Assembly: GCF_001620065.1 (NCBI RefSeq)
Contig: NZ_LQGV01000002.1
Coordinates: 1 to 64,000 of the forward strand
Direction of reading: 5' to 3'
Length of the DNA stretch: 64,000 bases
From: Microbacterium sp. TNHR37B
Lineage (GTDB): Bacteria > Actinomycetota > Actinomycetes > Actinomycetales > Microbacteriaceae
Each line of letters opens with the position of its first letter. The first letter of the stretch is position 1. The notes beneath the pieces were generated by a model. That model did not search any database, was not told where the DNA came from, and was given only the letters and a program-made list of their open reading frames with translations. Shown one piece after another: positions 1 through 64,000 of this stretch. The position numbers were made by a program, and so were the translations under genes.

Positions 1-2106
1 GGCGGCGGTCGTCCCGGTGCTCCCTTCCAGCAGCGTCCCGGCGGTCCCGGTCGTCCCGGTGGCGCCGGTGGCGGATTCCAGCGTCCCGGCGGCGCGCCCG
101 GCGGTTTCGCCGGTCGGCCCGGCGGGGGCGGCGGTCGTGGCCGCGGTCCCGGCGGCGGCACGGCGGGAGCGTTCGGCAAGGGCGGCGGCAAGTCCAAGCA
201 GCGCAAGTCGCGTCGGGCGAAGCGGCAAGAGTTCGAGATGCGGTCGGCGCCGGTCGTCGGCGGCGTCAACGTCCAGAAGGGCAACGGCGAGATCATTCGC
301 CTGCGCCGCGGCGCATCGATCGCCGACTTCGCCGACAAGCTCGAGGCGCTCAACGGCTACACGGTCCAGCCCGGCACGCTCGTGACCATCCTCTTCAACC
401 TGGGGGAGATGGCCACGGCCACGGAGTCGCTCGACGAGGCCACGTTCGAGGTCCTCGGAGCCGAACTCGGCTACAAGATCCAGATGGTCTCGCCCGAGGA
501 CGAGGACAAGGAGCTCCTCGAAGGCTTCGGTCTCGACCTCGACGCCGAACTCGAAGCGGAGAGCGAGGACGACCTCGAGATCCGTCCGCCCGTCGTCACC
601 GTCATGGGTCACGTCGACCACGGTAAGACGCGGCTTCTCGACGCGATCCGTCAGACGAACGTCGTGGCGGGCGAGGCCGGTGGCATCACGCAGCACATCG
701 GTGCCTACCAGGTGTGGACCGAGCACGACAACATCGAGCGCGCCATCACCTTCATCGACACCCCCGGTCACGAGGCGTTCACCGCCATGCGTGCCCGTGG
801 TGCGCAGGTCACCGATATCGCAATCCTCGTGGTCGCCGCCGACGACGGCATCATGCCGCAGACTGTCGAGGCGCTCAATCACGCCCAGGCGGCCGAGGTT
901 CCGATCGTCGTGGCGGTCAACAAGGTCGACAAGCCCGAGGCCAACCCGGCCAAGGTGCGCCAGCAGCTCACGGAGTACGGTCTGGTCGCCGAGGAGTACG
1001 GCGGCGACGTCATGTTCGTCGACGTGTCGGCCCGACAGGGCACCGGCATCCAGGATCTCCTGGACGCTGTGCTCCTGACCGCCGACGCCGGACTGGACCT
1101 CACGGCCAACCCGAACAAGGCGGCGCGCGGTGTCGCGATCGAAGCGAAGCTCGACAAGGGCCGCGGTTCGGTCGCCACGGTGCTGATCCAGTCCGGAACG
1201 CTCCGCGTCGGCGACGCGATCGTCGCCGGTACCGCCTACGGACGCGTTCGCGCCATGATCGACGAGAACGGCGAGCCGGTCGAAGAGGCCTACCCGTCGC
1301 GTCCCGTGCAGGTGCAGGGTCTGAACTCGGTGCCGCGTGCCGGTGACGTCTTCATCGTCACGGAAGAGGACCGCACGGCGCGGCAGATCGCCGAGAAGCG
1401 GGAAGCCGCCGAGCGCAACGCCCAGCTGGCCAAGGCGCGCAAGCGTATTTCGCTCGAGGACTTCACCCGCGCTCTCGAAGAGGGCAAGGTCGAGTCGCTC
1501 AACCTCATCATCAAGGGCGACGTGTCCGGTGCCGTCGAGGCGCTGGAGGAGTCGCTCCTCAAGATCGAGGTCGACGACTCGGTGCAGCTGCGGATCATCC
1601 ACCGCGGTGTCGGTGCGATCACCGAGTCCGACATCAACCTGGCCACGATCGACAACGCCATCGTGATCGGCTTCAACGTCCGCCCCGACACCAAGGCCCG
1701 CGAGCGTGCGGCCCGCGAAGGTGTGGACGTGCGCTTCTACTCCGTCATCTACAACGCGATCGACGACGTGGAGCAGTCCCTCAAGGGTCTCCTCAAGCCG
1801 GAGTACGAAGAGGTCCAGTCGGGTGTCGCCGAGATCCGCGAGGTGTTCCGCTCCTCCAAGTTCGGAAACATCGCCGGTGTCATCGTGCGCTCGGGAACCA
1901 TTACCCGCAACGCCAAGGCCCGCGTCATCCGCGACGGCGTCGTCATCGCCGATGGCCTGGCCATCGAGTCGCTGCGTCGTTTCAAGGACGACGTCACCGA
2001 GGTCCGTACCGACTTCGAGGCCGGTATCGGGCTCGGCAAGTACAACGACATCCAGGTGGGCGACGAGATCGAGACCACCGAAATGGTCGAGAAGCCGCGC
2101 GGCTGA
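1..2106 (+). CDS. infB: Translation initiation factor IF-2 (5' end outside window)
   Basis: GTPase that brings initiator fMet-tRNA to the 30S subunit and promotes 50S joining. The reading frame is open from base 1, so the N-terminus is missing. The first 60 or so visible codons encode a Gly/Arg/Pro-rich linker, then a Lys/Arg block, as in actinobacterial IF-2. The G domain is complete: G1 GHVDHGKT at 607-630, G3 DTPGHE from 757, G4 NKVDK from 919. The beta-barrel and fMet-tRNA-binding domains follow and the C-terminus (VEKPRG) looks normal. rbfA lies 167 bp downstream, after a strong inverted repeat. Identity is certain; only the length is unknown. Confidence 0.98.
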
Positions 2107-2134
2107 CCACCCCGGTCGCTCGGCTATGGCTTCC

Positions 2135-2204
2135 GGATTCGGATGCCCGCCCTCGGCAAGAGTGGGGCCCCGGCCCCAATTGCCTCGGTCGGGCATCCGA
2201 ATCC
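2135..2204 (+). terminator. Nested inverted repeat between infB and rbfA
   Basis: Perfect 15-bp arms GGATTCGGATGCCCG (2135-2149) and CGGGCATCCGAATCC (2190-2204) enclose a second small hairpin TGGGGCC/GGCCCCA (2163-2178). There is no U-tract. It could end or attenuate infB transcription before rbfA, or protect the infB 3' end. The seen fact is the dyad; the role is inferred. Confidence 0.5.
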
Positions 2205-2273
2205 TCCAGCCTCCGCCGAGCGCCGCGATGTATCTCGCCGGGCAGGCGGGGCGAGTGGAAGAAGGAGAAGGAA

Positions 2274-2705
2274 ATGGCTTCGGAACGTCAGGCTCGACTG
2301 GCTGACCGCATTCGCGTGCTCATCGCCGAGCGTCTCGAGAAGGGGCTGCGCGACCCGCGGCTCGGGTTCGTGACCATCACCGACGTGCGCGTCACGGGCG
2401 ACCTGCAGCACGCGTCCGTGTTCTACACGGTGTACGGCTCCGACCAGGAGCGTGCCGACTCCGCCGCTGCCCTGACCGCGGCAACGGGAATGCTCCGCAG
2501 CGAAGTCGGTCGCAAGCTCGGTGTGCGGCTCACTCCGACGCTGGAGTTCATCCACGATGCGCTTCCGGAGAACGCCGGTCACATCGAAGACCTCCTCCGC
2601 GAGGCGCGGGAGCGAGACGCTGCGGTGGCGGGAATCGCGACCGGCGCCAGCTACGCCGGCGATGAGGACCCCTACGTCAAGCCGCGCGAGGCCGACGAGG
2701 ACTGA
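2274..2705 (+). CDS. rbfA: 30S ribosome-binding factor A
   Basis: Small KH-fold protein that binds immature 30S subunits and helps finish the 16S rRNA 5' end. 143 aa, a usual length. Family features are visible: an N-terminal ADRIRVLIAERLEKG helix, DPRLGFVTITDVRVTGDL, and the C-terminal TPTLEFIHDALPENAGHIEDLL block. The acidic tail after about residue 120 is typical of actinobacterial members. The ATG at 2274 has a good Shine-Dalgarno (GAAGGAGAAGG) just upstream. It follows infB, as in most bacteria, but truB does not come directly after: three other genes are placed between. Confidence 0.96.
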   Translation: MASERQARLADRIRVLIAERLEKGLRDPRLGFVTITDVRVTGDLQHASVFYTVYGSDQERADSAAALTAATGMLRSEVGRKLGVRLTPTLEFIHDALPENAGHIEDLLREARERDAAVAGIATGASYAGDEDPYVKPREADED

Positions 2706-2732
2706 TCCGTCCCGCGTCAGCGCGACACGGAC

Positions 2733-3218
2733 TCAGCGCGACAGCTCGCGGCCCCACGCGGTCGCCCGGTCGAGTTCGCCGGGCTCCAGCGGGCCGCTCT
2801 TGCCGGTCACGAAGAAGTCCACGTTCTCCGCGGGAACGGTGGCGTGTTGGCGGACCGCTTTCGCTGCGGCTGCTGCCGCCGACCCGCCCCAGCGGCTGTG
2901 ACCCTGCTTCGTGCCGAACGTCGCGATGCGGGGCACCGGAAGCGGCGTGGGCAGGGAGTCCAGCCACTCGCGGATGCCCGTCGGAGTTCCCGCGCCGCCG
3001 TCGGTCTTGGCTGCCTCTCGGGTCGCCGGGCGCGACATCGAGAATGCGTGCGTCGGTCCGCCCACGAGGAGCAGATCGATGTCGTCCGGCAACGTCCTCG
3101 GGGCTTCGGCGACCGGTACGACCGTGGCCGATCCCGTCTCCCGAAGACCGGCCGCGACCGCCTCGGCCACCTCGAGCGTGTTCCCGAACTGAGACTCGAC
3201 CACGATGAGGGTTCTCAT
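2733..3218 (-). CDS. Flavodoxin-like protein
   Basis: 161-aa single-domain flavodoxin fold. The N-terminus MRTLIVVESQFGNTLEVAEAV carries the FMN phosphate-binding loop (ESQFGNT, residues 8-14), and LLLVGGPTHAFSMSRP matches the flavin-contact loop of flavodoxin-like proteins. It probably binds FMN and transfers electrons or senses redox state; the partner is not visible. It converges with rbfA (28 bp gap). The start is supported by a TAACCT box 7 nt upstream. A quinone-reductase (WrbA-like) role is less likely given the small size. Confidence 0.8.
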   Translation of the reverse strand: MRTLIVVESQFGNTLEVAEAVAAGLRETGSATVVPVAEAPRTLPDDIDLLLVGGPTHAFSMSRPATREAAKTDGGAGTPTGIREWLDSLPTPLPVPRIATFGTKQGHSRWGGSAAAAAAKAVRQHATVPAENVDFFVTGKSGPLEPGELDRATAWGRELSR

Positions 3219-3225
3219 GCCGCGC

Positions 3226-3231
3226 AGGTTA
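3226..3231 (-). promoter_or_regulatory. -10 box of flavodoxin gene, leaderless layout
   Basis: On the minus strand TAACCT is followed by 7 nt and then the ATG at 3218, so the transcript should begin at or next to the start codon. Confidence 0.5.
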
Positions 3232-3287
3232 CGCCCTACCTCGGCGGCATCGATGGCTCACGGGCCGGGAAAACCAGCCGACGGAGC

Positions 3288-4154
3288 TCAGCGCGGGAGC
3301 CGCGCCACCCCGCCCTCCACCTCGATCAAGCCGTCGGCTACGAGGGAGTCGATGGCGCGGTCGCGCTGACCGGCGTCGGGCCAGTCCGTCGCGAGTTGGT
3401 CCAGCGGGTGGGCGTCCGGCGCCGCATCGCGCAGCGTCTTCAGCACCGCGCCGCGGGCCTGACGGTCGCTCCCTTCGTACCGCGCCTGCTTGCGGCGGGT
3501 GTCGCCGGTATCGGGGTAGCCGGCGGCGCGCCAGGCGCAGAATGCGGCGAGCGGACACCGGTCGCAGTGGGGCACTCGCGCGGTGCAGACGACGGCCCCG
3601 AGCTCCATGGCGGCTGCATTGACGACGGCTGCCGCTGTGTCGTCGTCGGGGAGGATCGCGGTCATCGCGGCGAGATCGCCGCGGCTGGGCGGGCCGGGCT
3701 GTGCGCGCCCGTCGACAGCGCGAGCCAGCACCCGCCGCGTGTTCGTGTCGACAACGGGATGTCGGTCGCCGTAGGCGAAGACCGCGACCGCCCGCGCCGT
3801 GTAGTCGCCGATCCCGGTCAGCGCGAGGAGGGCGTCCACGTCGCGCGGCACGACACCGCCGTGTCGTGAGGTGATCTGCACCGCGGCTCGGTGGAGCCAC
3901 AACGCCCGACGGGGGTAGCCGAGGTTTGCCCATTGCATCACCGCGTCCGCGGGTGGCGCGGCGGCCAGTGCCGCCGGAGTCGGCCAGCGGTCCAGCCACG
4001 CCTCGAGTCGGGGAATGACGCGGGCGACGGGCGTCTGCTGCAGCATGAACTCGCTGACCAGCACGCCCCACGCCCCGAAGCCCGGAGCGCGCCACGGCAA
4101 GTCTCGCGCGTGATCCCGGTACCACGCGATCAGCGGCGTCGCGAGGTCGGGCAT
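3288..4154 (-). CDS. mutY: A/G-specific adenine DNA glycosylase
   Basis: Base-excision repair enzyme that removes adenine mispaired with 8-oxoguanine. 288 aa. Catalytic Glu35 sits in VSEFMLQQTPV; the helix-hairpin-helix is LTGIGDYTARAV (about 112-123); Asp136 in VVDTNTRRVLAR is the second catalytic residue. The 4Fe-4S cluster loop has C190, C197, C200 and C206 (C-x6-C-x2-C-x5-C). The C-terminal NUDIX-like 8-oxoG recognition domain of E. coli MutY (about 350 aa) is absent; instead about 65 residues resembling a small winged helix follow (LDQLATDWPDAGQRDRAIDSL). The ATG lies 6 nt after a TAGGCT box. It is divergent from the kinase gene at 4191 with only 36 bp between. Confidence 0.92.
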   Translation of the reverse strand: MPDLATPLIAWYRDHARDLPWRAPGFGAWGVLVSEFMLQQTPVARVIPRLEAWLDRWPTPAALAAAPPADAVMQWANLGYPRRALWLHRAAVQITSRHGGVVPRDVDALLALTGIGDYTARAVAVFAYGDRHPVVDTNTRRVLARAVDGRAQPGPPSRGDLAAMTAILPDDDTAAAVVNAAAMELGAVVCTARVPHCDRCPLAAFCAWRAAGYPDTGDTRRKQARYEGSDRQARGAVLKTLRDAAPDAHPLDQLATDWPDAGQRDRAIDSLVADGLIEVEGGVARLPR

Positions 4155-4160
4155 CCTCTC

Positions 4161-4166
4161 AGCCTA
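4161..4166 (-). promoter_or_regulatory. -10 box of mutY, leaderless layout
   Basis: Minus-strand TAGGCT, 6 nt before the ATG at 4154. It lies back to back with the plus-strand box at 4179-4184. Confidence 0.55.
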
Positions 4167-4178
4167 CGTCCCGTCGCC

Positions 4179-4184
4179 TAGGCT
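4179..4184 (+). promoter_or_regulatory. -10 box of the P-loop kinase gene, leaderless layout
   Basis: TAGGCT followed by 6 nt and the GTG start at 4191. Any -35 contact would fall in or beside the first codons of mutY. Confidence 0.55.
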
Positions 4185-4190
4185 GGTCGG

Positions 4191-4871
4191 GTGCGCCTGC
4201 CCGTCACCCCCGCTGCCACGCTGTGGCGTGCCCTCCGCGACGAAGCCCGCCGCACGTACCCGCGCGGGCGCGTGATGATCGCCGTGGACGGCGAAGACGG
4301 CGCCGGCAAGACGCGCTTCGCCGACAACCTCGCGGCGGTGTTCCGCGAGGACGGATCGGCGGTCTTCCGCGCGTCGATGGACGACTTCCACCGCCCCCGC
4401 GCCGAACGCTATGCCCGGGGCCGCACCTCGCCCGAGGGTTTTTACCGTGACTCATACGACGAGGCGACCTTCCGGCGTGTGCTGATCGACCCGTTCCGCT
4501 CCGGGGCAACCCCCGACGCGGGCTTCCAGCTGGCCGCGTTCGACCTCGTGCGTGACGAGCCCCGCCCCGCCGAGTGGGTCACCGCTCCCCGCGACGCCGT
4601 GCTCATCGTCGACGGGATGTTCCTGCACCGTCCGGAACTGCGCGGCATCTGGCACTGGTCGATCTGGCTCGATGCCCCTCTCGACGTTCGATATGCCCGC
4701 ATGGCGGAGCGGGACGGAACCGATCCCGACCCGGCGGCCGAGAGCAACCGCCGCTACCGCGAGGGTCAGGAACTCTATCTGAAGGACGCCCGCCCCCGCG
4801 CTGCCGCATCGGTGATCGTCGACAACACCGACCCCGCCGCCCCGTCCCGCGTCTACCAGGACTTCTGTTGA
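4191..4871 (+). CDS. Uridine-kinase-like P-loop NTPase
   Basis: 226-aa nucleoside-kinase-fold protein. Walker A GEDGAGKT is at residues 34-41; SMDDFHRPRAERYARG matches the substrate-binding DDFH region of uridine kinase-like proteins; VLIVDGMFLHRPELRGIW is the Walker B/lid region. It probably phosphorylates a nucleoside or a similar small molecule with ATP; the substrate cannot be read from sequence. The GTG start at 4191 fits the TAGGCT box 6 nt upstream. The stop overlaps a possible TTG start of truB at 4868, so the two are probably co-transcribed. Confidence 0.75.
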   Translation: MRLPVTPAATLWRALRDEARRTYPRGRVMIAVDGEDGAGKTRFADNLAAVFREDGSAVFRASMDDFHRPRAERYARGRTSPEGFYRDSYDEATFRRVLIDPFRSGATPDAGFQLAAFDLVRDEPRPAEWVTAPRDAVLIVDGMFLHRPELRGIWHWSIWLDAPLDVRYARMAERDGTDPDPAAESNRRYREGQELYLKDARPRAAASVIVDNTDPAAPSRVYQDFC

Positions 4872-4897
4872 GCGCCTCGACGGCCGGGGAGCGAAGT

Positions 4898-5791
4898 GTG
4901 CCGCGGGGCATCGCCCTCGTGGACAAGCCCGGCGGCATGACCAGCCACGACGTCGTCGCCCGCGCGCGTCGCGCGCTCGACATCCGCAAGATCGGCCACG
5001 CGGGCACGTTGGATCCGATGGCCACGGGGCTTCTCGTCCTCGGAGTGGGAAGCGCCACGCGCCTGCTCACCTTCATCGTCGGACTCGACAAGACCTACGA
5101 GGCCACCATTCGCCTCGGGGTGAGCACCGACTCCGACGACGCCGACGGCGCCGAGACCGCGCGGGCGTCCGCCGAGGTGGTGGCCGCGGTCTCCGATGAC
5201 GCGATCGCTGCGGGCGTCGCGACGTTGACCGGGAGGATCTCCCAGGTGCCCAGCAGGGTGTCGGCCATCAAGATCGGGGGGAAGCGGGCCTACGACCTCG
5301 CCCGCTCCGGCCAGGACGTCGAGTTGGCGGCGCGCGAGGTCACCGTGTCGCGCTTCGCCGTCTCCCGCGTCCGCCGTGACGCTGATGCCGGCACGATCGA
5401 CCTCGACGTGAGCGTCGACTGCTCCAGCGGCACCTACATCCGCGCCCTTGCGCGGGACCTCGGTGCTCACGCGGGGATCGGTGGGCACCTCACGGCGCTC
5501 CGCCGCACGCGGATCGGACCGTTCGCGGTGGCGGACGCAGCGACCGACGTCACCGCTGACCTGCCGCTTCTCGACGAGGCGGACGTCGCTCGACGCGTGC
5601 TCGGTGCGCTCGAGGTCTCCTCCGACGAGGCACGAGACCTCCGCCACGGGAAACGGCTGCTCGGCGCCGCCGATCGCATCCCGGGCCCCATCAGCGCCGC
5701 GATCGACCCCTCGGGGCGACTGGTCGGGATCCTCGAACGGCGGGGGAGCGACCTCAAGAGCCTCATGAACATGCCCGAGGAGGCCGGATGA
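4898..5791 (+). CDS. truB: tRNA pseudouridine-55 synthase
   Basis: Makes pseudouridine 55 in the T-loop of tRNAs. About 297 aa from the GTG at 4898, which gives the standard TruB N-terminus VPRGIALVDKPGGMTSHDVV. A TTG at 4868 overlapping the previous stop would add ten residues without family support. Catalytic Asp39 is in GHAGTLDPMATG; the motif SSGTYIRALARDLG and a C-terminal PUA-like end are present. GGGGAGCGAAG upstream may be the ribosome-binding site. The next gene starts inside its stop (ATGA at 5788), so they are translationally coupled. Confidence 0.94.
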   Translation: MPRGIALVDKPGGMTSHDVVARARRALDIRKIGHAGTLDPMATGLLVLGVGSATRLLTFIVGLDKTYEATIRLGVSTDSDDADGAETARASAEVVAAVSDDAIAAGVATLTGRISQVPSRVSAIKIGGKRAYDLARSGQDVELAAREVTVSRFAVSRVRRDADAGTIDLDVSVDCSSGTYIRALARDLGAHAGIGGHLTALRRTRIGPFAVADAATDVTADLPLLDEADVARRVLGALEVSSDEARDLRHGKRLLGAADRIPGPISAAIDPSGRLVGILERRGSDLKSLMNMPEEAG

Positions 5792-6156
5792 TCCTGTGGT
5801 TCACGCTCGTCCTGATCGGCGTGGCGGTCGTGGTCGGGCTCGTGTGCGTCGTCGCGGGACTCGCGGGCAGACGCCCCGGCGATGTGACCGTCGGCGGGCT
5901 CGCACTGATCCTCCTGCTCCTGATCGCGCAGGTCGTCATGAGCATCATCGCTCCGTTCGCCGGTAACCCGGCGACGGGAAGCCCGCTGGAGTTCTGGGTC
6001 TACCTGGTGTCGGCTGTTCTCCTCCCTCCCGCCGCCGTCGCCTGGGCGCTGCTGGAGCGCAGCCGCTGGAGCACGGTGATCATGGGCATCGCGGCCCTCG
6101 CAGTGGCGGTGATGGTGTGGCGCATGCAGGTCATCTGGACCGTGCAACTGGCGTGA
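5788..6156 (+). CDS. Small four-helix membrane protein
   Basis: 122 aa, not recognised. Four hydrophobic segments are visible at about residues 3-25, 36-58, 68-88 and 95-115, separated by short polar loops (AGRRPGD; GNPATGSP). There is no signal peptide or catalytic motif. It overlaps truB by four bases (ATGA), so it is translated with truB. A conserved unknown membrane protein is the safest call. Confidence 0.7.
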   Translation: MILWFTLVLIGVAVVVGLVCVVAGLAGRRPGDVTVGGLALILLLLIAQVVMSIIAPFAGNPATGSPLEFWVYLVSAVLLPPAAVAWALLERSRWSTVIMGIAALAVAVMVWRMQVIWTVQLA

Positions 6157-6211
6157 TCGCCCGCGCATTCTCCGGACCGGGCCTGTGACGCCCACGGCAG
6201 CGACGCCCGCC

Positions 6212-6217
6212 TATCAT
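6212..6217 (+). promoter_or_regulatory. Possible -10 box upstream of membrane protein gene
   Basis: TATCAT with 9 nt to the ATG at 6227, giving at most a two- or three-base leader. Confidence 0.4.
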
Positions 6218-6226
6218 TGACTGGTC

Positions 6227-6673
6227 ATGTCTTCGTCGCGCCCCCGAATGACCGGAATCGGTCGTGTGCTCGTCGTCGTGTACGCCATCATGGCGCTCGC
6301 CGCCACGGGCCGTTCGTTCGTGCAGATCGTGCAGGACTTCTCGGCCGCCCCCGTCGCCTATCTCCTTTCGGCGGCGGCCGCTGTCGTCTACATCCTCGCG
6401 ACCGTCGCGTTGGTGAAGTCCGGGTCCCGCGCCTGGTACGTCGTCGCCTGGGTGGCGATCTGCTTCGAGTTGGCGGGGGTCGTGGTCGTCGGGACCTTGA
6501 GTCTCGTGGTTCCCGAGCTGTTCGCCCACGACGCCACGGTGTGGTCAGGGTTCGGCTACGGCTACTTCTGGGTGCCGCTCGTCCTCCCCGTTCTCGGCCT
6601 GTGGTGGCTCGCCCGAGGCGGGAGAGAGACGTCCGCCGAGCCTGAGCTGGTTGAGGAGAGGTCGTCCTGGTGA
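6227..6673 (+). CDS. Four-helix membrane protein upstream of ribF
   Basis: 148 aa, function unknown. Hydrophobic segments at about 10-30, 43-63, 70-93 and 110-128, with a short polar C-terminal tail (RGGRETSAEPELVEERSSW). Its stop overlaps the ribF GTG (GTGA at 6670), so ribF translation is coupled to it. The position recalls small membrane proteins often seen between truB and ribF in Microbacteriaceae, but I can assign no function. The ATG at 6227 has a TATCAT box close upstream. Confidence 0.7.
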   Translation: MSSSRPRMTGIGRVLVVVYAIMALAATGRSFVQIVQDFSAAPVAYLLSAAAAVVYILATVALVKSGSRAWYVVAWVAICFELAGVVVVGTLSLVVPELFAHDATVWSGFGYGYFWVPLVLPVLGLWWLARGGRETSAEPELVEERSSW

Positions 6674-7629
6674 TCGTCTTCCATGATGTCGCCGAGGTCC
6701 CCGCAGACTTCGGCCGGACGGTCGTCGCGATCGGCAAGTTCGACGGCGTGCACTCCGGACACCGCGCCGTGGTCGCCCGTGCTCGGATCGAGGCGGCGGG
6801 CACCGATGCCCGCGTCGTCGCCGTGACCTTCGACCGCAACCCGCTCAGCTTCCTCAGCCCGGAGCGCTGTCCCGAGCCCCTGTCGAGCCTCGTTCAGAAG
6901 CTCGACCTCCTCGCGGACGAAGGCGTCGATGCGACGCTCGTGCTGCGTTTCGACGCGGAGCTGGCCGGTCTCGGGGCGAGGGAGTTCGTCGAGCGCGTGC
7001 TCGTCGAGGGGCTTCGCGCCGTGACCGTCATGGTGGGCGACGACTTCCGCTTCGGTCGGGGCGGGGAGGGCGATCCGGACTTCCTCGCACGGATGGGCGC
7101 CGAGCACGGTTTCGCCGTCGACGTCGTCGGAGACGTGCAGGGGGCCGGGCGTCGGGTCTCGTCCACCTGGGTGCGCGAATCTCTGCGATCGGGAGACGTC
7201 GAAGGTGCGGCGCGGCTGCTGGGTCGAGCTCACACGATGCGCGGGCGCGTGGTGCACGGGCTCCAGCGCGGGCGCGAGCTGGGATATCCGACCGCCAATC
7301 TGTCGGCCGACGCCGAAGGCTTCGTTCCCGCTGACGGGGTCTATGCGGGCTGGCTCGTCGACGAGGGCGCGCCGGGAGAGGCAGGGCACGCCGTGACCCG
7401 GTATCCGGCGGCCATCTCCGTGGGCACCAACCCGACCTTCGACGACGTCGAGCAGCGGCAGGTCGAGGCGTACGTGCTCGACGAGAGCGACCTCGATCTC
7501 TACGGGCACCGCGTACAGGTGCAGTTCTCGCAGCGCATCCGCGGCATGGTCGCCTTCGAGGGCGTGGAGGCCCTCCAGGCGCAGATGGCCGACGACGTGG
7601 ACCGCACGCGCGTCGCGCTCGGCGTCTGA
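6670..7629 (+). CDS. ribF: Bifunctional riboflavin kinase / FAD synthetase
   Basis: Converts riboflavin to FMN and FMN to FAD. 319 aa, the normal length. The N-terminal FMN adenylyltransferase domain has the nucleotidyltransferase motif GKFDGVHSGH (residues 22-31) and SSTWVRESL near 160. The C-terminal riboflavin-kinase domain has RGRELGYPTANL and ISVGTNPTFDD. The GTG start overlaps the stop of the preceding gene. A hairpin at 7651-7674 closes the transcript. In many actinobacteria ribF is followed by rpsO; here rpsO is about 19 kb away. Confidence 0.95.
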   Translation: MIVFHDVAEVPADFGRTVVAIGKFDGVHSGHRAVVARARIEAAGTDARVVAVTFDRNPLSFLSPERCPEPLSSLVQKLDLLADEGVDATLVLRFDAELAGLGAREFVERVLVEGLRAVTVMVGDDFRFGRGGEGDPDFLARMGAEHGFAVDVVGDVQGAGRRVSSTWVRESLRSGDVEGAARLLGRAHTMRGRVVHGLQRGRELGYPTANLSADAEGFVPADGVYAGWLVDEGAPGEAGHAVTRYPAAISVGTNPTFDDVEQRQVEAYVLDESDLDLYGHRVQVQFSQRIRGMVAFEGVEALQAQMADDVDRTRVALGV

Positions 7630-7650
7630 GTCCGACCCGCTTCGCGCACG

Positions 7651-7674
7651 GGCGTGGGCCTTTCCTCCCACGCC
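7651..7674 (+). terminator. Terminator hairpin after ribF
   Basis: Arms GGCGTGGG (7651-7658) and CCCACGCC (7667-7674) with an 8-nt loop, 22 bp after the ribF stop. No U-tract, as usual at this G+C. Confidence 0.55.
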
Positions 7675-7690
7675 GCGGCCGGACAGGCGC

Positions 7691-7696
7691 TACAAT
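7691..7696 (+). promoter_or_regulatory. -10 box and long leader of the SNF2 helicase gene
   Basis: TACAAT is the best -10 in the gap. It would give a leader of about 160 nt before the ATG at 7865. The leader holds small hairpins, for example CTCGC-agaa-GCGAG near 7731 and ACCGG-cttcgg-CCGGT near 7830. No known riboswitch was recognised. Confidence 0.4.
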
Positions 7697-7864
7697 CGTC
7701 GAGAGGTTTCGTTCCGCCGTCGCCGCAGCTCGCAGAAGCGAGTACCCGCAGCCGGGGGGATCAGATCCCGCCTCACGACGCGGCATCCCGCCGCAGACCC
7801 GACCGCCCGATCGTGGCACGACGGGCATCACCGGCTTCGGCCGGTCTCTACGCTCAGGAGGAGC

Positions 7865-10033
7865 ATGCCGACCACGGCACTTTCCGGAACCTCGACCGCC
7901 GCCAAGGCAGGCGCGCGCCGTCGTCGGGGATCTTCGGCCCGTCGAGACGACGAGGCCCCCCTCATCCCGATTCTCGCGCGCAAGGTGCGCGAGGTGGAGG
8001 CCAAGGCCCAGCGCGGCAAGCTCGGCCCGACCAACCGCGTCAAGTTCCAGGTGATCGCGTTCCTCGTGCGCGAGGAGCGGGCCCGGGTGAAGGCGGAGGC
8101 CGAGATCCCCGCCGCGACCCGTGCCGAGCTGCTCAAGCGCCTCGATGGCGTCGCGACGATCCTCGCCAAGACGGCCGCGCGAGACACCTCGCTGATCCAG
8201 CTGCTCGAAGTGGACCAGGCCACCTCGCCGGTGGCCCGCCGCATGCGCCGAGACTGGCTGTTGGAGTCGGGCGCCGAGCTTGCCGACGACGAGCTCATCA
8301 TCACCGACGTCGCGCCGGTGCAGGCTCCTGTCGTGCCCGCCGCCCTGGCCGACCGGCAGGTGGTGCCGCCCCAGATCGAGGCGCGCCGTGAGGCCAACCC
8401 CTTCCTGGCGCCCGACCTCGCGCTGCGGGCGCCCGCCGAGGCGCCGCGTCGCCGTCTCGACGGCTGGGAGCTCATGGGTCCCCTCTACAAGGCGTTCGAG
8501 ATGGGTGCCGGGGGTGGAGCCGCGTCGATGGAGCTTCCGCCGGTGCCCGAGTTCGACCGCCTCTCTCCCAAGGGGCTGGAGATCATGGCGCACCAGTCCC
8601 GCTTCCTGGAGGCGGTGCGAGCCGGACATCGGTCGTTCCTGCTGGCCGACGAGCCGGGTCTGGGGAAGACGGCGGAGTCCGTCCTCGCGGCCTCGGTGGC
8701 CGACGCCTATCCGCTCCTTGCCGTCGTCCCCAACGTCGTGAAGATGAACTGGGCGCGCGAGGTGGAGCGCTGGACACCGCAGCGGCGGGCGACCGTCATC
8801 CACGGCGACGGCGACACGGTGGATGCGTTCGCCGACGTGTTCATCGTCAACTATGAGGTCCTCGACCGGCACCTCTCGTGGCTCGGCTCGTTGGGTCTGC
8901 GAGGGATGGTGGTCGACGAGGCGCACTTCATCAAGAACCTCACCTCGCAGCGTTCGCAGAACGTGCTCGCGCTGGCCGGCCGCATCCGTGAGCAGGTCCG
9001 CGACCCGCTGATGCTCGCGCTGACCGGCACGCCGCTCATCAACGACGTCGAGGACTTCGACGCGATCTGGCGCTTCCTCGGCTGGACCAACGGCGAGAAG
9101 CCCGGTCCGGAGCTCATGGCCAAGCTCGACGCGACCGGCCTCACTCCGGCCGACAAGGCCTTCTACCCCGAGGCGCGCGACGCCGTCATCTCGCTCGGGA
9201 TCGTGCGGCGCAAGAAGAAGGACGTCGCCGCCGACCTGCCCGACAAGCTCATCGCCGACCTCCCGGTGGAGCTCGACGACGAGTTCGGTCGCTCCATCCG
9301 GGCCGCCGAGCAGGAGCTCGGTCAGCGCCTGGCCGCCAAGTACCGCCGGATCATCGAGGCGCGCGGCGACACCGTCGTCCTCGACGACATCGACGAGGAC
9401 ATCGTCCGGCTCGTCGCCCACGGCGAGCTCGAGGAGTCCAAGGCCGCGGGAACCGGTGCCGACAACGTGTTCACGATGGTGCGCAAGATCGGTCAGGCCA
9501 AGGCACTCCTGGCGGCCGACTACGCCGTGCAGCTGCAGCGCTCGGTCGGCAAGGTCGTCTTCTTCGCGAAGCACATCGACGTGATGGATGCCGCAGAAGC
9601 GCACTTCGCGGCGGCAGGCCTGCGTACCGTGTCGATTCGAGGCGACCAGTCCACCCCGGCCCGCCAGCAGGCGATCGACGCGTTCAACGGGGATCCCGAC
9701 GTGGCCATCGCCGTCTGTTCGTTGACGGCGGCCGGCGTCGGTCTGAACATGCAGGCCGCCTCCAACGTCGTCCTGGCGGAGCTGTCGTGGACGGCGGCCG
9801 AGCAGACGCAGGCGATCGACCGGGTGCACCGGATCGGTCAGGACGAGCCGGTCACGGCGTGGCGGATCATCGCGGCCCACACGATCGACACGAAGATCGC
9901 CGAGCTCATCGACTCCAAACAGGGCCTCGCGCAGCGCGCCCTCGACGGCGATCAGCTCGACCCGACCTCCAGCGACTCGGTCCAGTTGTCCGCACTCATG
10001 CACCTGCTCCGGCAGGCCTTGGGGGCGTTCTGA
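7865..10033 (+). CDS. SNF2-family DEAH helicase/translocase
   Basis: 722-aa superfamily 2 ATPase. Motifs in order: Walker A ADEPGLGKT (261-269), Walker B DEAH (351-354), TGTPLIND (motif III region), VVFFAKHIDVMD (motif IV), AAGVGLNMQAASNVVLAELSW (motif V), and the Q-x-x-RVHRIGQ motif VI (RVHRIGQ at 653-659), which is diagnostic of SNF2 rather than DEAD RNA helicases. It most resembles the SMARCAL1-like branch. The first 235 residues, with a basic start (ARRRRGSSARR) and helical middle, have no domain I recognise. GGAGGAGC precedes the ATG. It stands alone between terminators; no methylase or nuclease partner is adjacent, so a restriction or defence role is not supported. Confidence 0.88.
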   Translation: MPTTALSGTSTAAKAGARRRRGSSARRDDEAPLIPILARKVREVEAKAQRGKLGPTNRVKFQVIAFLVREERARVKAEAEIPAATRAELLKRLDGVATILAKTAARDTSLIQLLEVDQATSPVARRMRRDWLLESGAELADDELIITDVAPVQAPVVPAALADRQVVPPQIEARREANPFLAPDLALRAPAEAPRRRLDGWELMGPLYKAFEMGAGGGAASMELPPVPEFDRLSPKGLEIMAHQSRFLEAVRAGHRSFLLADEPGLGKTAESVLAASVADAYPLLAVVPNVVKMNWAREVERWTPQRRATVIHGDGDTVDAFADVFIVNYEVLDRHLSWLGSLGLRGMVVDEAHFIKNLTSQRSQNVLALAGRIREQVRDPLMLALTGTPLINDVEDFDAIWRFLGWTNGEKPGPELMAKLDATGLTPADKAFYPEARDAVISLGIVRRKKKDVAADLPDKLIADLPVELDDEFGRSIRAAEQELGQRLAAKYRRIIEARGDTVVLDDIDEDIVRLVAHGELEESKAAGTGADNVFTMVRKIGQAKALLAADYAVQLQRSVGKVVFFAKHIDVMDAAEAHFAAAGLRTVSIRGDQSTPARQQAIDAFNGDPDVAIAVCSLTAAGVGLNMQAASNVVLAELSWTAAEQTQAIDRVHRIGQDEPVTAWRIIAAHTIDTKIAELIDSKQGLAQRALDGDQLDPTSSDSVQLSALMHLLRQALGAF

Positions 10034-10060
10034 GCCCCGCCGTTTATCGACGGCGGGCTC
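10032..10060 (+). terminator. Terminator hairpin after SNF2 gene
   Basis: GAGCCCCGCCG (10032-10042) pairs with CGGCGGGCTC (10051-10060), one bulge, loop TTTATCGA. It starts inside the stop codon. Confidence 0.6.
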
Positions 10061-10154
10061 GCTGGCACCGCCACGCATCCGGCGATAGGGTCGGTGCGAG
10101 GCAATGGTGCCGCTCGGAACACCCGAATCATCGACACACCCGAAGGATCTCCCC

Positions 10155-11183
10155 ATGAAGATCGGCATCCTCACCAGCGGCGGCGACTGCCCCGGTCTGA
10201 ACGCCGTCATCCGCGGCGTCGTGCTCAAGGGCACGACCAACTACAACATCGAGTTCGTGGGAATCCGCGACGGCTGGCGAGGCGTCGTCGACGGCGACTT
10301 CTTCCCGCTCACGCGCCACGAGGTGAAGGGTCTGTCCAAGGTCGGCGGCACGATCCTCGGCACCAGCCGCACCAACCCCTACGAGGGACCGCGCGGCGGC
10401 GCCGAGAACATCGCGAAGACGCTCTACGGGCACCACATCGACGGAATCATCGCGATCGGTGGCGAGGGGACTCTCGCGGCAGCCAACAGGCTGTGGGGCG
10501 ACGGGATCAACGTCATGGGCGTCCCCAAGACGATCGACAACGATCTGCGGGCGACGGACTACTCGTTCGGCTTCGACACGGCCGTCAACATCGCGACCGA
10601 CGCCATGGACCGCCTCCGCACCACGGGCGACTCCCACCAGCGCTGCATGGTCGCCGAAGTCATGGGCCGCCATGTCGGATGGATCGCGCTGCATTCGGGG
10701 ATCGCGTCGGGCGCCCACGTCATCTGCATCCCGGAGGTGCCCATGTCGCTCGACGACATCGCGGCCCAGGTGCAGAAGGCCCACGATCGCGGGCGTGCGC
10801 CGCTGGTGGTGGTCTCCGAGGGATTCAAGCTCATCGGTCAGGACGAGGCCTTCAGCGACAAGGGGCTCGACGCCTTCAACCGGCCGCGCCTCGGTGGCAT
10901 CGGCGAGGTGCTCGCTCCGGAGATCGAGCGCATCACGGGCATCGAGACCCGCGCCACGGTGCTCGGCCACATCCAGCGGGGCGGGTCACCGTCCGCGTTC
11001 GACCGCGTCCTTGCGACTCGTCTCGGTCTCCATGCCGCCGATGCCGTGGTCGAGGGTGCGTGGGGCGAGATGGTCTCGATGAAGGGCACCGACATCGTCC
11101 GGGTTCCCTTCGCCGAAGCCCTCGGTGAACTCAACACCGTGCCGCTGTACCGCTACGAGGAAGCAGCCGCCCTGTTCGGCTGA
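10155..11183 (+). CDS. pfkA: 6-phosphofructokinase, group III type
   Basis: Phosphorylates fructose 6-phosphate to the 1,6-bisphosphate in glycolysis. 342 aa from the ATG at 10155 (MKIGILTSGGDCPGLNAVIRG). The phosphoryl-donor motif reads GGEGT (102-106) with Gly where ATP enzymes have Gly and PPi enzymes Asp; the next discriminator reads PKTIDND with Lys125, the residue usual in PPi and mixed group III enzymes. This combination is known in actinobacterial ATP-dependent PFKs, so ATP use is likelier. MGRHVGWIALHSG is also group III-like. It is a single transcription unit with a long hairpin behind it. Confidence 0.93.
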   Translation: MKIGILTSGGDCPGLNAVIRGVVLKGTTNYNIEFVGIRDGWRGVVDGDFFPLTRHEVKGLSKVGGTILGTSRTNPYEGPRGGAENIAKTLYGHHIDGIIAIGGEGTLAAANRLWGDGINVMGVPKTIDNDLRATDYSFGFDTAVNIATDAMDRLRTTGDSHQRCMVAEVMGRHVGWIALHSGIASGAHVICIPEVPMSLDDIAAQVQKAHDRGRAPLVVVSEGFKLIGQDEAFSDKGLDAFNRPRLGGIGEVLAPEIERITGIETRATVLGHIQRGGSPSAFDRVLATRLGLHAADAVVEGAWGEMVSMKGTDIVRVPFAEALGELNTVPLYRYEEAAALFG

Positions 11184-11497
11184 GCGGGACCAGCGCCACG
11201 CAGGCGATCTCTGCTGCACAGGACTCTCCGCTGGAGAGTCTCCTGTCCAGGAGAGATCGCCTGCGGTGTGTGTGCCCGGCGGCTCCCCACGGCCGCGGCG
11301 TCGGCTCCTCCCCAGGGCGGGGCGGGGCGGAGTGTCTGCGTGACGTGCGGACTGCGCACCCACGGGAGTGGAGAGGCCCGCGGGCGGAAGAACTGGCCAA
11401 CCGCCGCCGATCAGGCAAGATCCGCTGATCAGGTCGCCATGGTGAAGAGGCTCCTGCAGTCCGGAGAACTCCTGCGCACCCGTGCGGACGGGATGGG
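11184..11497. other. 314-bp gap between convergent pfkA and oligopeptidase B
   Basis: Holds the long pfkA inverted repeat (11200-11264) and a G-rich run of GGG and GGGG blocks separated by single C (11315-11330). No credible gene was seen on either strand. Confidence 0.7.
11200..11264 (+). terminator. Long imperfect hairpin after pfkA
   Basis: Outer arms GCAGGCGATCTCT (11200-11212) and AGAGATCGCCTGC (11252-11264); inner arms ACAGGACTCTCC (11218-11229) and GGAGAGTCTCCTGT (11233-11246, two extra bases). Between convergent genes it may act for both strands. Confidence 0.6.
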
Positions 11498-13600
11498 TCA
11501 GTCGGCGACGCCCAGCACGTCCAGGAGCCACGCGAGCTCGAAAGCGCGCTGGTGCCACGCGTTGTACCGACCGCTCACGCCACCGTGGCCCGCGACCATC
11601 TCGCACCGCAGGAGCGCGTCGGCGCCCACCTCCCGAAGACGCGCCACCCACTTGGCCGGCTCCACGTACAGCACCCGCGTGTCGTTGAGCGAGGTGGTCG
11701 CGAGGATGCGGGGATAGGAGACGCCCTCTCGCACGTTCTCGTACGGGGTGTACGACTTCATGTAGGCGTAGACCTCGGCGTCGTGCAACGGGTCTCCCCA
11801 TTCGTCCCACTCGATCACGGTGAGGGGGAGAGACGGGTCGAGGATCGTCGTCAGCGCGTCGACGAAGGGCACGTCGGCGAGCACGCCCGCGAACAGCTCC
11901 GGGGCGAGGTTGGCCACCGCCCCCATCAAGAGCCCGCCGGCCGAGCCGCCTTCGGCCACGAGGCGGTCAGGCGTGGTCCAGCCGCCGTCGACGAGATGAC
12001 GGGCGCACGCGACGAAGTCGGTGAAGGTGTTGCGCTTGTGCAGCAGCTTGCCGTCCTCGTACCATTGCCGGCCCAACTCGCCTCCGCCGCGCACGTGAGC
12101 GACCGCGAAGACGACACCGCGATCCAGCTCCGAGAGTCGGGCGACCGAGAAGCCCGGCTCGATCGAGTGCTCGTACGAGCCGTAGCCGTAGAGGTGCACG
12201 GGGCGCGGGGAGTCACCGGGAGCGCCGAACGAGCGCTTCCAGACGAGCGAGAGAGGGATGCGGGTGCCGTCGTCGGCCGTCGCCCAGATGCGCTCCTGGC
12301 CGTAGTCGGCGGGGTCGTAGCCCCCGAGCACCGGCTGCTGCTTGCGTAGCAGCAGCTCGCCGGTGGCGATGACGTAGTCGTAGACGGTCCCGGGCGTCGT
12401 GAACGATCCGTACCCGATCCGCAGGAGCGGGGGCGCCCACTCGGGGTTGCCCGCGGTGCCGACGGCGTACAGCGGCTCGTCGAAGGCGATCTCGGAGACC
12501 GCCGCGCTCACGTAGTCGAGCACGCCGAGCCGCGGGAGCCCGTCGCGGCGGTAGGACACGACGCCCCAGTCGCGGAAGGCCGCGACATCCAGCAGGCGGC
12601 GACCCGGAACGTGGGGGAGGACCACCCGGCGCGCCCCGGAGGGATCGGCGACCGACACCTGCACGAGCTCGAAGTCGAGCGCGTCGTCGTTGTGCAGCAC
12701 GTAGAGGACGTCTTCGCCGTCGACGATCGCATGCGTCGCGGAGTACTCCACGCCCTCCCGTCGCGGCCAGACGACGCGCGGTTGCGCACGCAGGTCGTCG
12801 GCGGGCACCAGGAACTCCTCAGAGGTGATCGAAGACCCCACCTCGATCATGAGGTAACGGTCACTCCGGGTGAACCCGGCACCGACCCAATAGCGCTCGT
12901 CCGGTTCGTGGAAGAGGCGCTGGTCACTGTCGGCGGAGGTGCCGATCTCGTGCAGCCAGACCGTGTCGGGACGCCACGCGTCGTCGACCGTCGTATAGAC
13001 GACGAACCGGCCATCGGGGGAGAACGAGGCACCGGCCGACGTGTTGGTGACGACGTCGTCCAGGTCCGTCCCGGACGCCAGATCGCGGATCCGCAGGGTG
13101 TAGCGCTCATCGCCTTCGACATCCACGCCGTAGAGCAGGAGGCGGCCGTCGGTGGAGACCTCGAGGCTGCCGAGGGAGAAGAACTCGTGGCCGTCCGCTT
13201 CGACGTTGCCGTCGAGGAGAACCTCCTCCCCGGCGATGGGAACGTCGGCGGCGAGCTCCGGCGGCGTCCAGTCATCGGGCGAGGCGAGGGGCGCCCGGCA
13301 ATGGATGCCGTACTGCTTGCCCTCCACGGTGCGCCCGTAGTACCACCAGTCGCCGCGGCGCGCCGGGACGGACAGGTCGGTCTCGAGCGTTCGGCCCTTG
13401 ATCTCGTCGAAGATGCGGGAACGCAGCCCCGCCAGGTGAGCCGTGCGCGCCTCGGTGTAGGCGTTCTCGGCCTCGAGATGCGCGATGACATCGGCGTCGT
13501 CCTTCGCGCGGAGCCACTCGTACGGATCGACGACGTCGTCTCCGTGGTGGCTGCGAGTGGTCGGTCGGGCGGGGGCGACGGGAGGCTGCGCGGTGCTCAC
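11498..13600 (-). CDS. ptrB: Oligopeptidase B (S9A serine peptidase)
   Basis: Cytoplasmic serine peptidase that cleaves short peptides, classically after Arg or Lys. 700 aa: an N-terminal seven-bladed propeller (about 1-420) and a C-terminal alpha/beta-hydrolase domain. Nucleophile Ser553 in EGGSAGGLLMG, the Asp in LNDTRVLYVEPAKW, and His672 in VAGHGGVSGRYN make the triad. The order and full length match oligopeptidase B. The GTG start at 13600 is 6 nt after a TAGCGT box. It is divergent from the Pit gene. A second S9-type peptidase is cut at the window end. Confidence 0.93.
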   Translation of the reverse strand: MSTAQPPVAPARPTTRSHHGDDVVDPYEWLRAKDDADVIAHLEAENAYTEARTAHLAGLRSRIFDEIKGRTLETDLSVPARRGDWWYYGRTVEGKQYGIHCRAPLASPDDWTPPELAADVPIAGEEVLLDGNVEADGHEFFSLGSLEVSTDGRLLLYGVDVEGDERYTLRIRDLASGTDLDDVVTNTSAGASFSPDGRFVVYTTVDDAWRPDTVWLHEIGTSADSDQRLFHEPDERYWVGAGFTRSDRYLMIEVGSSITSEEFLVPADDLRAQPRVVWPRREGVEYSATHAIVDGEDVLYVLHNDDALDFELVQVSVADPSGARRVVLPHVPGRRLLDVAAFRDWGVVSYRRDGLPRLGVLDYVSAAVSEIAFDEPLYAVGTAGNPEWAPPLLRIGYGSFTTPGTVYDYVIATGELLLRKQQPVLGGYDPADYGQERIWATADDGTRIPLSLVWKRSFGAPGDSPRPVHLYGYGSYEHSIEPGFSVARLSELDRGVVFAVAHVRGGGELGRQWYEDGKLLHKRNTFTDFVACARHLVDGGWTTPDRLVAEGGSAGGLLMGAVANLAPELFAGVLADVPFVDALTTILDPSLPLTVIEWDEWGDPLHDAEVYAYMKSYTPYENVREGVSYPRILATTSLNDTRVLYVEPAKWVARLREVGADALLRCEMVAGHGGVSGRYNAWHQRAFELAWLLDVLGVAD

Positions 13601-13606
13601 CGTCCC

Positions 13607-13612
13607 ACGCTA
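13607..13612 (-). promoter_or_regulatory. -10 box of oligopeptidase B gene, leaderless layout
   Basis: Minus-strand TAGCGT, 6 nt before the GTG start at 13600. Confidence 0.55.
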
Positions 13613-13693
13613 ACGGAACGGAAATCACCGGTCGCCCCGTGTTCTGAGATCCCCGCCTGATGTGCGAGGATTTTCCTCGTCCGGTTGCCGGAA

Positions 13694-13711
13694 CCTGAAC
13701 CCACGGTGAAC
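13694..13711 (-). promoter_or_regulatory. Candidate PHO box upstream of the phosphate transporter
   Basis: Read on the minus strand, two units follow each other at an 11-bp period: GTTCACCgtgg then GTTCAggttcc. GTTCACC repeats at 11 bp are the PhoP direct repeats known from Streptomyces. It lies 63 bp before the Pit gene. A hairpin CGAGGA-ttt-TCCTCG (13665-13679) is beside it. The match is seen; binding is inferred. Confidence 0.4.
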
Positions 13712-13773
13712 TCTTCGTTCGCTGCCGCCGACAGTGGTCGGCCCACCCCACTCCTCCTGACGGAAAGCGAACT

Positions 13774-15174
13774 GTGGAAGCCGCAGTCTTCATCGTCGTG
13801 CTGGTGATCGCGCTGGCACTCTTCTTCGACTTCACCAACGGATTCCACGACACGGCGAACGCCATGGCGACCCCGATCGCCACCGGCGCCCTCAAGCCCA
13901 AGGTCGCCGTGCTCCTGGCCGCCGGCCTCAACCTGGTGGGGGCGTTCCTGTCCACCGAGGTCTCCAAGACCATCTCGCATGGGATGATCCGTGAGGACGG
14001 CATCGACGCGTCGACCTTCCTCCCGATCATCTTCGCCGGCCTCATCGGCGCCATCACGTGGAACATGCTCACGTGGCTTCTGGGCCTTCCCTCCAGCTCG
14101 TCCCACGCGCTGTTCGGCGGGCTGATCGGCGCGACCCTGGTCGGAACGATGAGTGCGGCCGCGATCGACTTCGGCGTCGTTCTGAGCAAGGTCGTGCTGC
14201 CGGCGCTCATCGCGCCGTTCACGGCGGGAGTCATCGCGTTCGTCGTCACCAAGATCGCCTACGCCGTCACACGGCGGTACGACAACAAGCCCGATGGCCG
14301 CGACGGTTTCCGCTGGGGGCAGATCTTCACCTCCTCCCTCGTGGCGCTCGCGCACGGCACCAACGACGCCCAGAAGACGATGGGTGTCATCACGCTGGCG
14401 TTGATCACGGCCGGAATGCAGGATCGTGAGCACGCAGATCCGCAGTTCTGGGTCATCTTCGCGTGTGCCTTCACGATCGCCCTCGGCACCTACATGGGCG
14501 GGTGGCGGATCATCCGCACGCTCGGCAAGGGCCTCACCGACGTCAAGCCGGCGCAGGGCTTCTCGGCGGAGTCGTCGACCGCGTCGACGATCCTCGCTTC
14601 CAGCTTCTTCGGCTTCGCCCTCTCGACGACGCAGGTCGCGTCGGGGTCGGTGATCGGCTCGGGCCTCGGCCGCCGCGGCTCCAAGGTGCGCTGGGGCACG
14701 GTCGGGCGCATCGCGGTCGGCTGGGTGCTGACGCTGCCGGCGGCCGGCGCCGTCGGCGCGGCCGCGGCCCTCATCGTCGTCTGGCTCGGCGACATCTGGG
14801 GTGTCACGGTGGGCGCGCTGATCGCGCTCGTGATCATCCTGGCGATCTTCGCCCGGTCGCGCCGCAACGCGGTCCACGCCGGCAACGCGATGAGCGAGGT
14901 CGCCGACTCCGGCCACGCCGTCAAGGTCAAGCGAAACCCGCCGCCGACGCGCCGCCAGCGCGCGATCCTGCGTGAGCAGGCGCGACAGAAGGCGGAAGAG
15001 GAGGCTCGGCAGAAGGCCGAACGGAAGGCGAAGGCGAAGGCCGACGCCAAGAAGGCGGCGGGCGAGAAGAAGAAGGCCGCCGACGACAAGCGCGCCGCCG
15101 AGAAGGCCCGCGCCGCCGCATCGAAGAGCCAGGCCCCCGAGAAGGGCTCGCACGGCAAGGGGGGCAAGAAGTGA
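13774..15174 (+). CDS. pit: PiT-family inorganic phosphate transporter
   Basis: Inner-membrane symporter that takes up phosphate, usually as metal-phosphate, driven by protons. 466 aa. Both family signatures are present: GFHDTANAMATPIATG (about 23-38) and ALAHGTNDAQKTMGVI (about 193-208), plus QVASGSVIGSGLG in the second half. Around ten membrane segments are visible. Residues about 385-466 form a Lys/Ala/Glu-rich cytoplasmic tail, a lineage feature. The GTG start gives MEAAVFIVVLVIALALFFDF. The next gene overlaps its stop (GTGA at 15171). A candidate PHO box upstream suggests control by PhoP under phosphate limitation. Confidence 0.92.
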   Translation: MEAAVFIVVLVIALALFFDFTNGFHDTANAMATPIATGALKPKVAVLLAAGLNLVGAFLSTEVSKTISHGMIREDGIDASTFLPIIFAGLIGAITWNMLTWLLGLPSSSSHALFGGLIGATLVGTMSAAAIDFGVVLSKVVLPALIAPFTAGVIAFVVTKIAYAVTRRYDNKPDGRDGFRWGQIFTSSLVALAHGTNDAQKTMGVITLALITAGMQDREHADPQFWVIFACAFTIALGTYMGGWRIIRTLGKGLTDVKPAQGFSAESSTASTILASSFFGFALSTTQVASGSVIGSGLGRRGSKVRWGTVGRIAVGWVLTLPAAGAVGAAAALIVVWLGDIWGVTVGALIALVIILAIFARSRRNAVHAGNAMSEVADSGHAVKVKRNPPPTRRQRAILREQARQKAEEEARQKAERKAKAKADAKKAAGEKKKAADDKRAAEKARAAASKSQAPEKGSHGKGGKK

Positions 15175-15503
15175 TCGTCCAGATCGACTGGGCCGCGTTC
15201 CTCGCGGTCTTCGCCGCTGCGCTCGTGGGTGCCTCTCTCGTCGTCGGTTTCTACGCCATCGGTCTCCGACTGCTCGTCCGTGCCGGCCGTGCACCGGTGG
15301 TCGCGCCCGCCGAGTTCACGGACGCCATCACCGTCATCAGCGAGAAGGAAGCCCGCCGCGCCGCCAAGGCCGCAGCGAAGGCCGCGAAGAAGAGCCCGCT
15401 CACCGACGGGCAGAAGCGTGTCGCGCTGATCGGTGCGTACGCCTCTTTCGGCGTCTGCGCCCTCGCGGTGCTGGGCGGACTCCTCCTCCTGGTGCTGCAC
15501 TGA
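15171..15503 (+). CDS. Small two-helix membrane protein coupled to pit
   Basis: 110 aa, unknown. A hydrophobic helix at about 8-33, a basic Ala/Lys-rich middle (ARRAAKAAAKAAKKS, about 60-76) and a second helix at about 88-109. It overlaps pit by four bases (GTGA), so it is translated with the transporter; it could be an accessory subunit. The Ala/Lys stretch resembles the tail of the Pit protein itself. Confidence 0.75.
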   Translation: MIVQIDWAAFLAVFAAALVGASLVVGFYAIGLRLLVRAGRAPVVAPAEFTDAITVISEKEARRAAKAAAKAAKKSPLTDGQKRVALIGAYASFGVCALAVLGGLLLLVLH

Positions 15504-15544
15504 TCGCACCGCGCCGGCGCCCCGTGACTGTCCCGGGCGGCTTC

Positions 15545-15550
15545 TAGGCT
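15545..15550 (+). promoter_or_regulatory. -10 box of phosphodiesterase gene, leaderless layout
   Basis: TAGGCT, 6 nt before the ATG at 15557. Confidence 0.55.
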
Positions 15551-15556
15551 GGGAGC

Positions 15557-16540
15557 ATGGACGGCACTGCTGACGACACCGCGCGACGCGACGCGGCACC
15601 GACTGGGGCCGCGCGGAGCGGATCGCACCCCGAGGTGCAGTTCGGCCGCCATCCCCGCGCGGCGAGGACCCTCATTCATCTCAGCGACACGCATCTGCTC
15701 GCGGGCAACCCTCCGCTGGGAGGCCGGTACGACACCGCCACGAACCTCGAGGCGACCCTCGCTGCGATCGAGCGGACCGGGATCCGCCCCGATGCCCTCG
15801 TCTTCACGGGCGACCTGACCGACCTGGGCGAGCCGGAGGCCTACCGCGACCTCCGCCGTCGAGTGGAGCCCTTCGCCGCACGCCTGGGTGCCCCCGTCGT
15901 CTGGGTGGCGGGCAACCACGACGAGCGGCCGGCCCTGCGATCCGCGCTCCTCGACCAAGAGGCCTCCGACGCCCCGGTCACCGGGGTGTGGGATCTCGAC
16001 GGCCTCCGTCTCATCGCGCTCGACACGTCGGTGCCCGGCTGGCACCACGGCGACCTCGACGAGACGCAGCTCGCGTGGCTGCGCGATGTGCTGGCCGAGC
16101 CTGCCCCCCACGGCTCGCTCATCGCCCTCCACCACCCGCCGCTGCCCACACACATCCCCTTCTTCGACATCCTCGAGCTGCGCCGGCAGGACGAGCTCGC
16201 CGCCGTGCTGCGGGGTTCCGATGTACGCGGCATCCTCGCCGGCCATCTGCATTACTCCACCAGCGGCACGTTCGCGGGGATCCCGGTCAGCGTCGCGGCC
16301 GCGACCTGCTACACGATGAACCTGCAGCGCCCGCCGTCAGCGGTCAACGGCATGGACGCCGGCCAGTCCTTCCACCTGGTGCACGTTTATGACGACGTGA
16401 TCACCCACGCCGTGGTGCCGGTGGTGGCCGCCGAGACCGCCGAGCACTTCTCTCCGGAATGGGTGGCGAAGATGGCCGAGCTGACACCCGAGGAACGGCT
16501 GGCAGCCTTCTCTCGAAAGGCGCCGCATCCCCCCGCTTGA
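15557..16540 (+). CDS. Metallophosphoesterase, CpdA-like
   Basis: 327-aa calcineurin-type phosphoesterase. Metal-binding motifs in order: LSDTHL (about 42-47), FTGDLTD (about 83-89), GNHDE (about 119-123), HHPPLP (about 193-198), and GHLH (about 230-233). The layout matches class III cyclic nucleotide phosphodiesterases such as CpdA and Rv0805, so 3',5'-cAMP hydrolysis is possible, but the family is promiscuous. The first 35 residues are a polar extension without a signal peptide. It stands next to the MerR/aldo-keto reductase unit; the -35 box of that unit overlaps this gene's stop codon. Confidence 0.82.
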   Translation: MDGTADDTARRDAAPTGAARSGSHPEVQFGRHPRAARTLIHLSDTHLLAGNPPLGGRYDTATNLEATLAAIERTGIRPDALVFTGDLTDLGEPEAYRDLRRRVEPFAARLGAPVVWVAGNHDERPALRSALLDQEASDAPVTGVWDLDGLRLIALDTSVPGWHHGDLDETQLAWLRDVLAEPAPHGSLIALHHPPLPTHIPFFDILELRRQDELAAVLRGSDVRGILAGHLHYSTSGTFAGIPVSVAAATCYTMNLQRPPSAVNGMDAGQSFHLVHVYDDVITHAVVPVVAAETAEHFSPEWVAKMAELTPEERLAAFSRKAPHPPA

Positions 16541-16567
16541 CCTGGAGTGCACTCGAAGTTCTAGCGT
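16537..16567 (+). promoter_or_regulatory. MerR-type promoter (19-bp spacer) with operator dyad
   Basis: -35 TTGACC (16537-16542) and -10 TAGCGT (16562-16567) are 19 bp apart, the long spacer typical of MerR-controlled promoters. The spacer holds the palindrome GAGTGCACTC (16545-16554) within a wider imperfect dyad from 16540 to 16559. The ATG of merR comes 6 nt after the -10, so the transcript should be leaderless. Confidence 0.7.
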
Positions 16568-16573
16568 GAGGGC

Positions 16574-16953
16574 ATGACGTTCCTCCACGAAGGACTCTCG
16601 ATCTCCGAGGCCGCTGCGGCAACCGGATTGTCGACTCACACGTTGCGCTACTACGAGCGCGCCGGGCTCATGCTGACGCCTGTCGACCGGGCGTCGTCGA
16701 CACACCGCAGATACAGCACGGCGGACGTCACGTGGGTGCAGTTTCTCACCCGGCTCCGCTCCACGGGCATGCCGATCTCGGCCATACGCAGATACACGGA
16801 GATGGTGCGGGCGGGGGAGTCGTCGGTGGAGGAGCGCCTCGACCTGCTGCTGCGACATCGCGCGGACGTGCTCGCCCAACTCGACGAGATCACGGCGAGT
16901 CTCGCCGCCATCGACCACAAGATCGCCGTCTATCGGCAGAAGGAGACACACGG

Positions 16954-16957
<4 letters not shown>
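16574..16957 (+). CDS. MerR-family transcriptional regulator
   Basis: 127 aa. An N-terminal MerR winged helix (LSISEAAAATGLSTHTLRYYERAGLM, about 8-33) with the usual Arg-Tyr-Tyr-Glu, a second wing around HRRYSTADV, and a C-terminal coiled-coil helix (about 80-120). It has no cysteine in the effector region, so a metal or redox-cluster sensor is unlikely; it resembles regulators of aldo/keto reductases and small-molecule stress genes. It should control its own promoter (19-bp spacer dyad at 16537-16567). Its stop overlaps the start of the aldo/keto reductase (ATGA). Confidence 0.9.
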
Positions 16958-17931
<974 letters not shown>

Positions 17932-17982
17932 GTCCGGCCGAGCCACGTCGCCTCGCGCATACCGCCGCGACGTACAGAGGGC

Positions 17983-18017
17983 GGGACGACGATGTACATG
18001 CAGTACATCGTCGTCCC
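17983..18017. promoter_or_regulatory. Perfect 15-bp inverted repeat upstream of aspA
   Basis: GGGACGACGATGTAC (17983-17997), loop ATGCA, then GTACATCGTCGTCCC (18003-18017). It is 52 bp after the aldo/keto reductase stop and 14 bp before the aspA -10 box. It can be the reductase terminator, an operator of aspA, or both; the A/T-containing core TGTACATGCAGTACA is operator-like. Confidence 0.5.
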
Positions 18018-18030
18018 CGTCGGAGCGGGC

Positions 18031-18036
18031 TAGGCT
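18031..18036 (+). promoter_or_regulatory. -10 box of aspA
   Basis: TAGGCT, with a leader of about 40 nt to the ATG at 18082. It lies right behind the 17983-18017 dyad. Confidence 0.45.
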
Positions 18037-18081
18037 CGGAGGGACTCCGCCACCCTTCGAGACCCACAAGGACTCCCACCC

Positions 18082-19545
18082 ATGGCTCAGGACGCAATGA
18101 CGCGCACTCGCACCGAGACCGACTCCCTGGGATCGATGGAGATCCCCGCCGACGCGTATTGGGGGATCCACACCGCCCGAGCGCTCGAGAACTTCCCGAT
18201 CTCGCAACGACCCATATCCGTGTACAAGGATCTCGTCACGGCGCTGGCGATGGTCAAGCAGGCCTCGGCTCGCGCCAACCGGGAGATCGGCGTGCTCGAC
18301 GGCGAGCGTGCCGAGCTCATCGATCGCGCCGCCCAGCGGGTCATCGACGGAGAGTTCCACGACCAGTTCGTCGTCGGGGTGATCCAGGGTGGTGCGGGGA
18401 CCTCGACGAACATGAACGCGAACGAGGTCATCACCAACATCGCCCTGGAGATGGCGGGGCGCGACAAGGGTGACTACGCGTTCCTGTCTCCGATCGATCA
18501 CACCAACCGGAGCCAGTCGACCAACGACGTCTATCCGACGGCCGTGAAGATCGGTCTGAGCCTTGACCTCAAGACACTGCTGGAGGAGCTCGACCTGCTG
18601 CGCCAGTCGTTCCTCGCCAAGGCTGTCGAGTTCCACGACGTCCTCAAGATCGGCCGCACCCAGCTCCAGGACGCCGTGCCCATGACCCTCGGGCAGGAGT
18701 TCCACGGCTTTGCCACGACGCTCGGGTACGACCACCAGCGCCTCACCGAGAACGCCTACCTCCTCTACGAGATCAACATGGGCGCCACCGCGATCGGAAC
18801 GGGCATCACGACGCACCCCGGGTACTCCGCCGCCGTGCTGCGGCATCTGCGGGAGATCACCGACCTGGACCTGGCGACGGCGGCAGACCTCGTCGAGGCC
18901 ACGAGCGACACCGGATCGTTCATGTCCTTCTCGTCCTCGCTCAAGCGCAACGCCATCAAGCTCTCCAAGATCTGCAACGACCTGCGCCTGCTCTCCTCGG
19001 GGCCGCAGGCGGGCTTGGGTGAGATCAACCTGCCCGCGCAGCAAGCCGGGTCCAGCATCATGCCGGGCAAGGTCAACCCCGTCATCCCCGAGGTGGTCAA
19101 TCAGGTGGCCTTTGCCGTCGCCGGTGCCGACCTCACCGTGACGATGGCGGTCGAGGGCGGCCAGCTCCAGCTGAACGCCTTCGAGCCGGTGATCGCCCAC
19201 TCGATCTTCCAGTCGATCACCTGGATGCGGCGCGGTATGCGCACCCTCCGCCTCAACTGCGTCGACGGCATCACCGCCAACCGGGACCGTCTGGGCGCGA
19301 TGGTCGGCTCCTCGGTGGGAGTCGTGACCGCCCTCACGCCGTTCATCGGCTACGCGGCCTCGGCGGCTCTGGCCAAGACCGCGCTTCTGACCCACCGCAA
19401 CGTCGGCGACCTCGTGGTCGAGGCGGGACTCATGACGCGCGAAGAGGTCGACAAGCAGTTGTCGCCGGCCCGCCTGTCGGGGTTGGAGGCGATCACGCAG
19501 GCGATTCCGATCGTCCAGCCCGCCGAGAACGTCGTCGAGGGCTGA
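18082..19545 (+). CDS. aspA: Aspartate ammonia-lyase
   Basis: Reversibly splits L-aspartate into fumarate and ammonia. 487 aa, in the fumarase/aspartase superfamily. GSSIMPGKVNPVIPEVV (about 325) is the flexible signature loop with the catalytic Ser. QSTNDVYPTAVKIGLSL is the aspartase form of the substrate-binding helix (fumarases usually read QSSNDTFPT). HKLGRTQLQDAVPMTLGQE-type text is seen as KIGRTQLQDAVPMTLGQE. It is a single gene behind a strong palindrome. The C4-dicarboxylate product links to the DctA-type symporter at 33.8 kb. Confidence 0.92.
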   Translation: MAQDAMTRTRTETDSLGSMEIPADAYWGIHTARALENFPISQRPISVYKDLVTALAMVKQASARANREIGVLDGERAELIDRAAQRVIDGEFHDQFVVGVIQGGAGTSTNMNANEVITNIALEMAGRDKGDYAFLSPIDHTNRSQSTNDVYPTAVKIGLSLDLKTLLEELDLLRQSFLAKAVEFHDVLKIGRTQLQDAVPMTLGQEFHGFATTLGYDHQRLTENAYLLYEINMGATAIGTGITTHPGYSAAVLRHLREITDLDLATAADLVEATSDTGSFMSFSSSLKRNAIKLSKICNDLRLLSSGPQAGLGEINLPAQQAGSSIMPGKVNPVIPEVVNQVAFAVAGADLTVTMAVEGGQLQLNAFEPVIAHSIFQSITWMRRGMRTLRLNCVDGITANRDRLGAMVGSSVGVVTALTPFIGYAASAALAKTALLTHRNVGDLVVEAGLMTREEVDKQLSPARLSGLEAITQAIPIVQPAENVVEG

Positions 19546-19621
19546 GGGCGCGACGGGAGTGATCGCCGCGCCGCCCACTCCGTGCGCGGACTCCCCTTTG
19601 CGCGCGGGTTTCCGATGGCGC

Positions 19622-19627
19622 TAACGT
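19622..19627 (+). promoter_or_regulatory. -10 box of DUF4190 gene
   Basis: TAACGT, giving a leader of roughly 35 nt before the ATG at 19669; followed at once by a 16-bp palindrome. Confidence 0.4.
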
Positions 19628-19633
19628 CATCGT

Positions 19634-19649
19634 TGCCGGTCGACCGGCA
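19634..19649. promoter_or_regulatory. 16-bp perfect palindrome, possible operator
   Basis: TGCCGGTCGACCGGCA lies across the expected transcription start of the gene at 19669, a good place for a repressor. Confidence 0.4.
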
Positions 19650-19668
19650 CGACCCCCGAGGAGAACCG

Positions 19669-20097
19669 ATGACCGATCCCCAGAATCCGCAGCAGCCGCA
19701 GACCCCGCCCGCGTACAACGCGCCGCCCGCGGCACCCGCCTACAACGCGCCGCCTGCCGCGCCCGCCTACAACGCCGGTGGGTATCCGGGGCCGGATGCG
19801 CCGGTTCCCGGCAAGACCCTCGGCATCGTGGCCCTCGTGGTCGTCTTCTTCGCGTCGGTGATCGGTCTGATCCTCGGCTATGTGGCACGCTCGCAGAGCA
19901 AGACGGCCGGCGTCGAGAACACCCCGGCGAAGGTCGCGATCATCCTGGGCTGGATCTTCACCGCGCTCTACATCATCGGTTTCATCGTCGTCGGCATCCT
20001 CATCGCGATGGGCGTCGGCATCTGGCAGAACGCGTGCGCCGATCTCGGTTCCGGCGTCTGGGAGCTCACCGACGGCACCACCGTCACCTGCCCCTGA
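19669..20097 (+). CDS. DUF4190-type membrane protein with Pro/Ala repeats
   Basis: 142 aa from the ATG at 19669, which has the Shine-Dalgarno GAGGAGAA. The N-terminal 45 residues are low complexity with three copies of AYNA(P/G)PAAP-like text, followed by two membrane helices (about 48-72 and 88-118) and a short outside tail. The helix pair with SxKxxG loop text resembles DUF4190 proteins, common in actinobacteria and of unknown function. There may be a repressor site at 19634-19649. Confidence 0.75.
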   Translation: MTDPQNPQQPQTPPAYNAPPAAPAYNAPPAAPAYNAGGYPGPDAPVPGKTLGIVALVVVFFASVIGLILGYVARSQSKTAGVENTPAKVAIILGWIFTALYIIGFIVVGILIAMGVGIWQNACADLGSGVWELTDGTTVTCP

Positions 20098-20133
20098 CGA
20101 CGTCTGCACGAAACCCTGACGCCGTCTGCACGA
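20093..20133 (+). repeat. Two tandem 22-bp copies across the stop codon
   Basis: CCTGACGACGTCTGCACGA (20093-20111) is repeated as CCTGACGCCGTCTGCACGA (20115-20133), 18 of 19 bases the same. The first copy contains the stop codon of the gene at 19669. Confidence 0.8.
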
Positions 20134-20162
20134 GACGCCGGGCCCACGGGTCCGGCGTCTCG
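20131..20162 (+). terminator. Terminator hairpin after DUF4190 gene
   Basis: CGAGACGCCGG (20131-20141) pairs with CCGGCGTCTCG (20152-20162); followed by TCGTAGG rather than a U-tract. It lies between convergent genes. Confidence 0.65.
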
Positions 20163-20182
20163 TCGTAGGACGGGTGGCCCGG

Positions 20183-21055
20183 TCAGCCGACGATACGGCA
20201 GTGAGTCGTCAGCGCTCCGATGCCGTCGATCCCGACGGTCACGGTCGAGCGGTCGCGGAGGAAGATCTGCGGATCCCGGGAGTATCCGGCGCCTCCGGGG
20301 CTGCCGGTCGAGATGAGCGTTCCGGGAAGGAGCGTCGCCGACTGCGACAGATGTGACACGAGCGTGGCCACGGACCGGATCATCTGGCCCGTCGTGGCAT
20401 CCTGCACGGTCTGCCCGTCGACGACCGCCCAGATGTGGAGGTCCTGCGGGTCGTCGATCTCGTCGGCAGTGACCACCACCGGACCGGTCGGGGTGAAGCC
20501 GTCGAACGACTTGCACCGCGACCACTGAGCTTCCGAGAACTGGATGTCCCGCGCCGTGATGTCGTTGACCACGGTGTATCCCCACACATGGGCCAGCGCA
20601 TCCTCCTCGGACACGTCCTTGGCGGGGCGCCCGATCAGCACGCCGAGCTCGGCCTCGTAGTCCACCGACTCGCTCAGCGTGCGGGGCCAGGTCGTCGTGG
20701 CATCGTGCCCCGTGAGGGAGCCCGGCCACAGGACGAAGACCGTGGGGGCTTTGTCTGCCTTCAACCCGAGTTCGCTGGAATGCGCGGCGTAGTTCAGCCC
20801 GACGGCCAGGACGACGGGAGGGCGACTGACGGCGGAGGTCCATCCCACGTCGGCGAGCGGAGTGCCGCGCGTCGCCTCCGCCGCGGCCGCTGCGTCGCGC
20901 ACTCGATCAAGCAGCGCATCGCCACCGTCGATGAGCGACTGGAGGTCATCGGGGGCGCCATCGAACAGTCCGGCCACGGGGAGGACGTCGTCGTTGCGCA
21001 CGATGGCGAGGTGAGGAGCGTCGGACGCGGCCGAGGTCACGTGGGCGAAGCGCAT
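20183..21055 (-). CDS. Fumarylacetoacetate hydrolase-family protein
   Basis: 290 aa. The FAH-fold core is at about 90-285: metal ligands appear in VDYEAELGVLIG (two Glu) and VVNDITARDIQ (Asp). Family members hydrolyse or decarboxylate C-C bonds in aromatic-acid breakdown products, or act as oxaloacetate tautomerase/decarboxylase. There are no aromatic-pathway neighbours, so the substrate stays open. The N-terminal 85 residues are the usual short cap. The ATG at 21055 is 6 nt after a TAGCCT box; the gene is divergent from prsW. Confidence 0.85.
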   Translation of the reverse strand: MRFAHVTSAASDAPHLAIVRNDDVLPVAGLFDGAPDDLQSLIDGGDALLDRVRDAAAAAEATRGTPLADVGWTSAVSRPPVVLAVGLNYAAHSSELGLKADKAPTVFVLWPGSLTGHDATTTWPRTLSESVDYEAELGVLIGRPAKDVSEEDALAHVWGYTVVNDITARDIQFSEAQWSRCKSFDGFTPTGPVVVTADEIDDPQDLHIWAVVDGQTVQDATTGQMIRSVATLVSHLSQSATLLPGTLISTGSPGGAGYSRDPQIFLRDRSTVTVGIDGIGALTTHCRIVG

Positions 21056-21061
21056 CAGTCC

Positions 21062-21067
21062 AGGCTA
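21062..21067 (-). promoter_or_regulatory. -10 box of FAH-family gene, leaderless layout
   Basis: Minus-strand TAGCCT, 6 nt before the ATG at 21055. Confidence 0.55.
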
Positions 21068-21141
21068 GCCGGTGCGGCGCTGATCGCCTCGGATCGCGGT
21101 GTCATCGGCCGCGAGGACCGTGCCACCCGAGGCGCCACGCC

Positions 21142-21147
21142 TAGGCT
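21142..21147 (+). promoter_or_regulatory. -10 box of prsW, leaderless layout
   Basis: TAGGCT, 7 nt before the ATG at 21155. Confidence 0.55.
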
Positions 21148-21154
21148 GAGCAGC

Positions 21155-22342
21155 ATGGCCTTCCCGTCCCCCCTGGCCCAGCCGCCTCACGCCGCGCCGG
21201 CACCCCTGCCCGCGGCAGCGCCTCCTCTGTCGGCTCCTTCTGCGGCGGTGCAGCCGCCCGCGCCGCCCCGACGCGGACGCTCCGCGCCGCTCTGGCTGTT
21301 CGCGATCGTCATCGTCGCCGCCCTCGCCCTCGCGGCCTACCTCCTGACCTTCCTCGGTGTGGCGGCTTCGGTGGTGGGGATGATCCTTGCCCTCCTTCCT
21401 CTGACGGGCGTGCTGTTCGCTGTTCACCTCGTCGATCGCTGGGAGCCCGAGCCCCGCAGCCTCAAGATCGCGGCGGTCGCCTGGGGCGCCGTCATCGCCG
21501 TCGGGCTCGCGCTCCTGGTCGACCTCCTCGTGGCACCCGCTCTCGGCGTCATCGACCCGGCGCGTGCCGATGCCCTCTCGGCGGTCATCCAGGCCCCCAT
21601 CGTGGAGGAGGCGGCCAAGGGGCTGGGGGTCTTCGCCATCTTCCTCGTCGGCCGTCGAGCGTTCGACGGTCCTGTCGACGGCGTGGTCTACGGGGCACTG
21701 GTGGGCGCAGGGTTCGCGTTCACGGAGAACATCCTGTACTTCGCGACGAGCCTTCTCGAAGGGGGAGTCGGGGGTATCACGACGACGTTCGCCCTACGGG
21801 GGATCCTCTCGCCGTTCGCCCACGTCATGTTCACGTCGGTCACCGGTTATGCCCTGGGTCGCGCGGCGCGAGCGGGCGCGCGACCGGCGGCTGCCCTCGG
21901 TCCGTGGATCGCGGGGATGACCGGGGGTATCGTCCTCCACGCGCTGTGGAACGGCTCCGCGGTCTTCGCCGACTTCTTCGCGCTGTACGTGACGCTCCAG
22001 GTGCCGTTGTTCGTCGCCTTCGTCGTCGGCGTTCTCCTGCTTCGGCGAGAGGAGTCACGGCTCACGTGGGAGCGGTTGGACGACTATGTCAGCGCCGGGT
22101 GGTTCAGCCCCGGCGAGCGCGACATGCTCGCCACCGCCCGGGGCCGACGGGCCGCGGTCGCCTGGGCGCGCACGCTGCCGGGTGACCGCTCCGCCCGCAT
22201 GAAGGCGTTCATCCGGGAGTCGACGTCACTGGCCGCGGCGCGCCAACGCGCGATCACGGGACGAGACCCACGCGCGATCGACGACGAACGGATCTACCTC
22301 GCCCGCGCAGTTGCTGCCCGGGCGACCCTCCTTGGGCCCTGA
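21155..22342 (+). CDS. PrsW-family intramembrane metalloprotease
   Basis: 395 aa from the ATG at 21155; a longer open frame upstream has no start support. A Pro/Ala-rich N-terminal 45 residues lead into about eight membrane helices. The PrsW catalytic EEAAKG motif is in PIVEEAAKGLGVF (about 149), with ENILYF and HVMFTSVTGYALG helices carrying the other conserved Glu and His residues. In Bacillus PrsW does site-1 cleavage of the anti-sigma factor RsiW; no anti-sigma gene is near here, so the target is unknown. The C-terminal 95 residues are a soluble helical domain. Confidence 0.85.
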   Translation: MAFPSPLAQPPHAAPAPLPAAAPPLSAPSAAVQPPAPPRRGRSAPLWLFAIVIVAALALAAYLLTFLGVAASVVGMILALLPLTGVLFAVHLVDRWEPEPRSLKIAAVAWGAVIAVGLALLVDLLVAPALGVIDPARADALSAVIQAPIVEEAAKGLGVFAIFLVGRRAFDGPVDGVVYGALVGAGFAFTENILYFATSLLEGGVGGITTTFALRGILSPFAHVMFTSVTGYALGRAARAGARPAAALGPWIAGMTGGIVLHALWNGSAVFADFFALYVTLQVPLFVAFVVGVLLLRREESRLTWERLDDYVSAGWFSPGERDMLATARGRRAAVAWARTLPGDRSARMKAFIRESTSLAAARQRAITGRDPRAIDDERIYLARAVAARATLLGP

Positions 22343-22392
22343 CCGCGACATGTCGTCGGAGCCCCCTCGCGCGCGGACCACGACCGCGGGGA

Positions 22393-22418
22393 TTCGGGAC
22401 GAAGGAGAAAGTCCCGAA
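22393..22418 (+). other. Hairpin 1 in the prsW-FKBP gap
   Basis: TTCGGGAC (22393-22400) pairs with GTCCCGAA (22411-22418) around an A/G-rich 10-nt loop. Together with the next hairpin it fills the 224-bp gap. Confidence 0.5.
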
Positions 22419-22423
22419 GAAGG

Positions 22424-22474
22424 ACTCAGCGCCCGGTGCCGCGGCGATGCCTGCGTGACTCCCGGGCGCTGAGT
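22424..22474 (+). other. Hairpin 2 in the prsW-FKBP gap
   Basis: Perfect 13-bp arms ACTCAGCGCCCGG (22424-22436) and CCGGGCGCTGAGT (22462-22474). The pair of hairpins could be the prsW terminator or a small structured RNA. Confidence 0.5.
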
Positions 22475-22566
22475 TGGCCTACGCTCATTGTCGCGGCGCC
22501 CCGTCTGGGCTGTCAAGAGGGGGCGCCCGTCGCCGTCGACCGCTCCTGGCGTGCTTGGATAGGGGG

Positions 22567-22935
22567 ATGACTGACGACCGCACCAAGCCCGAGTTCGACG
22601 CCCCGTCCGGCCCCGCACCGTCGGAGCTCGTCATCCGCGACATCATGGTCGGAGACGGCCCGGAGGCCGCCGCGGGCGACACCGTCACCGTCCACTACGC
22701 GGGGGTCGAGTACGACTCCGGCGAAGAGTTCGACTCCTCGTGGGGCCGAGGCGAGAGCATCCAGTTCCCGCTCCGTGGTCTCATCCAGGGCTGGCAGGAC
22801 GGGATCCCGGGCATGAAGGTCGGCGGCCGGCGTGAACTCGTCATCCCGCCGCACCTCGCATACGGTCCTGCCGGCAGCCACTTCCTCGGCGGCAAGACTC
22901 TGATCTTCATCATCGACCTGCTGGCCGTCGGCTGA
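22567..22935 (+). CDS. FKBP-type peptidyl-prolyl isomerase
   Basis: Accelerates cis-trans isomerisation of prolyl bonds in protein folding. 122 aa, cytoplasmic (no signal peptide). FKBP core motifs: VTVHYAGVEYDSGEEFDSSWGRGESIQFPL, LIQGWQDGIPGMKVGGRRELVIPPHLAYG, and the closing TLIFIIDLLAV. Active-site aromatic residues (Tyr, Phe, Trp of GWQDG, Tyr of AYG) are all present. The ATG at 22567 follows TTGGAT by 6 nt, so it too may be leaderless. Confidence 0.93.
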   Translation: MTDDRTKPEFDAPSGPAPSELVIRDIMVGDGPEAAAGDTVTVHYAGVEYDSGEEFDSSWGRGESIQFPLRGLIQGWQDGIPGMKVGGRRELVIPPHLAYGPAGSHFLGGKTLIFIIDLLAVG

Positions 22936-22946
22936 CGACGCTGGCT

Positions 22947-22983
22947 GAGGAGGGGGTGGTGCTCGCGGCACCACCCCCTCCTC
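22947..22983 (+). terminator. Strong terminator hairpin after FKBP gene
   Basis: Perfect 16-bp arms GAGGAGGGGGTGGTGC (22947-22962) and GCACCACCCCCTCCTC (22968-22983), 5-nt loop. A run of seven T follows about 45 bp later (near 23030). Confidence 0.75.
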
Positions 22984-23109
22984 GCGTCTGCCGCGGGGCC
23001 ATGACGGAGCCGCAACCGTCGTCGCGAGTTTTTTTGCATGCATGGGAATAGATCGCGTCGGCGCGCGTTTCATCCCGCACACGACCTCTGTCACGAAGGG
23101 CAAGAACCA

Positions 23110-23679
23110 ATGACCGAATCCACCGCTTCCGCCACCATCGACATCCCCGGCTACAAGGCCGGTACGTGGGTGCTCGACCCCTCCCACAGCGAGGTGTCCT
23201 TCAGCGTCCGCCACATGATGATCTCCAAGGTGCGGGGCACGTTCGCCGTGAAGAGCGCCACGATCATCGCTCCGGAGAACCCGCTCGAGGCCCGCGTCGA
23301 GGCCACGGTCGATGTGGCGTCGATCGACACGAAGGACGAAGGCCGCGACAACCACCTCCGCTCCGCCGACTTCTTCGACGCGGAGACCTACCCCACGCTC
23401 GAGTTCGTCTCGACCGGTGTGCGCTACGAGGGCGGCGACTTCCTCGTCGACGGCGACCTGACCATCCGCGGCGTCACCAAGCCCGTCACGTTCGAGCTGG
23501 AGTTCGGCGGCTTCGGTAACGACCCGTGGGGCAACTACAAGGCCGGCGCGACCGCCAAGACGGTCATCAACCGCGAGGACTTCGGTCTCACGTGGAACGC
23601 CGCACTGGAGACCGGTGGGGTGCTCGTGGGCAAGGACGTCACGATCACGCTCGACCTTCAGGGATCGCTTCAGGCCTGA
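23110..23679 (+). CDS. YceI-family lipid-binding protein
   Basis: 189 aa lipocalin-like barrel. The family start GTWVLDPSHSEVSFSVRHMMISKVRGTF (about 17-44) and the ending TRINREDFGLTWN-type text (TVINREDFGLTWNAALETGG) are clear. Known members bind isoprenoid or other amphiphilic lipids. There is no signal peptide, so this one is cytoplasmic. GAAGGGCAAGAACCA precedes the ATG at 23110. Confidence 0.88.
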   Translation: MTESTASATIDIPGYKAGTWVLDPSHSEVSFSVRHMMISKVRGTFAVKSATIIAPENPLEARVEATVDVASIDTKDEGRDNHLRSADFFDAETYPTLEFVSTGVRYEGGDFLVDGDLTIRGVTKPVTFELEFGGFGNDPWGNYKAGATAKTVINREDFGLTWNAALETGGVLVGKDVTITLDLQGSLQA

Positions 23680-23702
23680 CAGCGACGCCGCTCAGAGCGT
23701 CC

Positions 23703-23737
23703 CGACGGGGTGGGTGGCTTCGGCCCCCGCCCCGTCG
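23703..23737 (+). terminator. Terminator hairpin after YceI gene
   Basis: CGACGGGG (23703-23710) pairs with CCCCGTCG (23730-23737); the inside continues pairing to a TTCG loop. Confidence 0.65.
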
Positions 23738-23812
23738 CCGTGTCGCCGGGTCTCCGCCCCGTGTAGTCTTTCCGCGACCACAGGGCGCGCCCGAGCGCCC
23801 GGGAAGCGACTC

Positions 23813-25336
23813 ATGTCCCGCTCCTCCGTTCTGCGCACGCTGGCGATCGCCACGGCGATGGTCGTGGCGCTCGCCGTCGTGCCCCAGACCGCCGTCGCGG
23901 AGGACGGCGTCCCTTCGCCGTCGCCGAGCATCAGTCCGGCAGCGACGCCGACAGCACTGCCGACGCCCACCCCTGCCCCGACGGCGACGGCGCCGACGCC
24001 GAGCGTGTACGGGTATTTCACGCTGCCGTGGGTGACCGGGGCGGTCTACCAGTCGTGGACGGATGGCACGGTGCGCTCCCTCAGCAGGGCTCAGTGGCAG
24101 AAGACGGGAGCGTCATCGCGGGTCGCGCCCATCCGTTACGTGAAGGCCGCGTGGTCGTCCTCCCGGTACGCGCTCGTGACCTTTCCCCACCGTGCCGATG
24201 ACCGGGCGGTCGATCGTGTCGTGACCCTCACGACCGCCCAGTACGCCAGCGCCGGCAAGCCCCGCGTGACGACCGTCGCCGAGGTGCCGACCTCGACGTA
24301 CTTCCGCTACGCATCCAGCGGCTCTGACCGCTACGTGCGCACGCCGGACGGAAAGGGCCACAAGCTCACCGCTCGCGAGTACGCCGCCGCCGGCAAGCCG
24401 GCGGCGAAGACCGTCTACGGCGGGTACTACCGGCTGAAGTGGAGCAAGAGCGTGTCTTTCGTGGCCCCGGACGGGTCCCGACGGGCACTGTCGAGCGCGC
24501 AGTACAAGAACGCGGGCTCTCCGCGGGTCGCCGTCGCTCCGACCGTGTACGTCAAGACGAGGTGGTCGGGCCCGTACGCCCTCGTCACGTGGCCCCACAA
24601 GAAGAACGACTCCGCCGTCGACCAGGTGGTCCGCTTGTCGTCGGCGCAGTACACGGCCGCGGGTTCGCCCCGCCTGGCGCTGAGGCCGCGGATCCCGGGC
24701 GACTCGTTCGTCCGTCTGGACGTCGGTCGGCAGATCTTCCATCGGTTCCGCGGCTACCTCACCCCGGTCACGGCGACGCAATGGCGCGCGGCCGGCTCGC
24801 CCCGCGTGACCACTGTCGCGCCCGCCACGCCCACCTACATCCGGGGCATCCTCATCGTCAACAAATCGTTGCCTCTGCCATCGACATTCGGCAACGGCCT
24901 GCGTCCCGAACTCACTTCGGCGTTCGCGAAGATGAAGGCAGCCGCCCGAAAGGCCGGAGTGCCGTTGCGTATCATCTCGGGCTTCCGCTCGTACGCGTCC
25001 CAGAAGTCCGTCTATGCCGCCAAAGTGCGCCAGTACGGCTTCGCCACCGCGCAGCTGCGCTCCGCGCGCCCCGGTCACAGCGAGCATCAATCGGGTCTGG
25101 CGATCGACGTCAACTCGATCTCGCAGTCGTGGGGCGACACCGCGGCGGGAAAGTGGGTCGCACGCAACGCCCACACGTACGGCTTCATCGTCCGTTACCC
25201 GCGCGGCAAGACCGGTGTCACGGGGTACGCCTACGAGCCGTGGCATCTCAGGTACGTCGGTGTGGAGGTGGCGTCGCACCTGTACGCCAAGAAGCTGACC
25301 CTCGAGGAGTATCTCGGCGTGCCGTCGGTCTACTGA
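23813..25336 (+). CDS. Secreted VanY-type D-Ala-D-Ala carboxypeptidase with six repeats
   Basis: 507 aa exported cell-wall peptidase. Signal peptide with cleavage after Ala-Val-Ala29; a Ser/Thr/Pro spacer to about 65; six repeats of 38-47 residues (about 66-335), each ending in a variant of AQ(Y/W)xxAGxPR; then the VanY/M15B domain (about 345-495). Zinc and catalytic residues: His425 and Asp432 in SEHQSGLAIDV, Glu475 and His478 in EPWHLRY. It should trim the terminal D-Ala of peptidoglycan stems. The repeats may bind the wall; I do not recognise their family. The ATG at 23813 starts the signal peptide. Confidence 0.9.
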   Translation: MSRSSVLRTLAIATAMVVALAVVPQTAVAEDGVPSPSPSISPAATPTALPTPTPAPTATAPTPSVYGYFTLPWVTGAVYQSWTDGTVRSLSRAQWQKTGASSRVAPIRYVKAAWSSSRYALVTFPHRADDRAVDRVVTLTTAQYASAGKPRVTTVAEVPTSTYFRYASSGSDRYVRTPDGKGHKLTAREYAAAGKPAAKTVYGGYYRLKWSKSVSFVAPDGSRRALSSAQYKNAGSPRVAVAPTVYVKTRWSGPYALVTWPHKKNDSAVDQVVRLSSAQYTAAGSPRLALRPRIPGDSFVRLDVGRQIFHRFRGYLTPVTATQWRAAGSPRVTTVAPATPTYIRGILIVNKSLPLPSTFGNGLRPELTSAFAKMKAAARKAGVPLRIISGFRSYASQKSVYAAKVRQYGFATAQLRSARPGHSEHQSGLAIDVNSISQSWGDTAAGKWVARNAHTYGFIVRYPRGKTGVTGYAYEPWHLRYVGVEVASHLYAKKLTLEEYLGVPSVY

Positions 25337-25346
25337 CCCCGTCGGG

Positions 25347-25375
25347 GGCGTGCGGCGACATCCGCGGCGCACGCC
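25347..25375. terminator. Hairpin between convergent VanY and MFS genes
   Basis: GGCGTGCG (25347-25354) and CGCACGCC (25368-25375); placed in the 39-bp gap between two converging stops, so probably bidirectional. Confidence 0.6.
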
Positions 25376-26683
25376 TCAGGGCTCGGGGTGTTCGGCGTCG
25401 TACTGACGGAATCGCGGGCTGAGTCGGGCGGCGAGGGCCACGATGCCGATGATCGCCACGCCGCCCAGCAGCGGCGGCACCCACAGCGCTGCGACCGTCG
25501 CGAGCGTTCCCGCGTACAGCGCCCCGACGCGCGGCCCGCCGGCGACCACGACGATGAAGATGCCCTGGAGTCGCCCGCGCATGGCATCGGGGACCGCCGC
25601 CTGGACCATCGTGTTGCGGAAGATCGAACTGACGTTGTCGCAGGCGCCGGCGGCCGCCAGGGCGAGCATCGACAGCGCGATGACGACGACGTTGGGGTGT
25701 CGCTCGTCTACCGGTCCCGTCGCGAAGGCTCCCGCCGCACCGAGCACGAGGGTCGCACCGAACACGCCGATCGCGATGCCGTAGCCGATGATGGCGCGCT
25801 CGATGCCCAGGCCGTGGCGACGAACACGGGCGACCGGCCCCGAGAACACGCTCGAGAGGAACGCCCCCGCGGCGATCGCGGCGGTGAGCAGTCCGGTCGT
25901 GATCGGGCCTCCTCCCAGCAGCACCGCGCCGAGCGCCGGGAAGAGGGCGATGGGCTGGCCGAACGTCATCGCCACGATGTCGAGGAGGAACTGCAGTCGG
26001 ATGTTGGAGGCGCGACGGAGGAATCGCCATCCATCGCGGAGGGACGCCAGGCCGGGGCGGACGATCTCTCCTTCGGGGCGGATCGCTGGGAGCGCCCACA
26101 GGCCCGCGAAGTTCGCGAGCATGAGGAGGACGTCGATCGAGTAGGTCCACGCGTAACCGGTCAGCGCCACCAGGACACCGGCGAGCGCGGGGCCTCCCAT
26201 GACCATCAGTCCCATGGTGATTCCGCCGAGCGCGGAGGCCGCCGGGAGCAGCTCGCGGGGGAGGAGGCGCGGGATGATCGATTGGCGGGCGGCCATGACG
26301 ATCGAATTCGCCGCCGAGTTGACCATCGTCAGGGCGTACAGCCACCACACCGACTCGACGCCGTTCCAGGCCAGGACGGCAAGTCCCGCCGTCGAGGCGA
26401 AGGTGACCGAGGCCGCCAGGAGCGCCACGCGGCGACGGTCGAAGGCGTCGGCGAGCATTCCGCCGTAGAGGCCGGCGAGGATCATCGGCACGAGTCCGGC
26501 CACGGCGATCATCGCCACGGCGAAGGTCGACCCCGTCAGCGCGAACATGTGCAGCATGACGGCGACGACCGTCAGCTGACCCCCCAGCCCAGCGAGGGTG
26601 GAGCCGATCCACATCCGGGTGAATGCGGGGCTGGCGCGGAAGGGGCTGAGATCCAGGAACGCGTCGCGGCGCAGGCGCGCCAT
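25376..26683 (-). CDS. MFS transporter
   Basis: 435 aa, twelve membrane segments. The loop after helix 2 reads GGMLADAFDRRRVALL, the MFS motif A (G-x-x-x-D-R-x-G-R-R) in a shortened form. Overall layout fits the MFS_3/enterobactin-exporter-like group often annotated as drug exporters; the substrate cannot be told. Its ATG overlaps the stop of the DUF167 gene (ATGA), so the two are one transcript. Confidence 0.85.
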   Translation of the reverse strand: MARLRRDAFLDLSPFRASPAFTRMWIGSTLAGLGGQLTVVAVMLHMFALTGSTFAVAMIAVAGLVPMILAGLYGGMLADAFDRRRVALLAASVTFASTAGLAVLAWNGVESVWWLYALTMVNSAANSIVMAARQSIIPRLLPRELLPAASALGGITMGLMVMGGPALAGVLVALTGYAWTYSIDVLLMLANFAGLWALPAIRPEGEIVRPGLASLRDGWRFLRRASNIRLQFLLDIVAMTFGQPIALFPALGAVLLGGGPITTGLLTAAIAAGAFLSSVFSGPVARVRRHGLGIERAIIGYGIAIGVFGATLVLGAAGAFATGPVDERHPNVVVIALSMLALAAAGACDNVSSIFRNTMVQAAVPDAMRGRLQGIFIVVVAGGPRVGALYAGTLATVAALWVPPLLGGVAIIGIVALAARLSPRFRQYDAEHPEP

Positions 26684-26904
26684 CAGTCGGCGAGCTCCAG
26701 ACGTTTGCGTCGCGAGGTGTGCCCGCGCAGGATGGTCACCCGCCGCGGCGCAACGCCGAAGTGCTCGGCCACGACGCGGACCACTCCCTCGTTGGCCGCT
26801 CCGTCCACCGCGCGCTCACGCACGTAGACGACGAGGACGTCGCCGGTGTCGTCGACGAGGGGGCCTTTCCGGCTTCCCGGTTTCACATGGACCTCGAGCT
26901 GCAC
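26683..26904 (-). CDS. DUF167 (YggU) family protein
   Basis: 73 aa. Family signatures: LEVHVKPGSRKG at the start, VYVRERAVDGAANEGVVRVVAEHFGV, and the closing RVTILRGHTSRRKRLEL. Structure known in E. coli YggU; function unknown. The GTG start at 26904 sits 6 nt after a TAGGCT box. It heads a two-gene transcript with the MFS exporter. Confidence 0.9.
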   Translation of the reverse strand: MQLEVHVKPGSRKGPLVDDTGDVLVVYVRERAVDGAANEGVVRVVAEHFGVAPRRVTILRGHTSRRKRLELAD

Positions 26905-26910
26905 CCCTCG

Positions 26911-26916
26911 AGCCTA
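26911..26916 (-). promoter_or_regulatory. -10 box of DUF167 gene, leaderless layout
   Basis: Minus-strand TAGGCT, 6 nt before the GTG at 26904. Confidence 0.55.
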
Positions 26917-26965
26917 CGGCCGGTCCGAGCGGATGAGGCGGGCGCGGAGGCGGCCCGCGCACTGC

Positions 26966-26971
26966 TAGACT
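26966..26971 (+). promoter_or_regulatory. -10 box of rpsO
   Basis: TAGACT, giving a leader of roughly 80 nt before the rpsO ATG at 27061. The leader could carry S15 autoregulation, but I did not see a structure I could name. Confidence 0.45.
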
Positions 26972-27060
26972 CTTCAGGTTGCCGTTCGATCGGCCGCGGA
27001 TAAAGAGAGCTCGCGCATCAGGCGTCGGGCGCCGCGCAACGAAGAGAGAGGGGATCACCT

Positions 27061-27330
27061 ATGGCACTGGATGCAGAGGTCAAGAAGGCGATCATCGAAG
27101 AGTACGCGACGCACCCCGGTGACACCGGATCCCCCGAGGTGCAGGTCGCGATGCTGACGCAGCGCATCAAGGACCTGACCGAGCACCTCAAGGAGCACAA
27201 GCACGACCACCACTCGCGTCGTGGGCTGTTCCTGCTCGTCGGTCAGCGCCGTCGTCTGCTCGGCTACCTCCAGGATGTCGACATCGAGCGCTACCGTGCG
27301 CTGATCGAGCGTCTCGGACTCCGCCGCTAA
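27061..27330 (+). CDS. rpsO: 30S ribosomal protein S15
   Basis: Primary 16S rRNA-binding protein of the small-subunit platform. 89 aa, exact family length. [16 protein letters not shown] and the [24 protein letters not shown] block are invariant S15 features. AGAGAGGGGATCACCT contains the Shine-Dalgarno. A strong terminator follows at 27369, so here rpsO is separated from pnp, which lies 8.5 kb downstream instead of directly behind. Confidence 0.98.
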
Positions 27331-27368
27331 GGCATCGTCGCCAGCGTTCAATCGCTCTAAACTTCTGG

Positions 27369-27400
27369 GAAGGCCGCCCCCTGGTGTGGGGGCGGCCTTC
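27369..27400 (+). terminator. Terminator of rpsO
   Basis: GAAGGCCGCCCC (27369-27380) and GGGGCGGCCTTC (27389-27400), 12 perfect pairs (13 with 27381/27388), followed by GTCGTTTGCT. Confidence 0.8.
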
Positions 27401-27480
27401 GTCGTTTGCTGCCCGCCGCGCGTTCGCTGAACATCGCTCGTCGTCGCCGTGCCATGTCGGTCGGCCGGGCGAGAGGCGGT

Positions 27481-27486
27481 TAGCCT
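27481..27486 (+). promoter_or_regulatory. -10 box of NodB lipoprotein gene, leaderless layout
   Basis: TAGCCT, 6 nt before the GTG at 27493. Confidence 0.55.
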
Positions 27487-27492
27487 CGAAGA

Positions 27493-28911
27493 GTGAGTGT
27501 GCGTCGCCCGTTGTTCGTGTTCGCCGCGGCGCTGTCCCTCCTTCTGACGGCGTGCGTCGCGGAGCCGGCGTCCGTGACCCCGACCCCCCTCGCGTCGGAG
27601 GCATCATCCGCTCTCCCCGAGCGACCGGTCGTGGAGTTCCGAAGCGCGGACAGCGTCTCGATTCCGGGGCTGCGCACCCTCACCGACGGTGACAATGGCT
27701 CGCTCGTCTACACCGTCATCCCGCAGATCGAGGGGTATCACCGGCTCAACGAGCGGCTGCGCGAGGTGCGCGAACAGGATACGCGTGATGTCGTGGACAC
27801 CATCTCCGCCGGCGGGGCCGCCTCGCGTGGCTCAGTCAATGTGAGCTGGCGCACCCTCGGCTCCGCGCCCCGGATCGTGGGATTCCTGATCTCCTCGATC
27901 GTCTCCCCGGGCGCCAGCACCGCGGTGCGCGAGCGCTCCGTCTGGTACGACGCGGCGGATGACCGTCTGCTGGGGTGGCGTGATCTCGTCCGCCCGGAAG
28001 ACCACGACACGGTGATCGACGACGTCCTCGCGCAGCTCCGACGCTACGTCGCCCAGCCCGACCTGGTGAGCGCACAGAGCATCCTCCGCTCCGGTGACCC
28101 GGCAGTCGGGTTCACGGCGACCGGAGACCTCATCCTCCAGTTCGACGAGTACGACGTGGCGGCGGGGGCGGAGGGTGCTCCCGCGTTCGCCGTGCCGGTG
28201 GCGGAGTCGTCGCTGACCGGGCCGGGGAAGGCCGCCCGCGAGGCGACCCTGCGGCCGCAGCCGCTCGAAGCGGCGCCGGAGCCGCCCCCGGCACCCGAGA
28301 AGGTCGACTGCCGGGCCGTCAAGTGCGTCGCGCTGACCTTCGACGACGGTCCGTCGGGGCGGACGACGCCGCGGCTGCTCGACATTCTCGAACGCGAGGA
28401 CGTCCGGGCCACCTTCTTCGTGCTCGGAACGCAGGCGCAGGCGTATCCGAAGATCCTCCGTCGCATCGCCGCGGACGGGCACGAGATCGGGAATCACAGC
28501 TGGTCGCACCCCGATCTCACCAGGCTCGACCCGCAGGATGCCCTCTCGCAGGTGCGGCGAACGTCACGTGCCATCGAGAAGGCCACGGGGCGCGCCCCCG
28601 ACCTTCTCCGCCCTCCGTATGGCGCCCGCGACAAGAAGTTGGATGCGCTGGCGCGCGGCGAAGGATACGCCGAGGTGCTCTGGAGCATCGACACCCGCGA
28701 TTGGGAGAACCACTCTCCGAAGAAGATCATCGCTGCCGCGAAGAAGGCCAAACGAGGAGCGATCATCCTCATGCACGACATCCACGCCGACACCGTCGAC
28801 GCGGTTCCGCACGTCGTCTCGGCGCTGCGCAAGAAGGGCTTCACGCTGGTGACCGTGAGCGACCTGCTCGGGACCACCCACGCGGGCAAGCGGTACTACG
28901 GCCGGTACTGA
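27493..28911 (+). CDS. Lipoprotein with RsiV-like and polysaccharide deacetylase domains
   Basis: 472 aa. A lipoprotein signal with lipobox LLTAC (Cys21) anchors it to the outer face of the membrane. Residues about 45-245 resemble the DUF3298/RsiV-type extracellular domain (FDEYDVAAGAEGAP). The NodB deacetylase domain (about 265-465) has the catalytic TFDDG (Asp284, Asp285), zinc motif HSWSH (His335, His339) and RPPYGAR. It probably removes acetyl groups from peptidoglycan or another wall glycan, as PgdA enzymes do. The GTG start agrees with a TAGCCT box 6 nt upstream. Confidence 0.88.
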   Translation: MSVRRPLFVFAAALSLLLTACVAEPASVTPTPLASEASSALPERPVVEFRSADSVSIPGLRTLTDGDNGSLVYTVIPQIEGYHRLNERLREVREQDTRDVVDTISAGGAASRGSVNVSWRTLGSAPRIVGFLISSIVSPGASTAVRERSVWYDAADDRLLGWRDLVRPEDHDTVIDDVLAQLRRYVAQPDLVSAQSILRSGDPAVGFTATGDLILQFDEYDVAAGAEGAPAFAVPVAESSLTGPGKAAREATLRPQPLEAAPEPPPAPEKVDCRAVKCVALTFDDGPSGRTTPRLLDILEREDVRATFFVLGTQAQAYPKILRRIAADGHEIGNHSWSHPDLTRLDPQDALSQVRRTSRAIEKATGRAPDLLRPPYGARDKKLDALARGEGYAEVLWSIDTRDWENHSPKKIIAAAKKAKRGAIILMHDIHADTVDAVPHVVSALRKKGFTLVTVSDLLGTTHAGKRYYGRY

Positions 28912-28971
28912 GCGCCGTCACCTGCCCCGTCGAGGGGGAGCGCGACGTCGGGAATACTGTGGACGGCGTTG

Positions 28972-29004
28972 CGTTTCATCAGATACATTCATCTGCATGA
29001 AACG
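28972..29004. promoter_or_regulatory. Composite palindrome upstream of the LLM operon
   Basis: CGTTTCAT (28972-28979) and ATGAAACG (28997-29004) form a perfect outer dyad; inside it CAGAT (28980-28984) pairs with ATCTG (28991-28995). A second half-site, ATTCAT, overlaps. This A/T-rich block in a G+C-rich gap looks like a MarR- or TetR-type operator. No regulator gene is adjacent. Confidence 0.55.
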
Positions 29005-29031
29005 GGCGCGATGCGTCCAGAGAGTGGAACC

Positions 29032-30258
29032 ATGAGCGAGAACACCCCCGACACCTCGGGAATGCAGTTCGGAATCTTCACCGTCAGTGACATCACGCAG
29101 GATCCCACGACGGGGCACACCCCGAGCGAGGCCGAGCGGATCCGGGCGACCGTCGAGATCGCGAAGCACGCCGAGGCCGTGGGCCTGGACGTCTTCGCCC
29201 TCGGAGAGCACCACAACCCGCCCTTCTGGTCGAGCTCTCCCACGACGACCCTGGCCTACATCGCCGCCCAGACCGAGCGCCTCGTGCTCTCCACGGCGAC
29301 CACGCTCATCACGACGAACGATCCGGTGAAGATCGCCGAAGACTATGCGATGCTCCAGCACCTGTCCGGCGGACGCATGGACCTCATGCTCGGCCGCGGC
29401 AACACCGGGCCGGTCTACCCGTGGTTCGGCAAGGACATCCGCCAGGGGCTGCCCCTGTCGGTGGAGAACTACGCGCTCCTCCACAAGCTCTGGCACGAAG
29501 ACGTCGTGGACTGGGAGGGCAAGTTCCGCACGTCGTTGCAGGGATTCACCTCCACTCCGCGCCCGCTGGACGGCGTTGCACCGTTCGTCTGGCACGGGTC
29601 CATCCGCACCCCGGAGATCGCCGAGCAAGCGGCGTACTACGGCGACGGTTTCTTCGCCAACAACATCTTCTGGCCCGCTGAGCACTACCAGCGCCTCATC
29701 ACCCTCTACCGCCAGCGCTGGGAGCACTACGGCCACGGCGGACCGGAGACGGCGATCGTGGGCCTAGGTGGCCAGGCGTTCATGGCCAAGAACTCTCAGG
29801 ATGCCGTGTCGCAGTTCCGCCCGTACTTCGACAACGCCCCGGTGTACGGACACGGCCCCTCGCTCGAAGACTTCTCGGAGATGACTCCGCTCACCGTCGG
29901 CTCGCCGCAGCAGGTGATCGATCGCTACGCCGGGATGCGTGAGCTCTTCGGCGACTACCAGCGCCAGCTCTTCCTCGTCGACCACGCCGGGCTCCCGCTC
30001 AAGACGGTGCTCGAGCAGCTCGACTTCCTGGGCGGCGAGGTGGTTCCGGCGCTGCGTCGGGAGTTCGCCACGGATCGCCCGGCTGCCGTCCCGGCCGCGC
30101 CCACCCACGCCGCTCGCGTGCGGGAGCTGTACGGCGACGGCCCCGCGCGGGAAGCCCGCCCTCGCGCGAACCGCGGCGACAACCTCAGCGGTCCGTCTCC
30201 CTACCAGGACACGCCGGCCCCCGCGGGCGCGGCGTTCGGTCTGGGCAGTGCTCGATGA
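29032..30258 (+). CDS. LLM-class flavin-dependent oxidoreductase
   Basis: 408 aa bacterial-luciferase-like monooxygenase that uses FMNH2 and oxygen. Motifs: FGIFTVSDI at the first strand, FALGEHHNPPFWSSSPTT, LQHLSGGRMDLMLGRGN, and VGSPQQVIDRYAGM. It matches the LLM subfamily that is partnered with its own FMN reductase (TIGR04036, CE1758 type, from memory). The C-terminal 45 residues after the barrel are a low-complexity Pro/Ala/Arg tail. An ATG at 29011 would add seven residues; 29032 is chosen as MSENTPDTS follows AGAG-rich spacing. It is coupled to the reductase by ATGA. Confidence 0.88.
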   Translation: MSENTPDTSGMQFGIFTVSDITQDPTTGHTPSEAERIRATVEIAKHAEAVGLDVFALGEHHNPPFWSSSPTTTLAYIAAQTERLVLSTATTLITTNDPVKIAEDYAMLQHLSGGRMDLMLGRGNTGPVYPWFGKDIRQGLPLSVENYALLHKLWHEDVVDWEGKFRTSLQGFTSTPRPLDGVAPFVWHGSIRTPEIAEQAAYYGDGFFANNIFWPAEHYQRLITLYRQRWEHYGHGGPETAIVGLGGQAFMAKNSQDAVSQFRPYFDNAPVYGHGPSLEDFSEMTPLTVGSPQQVIDRYAGMRELFGDYQRQLFLVDHAGLPLKTVLEQLDFLGGEVVPALRREFATDRPAAVPAAPTHAARVRELYGDGPAREARPRANRGDNLSGPSPYQDTPAPAGAAFGLGSAR

Positions 30259-30935
30259 GCGCGCAGAGCACGCCGCGGGCGCGGCGCATCGCGGTGATCT
30301 CGGCCGGACTGTCCAACCCCTCATCGACCAGGATGCTCGCTGATCGTCTTGCGGCCGCCACACTCAAGGCGTTGTCCGAGACGACGGGGCCCGACGGTGC
30401 GCCGGTGGAGGCGGTCGTCGACACGATCGAGCTGCGCGATCTCGCCCACGACATCACGAACAACCTGCTCACCGGGTTCGCTCCGCCCGCGCTGGAGTCG
30501 GCGATCAACGCCGTCGTCTCGGCAGATGCGGTCATCGCGGTCACGCCGATCTTCTCGACGAGTTACTCGGGCCTGTTCAAGTCGTTCATCGATGTGCTCG
30601 ACCCCGACGCCCTCACCGGCACGCCCGTGCTGATCGGTGCCAACGCCGGAACCGCGCGGCATTCGCTCGCGATCGACTATGCGATCCGGCCGCTGTTCAC
30701 CTATCTCCACGCCGAGCCGGTGTCGACGGGGGTGTTCGCGGCTTCGAGCGACTGGGGAGCGGCCGCTGACGAAGTCGCCCCGCTCGCGTCGCGCGTGGAG
30801 CGGGGAGCGCGGGAGCTCGCCGAAGCGATCGCCCGTCGCACTCCGGCCACCGCGTCCGACCCCTTCGATCCCGCGAGCTACCTCGGCGAAGGCCGATCGT
30901 TCGGGCACCTGCTGGGCGGTCTCGCCGGCGAGTGA
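30255..30935 (+). CDS. LLM-partnered NAD(P)H:FMN reductase
   Basis: 226 aa flavodoxin-like reductase that should supply FMNH2 to the monooxygenase upstream. NADPH-dependent FMN reductase features: RIAVISAGLSNPSSTRMLADRL at the FMN phosphate loop, AVIAVTPIFSTSYSGLFKSFIDVLD for the isoalloxazine contact. It fits the CE1759 family (TIGR04037, from memory), whose genes sit beside CE1758-type LLM proteins. The ATG overlaps the monooxygenase stop. Confidence 0.9.
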   Translation: MSAQSTPRARRIAVISAGLSNPSSTRMLADRLAAATLKALSETTGPDGAPVEAVVDTIELRDLAHDITNNLLTGFAPPALESAINAVVSADAVIAVTPIFSTSYSGLFKSFIDVLDPDALTGTPVLIGANAGTARHSLAIDYAIRPLFTYLHAEPVSTGVFAASSDWGAAADEVAPLASRVERGARELAEAIARRTPATASDPFDPASYLGEGRSFGHLLGGLAGE

Positions 30936-30959
30936 GCCGCAGCGCGTGAGCCGCAGCGA
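30932..30959 (+). repeat. Tandem 14-bp duplication across a stop codon
   Basis: GTGAGCCGCAGCGC (30932-30945) is followed at once by GTGAGCCGCAGCGA (30946-30959). The first copy holds the stop of the FMN reductase. Confidence 0.8.
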
Positions 30960-30993
30960 TGACCGGGGTCCCTCAGGAGGCGATCCCGGTCAT
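30959..30993. terminator. Hairpin between convergent genes
   Basis: ATGACCGGG (30959-30967) and CCCGGTCAT (30985-30993). The right arm lies inside the last codons of the amidotransferase gene. Confidence 0.5.
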
Positions 30994-31701
30994 GCGGTAC
31001 GCGTGCACGAGGTCGGCGAAGACGACGAAGGGAGCCGCGGCCAGAGCCGGCGTGGTGCCCTCCGCCTCGGGGTGCCACTGCACGGCCAGCACGGGTGCGG
31101 ACGCATGCTCGATCGCCTCGATCACACCGTCCTGGGCGACGGCCACGACGTGCAGGCCCTCTCCCAGTTCACCGATGGCCTGATGGTGACCCGAGGCCAC
31201 CGACACCAGCTCCGCGGCCAGTTCCGCCCGCAGGCGTGAGTGCGCGGCCAGCGCCACGTCGTGCCAGTTCCAGGTCAGTTCTCCCTTCGCCCGGGCCGAG
31301 GGCACGTGGGCGACACCGGAAGGAGCGAGATCCTCGATCAGCGTCCCGCCGAGCGCCACGTTGATGACCTGCAGACCCCGGCAGACTCCGAGGACGGGAA
31401 GTCCGCGGTCCAGGGCGTCCTGAAAGATCGCGAGGTCGAGGGCGTCCTGATCCGCATTCACGTCGTAACAGGCAGACGTGCGGTCGCCGCCGTAGCGGGC
31501 CGGGTCGATGTCGCCGCCGCCGGGGAGGACCAGCCCGTCGAAGCCCTCGAGGTCGGCGCTGCGCACGACGACCACGTCCAGGTCCTCGGCCCGCACGAGC
31601 TCGGCGACATCGTCGAAGATCGCATTGGCCAGACCCACTCGTGCATCGGCACCATCGGCATCGGACAGTCGGGCGGGCATCGCGATCCGGGGTGCAGTCA
31701 C
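30973..31701 (-). CDS. Gamma-glutamyl-gamma-aminobutyrate hydrolase-family protein
   Basis: 242 aa class I glutamine-amidotransferase fold, peptidase family C26 (PuuD-like). Nucleophile Cys in PVLGVCRGLQVINVALGG, and His/Glu in QWHPEAEG complete the triad. PuuD hydrolyses gamma-glutamyl-GABA in putrescine breakdown; no other Puu genes are near, so the substrate is open. The GTG start at 31701 is preceded by CACAAT at 6 nt, possibly leaderless. It is transcribed in the same direction as the two-component genes upstream. Confidence 0.85.
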   Translation of the reverse strand: MTAPRIAMPARLSDADGADARVGLANAIFDDVAELVRAEDLDVVVVRSADLEGFDGLVLPGGGDIDPARYGGDRTSACYDVNADQDALDLAIFQDALDRGLPVLGVCRGLQVINVALGGTLIEDLAPSGVAHVPSARAKGELTWNWHDVALAAHSRLRAELAAELVSVASGHHQAIGELGEGLHVVAVAQDGVIEAIEHASAPVLAVQWHPEAEGTTPALAAAPFVVFADLVHAYRMTGIAS

Positions 31702-31730
31702 CTCCCCATTGTGGGGGATGCGCGCGCGGC

Positions 31731-32402
31731 TCAGCGCCAGCGGTACTCCGTCTCGGGGCGGCCTTGCCCACCGTGTCGTGCGGCGCGTTCAACCCGCCCC
31801 GAGGCGGCGAGGTGCTCGAGATACCGGCGCGCCGACACTCGCGAGATGCCCAGGCGCGTGGCAGCCTCCGACGCCGAGAGCGGACCGGCCTCGCGCACGG
31901 CGGAGGTGACGCGCGCGAGGGTGTCGGCGGACAGGCCTTTCGGCACGCGGATCGTCCCGGTGGCACGCGAGGCGGACAGAAGAGCGTCGATCTCCTCCTG
32001 CGTCGAGGGGCCGGAGGAGAGCCGTGAGCGTGCGTGATACTCGGCGTACTGCTCCAGGCGCTCCCGGAAGACGCCGAAGGTCACCGGCTTGACCAGGTAC
32101 TGCGCGACACCGAGCCCGACGGTCTGCCGGACCGCGTCGGCGTCACGCACGCCCGTCACCGCGATGACGTCCACGGTGCTCCCTCGAGCCCTCACATGAC
32201 GCAGGACGTCCAGCCCGGTCCCGTCCGGCATCGTCATGTCCAGCAGGACGAGGTCGACCGGCGGGCCGCCCAGCAGAGCCGTCACGGCCGCGCGCGCCCC
32301 GGTGCACTCGCCGACCACGCGGAACCCCTCCAGCCGCTCCAGATAATGCCGGTGCAGTTCCAGGGTGAGGGCCTCGTCGTCGACGAGGAGGACGTCGATC
32401 AT
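31731..32402 (-). CDS. DcuR/CitB-family response regulator
   Basis: 223 aa. Receiver domain with acidic pair Asp8/Asp9, phosphorylation site Asp55 in LVLLDMTMPDG and Lys105 in YLVKPVTFG; a linker at about 125-145 and a C-terminal winged helix (GPLSASEAATRLGISRVSARRYLEHL) as in CitT/DcuR/MalR regulators. It should activate the dicarboxylate symporter divergent from the kinase. The ATG overlaps the kinase stop (ATGA). Confidence 0.92.
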   Translation of the reverse strand: MIDVLLVDDEALTLELHRHYLERLEGFRVVGECTGARAAVTALLGGPPVDLVLLDMTMPDGTGLDVLRHVRARGSTVDVIAVTGVRDADAVRQTVGLGVAQYLVKPVTFGVFRERLEQYAEYHARSRLSSGPSTQEEIDALLSASRATGTIRVPKGLSADTLARVTSAVREAGPLSASEAATRLGISRVSARRYLEHLAASGRVERAARHGGQGRPETEYRWR

Positions 32403-33664
32403 GTCGCCTCCGTCGGGAGGACCACCCGGAAGGTGGTCGGAGCGCCCGGGAGGAGTTCCAGGGTTCCGCCGGCGCTCTCCACGACCGATCGCGCCAGCGC
32501 GAGGCCCACGCCCCGGCCCTCGACGCCGGCCGGCTTGGTCGAGAAGCCGCGTTCGAACACGCGCTCCCGGAGGGCCTCCGCCACGCCGGGTCCGCTGTCG
32601 GCGACCTCCACGAGCAGGTCGTCGTCGACAGTCCGCTCCAGCCGCACCCGCACCCAGCGCGGCGCCGGGGCGCTGGCCGCCGCGTCCAGCGCGTTGTCGA
32701 GCAGATTCCCGACCAGAGCCACCTGATCGACCGGCGCGAGCACCGATGCGGGCGCGTCGGGAGCGATCTCGACGACCAGCTCGATGCCCCGCTCGGCCGC
32801 TTGCGCCGTCTTTCCGAGGAGGAGCGCCCCCACGGTGGCGTCACCGGCTGTGCGCGCGGCCACGCGGTCGACGAGCGATTGGCTCTGCTGCGCCGACGCG
32901 CTGAGGAGTTCGATCGCCTCGTCGGTCCGGCCGAGCTCTAGCAGGGCGACCGCGGCGTGCAGCCGGTTGCCGTGCTCGTGCGTCTGCGCCCGGAGGGCGT
33001 CTCCGAGTGTGCGCAGGGACTCTGCCGAGGCGAGAGTGTCGCGAATGGCGCCCGCGGGAAGGTCGCCGGCCACTCGACGTGTGACCCGCCGCGCGAGGAC
33101 CGCACCGACGATCCCGGCGGCCACCAGCGCCGCCCCGATCCCCGTCGCGGCCGCCAGACGCGGCAGGACGGAGGCGGCGACCGTGTCGACGGTGACCCCC
33201 ACCGAGACCCATCCGCGCAGCGTGCCGTCGGCTTCCACCGGGACGATCGTTCGCAGAGAGGGGCCGAGCGTGCCGGTGAACTGCTCGGTGAGCATCTCCG
33301 GTCGTGGGGGGATGCTGCCCAGGTATCGTCGCCCGATCTCGTCGGGATCGCGGTGGGTGATCCTGATGCCGTCGACGTCCATGACGGTGACGAAGTCGAC
33401 CCGTGCGTCTGACATGACCGCGGCAGCGAATGGCTGCAGCCGCGCGGTGGCGATATCGCGATCCTCCGCGAGCGCTCTCACCACCTCGGGCGCGTGGGCG
33501 ATCGTCTGCGCCACCGCCTGGGTGACCCGTTCGGCTTCGGCGCGGGCCGATCGCTGGCTCTCCAGGAGCAGGATCCCCGCGGTGAGGAGGGCGACCACGG
33601 ACATGGTCGCCAGGAGCGCAAGGAACACCTGCGACGCTGCGCTGCGTCCGCGATCCCTGGCCAT
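32399..33664 (-). CDS. DcuS/CitA-like sensor histidine kinase without cytoplasmic PAS
   Basis: 421 aa membrane sensor. Helix 1 at about 12-34, an outside Cache/PAS-like domain (about 35-168) with ligand-type residues Arg101 and His104 (DGIRITH) and Arg138 (GPSLRTIVPV), helix 2 at about 170-191, then the H-box THEHGNRLH with His229 and the HATPase domain (GNLLDNALDAA, VADSGPGV, GRGVGLALA). DcuS and CitA have a cytoplasmic PAS between helix 2 and the H-box; here only about 38 residues are present. The ATG at 33664 begins a normal membrane anchor. Ligand is probably a C4-dicarboxylate or citrate. Confidence 0.92.
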   Translation of the reverse strand: MARDRGRSAASQVFLALLATMSVVALLTAGILLLESQRSARAEAERVTQAVAQTIAHAPEVVRALAEDRDIATARLQPFAAAVMSDARVDFVTVMDVDGIRITHRDPDEIGRRYLGSIPPRPEMLTEQFTGTLGPSLRTIVPVEADGTLRGWVSVGVTVDTVAASVLPRLAAATGIGAALVAAGIVGAVLARRVTRRVAGDLPAGAIRDTLASAESLRTLGDALRAQTHEHGNRLHAAVALLELGRTDEAIELLSASAQQSQSLVDRVAARTAGDATVGALLLGKTAQAAERGIELVVEIAPDAPASVLAPVDQVALVGNLLDNALDAAASAPAPRWVRVRLERTVDDDLLVEVADSGPGVAEALRERVFERGFSTKPAGVEGRGVGLALARSVVESAGGTLELLPGAPTTFRVVLPTEAT

Positions 33665-33701
33665 GCCTCTCCCTTGCGACTGCTCGGCATCGATTCGTGT
33701 G

Positions 33702-33719
33702 CGACCAATACGACCACAA
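33702..33719. promoter_or_regulatory. Tandem 9-bp repeats in the kinase-symporter gap
   Basis: CGACCAATA (33702-33710) then CGACCACAA (33711-33719), the only A/T-leaning part of the 147-bp divergent gap. Candidate binding site for the response regulator. Confidence 0.4.
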
Positions 33720-33757
33720 ATCGACGCGTGGAGGCGACGCGGCGACGCTGATCGGAC

Positions 33758-33777
33758 CGACACCGATGGCGGTGTCG
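33758..33777 (+). other. Hairpin in the symporter leader
   Basis: CGACACCG (33758-33765), loop ATGG, CGGTGTCG (33770-33777); 34 bp before the start codon, in the probable 5' leader. Confidence 0.45.
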
Positions 33778-33811
33778 CCGAACAACGACCGTTCACCCCA
33801 CGGAGGCACAC

Positions 33812-35260
33812 ATGGCCCTCACCAACTCCTTCCGGCTCCCCGGCTACAACTGGCGCCGCGGCAAGCAGGCCTGGGACAAGCACACCTGGCTCTATGTCTC
33901 GGTGATCCTCGCGGTCATCCTCGGAGCTACCGTCGGCCTCGTCTGGCCCGAGTTCGCGGTCGGCCTGGAGCCGTTGGGGAAGGGGTTCGTGAGCCTCATC
34001 AAGATGATGATCGCGCCCATCATCTTCTGCACGATCGTGGTGGGCGTGGGATCGATCGCGAAAGCCGCCACCGTGGGCAAGATCGGCGGTCTCGCGCTGG
34101 GGTACTTCATGGTCATGTCCACGTTCGCCCTGGCGATCGGTCTCGTCGTCGGCAACATCATCCATCCCGGCGAGGGCCTGAACATGCAGTCGGCCACCTA
34201 CGACGCCGACTCGCTGGGTGAGGCCAAGACCACCACGGAGTTCGTGCTCGGCATCATCCCGGTGACGTTCTTCTCCGCGTTCACGGGGGAGAGCGTGCTC
34301 CAGGTGCTCTTCATCGCGCTCCTGGTCGGCTTCGCCCTGCAGGGGCTGGGCCGCACGGGCGAGCCGATCATGTTCGCGGTGAAGCAGCTGCAGACGCTCG
34401 TCTTCCGCATCCTCGGGATGATCCTGTGGCTCGCCCCCATCGGCGCGTTCGGGGCGATCGCCGCCGTGGTCGGCAAGACGGGAGTCTCGGCGATCGTCAG
34501 TCTCAGCATCCTGATGGTGGCCTTCTACATCACGTGCATCGTCTTCATCGTCGGGGTCCTCGGCACCCTGCTGTGGCTCGTCGCGAGGATCAACATCTTC
34601 AGCCTCATGAAGTACCTCGCCCGTGAGTACCTCCTGATCGTCGGAACCTCCTCGAGCGAGTCGGCCCTTCCGCGGCTGATCGCCAAGATGGAGCACGTGG
34701 GCGTCTCCAAGCCGGTCGTGGGCATCACGGTGCCCACCGGCTACTCGTTCAACCTCGATGGGACGGCCATCTACCTCACCATGGCGTCGCTGTTCATCGC
34801 CGCCGGGATGGGGGCGCCCATGTCGATCCCCGAGCAGATCGGGCTCCTGGTCTTCATGATCATCGCGAGCAAGGGCGCGGCGGGCGTGACGGGGGCGGGA
34901 CTGGCGACTCTCGCCGCCGGTCTCCAGGCTTACCGCCCCGACCTCGTGAACGGTGTCGGGGTCATCGTCGGCATCGACCGGTTCATGTCAGAGGGGCGAG
35001 CGCTGACGAACTTCACCGGAAACGCCGTCGCCACGGTGCTCATCGGGACATGGACCAAGCAGTTCGACCGTGAGCAGGCCCGCGCGGTGCTCTCGGGCCG
35101 CGCTCCCTTCGATGAGTCCACGCTCTCCGGCGACCACCACGATGGGATGTCGTCCGACACGGGCGCGGTCAGCACGCAGGGGCTGGAGGGCGCCGCCCTC
35201 GACGAAGCGGCACTCAAGCAAGAGCGCGCCCGGCGCCGCGCCGCGGGCGAGGCCGAATAG
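33812..35260 (+). CDS. dctA: Cation:dicarboxylate symporter (DctA type)
   Basis: Takes up C4-dicarboxylates such as malate, succinate and fumarate with H+ or Na+. 482 aa, eight helices plus two hairpins. Family motifs: the Ser-rich hairpin GTSSSESALPRLIAKMEHVG, PTGYSFNLDGTAIYLTMASLFIA, and ASKGAAGVTGAG. IGIDRFMSEGRALTNFTGNAVAT is the substrate-binding helix 8. GGAGGCACAC precedes the ATG. The divergent DcuS/DcuR-like pair probably controls it. The last 60 residues are a polar tail. Confidence 0.93.
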   Translation: MALTNSFRLPGYNWRRGKQAWDKHTWLYVSVILAVILGATVGLVWPEFAVGLEPLGKGFVSLIKMMIAPIIFCTIVVGVGSIAKAATVGKIGGLALGYFMVMSTFALAIGLVVGNIIHPGEGLNMQSATYDADSLGEAKTTTEFVLGIIPVTFFSAFTGESVLQVLFIALLVGFALQGLGRTGEPIMFAVKQLQTLVFRILGMILWLAPIGAFGAIAAVVGKTGVSAIVSLSILMVAFYITCIVFIVGVLGTLLWLVARINIFSLMKYLAREYLLIVGTSSSESALPRLIAKMEHVGVSKPVVGITVPTGYSFNLDGTAIYLTMASLFIAAGMGAPMSIPEQIGLLVFMIIASKGAAGVTGAGLATLAAGLQAYRPDLVNGVGVIVGIDRFMSEGRALTNFTGNAVATVLIGTWTKQFDREQARAVLSGRAPFDESTLSGDHHDGMSSDTGAVSTQGLEGAALDEAALKQERARRRAAGEAE

Positions 35261-35277
35261 ACGCGGCCCCGATGCGA

Positions 35278-35313
35278 CGACGGCCCGGGACCGCAAGGGT
35301 TCCCGGGCCGTCG
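35278..35313. terminator. Bidirectional terminator hairpin
   Basis: Perfect 13-bp arms CGACGGCCCGGGA (35278-35290) and TCCCGGGCCGTCG (35301-35313) between the converging symporter and DUF5302 genes. Confidence 0.75.
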
Positions 35314-35327
35314 TGTGTGCGTGCGGC

Positions 35328-35510
35328 TCAGCCGCTCTTGCGGCGGAACTCGCGCTTGGTGACGGCGGCATGCGTGCCGTGCACCGCGGAGTCGCCGTCG
35401 AGATGCGCCTCGCCGCTGCGCTGCTGGGCGTTCTTCTTGTCCAGCGCCTCCTTGAACTTGCGCTTCAGGTCATCGGACGCCGCGGACGCGGCGGTGTCGT
35501 CAGTGCTCAT
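35328..35510 (-). CDS. DUF5302 family protein
   Basis: 60 aa from the ATG at 35510 (MSTDDTAASAASDDLKRKFKEAL). It is a small, highly charged, helical protein ending in RREFRRKSG-like text (KREFRRKSG). This matches DUF5302, an actinobacteria-only family of unknown function. A longer open frame upstream has no support; TATCGT stands 6 nt before the chosen ATG. Confidence 0.85.
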   Translation of the reverse strand: MSTDDTAASAASDDLKRKFKEALDKKNAQQRSGEAHLDGDSAVHGTHAAVTKREFRRKSG

Positions 35511-35516
35511 GCCCCC

Positions 35517-35522
35517 ACGATA
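35517..35522 (-). promoter_or_regulatory. -10 box of DUF5302 gene, leaderless layout
   Basis: Minus-strand TATCGT, 6 nt before the ATG at 35510. Confidence 0.55.
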
Positions 35523-35543
35523 CGCAGGGGAGAGGGTGACTGG

Positions 35544-35549
35544 TAGGCT
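35544..35549 (+). promoter_or_regulatory. Probable -10 box of pnp
   Basis: TAGGCT, divergent from the DUF5302 box. It would give a pnp leader of about 270 nt that includes the structured region at 35604-35750. Confidence 0.45.
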
Positions 35550-35603
35550 GACGGGGGCTGCCTTCGTGCTGCCCGTGCATCTGCGCTGAGCGGGGCACGA
35601 TCG

Positions 35604-35750
35604 CAACTACACACCGAGTTCTCAACATCCCCGTTGAGACCCTGGAGCAGGCCGGCAGGAAGCTGGTCCCCTGTGGTGGGTTCCCGTCTCGCACGGTGGC
35701 TTTCTACTGGTGGCCAGTGCTGACGATACCGCGGCATGTCGCGCGTCGAG
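35604..35750 (+). ncRNA. Structured pnp leader, candidate Actino-pnp RNA
   Basis: The pnp leader contains a clear hairpin TCTCAAC (35620-35626)/GTTGAGA (35633-35639) and a following block with the text GGTGGGTTCCCG and GGTGGCTTTCTACTGGTGG near 35675-35712. Its place and layout fit the Actino-pnp motif, a conserved RNA found before pnp in actinobacteria and thought to take part in PNPase feedback control. The assignment is from position and remembered features, not a covariance search. Confidence 0.6.
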
Positions 35751-35828
35751 ATCTGCCTGTTCCTGCTCCTTCGCACGATCTCGTGCGCGAAACGCGCGTG
35801 CGAGTCTAAACAAAGAAGGAGAGACCTC

Positions 35829-38111
35829 TTGGAAGGTCCTGAAATCACCGCCGCCGAAGCCGTCCTCGACAACGGACGCTTCGGCACCCGCACCATCCGG
35901 TTCGAAACCGGCCGGCTGGCCCAGCAGGCGCAGGGCGCCGTGGCCGCCTACCTCGACGAAGAGACGATGCTCCTGTCGGCCACCAGCGCCGGCAAGCACC
36001 CGCGCGAAGGGTTCGACTTCTTCCCGCTGACCGTCGACGTCGAGGAGCGCTCCTACGCCGCCGGCAAGATCCCTGGCTCGTTCTTCCGCCGCGAGGGGCG
36101 TCCCTCCACCGAGGCGATCCTCGTCTGCCGCCTGATCGATCGCCCGCTGCGCCCGTCGTTCGTCGACGGACTCCGCAACGAGGTCCAGATCGTCGTCACC
36201 GTGCTCTCGATCGCCCCCGGCGAGTTCTACGACGCCCTCGCGATCAACGCCGCGTCGCTGTCGACCCAGATCTCCGGCCTGCCGTTCTCCGGCCCCATCG
36301 CCGGTGTGCGTCTCGCGCTCATCCCGGGCCACGGCGAGCACGCCGACCAGTGGGTCGCGTTCCCGACCGTGACCCAGCTCGAGGAGGCCGTGTTCGACCT
36401 CATCGTCGCCGGTCGCGTGCTGCCTGACGGCGACGTCGCGATCATGATGGTCGAGGCCGAGGCCACCGAGCACAGCTGGAACCTCATCAAGGCTGGCGCC
36501 GTCAAGCCCAGCGAAGAGATCGTCGCCCAGGGCCTCGAGGCCGCCAAGCCCTTCATCAAGGAGCTGGTTGCGGCTCAGAACGTCGTGGCGAACACCGCCG
36601 CGAAGGAGATCCAGCCCTACCCGGTCTTCCCCGCCTACAGCCAGGAGGTCTACGACTTCGTCGCGGGCCGTGCGTACGACCAGCTCGTGCCGGTGTACCA
36701 GATCGCCGACAAGCAGGAGCGCCAGAACGCCGACGACGCCATCAAGGAGGCCGTCAAGGCCGAGCTGCTGGCCGCCGTCGAGGCGGGGGAGCTCCCCGCC
36801 GTGGCGACGTTGGAGTTCTCCGCCGCGTACAAGTCGGTCACGAAGCTCATCGTCCGCAGCCGCATCCTCACCGAGGGTGTGCGTATCGACGGTCGTGGCC
36901 TGGCCGACATCCGACCGCTCGACGCGGAGGTCCAGGTCATCCCGCGCGTCCACGGCTCGGCGATCTTCCAGCGTGGCGAGACCCAGATCCTGGGCGTCAC
37001 CACGCTCAACATGCTCAAGATGGAGCAGCAGATCGACTCGCTGTCGCCGGTGACGAGCAAGCGCTACATGCACCACTACAACTTCCCGCCCTACTCGACC
37101 GGTGAGACCGGTCGCGTGGGGTCGCCGAAGCGTCGCGAGATCGGGCACGGCTTCCTCGCCGAGCGTGCGCTCGTGCCGGTGCTGCCCAGCCGCGAGGAGT
37201 TCCCCTACGCCATCCGTCAGGTCTCGGAGGCTCTCGGCTCCAACGGCTCGACGTCGATGGGCTCCGTCTGCGCATCCACCCTGTCGCTGCTGAACGCGGG
37301 TGTGCCGCTGCGCGCTCCCGTCGCCGGTATCGCGATGGGCCTCGTGTCCGACCAGGTCGACGGCCAGACCCGCTACGCGGCGCTCACCGACATCCTGGGC
37401 GCCGAGGACGCGCTGGGCGACATGGACTTCAAGGTCGCCGGAACGAGTGAGTTCGTCACGGCGATCCAGCTCGACACCAAGCTCGACGGCATCCCGTCGT
37501 CGGTGCTCTCGGCCGCGCTGACCCAGGCCAAGGAAGCGCGCCTCACGATCCTGAACGTCCTGAACGCCGCGATCGACGGTCCCGACGAGATGGCTCCCAC
37601 CGCGCCGCGCGTGATCAGCGTCCAGATCCCCGTCGACAAGATCGGTGAGCTCATCGGGCCCAAGGGCAAGACGATCAACGCGATCCAGGACGAGACGGGC
37701 GCGCAGATCTCCATCGAGGAGGACGGCACCGTCTACATCGGCGCGACCGACGGTCCTTCGGCCGAGGCCGCCCGTGCACAGGTCAACGCGATCGCCAACC
37801 CCACCAACCCGGAGGTCGGCGAGCAGTTCCTGGGCACCGTCGTGAAGATCGCCACGTTCGGCGCGTTCATCTCGCTCCTTCCCGGCAAGGACGGCCTGCT
37901 GCACGTCAGCGAGGTCCGCAAGCTCGCCGGCGGCAAGCGCGTCGAGAACGTCGAGGACGTGCTCGGTGTCGGACAGAAGCTGCTCGTGCGCATCACGAAG
38001 ATCGACGACCGCGGCAAGCTGTCGCTGGAGCCGGTGCTCGAGGAGGCTGCCGACCAGGAAGGCTCCGCCGCCGCGAGCGAAGGCCCCGGAGACGCGCCCG
38101 CCGAAGGCTGA
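35829..38111 (+). CDS. pnp: Polyribonucleotide nucleotidyltransferase
   Basis: PNPase: phosphorolytic 3'-to-5' exoribonuclease, also able to add tails. 760 aa from the TTG at 35829 ([16 protein letters not shown]), chosen because AAGGAGAG lies 10 nt upstream and the family starts here; the frame is open 30 codons further up without support. Two RNase PH domains (first about 15-150, second about 330-560 with [19 protein letters not shown]), a KH domain ([20 protein letters not shown], about 603-622) and an S1 domain (about 665-740: [28 protein letters not shown]). A structured leader precedes it. Confidence 0.97.
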
Positions 38112-38125
38112 GTCTCCCGCTGACC

Positions 38126-38159
38126 GATGCCCGTCCCTCCTCTGTGAGGGGCGGGCATC
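38126..38159 (+). terminator. Terminator of pnp
   Basis: GATGCCCGTCCCTC (38126-38139) pairs with GAGGGGCGGGCATC (38146-38159), one wobble, 6-nt loop. The GATGCCCG core is shared with the infB-rbfA repeat. Confidence 0.75.
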
Positions 38160-38350
38160 CGTCGTCCGGGGCAACCCAAAGCGTTATGGAATGTTTACCG
38201 CCCGTTCGCCGCAATGAGCGGAAGCCTCACGCACCTGGCCTACTCTCGGAGGTAACGCATCCGGGGATGCGTGAACATCCGGGATTCCGCGGCTCGTCGG
38301 GCATCTCGCGCGTACCACGGGTCTCCACGAGGACGAAGGGGGTGCGCGAT

Positions 38351-39370
38351 ATGGGCTTCTTCGGAGCAGGGTCTACACCTGCTGTCACGGCGCCGTCCGC
38401 CGCGCACCCATCCGCGCCCATCCCCGTTCAGGGCCCGGGTATCGGCCACGGTCTGCGTGTTCCGCTCGGTGAGAGCGGCCTCGACGTCTTTCCGCTCTTC
38501 CTCGGCGGGAGCGAGTTCGGCTGGCATGTCGACTCCGGTGCCGCACATGAGATCCTCGACGCCTACGCCGAACGCGGAGGGAACGCGCTCAACACGGCCG
38601 ACGGCTACAGTTCCGGCCGCAGTGAGCACATCATCGGGCAATGGATGAGCACGCGTGCGGTGCGCGACGACGTCGTGCTGGGGGTCCGCGTCGGCACGGA
38701 TCCCGACCACCCCGGCCTCGGCCCTGTCAACCTCATCCGGTCGGTCGAGGCGTCGCTGACGAGGCTGCAGACCGATCGCATCGATCTGCTCTACCTCGAC
38801 GCCACGTCGGATTCGGTCACGCGCCTGGAGGACACGCTCGCGACCGCGGAGTGGCTCGTCGAATCCGGGAAGGTCCGCTCGATCGGCTCGTTCGGTCACA
38901 CGGCGTCACAGCTCGTGGAGGCGCGCATCATGTCGTCTGCGGGCTATCCGCGGATGACGGTGCTCGACGTCCCGTACAACATCCTGCGCACCCGCGAGTT
39001 CGACGGCGACCTGCGACTGGTCGCCGGTGCCCAGGGGATCGCCGTCACCTCCTCGCAACCCCTCGAGCACGGATACCTCACCGGCGCCCATCGCTCGCGA
39101 GAGCGCGTCGGCAGTTCCGTGCGGGGCGTGCAGTTGGCCGCCGCGATGAACCGGCGAGGGACGCGGACACTCCGCGTCCTCGACCGCATCGGCGAGGAGC
39201 TCTCGGTTCCTCCGGCAGCGGTGGCCATCGCGTGGCTCCTTGCTCAACGCGTGATCGTCGCCCCCATCGTGAACGTCTTCGCCGTCGCGCACGTCGAGGA
39301 GATGATGCAGGGGGTCGGCGTGCGCCTCAGTCGCACCCACTTGGCGGAGATCGCGCGCGCATCGGAGTGA
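38351..39370 (+). CDS. Aldo/keto-reductase-fold protein with degenerate active site
   Basis: 339 aa. Clear AKR barrel: ILDAYAERGGNALNTADGYSSGRSEHIIGQW, LTRLQTDRIDLLYLDATSD, and a C-terminal VPPAAVAIAWLLAQRVIVAPIVNV. Against the intact reductase at 16954, the catalytic Asp is Asn81, Lys is Arg113 and His is Asp150; only Tyr86 stays. It is therefore probably not an active reductase. The first 45 residues are a low-complexity Ala/Pro extension. The ATG at 38351 (MGFFGAG) is chosen; an open frame begins earlier. It follows pnp where other actinobacteria have an M16 peptidase. Confidence 0.82.
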   Translation: MGFFGAGSTPAVTAPSAAHPSAPIPVQGPGIGHGLRVPLGESGLDVFPLFLGGSEFGWHVDSGAAHEILDAYAERGGNALNTADGYSSGRSEHIIGQWMSTRAVRDDVVLGVRVGTDPDHPGLGPVNLIRSVEASLTRLQTDRIDLLYLDATSDSVTRLEDTLATAEWLVESGKVRSIGSFGHTASQLVEARIMSSAGYPRMTVLDVPYNILRTREFDGDLRLVAGAQGIAVTSSQPLEHGYLTGAHRSRERVGSSVRGVQLAAAMNRRGTRTLRVLDRIGEELSVPPAAVAIAWLLAQRVIVAPIVNVFAVAHVEEMMQGVGVRLSRTHLAEIARASE

Positions 39371-39404
39371 TGCGTCCGCTCGGGATGACGTCGGTGCCGT
39401 GACG

Positions 39405-39410
39405 TAGGGT
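39405..39410 (+). promoter_or_regulatory. -10 box upstream of histidine phosphatase
   Basis: TAGGGT, with a leader of about 30 nt to the GTG at 39447. Confidence 0.4.
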
Positions 39411-39446
39411 GGAGGAACCCCCGCCCCGTTCGGAATCGAGACTCCT

Positions 39447-40046
39447 GTGACGCGCTATCTCTATCTGGTGCGCCATGGCGAACACCTCGACGCCGAGCAC
39501 GGCCTCGAAGACGGACCCCTGTCACCACGCGGTCGGCGGCAGGCCGAGCTGCTGGCCGACCGCCTGTCTGCGGTGCCATTGTCCGCCGTGCGTCACTCGC
39601 CACTCGAACGCGCGGCCGAGACGGCTCGCGCGGTCGCGCACCGTCTTCCGTCGGTCTCGCCGGAGCCGTCGGCGCTCCTGTTCGACTGCGTTCCGACGGC
39701 GATGACCCCCGACACCCCCGGCGTCTACGAGCCGTTCTTCGGTGGAGTGACCGAGGCGGAGTCAGAGGCGGGGGCCGCTCAGATGGCCGACGCGGTCGAC
39801 GAGTTCCTCGTGCGCAAGTGGAGCGGCCACGAACTTCTCATCACGCACAACTTCGTCATCGCCTGGTTCGTGCGGGAGGTGCTCGACGCGCCGGCGTGGC
39901 GGTGGCTCACCCTGACCCAGGCCCACTGCGGCCTGACGGTGCTGTCCCAACGCCCCGGCCGCCCCTGGACGGTCGTCTCGCACAACGACCTCGCACATCT
40001 TCCGATGGAGTTGCGCACCGGGCTCCACGAGACTCCCTTGGTCTGA
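39447..40046 (+). CDS. Histidine phosphatase (phosphoglycerate mutase-like)
   Basis: 199 aa. The RHG signature with the phosphorylated His is in YLVRHGEHLDAEHG (about 6-19); DGPLSPRGRRQAELLADRL, SPLERAAETARAVA (second Arg) and LLITHNFVIAWFV (second His) complete the active site. The substrate can be a sugar phosphate or a phosphoprotein; it cannot be set from sequence. It ends 3 bp before the APH-type kinase gene, so the two form one transcript. Confidence 0.88.
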   Translation: MTRYLYLVRHGEHLDAEHGLEDGPLSPRGRRQAELLADRLSAVPLSAVRHSPLERAAETARAVAHRLPSVSPEPSALLFDCVPTAMTPDTPGVYEPFFGGVTEAESEAGAAQMADAVDEFLVRKWSGHELLITHNFVIAWFVREVLDAPAWRWLTLTQAHCGLTVLSQRPGRPWTVVSHNDLAHLPMELRTGLHETPLV

Positions 40047-40049
40047 ACG

Positions 40050-40904
40050 ATGCCAGAACCGGCAGCCGAGATCCGGCTGGCGGCGGATGACGTCCGCCGT
40101 CTCGTGGATGAGCAGCACCCGTCGTTCGTCGGTGAGGTGCGCCTGTTCTCCCACGGCTGGGACAACGACCTCTTCCGGCTCGGGGACACCTGGGCGGTGC
40201 GGCTTCCGCGGCGCAGGGCCGCCGCCGGCCTGATCACCCATGAGCAGAGGTGGCTGCCGGAGCTCTCACCGCGATTGCCGGTGCCCACGCCGGTGCCTGC
40301 CGCGGTCGGTCTTCCTACGGACGAGTTCCCGTGGCGATGGAGCATTGTGCCGTGGCTGCCCGGTTCGCGCCTGGCCGACCTCTCACCCGGGGAGCGCGAT
40401 GGCGCGGCCGGAGACGTCGCGGCGACGCTGGCGGCGCTCCACGTGCCGGCCCCGGCGGACGCGCCGCGCAACCCTCACCGCGGGATCGCGCTCCACGAAC
40501 GTGATGCGCGGACGCGCGAGCTCCTCGCGGGCGACCCGAGTCTGCTCGATCTCTGGCGCGCCGGCGTGGCGGCGCCGCCGTGGCGCGGCGCCGCGGTGTG
40601 GGTGCATGGCGATGTTCACCCCGGCAACCTCGTCGGTGAGCGGGGACGCCTGACCGGCGTCCTCGACTTCGGTGACGTCTGCGCCGGCGACCCGGCGTGC
40701 GACCTGGCGATCGCGTGGACGGCGTTCACCGCGGTCGGGCGTGTCCGGATGAGAACCGCGCTGGGCGAGCGGTACGACACCGCGACCTGGACGCGCGCGA
40801 GAGCGTGGGCGGCCGTGTTCGCGGTTCTGCTCGCGGGGACGCGTGATCCGGGCTTCCGCGAGGTCGCCGCGCACGCCCGAGCCGAGCTCCTCCGAGAGGC
40901 CTAG
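40050..40904 (+). CDS. Aminoglycoside phosphotransferase (APH)-fold kinase
   Basis: 284 aa small-molecule kinase. Catalytic loop HGDVHPGNLVGERGRLTGVLDFGDVCAGDPACDLAIAW has the Asp base (HGD), Asn and the metal Asp (DFGD). N-terminal lobe: FSHGWDNDLFRLGDTWAVRLPRR with the ATP-site Arg/Lys. Family members phosphorylate aminoglycosides, macrolides, homoserine, choline or other small molecules; this chromosomal copy beside a histidine phosphatase is more likely metabolic than a resistance gene, but this is a guess. Downstream is a convergent GNAT gene. Confidence 0.85.
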   Translation: MPEPAAEIRLAADDVRRLVDEQHPSFVGEVRLFSHGWDNDLFRLGDTWAVRLPRRRAAAGLITHEQRWLPELSPRLPVPTPVPAAVGLPTDEFPWRWSIVPWLPGSRLADLSPGERDGAAGDVAATLAALHVPAPADAPRNPHRGIALHERDARTRELLAGDPSLLDLWRAGVAAPPWRGAAVWVHGDVHPGNLVGERGRLTGVLDFGDVCAGDPACDLAIAWTAFTAVGRVRMRTALGERYDTATWTRARAWAAVFAVLLAGTRDPGFREVAAHARAELLREA

Positions 40905-40984
40905 CGGCCACGGCGGCAGGGGCGAGTCTGTTGTACGCCACGGCGGCATCACGCCCGTCGCAGGCGTCCGATCGGGCGGTGCCG

Positions 40985-41455
40985 TCAGAGCGTCTTGCCT
41001 AGCCACACCGTCGCGTTGGGGTTGTCGTTGTACGCGTCGATCGGCGTGTACTCGTGGGCCGTGTAGAGCGAGCCAGCGGCGGTGAGGGTGTGATGAGTGT
41101 CGAGCACCATCTCGGCGGCGCCCCATTCCCGGGCCTGATCCTCCAAGGCCGTCAGCAGGAGGTGCCCCCAGCCGCGACCGCGGGTCTGCGGCTGCAGATA
41201 GAGGTGCTTGAGCTCGTAGCGCGCTCCCTGCGCGGTATCGGCCAACCGTCGGATTCCGCCGCATCCGACATCGTTCCCCTCGTCGTCGACGACGACGAGG
41301 AACACACCCGCCGGGGGAGTGAACGCCGCGGTGTCGGGAAATGTGGGTTGGTACACCTGGCCCGCGGGGAAGGCCTCACCGCGCATGCCGAAGTACTCGG
41401 TCAACAGAGCGCGCGACCTCGCATCGTCGGTAGGAAGCTGTTCCAGACTCACCAT
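40985..41455 (-). CDS. GNAT N-acetyltransferase
   Basis: 156 aa. Acetyl-CoA motif A is LKHLYLQPQTRGRGWGHLLLTALEDQAREWG, with R/Q-x-x-G-x-G/W as RGRGWG. The strand before, VVDDEGNDVGCGGIRRL, fits the fold. The acceptor is unknown. The start at 41455 follows a TAGCCT box by 7 nt and gives MVSLEQLP; the open frame further up is a shadow of dapB. It is divergent from dapB. Confidence 0.85.
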   Translation of the reverse strand: MVSLEQLPTDDARSRALLTEYFGMRGEAFPAGQVYQPTFPDTAAFTPPAGVFLVVVDDEGNDVGCGGIRRLADTAQGARYELKHLYLQPQTRGRGWGHLLLTALEDQAREWGAAEMVLDTHHTLTAAGSLYTAHEYTPIDAYNDNPNATVWLGKTL

Positions 41456-41462
41456 GACATCG

Positions 41463-41468
41463 AGGCTA
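41463..41468 (-). promoter_or_regulatory. -10 box of GNAT gene, leaderless layout
   Basis: Minus-strand TAGCCT, 7 nt before the ATG at 41455. Confidence 0.55.
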
Positions 41469-41496
41469 CCGGCGACGCACGCCGCGCCGAGCGCCG

Positions 41497-41502
41497 TAGG
41501 GT
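41497..41502 (+). promoter_or_regulatory. -10 box of dapB, leaderless layout
   Basis: TAGGGT, 7 nt before the ATG at 41510. Confidence 0.55.
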
Positions 41503-41509
41503 GGGAGGC

Positions 41510-42322
41510 ATGACGACGAGAGTCGCCCTGGTGGGCGGAACGGGAAAGCTCGGGGCCATCATCCGCGAAGTCATCGACGACAGCGACGACTTCGAGGTGG
41601 CGGCCCTCTTGGGCTCCTCGAGCGACCTCTCCGAGATCGACGGGACGGATCTCGTCGTCGACGCGTCCACGCCGGCTGTCTCCATCGACGTCGTCCGATC
41701 CGCCATCGACCGTGGGCTGAACGTGCTGGTCGGCACGTCCGGCTGGTCGGCCGAGAGGATCGCGGCGATCCGCCCCCTGGTGGACGCAGCCGGGACCGGC
41801 GCCGTCTTCATCCCCAACTTCTCGCTCGGATCGGTCCTGGGATCGGCGCTCGCCGCTGCCGCGGCGCCGTTCTTCCCCTCGATCGAGATCGTCGAGGCAC
41901 ATCGTGAGACCAAAGTCGATTCTCCGAGCGGCACCGCGGTGCGGACCGCGGAGCTGATAGCGGCAGCACGCTCCGAAGCCGGGCCGGTCGAGTCGCCGCA
42001 CGTGGACCAGCGAGCGCGCGGCCAGCAGGTGGCGAGCGTGCCGATTCACTCGCTGCGTCGGCCGGGGGTGGTCGCCCGGCAGGAGACCGTGCTCTCCGGC
42101 GCGGGAGAGACCCTGTCGATCATCCATGACACGGTCGATCCGGCGCGGGCGTACGCGCCCGGCATCCGGGTGGCTCTGCAGGCGGCGCGGGACGCGCGCG
42201 GCGTCGTCATCGGCCTCGACAGCTTCATCGACATCGGGCTGCGCGCGCCACGCGCCCGTCCTGCTGCTCCGCTCGACGAGGGTGACGTCCCCGGACAGGT
42301 GGCCCGGACCACCGGCGCATGA
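41510..42322 (+). CDS. dapB: 4-hydroxy-tetrahydrodipicolinate reductase
   Basis: Second step of the diaminopimelate/lysine branch: reduces the DapA product with NAD(P)H. 270 aa. Nucleotide loop VGGTGKLGAIIREV (in place of the usual GxxGRMG), and the catalytic region EIVEAHRETKVDSPSGTAVRTAELI, where the family HH pair appears as His-Arg. RQETVLSGAGETLSIIHD near the end is well conserved. It overlaps the next gene by four bases (ATGA). Confidence 0.95.
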   Translation: MTTRVALVGGTGKLGAIIREVIDDSDDFEVAALLGSSSDLSEIDGTDLVVDASTPAVSIDVVRSAIDRGLNVLVGTSGWSAERIAAIRPLVDAAGTGAVFIPNFSLGSVLGSALAAAAAPFFPSIEIVEAHRETKVDSPSGTAVRTAELIAAARSEAGPVESPHVDQRARGQQVASVPIHSLRRPGVVARQETVLSGAGETLSIIHDTVDPARAYAPGIRVALQAARDARGVVIGLDSFIDIGLRAPRARPAAPLDEGDVPGQVARTTGA

Positions 42323-42768
42323 GCACGCGCATCGGCGTCGCCGTGATGGCGGTGCTCCTGGCCGTCTACATCGTGTTGGCGGGACAGCGCGCGTGGATCC
42401 TGCTGACCGCGAAGGAGCCGGTCGCCGTCGCGATGGGGGCGGCCCTCGTTCTGCTTCCGGTGCTGGGCGCGTGGGCGCTGATCCGCGAGCTGCGTTTCGG
42501 CCGGCGCGCCGCCGCGCTCGGTCGGCGTCTGGAGGCAGAGGGCGCCCTCCCCGAGGAGGAGATCAGCGTCCGCGCGAGCGGTCGTCCTCTGCGAGAGGAA
42601 GCGGACGCGCTCTTCCCCGCGTACCGTGCCGAGGTGGAGGCCCACCCCGACGACTGGCGCGCGTGGTTCCGTCTCGCGCTCGCCTACGACGGCGCGGGGG
42701 ATCGCACGCGCGCCCGGCAGGCCACTCGCCGCGCGATCGCGCTGGAGCGCTCCGCGCCACGCGGGTGA
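42319..42768 (+). CDS. Membrane protein with TPR-like C-terminus
   Basis: 149 aa. Two membrane helices (about 5-24 and 38-56), then a soluble stretch whose end (HPDDWRAWFRLALAYDGAGDRTRARQATRRAIAL) is one tetratricopeptide repeat. Such a gene often stands between dapB and dapA in actinobacteria; function unknown. It is translationally coupled to dapB. Confidence 0.78.
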   Translation: MSTRIGVAVMAVLLAVYIVLAGQRAWILLTAKEPVAVAMGAALVLLPVLGAWALIRELRFGRRAAALGRRLEAEGALPEEEISVRASGRPLREEADALFPAYRAEVEAHPDDWRAWFRLALAYDGAGDRTRARQATRRAIALERSAPRG

Positions 42769-42770
42769 GG

Positions 42771-43682
42771 TCACCGAGCGGGAATAGACGCCGCCACCGC
42801 ATCCTCGACCGTCTCGTGGTGGAACGTGAAACCGGTCTCCAGGAGTCGCCGAGGCTTCACGTCCATGTCGTTCGTGAGGAGCGCCCGGGTGGCGTCTGCG
42901 CCCAGCGCGAGGGTGATCGCCCACACCGGCGCGCGCAGGAGATAGGGGCGATTCATCCGGCGGGCCAGTGCGAAGCCGAGATCGTTGGCCGTCGCACGCT
43001 GCGGACCGGTCAGGTTCACGGGGCCGGTCACGCCCTGATCGATGACGTGGCGGATGGCCCGCACCTCGTCGTCGAGGGAGATCCAGGGCCACACCTGCGT
43101 CCCCGAACCGATCGGGCCCGAGAGCCCGAACCGGGTCAGCAGCATGAGGGGGCCCAGGACGCCGTCCTGATGAACCACGGGCGCCGTGCGCAGCAGCGCG
43201 ACCCGCGCGTCCGGGCCGGCGTGACGCGCTGCGGTCTCCCATTCCACGCAGAGGTCGGAAAGGAAGCCATCGCCGGGAGGTGACGACTCGTCCAGCGTGT
43301 CTCCGGGGGCCGACGGGTAGTAGCCGACGGCCGACGCACAGACGAATGCGGGCGCGTCGGTTCCCAGCGCCCGCACGGCCGCGGCGATGGCCTGCGTCGG
43401 CTGGATGCGCGACCACAGCAGTTCGTGGCGGTAGCGCTTGGTCCAGGGGAAGCGGCCGATGCTGGCCCCGTTCAGGCAGACCACGGCCGACGCGCCGGCC
43501 AGGACCTCGGGTGCCAGCGGGCGGGAGGTGGGATCCCACGACACCTCGTCCGGCTCGGAGGCCTCCCGACGCACCAGACGGGTCACCGTCGTGCCGTCGG
43601 CACGCAACGACGCGACGAGTGCTCGGCCGATCAGCCCGGATGCGCCCGCGACGACCACTCGGCCATCGCCGGGCTCAGGCAA
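42771..43682 (-). CDS. TIGR01777-family NAD(P)-dependent epimerase
   Basis: 303 aa short-chain-dehydrogenase-like fold. The cofactor loop VVVAGASGLIGRALVASLRADG is at the start, VVCLNGASIG follows, and FVCASAVGYY carries the Ser/Tyr region. The C-terminal end (DVKPRRLLETGFTFHHETVEDAVAA) is typical of TIGR01777 (DUF1731 tail). Function in bacteria is unclear; the family is often called sugar epimerase. The TTG at 43682 overlaps the OsmC stop by eight bases; a GTG at 43658 is the alternative start. Confidence 0.86.
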   Translation of the reverse strand: MPEPGDGRVVVAGASGLIGRALVASLRADGTTVTRLVRREASEPDEVSWDPTSRPLAPEVLAGASAVVCLNGASIGRFPWTKRYRHELLWSRIQPTQAIAAAVRALGTDAPAFVCASAVGYYPSAPGDTLDESSPPGDGFLSDLCVEWETAARHAGPDARVALLRTAPVVHQDGVLGPLMLLTRFGLSGPIGSGTQVWPWISLDDEVRAIRHVIDQGVTGPVNLTGPQRATANDLGFALARRMNRPYLLRAPVWAITLALGADATRALLTNDMDVKPRRLLETGFTFHHETVEDAVAASIPAR

Positions 43683-44100
43683 GCGTCGCCTCGAGAGTGA
43701 TCTCGATCCCGGTCAGGGCCGCCGACACGGGGCATCCCGTCTTGGCTTCCTGCGCGATCCGGGCGAAATCCTCGGCGCTGAGATTCGGCACGACCGCGTT
43801 GACGTTCAGGTGTGAGCCCGTGATCCCGGTGCCGGGGATGAAGGTGACCGATGCGGTGGTCTCGACCGACTCGGGCGGCGTCCCGTTCTCCGACAGCGCG
43901 TGCGAGAGAGCCATGCTGAAACAGGAGGAGTGCGCCGCGGCGAGGAGCTCCTCGGGAGTGGTCACCGACGTCGACCCTTCGCTCCGGGCCTTCCAGTCGA
44001 CGGCAAGGGGGCCCTGGTTGGAGCTTTCCAGGGCGATCTCCCCGGAGCCCTCGAACAGGCTCCCCTTCCAGCTCGTGCTCGCTTCGCTCGTGACGCTCAT
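43675..44100 (-). CDS. osmC: OsmC-family peroxiredoxin
   Basis: 141 aa thiol peroxidase that reduces organic hydroperoxides. The two reactive cysteines are in LLAAAHSSCFSMALSHAL (about 57-74) and KTGCPVSAALTGIEI. It is the OsmC rather than the Ohr type by SVTTPEELLAAAHSSCF. The ATG at 44100 follows GAGGAGACCCC. It is the first gene of a two-gene unit with the TIGR01777 epimerase. Confidence 0.9.
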   Translation of the reverse strand: MSVTSEASTSWKGSLFEGSGEIALESSNQGPLAVDWKARSEGSTSVTTPEELLAAAHSSCFSMALSHALSENGTPPESVETTASVTFIPGTGITGSHLNVNAVVPNLSAEDFARIAQEAKTGCPVSAALTGIEITLEATLA

Positions 44101-44189
44101 GGGGTCTCCTCGGTGCCGGGATGGGTCGACGGCGGGTTCGCGCGCGACGCTTCCGAGCGTAGACCGGCGGCGAGGGGGAGGGAATGGGG

Positions 44190-44648
44190 CTAGGCGGGAA
44201 CCCGCGGGGCGAGCACGCGGTCCAGCTCCAGTTCCACGACACCTCGGCTCGGCGCGCCACCGAACCGGGTGTGGATCGTCCCCCGGCCGTCGAGAACGAA
44301 CGTCGTCGGGGTCTGCAGCACGTGGAAGTGCTGCGCGATGTCGGGGCGATCGGTCAGGTCGACATCCAGGTGCAGCACGCCCGCGCGCTCCCGGGCGATC
44401 TCGCCCAGCGTCCGGTGGACTCCGGGGCAGCGTCCGCAGGTCTGCGTGCTGAACTGCAGGAGCGTGGCCCGTTCGCCGAGGGCCGTGGCGCCCAGTCGTC
44501 GCGGGTCCACGATCTCGTCGGGATTGCGCCGACGGGGGCGATTCTGCTGCCAGCGGAGGAACAGGCCGACCCCGACGGTGGCAGCCAGCAGGGCGCTGAG
44601 CACGAGGAGGGCGTCGACCACGGTCACAGCGGACCATCGTATCCGCAT
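44190..44648 (-). CDS. Membrane-anchored thioredoxin-like protein
   Basis: 152 aa. One N-terminal membrane helix (about 9-29), then a thioredoxin fold with the active site CGRCPG (TQTCGRCPGVHRTLGEIA), cis-Pro in LQTPTTFVLDG. The tip residues Gly-Arg differ from the Gly-Pro of thioredoxin, so it is a specialised oxidoreductase. The ATG at 44648 is chosen since it starts at the anchor. It is divergent from thyA. Confidence 0.85.
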   Translation of the reverse strand: MRIRWSAVTVVDALLVLSALLAATVGVGLFLRWQQNRPRRRNPDEIVDPRRLGATALGERATLLQFSTQTCGRCPGVHRTLGEIARERAGVLHLDVDLTDRPDIAQHFHVLQTPTTFVLDGRGTIHTRFGGAPSRGVVELELDRVLAPRVPA

Positions 44649-44742
44649 GAATCCACTCCGGCGAAGCTCAGGGCCGTGTATGACTCCCCGCGACACCTGT
44701 CGCGCGGCGGTTGCGCACCGCCTCGGTGTCCTCGGGCGGCGG

Positions 44743-44748
44743 TAGGGT
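44743..44748 (+). promoter_or_regulatory. -10 box of thyA, leaderless layout
   Basis: TAGGGT, 7 nt before the GTG at 44756. Confidence 0.55.
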
Positions 44749-44755
44749 GGCAGGC

Positions 44756-45568
44756 GTGACCGCCGCCTCCGTTCCCACGCCGTACGAAGATCTCCTGCGG
44801 GATGTGCTCGCCGAAGGGGTCCACAAGAGCGATCGAACGGGCACGGGCACCACGAGCGTGTTCGGGCGGCAGATCCGCTTCGACCTGTCGCAGGGGTTTC
44901 CGCTCATCACCACCAAGCGCGTGCACTTCAAGTCGATCGCCTACGAGCTGCTGTGGTTCCTCCGTGGCGAGTCGAACGTGAGCTGGCTGCAGGAGAACGG
45001 CGTCACCATCTGGGACGAGTGGGCCGACGAACGCGGCGAGCTCGGACCGGTCTACGGCGTCCAGTGGCGTTCCTGGCCCACCGCGTCGGGGGAGACGATC
45101 GACCAGATCACCCAGGTCGTCGAGCAGATCCGCACCAACCCGGACTCGCGCCGTCTCATCGTCTCGGCCTGGAACCCCGCAGACATCCCCGACATGGCCC
45201 TCGCGCCGTGCCACGCGCTCTTCCAGTTCTACGTCGCCGATGGCCGGCTCTCGTGCCAGCTCTATCAGCGCAGCGCCGACATGTTCCTCGGCGTCCCGTT
45301 CAACATCGCCTCCTACGCGCTGCTGACGCTCATGATCGCGCAGCAGACCGGTCTGGAGCCGGGCGACTTCGTCTGGACCGGTGGCGACTGCCACATCTAC
45401 GACAACCACCGCGAGCAGGTGCGCGAACAGCTCTCGCGCGAGGCGTATCCGTATCCGACGCTGCGGCTCGCGCGCCGGCCGGAGTCGATTTTCGACTACC
45501 GGTTCGAGGACTTCTTGGTCGAGGGCTATCAGCACCACCCACCGATCCGGGCGGCCGTCGCGGTATGA
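44756..45568 (+). CDS. thyA: Thymidylate synthase (ThyA)
   Basis: Methylates dUMP to dTMP with methylene-tetrahydrofolate. 270 aa. Catalytic Cys152 in [12 protein letters not shown], phosphate-binding KSDRTGTGT and [11 protein letters not shown], and [21 protein letters not shown] are all intact. Many actinobacteria have flavin-dependent ThyX between dapB and dapA; this genome has classic ThyA there, coupled by ATGA to the folate reductase it needs. Confidence 0.97.
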
Positions 45569-46131
45569 CGGCCGACGGCTCCGATGCGGTCGGTGCGCCC
45601 GGCCCACACGACCCGCAGAGACGCTCGGCGCGTCTGGGGCTCATCTGGGCCGAAGCGCACGATCGCATCATCGGCGCGGGCGGCGGCATGCCGTGGCACG
45701 TGCCCGAAGACCTCGCACACTTTCGTGAGGTCACCCTCGGCTCGCCCGTGATCATGGGACGGCGCACCTGGGAGTCCTTTCCTGATCGCTTCCGACCGCT
45801 CCCCGGCCGCCGGAACATCGTCGTCACGCGCGACGAGGCGTGGGAGGCGCCCGGCGCCGAACGCGCCGCTTCGCTCCCGGCGGCGATCGCGCTCGCCGGC
45901 GAGGGCGAGGTCTGGGTGATCGGCGGCGGGCAGCTGTATCGCGAGGCGATCGTCCACGCCGACGTGCTGGAGGTCACCGAGCTCGACCTCGACGTCGACG
46001 GAGACACGCGCGCGCCCGCCCGAGACGACTGGCATGTCGCGTCGCGGTCGCCGTGGCAGGAGTCCCGCACCGGTGTGCGCTACCGCTTCGTCACCCTCGA
46101 TCGCGCCACGGACGGCGAGGGCTCGCGATGA
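45565..46131 (+). CDS. folA: Dihydrofolate reductase
   Basis: Regenerates tetrahydrofolate from the dihydrofolate made by ThyA. 188 aa, with a 22-residue N-terminal extension before [30 protein letters not shown] (the Asp in PEDL is the active-site acid). NADPH loop [11 protein letters not shown] and [12 protein letters not shown] are canonical. The ATG overlaps the thyA stop. Confidence 0.95.
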
Positions 46132-46892
46132 GCCGAACGGCCCTGGTCACCGGGGCCAGCTCGGGTCTCGGTGCCGAGTTCGCGCGGCAACTCGCCGCGA
46201 CCGGAGCCGACCTCGTCCTCGTTGCCCGCGATCGCGGGGCGTTGGAGACGCTCTCGGCGGAGCTCGGCCGCGACCACGCCGTCTCGTGTGAGGTGCTCAC
46301 CGCCGACCTCACGACCCGCGAAGGTCTGGATGCCGTCGCCGCGCGGCTGCGCGAGCCCGAACGCCCGGTCGGTGTGCTGGTCAACAACGCCGGCTTCGGT
46401 CTCGATCTGCGCTTCGAGCGCAACGATCCCCTGCAGGAGGAGCGCCACCTCGACCTCCACGTGCGTGCGACGATGCGCCTCACTCATGCGGCGCTCGGCG
46501 CCATGCTGTTGCGGGGCGGCGGCAGGATCATCAATGTGGCCTCTGTCGCCGCGTTCCTTCCGCGCGGCACGTACGGTGCCGTCAAAGCGTGGGTGGTCTC
46601 CTTCAGCCGGTGGGCGAACATCACCTACTCCTCGCGAGGCGTCAGCGTGACGGCCGTGTGTCCCGGCTTCACGCACACCGACTTCCACGCGCGGATGGGT
46701 CTTGCCGCAGGAGAGGAGGGCGTGCCGCCCTTCCTGTGGCTCGACGCAGGCGATGTCGTCCGAGCCGGTCTGCGCGACGCCGCCCGCGGCCGTGCGGTGT
46801 CGGTGCCGTCGCTGCGCTACAAAGCGCTCGTGACGGCGGCGCGGCTGCTGCCATCACGGCTCGTGGCCCGCCTCGCGGAGGCCGGTCGCTGA
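46128..46892 (+). CDS. Short-chain dehydrogenase/reductase
   Basis: 254 aa classical SDR. Cofactor motif TGASSGLGAEFARQLA (about 8-23), NNAGFG (about 86-91), catalytic Ser in VASVAAFLP and the Tyr-x-x-x-Lys YGAVKAW (Tyr about 148, Lys 152). The substrate is unknown; the text resembles the DltE/YqjQ group. It overlaps folA by four bases and closes the thyA-folA unit. Confidence 0.9.
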   Translation: MSRTALVTGASSGLGAEFARQLAATGADLVLVARDRGALETLSAELGRDHAVSCEVLTADLTTREGLDAVAARLREPERPVGVLVNNAGFGLDLRFERNDPLQEERHLDLHVRATMRLTHAALGAMLLRGGGRIINVASVAAFLPRGTYGAVKAWVVSFSRWANITYSSRGVSVTAVCPGFTHTDFHARMGLAAGEEGVPPFLWLDAGDVVRAGLRDAARGRAVSVPSLRYKALVTAARLLPSRLVARLAEAGR

Positions 46893-46925
46893 CCTGCTGA
46901 CGAGACCGCGCCGGGAGCGAACCGA

Positions 46926-46931
46926 TAACCT
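46926..46931 (+). promoter_or_regulatory. -10 box of dapA, leaderless layout
   Basis: TAACCT, 7 nt before the ATG at 46939. Confidence 0.55.
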
Positions 46932-46938
46932 GGGACGC

Positions 46939-47916
46939 ATGACGCACACGGGTAACCCTTTCGGACAGGTGCTCGTCGCGCTCGTCACCCCGATGACGGC
47001 CGACGGCGAGGTCGACTGGCCCGCCGTCGAGAAGCACATCGATGACGTGATCGCCGCCGGCGCCGACGGCATCGTCGTCACCGGCACGACCGGTGAGACC
47101 AGCACCCTGACCGATGCGGAGAAGCTGCGTCTGGTCGAGGTGGGCAAGTCCGTCTCGGCGGGCCGGGCCAAGATCATCACCGGCGGTGGCTCGAACGAGA
47201 CCGCCCACGCGATCGAGCTCTACCGCGCGAGCGAGAAGGCCGGCGCCGACGGCATCATGATCGTCACGCCCTACTACAACAAGCCCACCCAGGCCGGGAT
47301 CCTGACGCACTTCCGCCTCGTGGCCGACGCCACCGATCTCCCGGTGATCCTCTACGACATCCCCGGCCGCACCGGGGTGCCCATCAAGTACGAGACGATC
47401 CTCCGGCTGGCCAAGCACCCCAACATCCTGGCGATCAAGGACGCGAAGGGAGACTTCAGCGAGGTCAGCCGTGTCCTGAACCAGACCGACCTCATGTACT
47501 TCTCCGGCGACGACGCGAACGTGCTCCCGCACCTCTCCATCGGCGCGTCCGGGCTCATCGGGGTCACGGCGAACATCGCCCCGGCGCCGTACCGCACCAT
47601 CGTCGACGCGGTCAATCGCGGCGACCTCGCGGCCGCGACCGCCGCGCACCGCAAGCTCGAGCCGCTCGTGCGGGCGGTCATGACCCACGTGCCGGGAACG
47701 GTGAGCGCCAAGTACATCCTCCACGGCCTCGGCCGTATCTCCAGCCCGAGAGTGCGGCTGCCATTGGTCGGCCCGGAGGAGTGGGAGGCCGCGGTGATCG
47801 AGGACGAGCTCGCCCTCGTGCACGACGTCGACGGCGCCGACTTCTCCAACTTCCGTCCCGACCGCAATGCGGCGGCCGGCGGTGCGCTGCCCAAGGTGCA
47901 CGGCACGACGCGCTGA
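46939..47916 (+). CDS. dapA: 4-hydroxy-tetrahydrodipicolinate synthase
   Basis: First committed step to diaminopimelate and lysine: condenses pyruvate with aspartate semialdehyde. 325 aa. Schiff-base Lys167 in ILAIKDAKGDF, Tyr139 in VILYDIPGRT, and the TTGE hydroxyl relay at 50-53 (GTTGETSTL) are all present. A C-terminal extension of about 25 residues goes beyond the usual end. It feeds DapB (41.5 kb) and DapF (59.9 kb). Confidence 0.96.
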   Translation: MTHTGNPFGQVLVALVTPMTADGEVDWPAVEKHIDDVIAAGADGIVVTGTTGETSTLTDAEKLRLVEVGKSVSAGRAKIITGGGSNETAHAIELYRASEKAGADGIMIVTPYYNKPTQAGILTHFRLVADATDLPVILYDIPGRTGVPIKYETILRLAKHPNILAIKDAKGDFSEVSRVLNQTDLMYFSGDDANVLPHLSIGASGLIGVTANIAPAPYRTIVDAVNRGDLAAATAAHRKLEPLVRAVMTHVPGTVSAKYILHGLGRISSPRVRLPLVGPEEWEAAVIEDELALVHDVDGADFSNFRPDRNAAAGGALPKVHGTTR

Positions 47917-48024
47917 TCCCCGCACGACCCACAACCGAACACCGGACGCCTCCACGGCGCCCCGAACCGAGAGGTCCCGACTGTTTCTCAGCCGCGACAC
48001 TCGGACACCTGTGAAAGGCCACTG

Positions 48025-49701
48025 ATGCCCACGAACGTCTTCGAGCCGGCTGCGCTCGAGCCCGGAACCCTGCGCGTGACCCCCCTGGGCGGTCTCGGAG
48101 AGGTCGGGCGGAACATGACCGTCTTCGAGTTCGACGGCAAACTCCTCGTGGTCGACTGCGGCGTGCTCTTCCCCGAGGAGCACCAACCCGGCGTCGACCT
48201 GATCCTTCCCGACTTCGAGCCCCTCAAGGGGCGCCTCGACGACATCGTCGGCGTCGTCCTGACCCACGGACACGAGGACCACATCGGTGCCGTGCCGTAC
48301 CTCCTCAAGCTCAAGTCGGACATCCCCCTCCTCGGGTCCGGGCTCACCCTCGCGCTCGTGGAGGCCAAGCTCAAGGAGCACCGCCTCAAGCCCTACACGC
48401 TCACGGTCGCCGAGGGACAGCGTGAGCAGGTCGGGCCGTTCGAGCTCGAGTTCGTGGCGGTGAACCACTCGATCCCCGACGCCCTCGCCGTCGCGATCCG
48501 CACCCCCGCGGGCCTCGTGCTCGCCACCGGCGACTTCAAGATGGACCAGCTTCCGCTCGACGGGCGGATCACGGACCTCCGCGCCTTCTCGCGGCTGGGG
48601 GAGGAGGGCGTGGACCTCTTCCTCGTCGACTCCACCAATGCCGACGTCCCGGGCTTCACACCGCTGGAGCGGTCGATCGGCCCCGTCCTCGACCAGGTCA
48701 TCGCGAAGGCGCCGCGGAGGGTGATCGTCGCGAGCTTCTCCAGCCACGTGCACCGCGTGCAGCAGGTGCTCGATGCCGCGCACGCGCACGGACGACGGCT
48801 CGCCTTCCTCGGCCGCAGCATGGTGCGCAACATGACGATCGCCGAGGAGCTGGGCTACCTCAACGTCCCCTCCGGCGTCCTCATCGACTACAAGAAGGCC
48901 AAGGACCTCCCCGACGATCGCATCGTCTACATGTCGACCGGGTCGCAGGGAGAGCCGATGGCGGTGCTCTCGCGCATGGCCAACCTCGACCACGCCATCG
49001 AGCCGGGTCCCGGCGACACGGTCATCCTCGCCTCGAGCCTCATTCCCGGCAACGAGAACGCCGTCTACCGCGTGATCGACGGCCTGACCAAGCTCGGCGC
49101 GAACGTCGTGCACAAGGGGAACGCGAAGGTGCACGTCTCTGGCCACGCCGCCGCGGGCGAACTCCTCTACTGCTACAACATCCTGCGTCCCCGCAACGTC
49201 CTCCCCGTCCACGGCGAGTACCGGCACCTCATCGCCAACGCGAAGCTCGCGCAGGACACGGGGATCGCTCCCGACCGCACGATCATCGCGGAGAACGGCA
49301 CGGTGGTCGACCTCAAGGGCGGCGTGGCGCGGGTGGCCGGTCAGCTGGACCTCGGCTTCGTCTACGTCGACGGCTCGACCGTCGGGGAGATCACCGATGC
49401 CGACCTCAAGGACCGTCGCATCCTCGGTGAGGAAGGGTTCATCTCGGTCATCGTCGTCGTCGACGCGGCGACGGGACGAGTCATCTCGGGCCCCGAGATC
49501 CACGCGCGAGGCTTCGCCGAGGACGACTCGGTGTTCGAGTCGGTCAAGCCGAAGATCGCCGCGGCGTTGGCCGAGGCGGCGCAGTCGGGCGTGCGCGACA
49601 CTCATGCGCTCTCGCAGGTCGTGCGACGCACGATCGGACGCTGGGTCAACCAGTCGCTGCGCCGTCGTCCGATGATCGTGCCCTTGGTCATCGAGGCCTA
49701 G
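48025..49701 (+). CDS. rnj: Ribonuclease J
   Basis: Metallo-beta-lactamase RNase with endo- and 5'-to-3' exonuclease activity, central to mRNA turnover and rRNA ends. 558 aa. Zinc motif HGHEDH (His81, His83, Asp85, His86), beta-CASP domain in the middle with VIVASFSSHVHRVQQ, VYMSTGSQGEPMA and HVSGHAAAGELL, and a C-terminal dimer domain. GTGAAAGGCCACTG holds the ribosome-binding site. It follows dapA as in other actinobacteria. Confidence 0.96.
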   Translation: MPTNVFEPAALEPGTLRVTPLGGLGEVGRNMTVFEFDGKLLVVDCGVLFPEEHQPGVDLILPDFEPLKGRLDDIVGVVLTHGHEDHIGAVPYLLKLKSDIPLLGSGLTLALVEAKLKEHRLKPYTLTVAEGQREQVGPFELEFVAVNHSIPDALAVAIRTPAGLVLATGDFKMDQLPLDGRITDLRAFSRLGEEGVDLFLVDSTNADVPGFTPLERSIGPVLDQVIAKAPRRVIVASFSSHVHRVQQVLDAAHAHGRRLAFLGRSMVRNMTIAEELGYLNVPSGVLIDYKKAKDLPDDRIVYMSTGSQGEPMAVLSRMANLDHAIEPGPGDTVILASSLIPGNENAVYRVIDGLTKLGANVVHKGNAKVHVSGHAAAGELLYCYNILRPRNVLPVHGEYRHLIANAKLAQDTGIAPDRTIIAENGTVVDLKGGVARVAGQLDLGFVYVDGSTVGEITDADLKDRRILGEEGFISVIVVVDAATGRVISGPEIHARGFAEDDSVFESVKPKIAAALAEAAQSGVRDTHALSQVVRRTIGRWVNQSLRRRPMIVPLVIEA

Positions 49702-49704
49702 CCC

Positions 49705-49710
49705 TACAAT
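49705..49710 (+). promoter_or_regulatory. -10 box of GNAT gene, leaderless layout
   Basis: TACAAT, 7 nt before the ATG at 49718; only a few bases after the rnj stop. Confidence 0.55.
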
Positions 49711-49717
49711 CGGGGCC

Positions 49718-50212
49718 ATGGTCGCCACGTTCCGTCTGCGAGCCGCCGCCGCGGGCGACGGTGCTTTCCTCGCCGACATGGTCGTGGAGGCGGCGAACTG
49801 GCGGGCGGAGGGGTTTCGGCCCAAGCACCAGATCCTCGAGAGTCCCGAGTACGCGCGGTACCTGGCGGGGTGGATGCGTCCGGGTGATGCCGGCCTCATC
49901 GCCGTGGACGGGCAGGAGGTCCCGATCGGCGCGGCTTGGTATCGGATGCTCCCGCGCACCGACCCCGGGTTCGGGTATGTCGCGACAGGCGTTCCCGAAC
50001 TCATCATCGGCGTACGCCCGATCTGGCGTGCGCACGGTGTGGGGCGCGCCCTGCTGCAGGGCCTGTGTGATCAGGCGCGCGCGGCCGGGTTCGCGCGGCT
50101 GAGCCTGTCGGTGGAACGCGGCAACTTCGCCCAGACGTTGTATCGCAGTGAGGGGTTCGCGGTCACCCAGGCCGGTCATGGTCGTGACACGATGGTCAAG
50201 CGCCTGCGCTGA
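49718..50212 (+). CDS. GNAT N-acetyltransferase
   Basis: 164 aa. Motif A is ELIIGVRPIWRAHGVGRALLQGLCDQARAAG, with the R-A-H-G-V-G-R-A acetyl-CoA loop; LSLSVERGNFAQTLYRSEGFAV is motif B. It has a start FRLRAAAAGDGAFLADMVVEAANW typical of the family. Acceptor unknown. Confidence 0.87.
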   Translation: MVATFRLRAAAAGDGAFLADMVVEAANWRAEGFRPKHQILESPEYARYLAGWMRPGDAGLIAVDGQEVPIGAAWYRMLPRTDPGFGYVATGVPELIIGVRPIWRAHGVGRALLQGLCDQARAAGFARLSLSVERGNFAQTLYRSEGFAVTQAGHGRDTMVKRLR

Positions 50213-50284
50213 GGGTGCCGGCCCCGGGCGCGTGAGCGTCGCGCCTCTGCCGCGTCGCTACGCCGGAACGTCGGTGGCGCGCCG

Positions 50285-50290
50285 TACCGT
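50285..50290 (+). promoter_or_regulatory. -10 box of ftsK, leaderless-like layout
   Basis: TACCGT, 6 nt before the ATG at 50297. The six bases GGAGGA also look like a Shine-Dalgarno, so a longer transcript from upstream could use the same start. Confidence 0.4.
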
Positions 50291-50296
50291 GGAGGA

Positions 50297-52981
50297 ATGG
50301 CCAGGAGCACGAAGCCGACTTCGAGCGCGCGCGCGTCCGCGAAGAGCTCGGGTCCGTCGCGCGCCAAGAAGCCCGATCCCGCCCCCCGGCGCTACGTCGA
50401 CGATGTCGACCGGCCGCCTCTCGCCGTCCGGGCATGGCTCGGGCTCGCGCACGTGGTCGGTGGCATGTTCCGTGCATTCGGGCCCGAGACGCTCGAGAAG
50501 GACCAGCGCCGAGACGGGTTCCCGTTCCTCCTCGTGCTGCTGGCCGCCGCCGGTGCCGTCGTGGAGTGGTTCCTCATCGGCACCGAGGTGGGCACCTCGA
50601 TCAGTGCCTACACCGTCGGGTTCCTCGTCGGGCGTGTCGCCTTCATCCTTCCCGTGCTCCTTCTCCTCCTCGCGGGCTGGCTGTTTCGCCATCCGTCGTC
50701 GGTGCACGACAACGGCCGTATCGGAATCGGGTTCGGCATCTTCGTGCTCGCGATCGCGGGGTTCTGTCACGTGCTGGGCTCCCGTCCCCAGCCCAAGGCG
50801 GGTCTTCCCGCCCTCAGCGAAAGCGGTGGGCTTTTCGGCTGGATGATCGGCGAGCCGCTGACCTTCCTCACGCCGATCGGGGCGGCGGCCGTGCTCGGGC
50901 TGCTGGCCGTTCTCAGCGTCCTCATCATCACCAAGACGCCCCCGAACCGCATCGGGCAGCGGCTGGGCGACCTCTACGCGTGGATGTTCGGAGCCGAGCG
51001 CCCGGAGCGGGCCGCTCCCACGGCGGGCCCTGACGCTCCGACGGTCGCCTTCACGGAGGACGAGGAGAGCGACGCCGCGCTTCCGTGGTGGCGACGAAAC
51101 AAGTCGGGCCGAGAGGAAGACGTCGACGGCCACCTCGGCGCTGACGACCTGACGGCGCTGCTCACTCCGGCGACCACGGGCGGCTTCGACCAGGCCGTCG
51201 CGACCCCCGTCCCGCCGACCGCCGCGGAGGCGCCCACCGAGGTCATCGACCCGTCGGTGGTTGCGGGGGCGCAGCGCGCGGCGCGGAAAGCAGACACCGG
51301 GATCCGAGAGGATGCCGACGAGGTCCACGACGACGGTCTCCTCCCGGGCCTGTCGGGCCTCGGCGGCGACTACGACGGCCGGCCGCCGGCGCTCCCGTAT
51401 CGACTCCCTTCGGTGGAGGCGCTCGCGGCGGGCACACCGCACAAGGCTCGCTCCGAGGCCAACGACGCCGTCGTGCGCGCCATCATGGGGGTGTTCGAGC
51501 AGTTCTCGGTCGACGCGCGCGTGACCGGGTTCTCGCGGGGACCCACCGTCACGCAGTACGAGATCGAGCTCGGCCCGGGGGTGAAGGTCGAGCGCATCAC
51601 GGCGCTCACCAACAACATCGCCTACGCTGTCGCCTCCAACGAGGTCCGCATCCTTGCCCCGATCCCCGGCAAGAGCGCGATCGGTGTGGAGATCCCCAAC
51701 ACGGACCGCGAGATCGTCACCCTCGGAGACGTGCTGCGCTCTCCCGCCGCGGCTGCGCAGACCCACCCGATGACGATCGGTGTCGGGAAGGACGTCGGCG
51801 GAGGGTACGTCGTGGCGAACCTCGCCAAGATGCCGCACCTTCTCGTGGCCGGTTCCACCGGGTCGGGCAAGTCGAGCTTCGTCAACTCGATGATCACGAG
51901 CCTGCTCATGCGCGCCAAGCCCAGCGACGTGCGGATGGTCCTGATCGACCCGAAGCGGGTGGAGCTCACCTCTTACGCCGGTGTGCCGCATCTGATCACC
52001 CCGATCATCACCAACCCCAAGAAGGCGGCCGAAGCCTTGCAGTGGGTCGTCAAAGAGATGGACATGCGCTACGACGACCTCGCGTCGTTCGGCTTCCGTC
52101 ACATCGACGACTTCAACAAAGCGGTCGTCGCCGGGGAGATCACCCTCCCAGCGGGCAGCGAACGCGTCCTCAAGCCGTATCCGTACCTCCTCGTGGTCGT
52201 CGACGAGCTCGCCGACCTGATGATGGTCGCCCCTCGCGATGTCGAGGACTCGATCGTTCGCATCACCCAGCTGGCTCGCGCGAGCGGGATCCACCTCGTG
52301 CTGGCCACCCAGCGCCCCTCCGTGGACGTCGTGACCGGTCTGATCAAGGCCAACGTGCCCTCGCGTCTCGCCTTCGCGGTGACGAGCGTCACCGACTCCC
52401 GAGTCATCCTCGACCAGCCCGGCGCCGACCGCCTGATCGGGCAGGGCGACGGTCTCTTCCTGCCGATGGGAGCCTCGAAGGCTCTGCGTGTGCAGGGGGC
52501 CTGGGTCGCGGAGAGCGAGATCGAGAAGGTGGTCTCGCACGTCAAGAAGCAAGCGCAGCCCGAGTACCGGTCCGATGTCCAGGCGGTCGCCGAGAAGAAG
52601 GAGATCGACGCGGACATCGGCGACGATCTGGACCTGCTCCTCGCCGCCGCCGAGCAGATCGTCTCGACCCAGTTCGGGTCGACGTCGATGCTCCAGCGGA
52701 AGTTGCGGGTCGGGTTCGCCAAAGCCGGACGGCTGATGGATCTCCTCGAGTCCCGGGAGATCGTCGGCCCGTCGGAGGGATCGAAGGCCCGCGACGTGCT
52801 GGTGACGCCGGACCAGCTCCCCGCCGTTCTCGCGCGGCTCCGCGGCGAGGAGCCTCCCGCGGAGGCTCCGGCACCCGACGGCTACGGCAAGGACGCGGTG
52901 GACTCCCAGTTCGACGGCTATGAGGTCGTCGACGGCGACCGCGGCTCCGAGGACGCCTGGGGTCTGACCGGTCGCGACTGA
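50297..52981 (+). CDS. ftsK: DNA translocase FtsK/SpoIIIE
   Basis: Septum-bound motor that pumps chromosome DNA and helps XerCD resolve dimers. 894 aa. Four membrane helices at about 75-225, a low-conservation acidic linker (about 230-385), then alpha/beta motor domains: Walker A GSTGSGKS (519-526), Walker [27 protein letters not shown] and [20 protein letters not shown]. The C-terminal gamma winged helix ([39 protein letters not shown]) reads KOPS-like guide sequences. Complete. Confidence 0.96.
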
Positions 52982-53030
52982 GGACGTTGCGGCCCTCGAC
53001 GCGGCGCATCGGAGGGCCGGTCGCCTCGAC

Positions 53031-53036
53031 TAGGCT
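53031..53036 (+). promoter_or_regulatory. -10 box of pgsA, leaderless layout
   Basis: TAGGCT, 6 nt before the GTG at 53043. Confidence 0.55.
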
Positions 53037-53042
53037 CGGCGC

Positions 53043-53618
53043 GTGGCGATTCCCCGGCAGCTTCCCAACGCGATCACCATCGTGCGCATCCTGTGTGCGC
53101 CGGTGTTCCTCTGGATGCTCCTGGCGGACGCCGGCGCCGACGGGGGACTGCGCTGGGCCGCCGGCGCCCTCTTCGTCGTGGCCATCGCCACCGACGGCAT
53201 CGACGGATACCTGGCCCGGCGACACGACATCGTGACCGATCTCGGCAAGCTCCTGGACCCCATCGCCGACAAGGCGTTGACGGGGTGCGCATTCGTCGGG
53301 CTGTCGCTGCTGGGCGAGCTGGACTGGTGGGTGACGATCCTCGTGCTCGTCCGGGAGGTGGGGATCACGGTTCACCGCCTCCTCGTCGCCAGCGACCATG
53401 TCGTCGCCGCCGCGTGGATGGGCAAGCTCAAGACGGTCGCGCAGGCGGTCGCCTTGTCGTTGGCGCTGTTGCCGTTGTGGACGGTGGTGGGGGAGTGGAT
53501 CCACGTGGTGAATGCCGTGGCGATGGTGATCGCGGTGGCACTCACGATCGCCAGCGGGATCGACTACGTCGTCGCGGAGGTTCGGGGGTCCCGCTCCGCG
53601 CGGAGAGGGGAACGATGA
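53043..53618 (+). CDS. pgsA: CDP-diacylglycerol--glycerol-3-phosphate 3-phosphatidyltransferase
   Basis: Makes phosphatidylglycerol phosphate, the precursor of phosphatidylglycerol and cardiolipin. 191 aa membrane enzyme. The CDP-alcohol phosphotransferase motif is complete: D54-G55-x2-A58-R59-x8-G68-x3-D72-x3-D76. About five membrane segments. GTG start, leaderless layout. Its stop overlaps the cinA start (ATGA). Confidence 0.94.
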   Translation: MAIPRQLPNAITIVRILCAPVFLWMLLADAGADGGLRWAAGALFVVAIATDGIDGYLARRHDIVTDLGKLLDPIADKALTGCAFVGLSLLGELDWWVTILVLVREVGITVHRLLVASDHVVAAAWMGKLKTVAQAVALSLALLPLWTVVGEWIHVVNAVAMVIAVALTIASGIDYVVAEVRGSRSARRGER

Positions 53619-54175
53619 CGAGCCGTCGAGAGGCCCGTGCCGCCCGCCAGGCCGCGGAGATCGAAGACCTCGAGAACACTCTCGTCTCGGTCGGACGTGT
53701 CCCGGACGTCGAGCGTGTGGTGGCGCGGCTGAGCGAGCTCGGCTGGACGCTCGCTGTCGCCGAGTCGCTCACCGGAGGTCTCGTCGTCTCCACGATCGTC
53801 GATGTCGCCGGAGCCTCGGCGGTGCTCCGTGGCGGCGTGGTCGCCTATGCGACCGACGTCAAGCAGAGTGTCCTCGGCGTCGACCCGACGCTCCTCGCCG
53901 CTCACGGGCCGGTGCATCCGCGCGTCGCGCAGCAGATGGCCGAGGGGGTGCGGCGGGCTCTCGCCCACGGCGAGCAGCCCGCCGACGTCGGCATCGCGAC
54001 CACGGGAATCGCCGGCCCGGTCTCGCCCGACGGTCAGCCGGTCGGCACCGTCCATCTCGCCGTCTCGACGCCGCTGGGGTCGCGCGTCGAATCGCTGGTC
54101 CTGTCGGGTGACCGCGCACAGATCCGGGCGGAGGCGGCAATGCGTGCGCTCCGCCTGACTCTCGACGTGTTGTGA
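53615..54175 (+). CDS. cinA: CinA C-terminal domain protein (nicotinamide-nucleotide amidohydrolase)
   Basis: 186 aa, only the CinA-C (PncC) domain: LAVAESLTGGLVVSTIVDVAGASAVLRGGVVAYATDVK and ATTGIAGPVSPDGQPVGTVHLAV. PncC deamidates NMN to NaMN for NAD recycling. The N-terminal 30 residues are a charged helix. The order pgsA-cinA-clgR-recA is conserved in actinobacteria. Confidence 0.93.
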   Translation: MTSRREARAARQAAEIEDLENTLVSVGRVPDVERVVARLSELGWTLAVAESLTGGLVVSTIVDVAGASAVLRGGVVAYATDVKQSVLGVDPTLLAAHGPVHPRVAQQMAEGVRRALAHGEQPADVGIATTGIAGPVSPDGQPVGTVHLAVSTPLGSRVESLVLSGDRAQIRAEAAMRALRLTLDVL

Positions 54176-54322
54176 GTCCGGGGGAATAGACGGTGTTTCG
54201 TCCCCGTTACACCTGAGCGATTCCCACCCTTTCTCCAGCACGCGAGGTCTAGGGTGACAACGAGGTGCGGTACTGTTATCCACCCGTGAGTGCGGAATCA
54301 TCGTCTGAGAAGGGGGCCCGAC

Positions 54323-54643
54323 ATGATCCTGGTTCGTCAAGAGATCGGTGACGTCCTTCGTGATCTGCGCTTGCAGAAGGGCAAGACCCTTCGCCAGGTC
54401 GCGGGCCGTGCGAGCGTCGCGCTCGGGTACCTCAGCGAGGTGGAGCGCGGACAGAAGGAAGCGTCGAGCGAGATTCTCGCCGCGGTGGCTGACGCGCTCG
54501 ATGTGCCGATCTCCTCCATCATGCGCGAGGTCGGCGATCGGATTTCGGTTCTCGAGGGTCTGCAGACCTTCCCGGACGTCGTGCCCGACGATCTCGCATC
54601 GCTGGGCGGCGACTACGCGCAGCCCGAGCTCTCGCTGCGCTGA
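54323..54643 (+). CDS. clgR: ClgR-type XRE transcriptional regulator
   Basis: 106 aa. Cro/CI helix-turn-helix at about 7-62 (IGDVLRDLRLQKGKTLRQVAGRASVALGYLSEVERGQKEASSEILAAVADAL). Text and place behind pgsA-cinA match ClgR, which activates clp protease and stress genes in Corynebacterium, Mycobacterium and Streptomyces. ATG 54323 is chosen over a GTG at 54290 because MILVRQEIGDVLR is the family start and AGAAGGGGG lies before it. A TGACAA/TATCCA pair near 54256-54282 is a weak promoter candidate. ClgR itself is often degraded by Clp through its C-terminus (here LSLR). Confidence 0.9.
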   Translation: MILVRQEIGDVLRDLRLQKGKTLRQVAGRASVALGYLSEVERGQKEASSEILAAVADALDVPISSIMREVGDRISVLEGLQTFPDVVPDDLASLGGDYAQPELSLR

Positions 54644-54648
54644 CACCG

Positions 54649-54870
54649 ATGCGGCGGAGCGAGTTCGCGCGCGCGGTGGAAGCCGAGTTCGGGCCCCGTG
54701 GCGACTCGTTGGTCTCCGATCTCACCCTCCCTGGCGTGGGCTATCGCACCGCCGACCAGGCTCTTCGAGACGGCATCGATCCTCGAGAGGTCTGGCTGGC
54801 GTTGTGCATCGAAGCGGATGTACCGGTCGCACGACGACACGGCGTCGGCCGGATCGAGCGTCGGCGCTGA
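54649..54870 (+). CDS. DUF3046 family protein
   Basis: 73 aa. MRRSEFARAVEAEFGPRGDSLVSDLTLPGVGYRTADQALRDGIDPREVWLALCIEADVP is a complete DUF3046 domain. The gene stands between clgR and recA in most actinobacteria; function unknown. It starts 5 bp after the clgR stop. Confidence 0.92.
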   Translation: MRRSEFARAVEAEFGPRGDSLVSDLTLPGVGYRTADQALRDGIDPREVWLALCIEADVPVARRHGVGRIERRR

Positions 54871-54907
54871 GTTCGGACGGCTCGTCGCCCGTACCGCGTG
54901 TCGCGTC

Positions 54908-54934
54908 GAACATGTGTTCTATCCGGCGTAGTGT
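54908..54934 (+). promoter_or_regulatory. recA promoter with perfect SOS box
   Basis: GAACATGTGTTC (54908-54919) is a perfect actinobacterial LexA box (GAAC-N4-GTTC). A possible -10, TAGTGT, is at 54929-54934. This gives a recA leader of about 180 nt with some small hairpins. Confidence 0.85.
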
Positions 54935-55119
54935 CCTGCACAGGAAACGTCTCTTCGGGGTTGTCCCCCGCTTCGCCTGAACTGCCGAGGAATGTCGGTG
55001 GCCCTTCGTAGCGTGGACGGCGTCATCGAGACACCTACGCCTTGTCGTAGTGCTCCCCTCGTCGAGAGGAGGCGCGACAGCCTACAGGCGACGGAAGCGC
55101 GAACACGAAGGAGCATGTC

Positions 55120-56166
55120 ATGCCATCACCCGCCGACCGCGAGAAGGCCCTGGAATCGGCCCTCGCCCAGATCGACCGGCAGTTCGGAAAGGGCTCGGTC
55201 ATGCGGCTGGGCAGCGACGAACGCGCCCCGGTCGAAGTGATCCCCACCGGATCGATCGCGCTCGACGTCGCCCTCGGTGTGGGCGGACTCCCGCGGGGTC
55301 GCATCATCGAGATCTACGGACCCGAGTCCTCGGGAAAGACCACGCTCACCCTTCACGCCATCGCCAACGTGCAGCGGGCCGGTGGAATCGCGGCCTTCGT
55401 CGACGCAGAGCACGCGCTCGACCCCGACTATGCACAGAAGCTGGGAGTCGACATCGACCAGCTCCTCGTCTCGCAGCCCGACACGGGGGAGCAGGCGCTG
55501 GAGATCGCCGACATGCTGGTGCGCTCCGGGGCGATCGACCTCGTGGTGATCGACTCGGTGGCCGCGCTCGTGCCCAAAGCCGAGATCGAGGGTGAGATGG
55601 GAGACTCGCACGTGGGTCTTCAGGCTCGACTGATGTCGCAGGCGCTGCGCAAGCTCACCGGTGGTCTCAACCAGACCAACACCACCATGATCTTCATCAA
55701 CCAGCTGCGCGAGAAGATCGGCGTCTTCTTCGGATCGCCGGAGACCACCGCCGGTGGCAAGGCGCTGAAGTTCTACGCCTCGGTGCGGCTGGACATCCGT
55801 CGCATCGAGACACTCAAGGACGGCACCGAAGCGGTGGGTAACCGCACGCGAGTCAAGGTCGTCAAGAACAAGATGGCACCGCCGTTCAAGCAGGCGGAGT
55901 TCGACATCCTGTACGGAGTGGGGATCTCGCGGGAGGGAAGCCTGATCGACTTCGGTGTGGAGCACGCCATCGTGAAGAAGTCCGGGGCGTGGTACACCTA
56001 CGACGGTGAGCAGCTCGGTCAGGGCAAGGAGAACGCGCGTAACTTCCTGCTGAAGAACGCCGACATCGCCGCGGAGATCGAGACGAAGATCAAGCAGAAG
56101 CTCGGTGTCGGGCAGCCCAAGCAGGTCGAGACCGCCGACGAACTCGCCGCTCGCCGCCCGGCGTGA
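55120..56166 (+). CDS. recA: Recombinase A
   Basis: Strand-exchange ATPase and SOS co-protease. 348 aa. Walker A GPESSGKT (67-74), catalytic Glu97 in VDAEHALD, Walker [14 protein letters not shown]1 loop [21 protein letters not shown]2 region [21 protein letters not shown]. Complete and without intein. GAAGGAGC precedes the ATG. The SOS box at 54908 shows LexA control. Confidence 0.98.
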
Positions 56167-56179
56167 TTCGGGGTAGTCG

Positions 56180-56863
56180 GTGACCGACGACATCACCGAC
56201 GGGGGCCAGGCGCACCACCTGGCCCCCGTCATCCCGCTGTTCCATCGGGGGAGAAGCGACGAGCGCGCTCCGAGCCGTGAGCGCACCGTGAACGATTGGC
56301 ATACGACGTGGACCGCGTCCACGGATGACGACGAGGTCGTGCGCGGAGCGATACCGCAGCGGAACGAGGAACCTTCCGACAACGTGGCCGCGGCAGAGAA
56401 GTCACTGCTGAAGAAGCTCCGGGTGCGTTCTCTGTCGGTGCGCGAGGCAGGCGACATCCTTCGCTCGGCGGGCGTCGCCAGCGACGTCGCCGACGCGATC
56501 ATCGACCGCTGCCTGCGTCACGGATATCTGGATGACCTCCGTCTGGCGGAGCAGCTGGTGTACACCGCCACCGAACGGAAGGGCCAGGGGCGCAACGCCA
56601 TCATGCGCACGCTGCGCCAGCGCGGCATTGACTCGGCCATCGCGGAGGCCGCGCTCTCCGAGGTCGTGGATGACGACCGGGAACGTGCGCTGGAGTTCGC
56701 GCGGCACAAGGCGAGGGCCTTCCGTGACGTCGACCGCGACACGGCTCTTCGCCGCCTCGTCGGGCAGCTCACGCGTCGAGGCTACTCCGGCAGTGTCGCG
56801 ATGGCGGCGGCCCGATCGGCGCTCGACGAGGCCGCGCCGACGGGCGTTCGCTTCACCGAGTGA
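56180..56863 (+). CDS. recX: Regulatory protein RecX
   Basis: Binds RecA filaments and limits their activity. 227 aa from the GTG at 56180; the RecX three-helix repeats run from about 75 to 220 (VREAGDILRSAGVASDVADAIIDRCLRHGYLDDLRLAEQLVYTA, then GRNAIMRTLRQRGIDS). The first 70 residues are not conserved. A strong hairpin (56198-56230) covers codons 7-17, so a GTG at 56288 (about 191 aa) may be the true start. It lies 13 bp after recA. Confidence 0.9.
   Translation: MTDDITDGGQAHHLAPVIPLFHRGRSDERAPSRERTVNDWHTTWTASTDDDEVVRGAIPQRNEEPSDNVAAAEKSLLKKLRVRSLSVREAGDILRSAGVASDVADAIIDRCLRHGYLDDLRLAEQLVYTATERKGQGRNAIMRTLRQRGIDSAIAEAALSEVVDDDRERALEFARHKARAFRDVDRDTALRRLVGQLTRRGYSGSVAMAAARSALDEAAPTGVRFTE
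56198..56230 (+). terminator. Hairpin between recA and recX
   Basis: Perfect 13-bp arms GACGGGGGCCAGG (56198-56210) and CCTGGCCCCCGTC (56218-56230), 31 nt after the recA stop. Likely a partial terminator that lowers recX expression; it lies inside the longest recX frame. Confidence 0.65.
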
Positions 56864-56912
56864 GCCGGCCCGTCCGCGCCGCCGATCGGACCGAAGCCGT
56901 CGTTGCGGCTCG

Positions 56913-56918
56913 TAGAAT
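56913..56918 (+). promoter_or_regulatory. -10 box of miaB
   Basis: TAGAAT, 9 nt before the ATG at 56928; near-leaderless. Confidence 0.5.
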
Positions 56919-56927
56919 GGCTGGATC

Positions 56928-58475
56928 ATGACTTCTCCGTCTTCCGCGCCGACGTTGATCGCTCCCTCTGAGGCCGCACGTGCCAGCGACGGTCGCGCAC
57001 GCACGTACGAGGTACGGACTTTCGGCTGCCAGATGAACGTCCACGACTCGGAGCGACTCTCGGGATCCCTGGAGAGCGCCGGCTACGTCCGTGCCGAGGC
57101 GGGCAGCGAAGCCGACGTCATCGTGATCAACACCTGCGCCGTGCGGGATAACGCTGCGGGGAAGCTCTATGGGACTCTCGGTCACCTCAAGAGCCGCAAG
57201 GAGAAGCACGAGGGAATGCAGATCGCCGTCGGCGGCTGTTTGGCGCAGATGGACAAAGACGCGGTGCTGCAGAAGGCGCCCTGGGTCGATGTCGTCTTCG
57301 GAACCCACAACATGGGTTCGCTCCCCGGGATGCTCGAGCGCGCGCGCCACAACGGCGAGGCGGAGCTGGAGATCCTGGAGTCGCTCGACGTCTTCCCGTC
57401 CACCCTTCCCACCAAGCGCGACGCGGTGCACAGCGGGTGGGTCTCGATCTCGGTCGGGTGCAACAACACCTGCACCTTCTGCATCGTCCCGAGCCTTCGG
57501 GGCAAGGAGAAGGACCGGCGGCCGGGCGACATCCTCAGTGAGATCCGCCTCCTGGTCGACGACGGCGCCATCGAGGTCACTCTCCTCGGACAGAACGTCA
57601 ACAGTTATGGCGTGGAGTTCGGCGACCGCCAGGCCTTCGGAAAGCTCCTGCGCGCTGCGGGCGAGATCCCGGGGCTGGAGCGCATCCGCTTCACCAGCCC
57701 GCATCCGGCCGCCTTCACCGACGACGTGATCGACGCCATGGCAGAGACCCCGGCGGTCATGCCGCAGTTGCACATGCCGCTGCAGTCCGGATCGGACCGC
57801 ATTCTCAAGGCCATGCGGCGGTCGTACCGCAGTGAGCGGTTCCTCGGCATCCTCGATCGCGTCCGTGAGCGGATCCCGAACGCCGCGATCACCACGGACA
57901 TCATCGTCGGCTTCCCCGGGGAGACGGACGAGGACTTCGAGGACACGCTGCGCGTGGTGGAGAAGGCGCGCTTCGCGAGCGCCTTCACCTTCCAGTACTC
58001 CATCCGGGAAGGCACGCCCGCGGCGACGATGCCCGACCAGGTTCCCAAGCACGTGGTGCAGGAACGTTACGACCGTCTCGTGGCGTTGCAGGAGCGGATC
58101 TCGCTGGAGGAGAACCAGCGGCAGCGCGGTCGCCGGCTCGACGTCCTGGTATCGACGGGCGAAGGAAAGAAGGACACCGCCACGCGGCGCCTCACCGGTC
58201 GCGCGGAGGACAACCGACTCGTGCACTTCGAGGTGCCTGAGGGGTCCGAGGTTCCTCGCCCCGGAGACATCGTCAGCGTGACGGTCACGCACGCCGCACC
58301 CTTCCACCTTCTCGCCGACAGTCTCGACGGTACGCCGTTGACGGTGCGCCGCACCCGCGCGGGCGACGCGTGGGACCGTGCGCAGGCGGAGTCCTGCGGT
58401 GTGCCGGTCTCCGGCGCGGCCGATGGCCCCCGCGCCGTGGGGCTGGGGATGCCCACGCGCCGCGTCGGCTCGTGA
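56928..58475 (+). CDS. miaB: tRNA-2-methylthio-N6-dimethylallyladenosine synthase
   Basis: Radical-SAM methylthiotransferase for A37 of tRNA, acting on the i6A made by MiaA. 515 aa. N-terminal UPF0004 domain with cluster Cys34, Cys70 and Cys104; radical-SAM CxxxCxxC at Cys178, Cys182, Cys185 ([15 protein letters not shown]); C-terminal TRAM domain (about 380-450), plus a short tail. The miaA GTG overlaps its stop. Confidence 0.95.
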
Positions 58476-59407
58476 CCCCTGTCGCTCACGAGAGCGGCCC
58501 GCGCCTGTGGGCCATCGTGGGCGCGACGGGAACCGGCAAGACCGATCTCTCGCTGCGACTCGCCGAGGCTCTGATCGGCCGCGGCCGGGGAGCGGAGATC
58601 GTCAACGCCGACGCCATGCAGCTCTACCGTGGCATGGACATCGGCACCGCCAAGCTGCCGCCGTCTGAGCGGCGAGGTGTGGCCCATCATCTCTTCGATA
58701 TGCTCGAGCCGAGTGAGGATGCCGCCGTCGCCTGGTATCAGCAGGCCGCGCGTGAGGCCGCCGACGATGCGTTCTCGCGCGGCGTCGACGTCATCCTCGT
58801 GGGGGGCTCCGGTCTCTACGTGTCGAGCGTCCTCTACGACTTCCGTTTTCCCCCTCGGGACGAGAGACTGCGCGCCGAGCTCGAGCGGGAGCTCGCGCAG
58901 CACGGCGCCGCAGCCCTCTACGAGCGCCTCCGTCACGCCGACCCGGCAAGCGCCGCCCGCATCGACCCCCGCAATGGGCGTCGGGTCGTGCGCGCCCTCG
59001 AGGTGGTCGCGCAGGGGGCCAAGGGGCACGGGGCTGCGCTTCCCGACCACCCGGTGCTCTGGCGTGGCGATACCACGGTCATCGGTGTCCACCTCGATCG
59101 CGCGGAACTGGTCGAGCGTCTGGACCGCCGTGTCGAGGGGATGTGGGCGGCGGGTCTGCTCGACGAGGTCCGCGCCCTACGGGATCGTGGCGTGGAACGT
59201 GGTACCACCGCGCGACGCGCCATCGGCTACGCGCAAGCGCTCGAGCAGCTCGACGGCCGGCTCGACCAGGACGAGGCGATCGCCCAGACGCAGAGCCTCA
59301 CCCGGCGCTACGCGCGTCGCCAAGTGTCGTGGTTCCGCCGCTATCCGCACGTGCGCTGGACGGCCCCCGACGCCGACGCCGCGCGCCTGGCAGACTCGAG
59401 CGCATGA
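58472..59407 (+). CDS. miaA: tRNA dimethylallyltransferase
   Basis: Adds dimethylallyl to A37 of UNN-decoding tRNAs. 311 aa. P-loop GATGTGKT (17-24), [18 protein letters not shown] (substrate Asp/Gln), [14 protein letters not shown], and [14 protein letters not shown] near the end. The GTG at 58472 overlaps the miaB stop (GTGA), so both modifications come from one transcript. Confidence 0.95.
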
Positions 59408-59826
59408 CTGTCGCCATCCGACCCTTCGACCTCGCCGACACCGATGCGGTCGTCGCCCTGTGGCAGGAGACGGGACTCACCCGTCCCTGGAACAACCCGT
59501 ACCAGGACATCCGTCGGAAGCTCACCGTCCAGCCCGAGTTGTTCCTGGTCGCCGTCGACGACAAGGACGTGGTCGGTACGGTGATGGCCGGATACGACGG
59601 CCACCGGGGCTGGCTCTACTACCTCGCCAGCGCCCCCGCCCGTCGCGGACAGGGCATCGGGCGACGTCTCGTGGAGGCCGCCGAGGAGAAGCTCATCGCC
59701 CTCGGATGCCCCAAGGTGCAGCTGATGGTGCGGACGGAGAACCTCGAGGTGCACGACTTCTACTCGGCGCTCGGCTTCGAGCCGTTCGAGACGTGGACGA
59801 CGGCGAAACGTCTCATCTCCGACTGA
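59404..59826 (+). CDS. GNAT N-acetyltransferase, YpeA-like
   Basis: 140 aa. RGWLYYLASAPARRGQGIGRRLVEAAEEKLIALGCPKVQLMVRTENLEVHDFYSALGFE is a full motif A/B with the R-R-G-Q-G-I-G-R acetyl-CoA loop. It resembles E. coli YpeA. It overlaps miaA by four bases (ATGA), so belongs to the miaB-miaA transcript. Acceptor unknown. Confidence 0.9.
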   Translation: MTVAIRPFDLADTDAVVALWQETGLTRPWNNPYQDIRRKLTVQPELFLVAVDDKDVVGTVMAGYDGHRGWLYYLASAPARRGQGIGRRLVEAAEEKLIALGCPKVQLMVRTENLEVHDFYSALGFEPFETWTTAKRLISD

Positions 59827-59853
59827 GGGCTCAGGCGGCCGCCGCGGGGAACC

Positions 59854-59859
59854 TAGACT
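59854..59859 (+). promoter_or_regulatory. -10 box of dapF, leaderless layout
   Basis: TAGACT, 6 nt before the GTG at 59866. Confidence 0.55.
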
Positions 59860-59865
59860 TGACCG

Positions 59866-60732
59866 GTGACCACCATCTCGTTCACCAAGGGCCACGGCAC
59901 CGGCAACGACTTCGTCATCGTGCCCGATGTGGACGGCACCTTCCCGCTGACCGAGCGACAGGTCGCGGCGCTGTGCGATCGTCGCTTCGGAATCGGCGGC
60001 GACGGCGTGCTGCGGGTGGTGCGCACGAGCCACGTCGCCGACGCCGACGCCGAGGCGGATGCCGAGTGGTTCATGGACTACCGCAATGCCGACGGATCCG
60101 TCGCGGAGATGTGCGGGAACGGGATCCGTGTGTTCGCGAAGTACCTGGTCGAGACCGGCCTGGCCACGATCTCGGCGGATCAGCCGCTGCGGGTGGCGAC
60201 GCGGGCGGGAACCAAGACCCTGACGAGGACCGAGGGCGGTTTCGAGGTCGACCTCGGTGTCTGGCGTCCCGAGGCCGACGAGGTGCTCGTGCGCGCCCGC
60301 GGCATCGACGTCGCGCGTCCCGGCCAGGGGATCGACGTCGGCAACCCGCACGTCGTTGTCGCGCTCTCCAGCTCGGACGAGCTCGACGATCTAGACCTCA
60401 GCGTCCACCCGCTCCTTCAGCCCGAGCCGTCGGCAGGGGCCAACGTCGAGTTCGTTGTTCCCGACGAGCCCCTCGTCCAGGACGGCGTGGGCGGGATCAC
60501 CATGCGCGTGTTCGAACGCGGTGTCGGCGAGACCCTGTCGTGCGGAACGGGAGTGGCCGCCGCGGCGCTCGCTGTCCGGCTGTGGGCGGGGCCCGCGGCC
60601 CCCACCCAGTGGCGCGTCGCCGTGCCCGGCGGGACCCTCGGCGTCCGTGTCGAACAGCACGCCGACGGTGAGCACGTGTTCCTGTCGGGGCCTGCCACGC
60701 TGGTGTTCTCGGGCGAGGTCACCCTGGCCTGA
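59866..60732 (+). CDS. dapF: Diaminopimelate epimerase
   Basis: Converts LL- to meso-diaminopimelate for peptidoglycan and lysine. 288 aa with two mirrored halves. Catalytic pair Cys83 ([15 protein letters not shown]) and Cys226 ([14 protein letters not shown]). The start [14 protein letters not shown] is canonical. It is third of the lysine-branch genes in the window. Confidence 0.95.
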
Positions 60733-60767
60733 TCAGGTTGTCCGCGCCGCCGGGATGTCCGTCGCGC

Positions 60768-61409
60768 TCACGGGACGGAGATGGCCCCGGTCGGAGGACT
60801 GCCGTGACGGCGCACTTTGATGACGCGGAAGCCCCGCCCCGTCGCTGCGCGCGTCACGGTGTATCCGCCGGCAAGCGTCGCATCGAGCCACCTCTGCAAC
60901 GAGTCCGATCCGAGGTTCCGCTGCACGACCAGCCAGGCGTCGCTGCGCTCATCCAAGCGGGGGATCCAGCGTTCGAGCAGGCCGTGGAGCTCGTTCTTGC
61001 CGACCCGGATGGGCGGATTGGAGCGGATGGTGCGGAAGACGACATCGTCGGGAACATCGTCGGGAAGCGCCGCGTTGACATTGGTGAGACCGAGATCGCG
61101 CGCGTTCCGGCGCACGAGATCCAGTGCACGTTCGTTCACGTCGACGGCCCACACCGTGGCGTGGGGGGCATCCAGCGCCAGGGTCAGGGCGATGGGCCCC
61201 CATCCGCAGCCGAGATCCAGAAGGTGACCGCCGGCCGGCGGCGGGGGTGTGTTGGCAAGCAGCACCCCGGTGCCCGAGTCCACGTGATCGGGACTGAAGA
61301 CGCCGCCAGCGGTGGTGACCTCCACGGGTCGGCCCGCGAGGGTCACACGGATACGGCGGAGGTTCTCAGCGCTGGCCGGCGTCGCGCTGAAGTAGTGATC
61401 GCTGGCCAT
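60768..61409 (-). CDS. Class I SAM methyltransferase, RsmC/RlmG-like
   Basis: 213 aa. SAM motif I LLDLGCGWGPIALTLAL (about 68-84), acidic strand VWAVDVNERAL, motif IV RSNPPIRVGKNELHGLLERW (the N-P-P of guanine-N2 rRNA methylases). It is the catalytic half only, without the N-terminal RsmC domain, as in many Gram-positive members. A ribosomal RNA guanine target is probable but not proved. ATG at 61409 with a TACGCT box 8 nt before. Divergent from hflX. Confidence 0.87.
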   Translation of the reverse strand: MASDHYFSATPASAENLRRIRVTLAGRPVEVTTAGGVFSPDHVDSGTGVLLANTPPPPAGGHLLDLGCGWGPIALTLALDAPHATVWAVDVNERALDLVRRNARDLGLTNVNAALPDDVPDDVVFRTIRSNPPIRVGKNELHGLLERWIPRLDERSDAWLVVQRNLGSDSLQRWLDATLAGGYTVTRAATGRGFRVIKVRRHGSPPTGAISVP

Positions 61410-61417
61410 TGCCTTCG

Positions 61418-61423
61418 AGCGTA
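61418..61423 (-). promoter_or_regulatory. -10 box of methyltransferase gene
   Basis: Minus-strand TACGCT, 8 nt before the ATG at 61409; leaderless or nearly so. Confidence 0.5.
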
Positions 61424-61427
61424 GCGG

Positions 61428-61456
61428 AGGACAGTCCGCGCGCGGGAGGCTAGAGT
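61428..61456 (+). promoter_or_regulatory. hflX promoter
   Basis: AGGACA (61428-61433), 17-bp spacer, TAGAGT (61451-61456). The expected start point is about 61463, which is a GTG codon opening a 13-codon frame. Confidence 0.5.
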
Positions 61457-61462
61457 TCACGG

Positions 61463-61504
61463 GTGAACCCGGGTCGATCCACGGATCGACGAGGAAAAGG
61501 ATGA
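61463..61504 (+). CDS. Possible leaderless 13-codon upstream ORF of hflX
   Basis: GTG at 61463, 6 nt after the TAGAGT box, opens the peptide VNPGRSTDRRGKG and stops at TGA 61502-61504, one base before the hflX ATG. The last codons carry the hflX Shine-Dalgarno (GAGGAAAAGGA). No homology is expected; the support is only the spacing. Confidence 0.3.
   Translation: MNPGRSTDRRGKG
61473..61490. promoter_or_regulatory. 18-bp palindrome in the hflX leader
   Basis: GTCGATCC (61473-61480), AC, GGATCGAC (61483-61490). It may be an operator or an RNA hairpin in the leader. Confidence 0.4.
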
Positions 61505-61505
61505 C

Positions 61506-63032
61506 ATGACAGACACCAGCACTTCCCACGACGCCGACGAGACCTCGGTCGACCCGGTCGATCGGGTGCTCGCGCACGCCGAGGGACGCAGCGGAGTGCG
61601 CGTGTTCGGGGCTGCCCAGGCCTTGCAGCACGAGTCGACCGTCGCCTACGGCGACACCGACGGCGAGCAGTGGGATCGCGAGGAGCGGGCGGCACTGCGG
61701 CGGGTCGCCGGGCTGTCCACGGAGCTCGAAGACGTCACCGAGGTGGAGTACCGGCAGCTGCGACTCGAGAACGTCGTGCTCGTGGGTGTCTACCCGCAGG
61801 GCAGTCAAGAGGACGCCGAGAACTCCCTCCGGGAACTCGCCGCGCTCGCCGAGACGGCGGGAGCCGTCGTGCTCGACGGCGTGCTCCAGCGCCGGCCCCA
61901 TCCCGACCCGGCGACCTACATCGGGCGCGGCAAGGCCGCCGAGCTCCGCGACCTCGTCGCTGCGGTCGGTGCCGACACCGTGATCGCGGACACCGAGCTC
62001 GCGGCGAGCCAGCGGCGTGCGCTGGAAGACGTCGTGAAGGTCAAGGTCATCGACCGCACGACCGTGATCCTCGACATCTTCAGCCAGCACGCGAAGAGCC
62101 GCGAGGGCAAGGCGCAGGTCGAGCTCGCCCAGCTCGAGTACCTCCTTCCCCGGCTGCGCGGCTGGGGTGAGTCGATGTCCCGGCAGGCCGGTGGCCAGGT
62201 CGGTGCGGGCGGGGCCGGAATGGGATCCCGTGGTCCGGGTGAGACCAAGATCGAGCTGGACCGTCGCCGCATCCGCACGCGCATGGCGCAGCTCCGCCGC
62301 CAGATCCGCGACTTCGCCCCCGCACGCGATGCCAAGCGTGCCGAGCGCAAGCGCCACACGATCCCGTCCGTCGCGATCGCGGGGTACACGAACGCCGGGA
62401 AGTCGAGCCTCCTCAATCGGCTGACCAGCGCGGGCGTGCTCGTGGAGAACGCGCTGTTCGCCACGCTCGATGCGACGGTCCGCCGCGCGCAGGCGTCCGA
62501 CGGCCGCGTCTACACCCTCACCGACACCGTCGGTTTCGTCCGGAACCTCCCACACCAGCTGGTCGAGGCCTTCCGCTCGACCCTGGAGGAGGTCGGCGAC
62601 GCGGACGTCATCGTCCATGTCGTGGACGGGTCACACCCCGACCCGGCGGCGCAGGTGACGACCGTACGCGAGGTGATGGCCGACGTGGGCGCCCGCTCCA
62701 CTCGGGAGATCATCGTCTTCAACAAGGCCGACCTCGTCGACGACGACACCCGCCTGGTACTGCGAGGGCTCGAGCCGCAGGCGGTGTTCGTGTCGTCGCG
62801 GACGGGAGAAGGGATCGACGAGCTGCGAGCGGCGATCGAGGAGGCCCTGCCGCTTCCCGCCGTCGAGGTGCGCGCTCTGGTTCCGTACGACCGCGGCGAC
62901 CTCGTCAACGCCGTGCATGAGTCGGGTCACTTGCTCTCGACCGAGCATCACGAGGACGGCACGGTGCTGCACGCCCACGTGAACGAGCGTCTCGCGGCCG
63001 AACTGGCTCCCTACGCCGTCGCCGCCGGCTGA
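61506..63032 (+). CDS. hflX: GTPase HflX
   Basis: Ribosome-binding GTPase that splits stalled 70S or 100S ribosomes after stress. 508 aa. N-terminal HflX domain (about 95-260) with the glycine-rich GQVGAGGAGMGSRGPGETKIELDRR, then the G domain: G1 GYTNAGKS (293-300), G3 DTVGF, G4 NKAD. ATG 61506 is next to a second ATG at 61501 in another frame. hflX usually precedes lexA here, but the next gene is a convergent S9 peptidase whose stop overlaps hflX by 22 bp. Confidence 0.95.
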   Translation: MTDTSTSHDADETSVDPVDRVLAHAEGRSGVRVFGAAQALQHESTVAYGDTDGEQWDREERAALRRVAGLSTELEDVTEVEYRQLRLENVVLVGVYPQGSQEDAENSLRELAALAETAGAVVLDGVLQRRPHPDPATYIGRGKAAELRDLVAAVGADTVIADTELAASQRRALEDVVKVKVIDRTTVILDIFSQHAKSREGKAQVELAQLEYLLPRLRGWGESMSRQAGGQVGAGGAGMGSRGPGETKIELDRRRIRTRMAQLRRQIRDFAPARDAKRAERKRHTIPSVAIAGYTNAGKSSLLNRLTSAGVLVENALFATLDATVRRAQASDGRVYTLTDTVGFVRNLPHQLVEAFRSTLEEVGDADVIVHVVDGSHPDPAAQVTTVREVMADVGARSTREIIVFNKADLVDDDTRLVLRGLEPQAVFVSSRTGEGIDELRAAIEEALPLPAVEVRALVPYDRGDLVNAVHESGHLLSTEHHEDGTVLHAHVNERLAAELAPYAVAAG

Positions 63033-64000
63033 CCGGGGTCGTCGGTCGCGCCGCCCGCACCCGCGAGAGGAAACGGCGGCACTCCCGGAGGGGCGAAGCC
63101 GAAGACGGTCCCGAGGAAGGCGAGTTCGCTCTCCAAGGCGTGCACGATGGTCTCGGTGCGGCGGAAGCCGTGTCCTTCGCCCTCGTAGAGCACGTAGGCG
63201 TGCGGAACGCCCCGCGCCGCCAGCGCGTCGCGCACCGCCTCCGACTGCGAGGGCGGGACGACGGCGTCCTCGTCTCCCTGGAGGATCAGAACGGGCACGC
63301 GCAGACGGTCGGCGTGCTGCAGCGGGGAACGCTGGATGTAGAGCTCCTCGGCCTCGGGGAGCGGGCCGATGAGACCGTCGAGGTAACGTGCCTCGAAATC
63401 GTGGGTGTCGGTGGCGAGGGTGCGCGCGTCGGCGACGCCGTAGCGCGAGACGCCTGCGGCGAACACGTCCGTGCCGACGAGTGCGCCCAGCACCGTCCAT
63501 CCTCCCGCGGAACCGCCTTCGATCGCCAAGCGGTCACCATCGGCGACACCGGCGTCGACGAGACCGCGCGCGGCCGCGGCGACGTCATCGACGTCGACGA
63601 TGCCCCACTGCCCGCGAAGGCGCTCGCGGTACTCCCGGCCATAGCCGGTCGAGCCGCCGTAGTTCACGTCGAGCACCCCGATCCCACGGCTCGTGAAGAA
63701 CGCCGTCTTCGTGTCTGCGACGCCGGCGACGTGAGAGGTCGGGCCTCCATGGACCCACACGAGGTACGGCGGACGCTCGCCGGCGGGGCCGGTGACCTCG
63801 GGATTCGTCGGGGGATAGTCGAACGCGTGCACCGGGCCGTGTGGCCCCTCCACGGTGAGGCGGCGCGGCTCCGGAAGCCAGCCCGCGTCGAGCGGGAAGG
63901 CAGCACCCCGGACCAGCTCGACGGAGCCGTCGACCCCCACGAGCCAGATCCCGGTGACGCCCGGCGCGGTTCCGGAGACGAGGGCCGCACCCGCCCGTGA
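63011..64000 (-). CDS. S9-family prolyl oligopeptidase (N-terminus outside window)
   Basis: C-terminal 329 codons of an alpha/beta-hydrolase peptidase; the frame is open to the last base. YLVWVHGGPTSHV (oxyanion region), nucleophile Ser in IEGGSAGGWTVLG, Asp in LILQGDEDAVVP and His in YEGEGHGFRRTE give the triad. The text NYGGSTGYGREYRERLRGQWG is typical of the dipeptidyl-aminopeptidase/acylaminoacyl-peptidase branch. A propeller domain is expected beyond 64000. Its last 22 bp overlap the 3' end of hflX on the other strand. Confidence 0.9.
   Translation of the reverse strand, partial: SRAGAALVSGTAPGVTGIWLVGVDGSVELVRGAAFPLDAGWLPEPRRLTVEGPHGPVHAFDYPPTNPEVTGPAGERPPYLVWVHGGPTSHVAGVADTKTAFFTSRGIGVLDVNYGGSTGYGREYRERLRGQWGIVDVDDVAAAARGLVDAGVADGDRLAIEGGSAGGWTVLGALVGTDVFAAGVSRYGVADARTLATDTHDFEARYLDGLIGPLPEAEELYIQRSPLQHADRLRVPVLILQGDEDAVVPPSQSEAVRDALAARGVPHAYVLYEGEGHGFRRTETIVHALESELAFLGTVFGFAPPGVPPFPLAGAGGATDDPGQPAATA

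Follow-up and report, generated by a model that had tools for sequence, protein, structure and literature searches.

What becomes of a reductase that no longer has the residues needed for reduction? The window analysed here, the first 64,000 nt of contig NZ_LQGV01000002.1 from Microbacterium sp. TNHR37B, encodes behind the pnp gene a protein (P0001) with an aldo/keto reductase (AKR) fold, in which three of the four catalytic residues have been replaced. Annotation from Pfam alone would name it an aldo/keto reductase, which is misleading. We find that P0001 descends from a reductase and has been kept across the genus, with its catalytic residues and most of its cofactor residues replaced by a conserved polar set. 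A literature search, mostly of open-access papers, turned up among the matches listed no study of this protein and none of an AKR pseudoenzyme from bacteria.

A complete frame and a conserved fold

The reading frame, described as complete in a first-pass annotation of the sequence, is indeed open up to its stop codon (Table 1). A longer version starting at 38144 (408 aa) is disfavored: homologues align with the Met at 38351, and the added stretch contains the hairpin, the conserved block and the -10-like site considered below. Residues 49-337 match the Pfam Aldo_ket_red profile (PF00248, E 8e-45). The structure model has a mean pLDDT of 90.6, with residues 1-15 below 50, and in this prediction the AKR fold is kept. 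The nearest match is DepB of Rhizobium leguminosarum (AKR18, PDB 7utf), which is the best hit both in a sequence comparison with solved structures (E 7e-31) and in a structural comparison using Foldseek and VIA-align (Z 40.1, rmsd 1.5 over 288 residues), although VIA-align re-examined Foldseek's own matches and does not exclude other folds. The two proteins are 28% identical and share the same (beta/alpha)8 barrel, with a TM-score of ~0.8. Barrel and PF00248 profile together place P0001 in the AKR superfamily, the Z of 40.1 being the highest against AKR structures. None of the seven NCBIfam AKR families listed passes its curated cut-off for P0001; the best, NF049922, scores 68 bits where 550 are needed.

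Table 1. Features of the P0001 locus in window coordinates. Genus counts are for 127 distinct Microbacterium orthologues; intact refers to 79 relatives from other genera that have the catalytic tetrad.
Feature	Position	Strand	Remarks
pnp, polyribonucleotide nucleotidyltransferase, neighbor	35736..38111	+	Pfam RNase_PH, PNPase, KH, S1
Hairpin behind pnp stop	38126..38159	+	8-bp perfect outer arms; terminator-like, without T run; read from sequence
Conserved upstream block AAAGCGTTATGGAATGTTTACC	38178..38199	+	in 102/126 upstream regions
TACTCT, -10-like hexamer	38241..38246	+	TAnnnT near this place in 89/90 distinct block-bearing regions (count without chance control)
Stem-loop ACGCATC-CGGG-GATGCGT before gene	38255..38272	+	arms change together in relatives
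P0001, AKR-fold protein without catalytic tetrad	38351..39370	+	339 aa; open frame ending in stop; Pfam, model
N-terminal extension, residues 1-37	38351..38461	+	mostly low-confidence: pLDDT blocks 40, 50, 59 (residues 1-30)
Motif HPSAPIPVQG, residues 19-28	38405..38434	+	H19 P20 S21 in 57/57 genus rows
Glu55 codon, new invariant	38513..38515	+	127/127; Val in 63/79 intact
Asn81 codon, catalytic Asp place	38591..38593	+	genus: His 118, Asn 4, Lys 4, Thr 1
Tyr86 codon, catalytic Tyr place	38606..38608	+	genus: Tyr 69, Phe 55, Asp 2, Ser 1
Arg113 codon, catalytic Lys place	38687..38689	+	genus: Arg 123, Lys 4
Asp150 codon, catalytic His place	38798..38800	+	genus: Asp 127
Asp206 codon, nicotinamide-Gln place	38966..38968	+	Asp in 123/127 (55/57 rows); Gln in 59/79 intact
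Ser235 codon, nicotinamide-stacking aromatic place	39053..39055	+	Ser in 127/127; Tyr 37, Arg 35 of 79 intact
His240 codon, new invariant	39068..39070	+	127/127; His in 6/79 intact
Asn308 codon, new invariant	39272..39274	+	127/127; Ser in 69/79 intact
Histidine phosphatase family gene, downstream neighbor	39447..40046	+	Pfam His_Phos_1

Loss of the catalytic tetrad throughout Microbacterium

Functional AKRs have an Asp-Tyr-Lys-His (DYKH) tetrad. The translation of P0001 confirms the reported replacements, with Asn81, Tyr86, Arg113 and Asp150 at the four places, and P0001 lacks the conserved catalytic motif of its family. The second reductase in the window (ORF 16732-17931), to which it had been compared, is intact, and its Asp53, Tyr58, Lys83 and His126 are correctly numbered if counting begins at an internal Met (MKTIHLG).

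Close homologues with the normal tetrad, which would point to a change in one strain only, were not found within the genus: DYKH occurs in none of the 127 distinct Microbacterium orthologues, and a single-strain change is ruled out. These orthologues were drawn from 146 loci (57 + 9 + 80), of which the 80 are the best of 289 matching loci, a choice that favors close relatives. The records of these 80 are titled Microbacterium, except for four with a higher-rank name only and two that name other genera. The latter two (L185 and L206, titled Stenotrophomonas maltophilia and Planococcus) have a Microbacterium-like pnp locus and are probably contaminated or wrongly named.

Of the residues at the three replaced places, whose conservation the first-pass annotation suggested checking, Arg113 and Asp150 are conserved but Asn81 is not; it is a minority state of P0001 in a genus that mostly has His there (Table 1). 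Since position 113 is Arg or Lys and position 150 is Asp in all 127 orthologues, the replacements are no alignment slip.

Close orthologues (full-length or contig-cut matches at 59-100% identity) occur in 57 of 59 Microbacterium genomes. G043 has only a very diverged copy (37-38% identity, end branch 2.41), and G057 has only AKR matches of 32-34% identity, none of them behind pnp; the gene is therefore dispensable. The G043 copy (L058) was left out of the genus column counts and of the set of 127, and L055, which is cut by a contig end, was left out of one sequence set (A1).

Elsewhere in Microbacteriaceae, DYKH is present at the four places in 79 of the 87 relatives that were aligned from other genera. 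For this family set we took the best-scoring of the 158 genomes that had a match, giving 88 loci of which 87 were aligned. We call the 79 relatives intact; because the tetrad itself defines this set, the uniformity of its tetrad columns follows from the selection. L096 has DYKD when aligned pairwise but DYKH in the multiple alignment. The multiple alignment has 149 rows, after removal of L063, whose extended frame contains a stop, and of the repeat L064 and near-repeat L083. A quick tree was built from 148 rows, without L062, and a careful tree from 57 of the 149. The quick tree omits the four tetrad columns and places all 58 genus rows, G043 included, in one group (SH-aLRT 91); the 17 genus rows used in the careful tree also form one group (100/99).

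Replacement of most cofactor contacts

In DepB the tetrad is Asp48, Tyr53, Lys81 and His122, and the contacts with NADPH were assigned by modelling and mutants. That report (PMC9427786) gives Trp206, Gln178, Ser152 and Asn153 as orienting the nicotinamide, and Lys217, Arg290 and Gln294 as lying near the 2'-phosphate. By pairwise sequence alignment these seven residues correspond, in the order given, to positions 235, 206, 181, 182, 246, 310 and 314 of P0001; Lys81 was placed via the family alignment because the pairwise alignment shifts it. At these places P0001 has Ser235, Asp206, Phe181, Gly182, Ala246, Phe310 and His314. Compared with DepB, as far as its contacts are given there and mapped by sequence, P0001 has thus replaced the residues that orient the nicotinamide and those near the 2'-phosphate in addition to three of the four tetrad residues.

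The genus as a whole has followed the same course. Position 181 is Phe, Ile, Ala, Tyr or His among the 127 orthologues (Phe 22, His 10, Tyr 9 and others in the 57 rows of close orthologues) and Ser in 72 of the 79 intact relatives, and position 182 is Gly in 116/127 (50 of the 57 rows), compared with Asn in 35 and Asp in 33 of the 79. Position 246 is mixed in the 57 rows (Arg 26, Glu 11, Ala 6), with Lys in 57 of the intact relatives. Aromatic residues occupy position 310 (Tyr 62 and Phe 55 of 127; Phe 36 and Tyr 18 of the 57 rows), where 59 intact relatives have Ser, and position 314 is His in 118/127 (53/57 rows), compared with Gln in 69/79. The family residues are kept in few orthologues: Gln314 and Ser310 in 6/127 each, Lys113 in 4/127. 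With most of the DepB-type cofactor residues replaced, binding of NAD(P)H by P0001 is unlikely. The first-pass annotation had considered the tetrad and missed that, judging from sequence, most of the NAD(P)H contacts are gone as well.

A new set of conserved residues

Glu55, Asp150, Ser235, His240 and Asn308 are invariant in the 127 orthologues and Asp206 is present in 123, and all six are rare in intact relatives. Because the intact relatives come from many genera and the Microbacterium sequences from one, levels of conservation cannot be compared directly between the two sets, and we used only residues that have switched. A column was called class-specific if at least 90% of the genus and at most 10% of the intact relatives have the one residue, cut-offs that are our own choice. 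Of 300 columns, 18 are class-specific, including those of Glu55, His81, Arg113, Asp150, Asp206, Pro208, Ser235, His240, Asn308 and His314. These columns are enriched at the barrel mouth (6/39, compared with 12/261 elsewhere, p 0.019). They are also enriched at the cofactor and substrate-pocket places assigned for DepB in PMC9427786 (7/18 versus 11/282, p 2e-5), and an enrichment carried by four columns persists if the tetrad is omitted (4/14 versus 11/282, p 0.003).

The term pseudoenzyme, previously applied to P0001, fits as regards the reductase reaction, for which the tetrad is lost, but it understates the change. Most of the cofactor contacts have disappeared and another set of polar residues has become fixed, and the pocket was therefore rebuilt, not merely broken. 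Refitted in this way, it may still carry out a different reaction.

Some of the new positions vary. His81 is missing in 9/127 orthologues (Asn, Lys or Thr), including P0001, and position 236 is Gln rather than His in 38/127; a catalytic His81 therefore cannot be general. Two of the 127 have Ser206 instead of Asp together with Asp at residue 86, which in sequence looks like an acid that has moved.

Purifying selection

Over 205 genus pairs the median dN/dS (Nei-Gojobori, pairs at least 80% identical) is 0.123; for the intact relatives it is 0.130 (35 usable of 39 pairs). Because of overlap between the pairs and partial saturation of dS, these values serve as a comparison and not as precise estimates. 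No internal stops occur in the 57 close orthologues. That the gene is kept and has not decayed, as initially proposed, is supported by a dN/dS about as low as that of intact relatives and by its presence in 57 of 59 genomes. By this measure, the median of 0.123 over 205 overlapping pairs, P0001 is a protein kept by selection.

The place behind pnp

The proposed linkage to pnp extends across genomes. The gene lies behind pnp, on the same strand, in 57/57 genus loci, with 163-481 bp between the aligned parts, and pnp is also upstream in all of the best 80 of 289 further loci. The histidine phosphatase gene is downstream in 55 of the 57 genus loci, and in L003 and L055 the contig ends at the gene. 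Among the family loci, pnp is upstream in 47/87 (45 of the 79 intact) within the flank taken (1.5 or 2.5 kb), and at least one of pnp, the histidine phosphatase gene and dapB is near the gene in 62/87. The place behind pnp is common to intact relatives and was probably inherited; it therefore gives no special support to a role connected with RNA. In G057, pnp is followed directly by the histidine phosphatase gene. In G043, two opposite-strand genes (L273, 3060-5443), which we take to be CorC/hemolysin-like, stand between pnp and the diverged reductase copy.

It had also been suggested, half correctly, that other actinobacteria have an M16 peptidase at this place. M16 C-domain matches do occur at the locus in G114 (pnp, reductase, M16) and G137 (reductase, M16), but there the reductase precedes M16. 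At E 0.001 the M16 C-domain profile (PF05193) matches nothing in the genome of the window (G000), G043, G057 or G091, and a partial match in G008 lies elsewhere in the genome.

The upstream region

Several conserved features lie between pnp and the gene (Table 1). The upstream block was searched from a required CGTTA and accepted with at least 14 of its 22 bases, in 126 upstream regions (57 from the genus and 69 of the 80 further loci); 24 of these lack it at this threshold, and 90 distinct regions were kept. At the place of the hexamer, 60 of the 90 have TACCCT. The longest upstream stems exceed those of shuffled sequences (mean 5.98 versus 4.80), and their arms covary. A related block precedes the intact genes L071, L073 and L080.

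Scans for sigma-70 promoter and terminator consensus between 38050 and 38450 found nothing, and for that reason it is the conservation of these features on which a promoter-like reading is based. No -35 element was recognized in the upstream region, and the window holds no Rfam element at gathering scores. The region nevertheless points to a transcription start belonging to the gene, with 38178-38272 as the candidate promoter region. Even with up to 3 mismatches allowed, the genome contains the block just once, and a regulon sharing it was rejected on this basis.

The N-terminal extension

An extension of 45 residues had been attributed to the pseudoenzyme. The extension exists, but it comprises ~37 residues before the barrel and is not peculiar to P0001. 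Motifs of the HPSAPIP type occur in the intact relatives L065-L069, with less strict versions in further relatives, among them L070, L071, L073 and L080. The motif is therefore not tied to the catalytic loss, and the extension was ruled out as a feature of the pseudoenzyme. The HPSAPIP coding pattern has one copy in the genome, and a reversed control pattern likewise occurs once.

What is P0001?

The ancestor of the genus would have had an ordinary NAD(P)H-dependent reductase behind pnp, and hydride chemistry and cofactor binding would have been lost early in Microbacterium. The mouth of the barrel would have been refitted, with Glu55, His/Asn81, Arg113, Asp150, Asp206, Ser235, His240 and Asn308 making up a different polar site. 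We infer that the new residues form one pocket. Its ligand would be small and either charged or hydrophilic, bound without NAD(P)H, and the pocket may also act on this ligand through acid-base chemistry that involves no redox step. Ligand binding or chemistry in this pocket would then be what selection keeps. On balance we lean toward this reading, that of a reductase refitted into a putative non-redox small-molecule site. A more specific version, which we regard as speculative and rather doubtful, is that an NADPH reductase became an enzyme of another class, its pocket having lost the cofactor and gained Glu, His, Arg, Asp, Asp and His for putative non-redox acid-base or metal-assisted chemistry. 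A second Microbacteriaceae group would have arrived at a similar set (Arg113, Glu/Gln150, Gly182, Glu206, His240 and Asn308), independently or through a shared older event.

Could P0001 instead be a true pseudoenzyme, a protein partner or regulator that has no substrate? Its invariant residues would then stabilize the fold or an interface, and HPSAPIP would be a contact. This is conceivable although on the unlikely side: a protein under purifying selection that has lost its tetrad and most cofactor residues is what one would see, H19, P20 and S21 are invariant in the 57 rows and lie in a low-confidence tail, and Arg113 could form a buried salt bridge with Asp150 or Asp206. However, class-specific residues gather at the barrel mouth, and the motif is shared with intact relatives and is not tied to the loss. 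The protein is improbable as a reductase that still works by means of an altered tetrad and some unusual cofactor. The modelled fold is unchanged and Tyr86 is kept in 69/127 orthologues, but the other 58 have Phe, Asp or Ser in its place, and most of the residues that orient the nicotinamide or approach the 2'-phosphate are gone.

A regulator linked to PNPase and RNA decay, in line with the RNA-linked role first proposed, has little more to recommend it than its constant place on the same strand behind pnp in the genus and in the best 80 further loci. Intact DYKH relatives occupy that place too (pnp upstream in 45/79), the N-terminal motif predates the loss, and the gene has its own upstream region, with the hairpin, the conserved block and the -10-like hexamer between it and pnp, all of which makes the idea weak. 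Moreover, G057 has pnp without the gene there, and in G043 two opposite-strand genes intervene; we consider such a role quite improbable. Slow decay of an unneeded gene is the least credible explanation. The diverged copy in G043 and the missing copy in G057 are what it would predict, but the low dN/dS, the 57 close orthologues without internal stops and the columns that are invariant across the genus rows all argue against it.

P0001 can be set beside known systems. GCLM, the modifier subunit of glutamate-cysteine ligase, is a eukaryotic regulatory subunit with an AKR fold and without catalysis. The beta subunit of Kv channels (AKR6) has the same fold as P0001 (Z 39.2). It is an AKR used in regulation, with reductase activity and with information stored in the nicotinamide cofactor, as described in PMC12043502; compared with the protein so described, P0001 is without the residues for reductase activity and for a nicotinamide cofactor. 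A further comparison is with intact pnp-linked reductases such as L065, L071 and L089, which occupy the same gene place at 46-49% identity to P0001. L065 and L071 have a similar N-terminal motif, and none was seen in L089. Unlike P0001, intact relatives have DYKH and mostly Ser181, Asn/Asp182 and Gln206, with Thr181, Ser182 and Gln206 in L089. Loss of a catalytic site is common. Here a cofactor pocket has a genus-wide, invariant new charged set in a gene at a fixed place, and because intact relatives within the family stand at that place too, the two make a clean before-and-after pair. Such a pair allows one to ask how a reductase barrel gains another use.

Tetrad losses elsewhere in Microbacteriaceae

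Other family rows also depart from DYKH. L091 and L092 (VHRE) and L095 (VHRQ) share with Microbacterium Arg113, Gly182, His240, Asn308 and, in the form of Glu, an acidic residue at 206, and have Glu or Gln at 150. L087 (DAKD) shares Glu55, Asp150, Gly182 and His240. In the careful tree, built without 17 pocket columns, these four branch with intact rows (100/99) and are joined to each other weakly (96/51). Both free trees, quick and careful, need four changes for tetrad loss, and a forced common origin of Microbacterium with the four is not rejected (p-AU 0.244). The refit may have happened twice independently or in one older event. The further non-DYKH rows read DVTR (L149) and DFKH (L128, L130 and L137).
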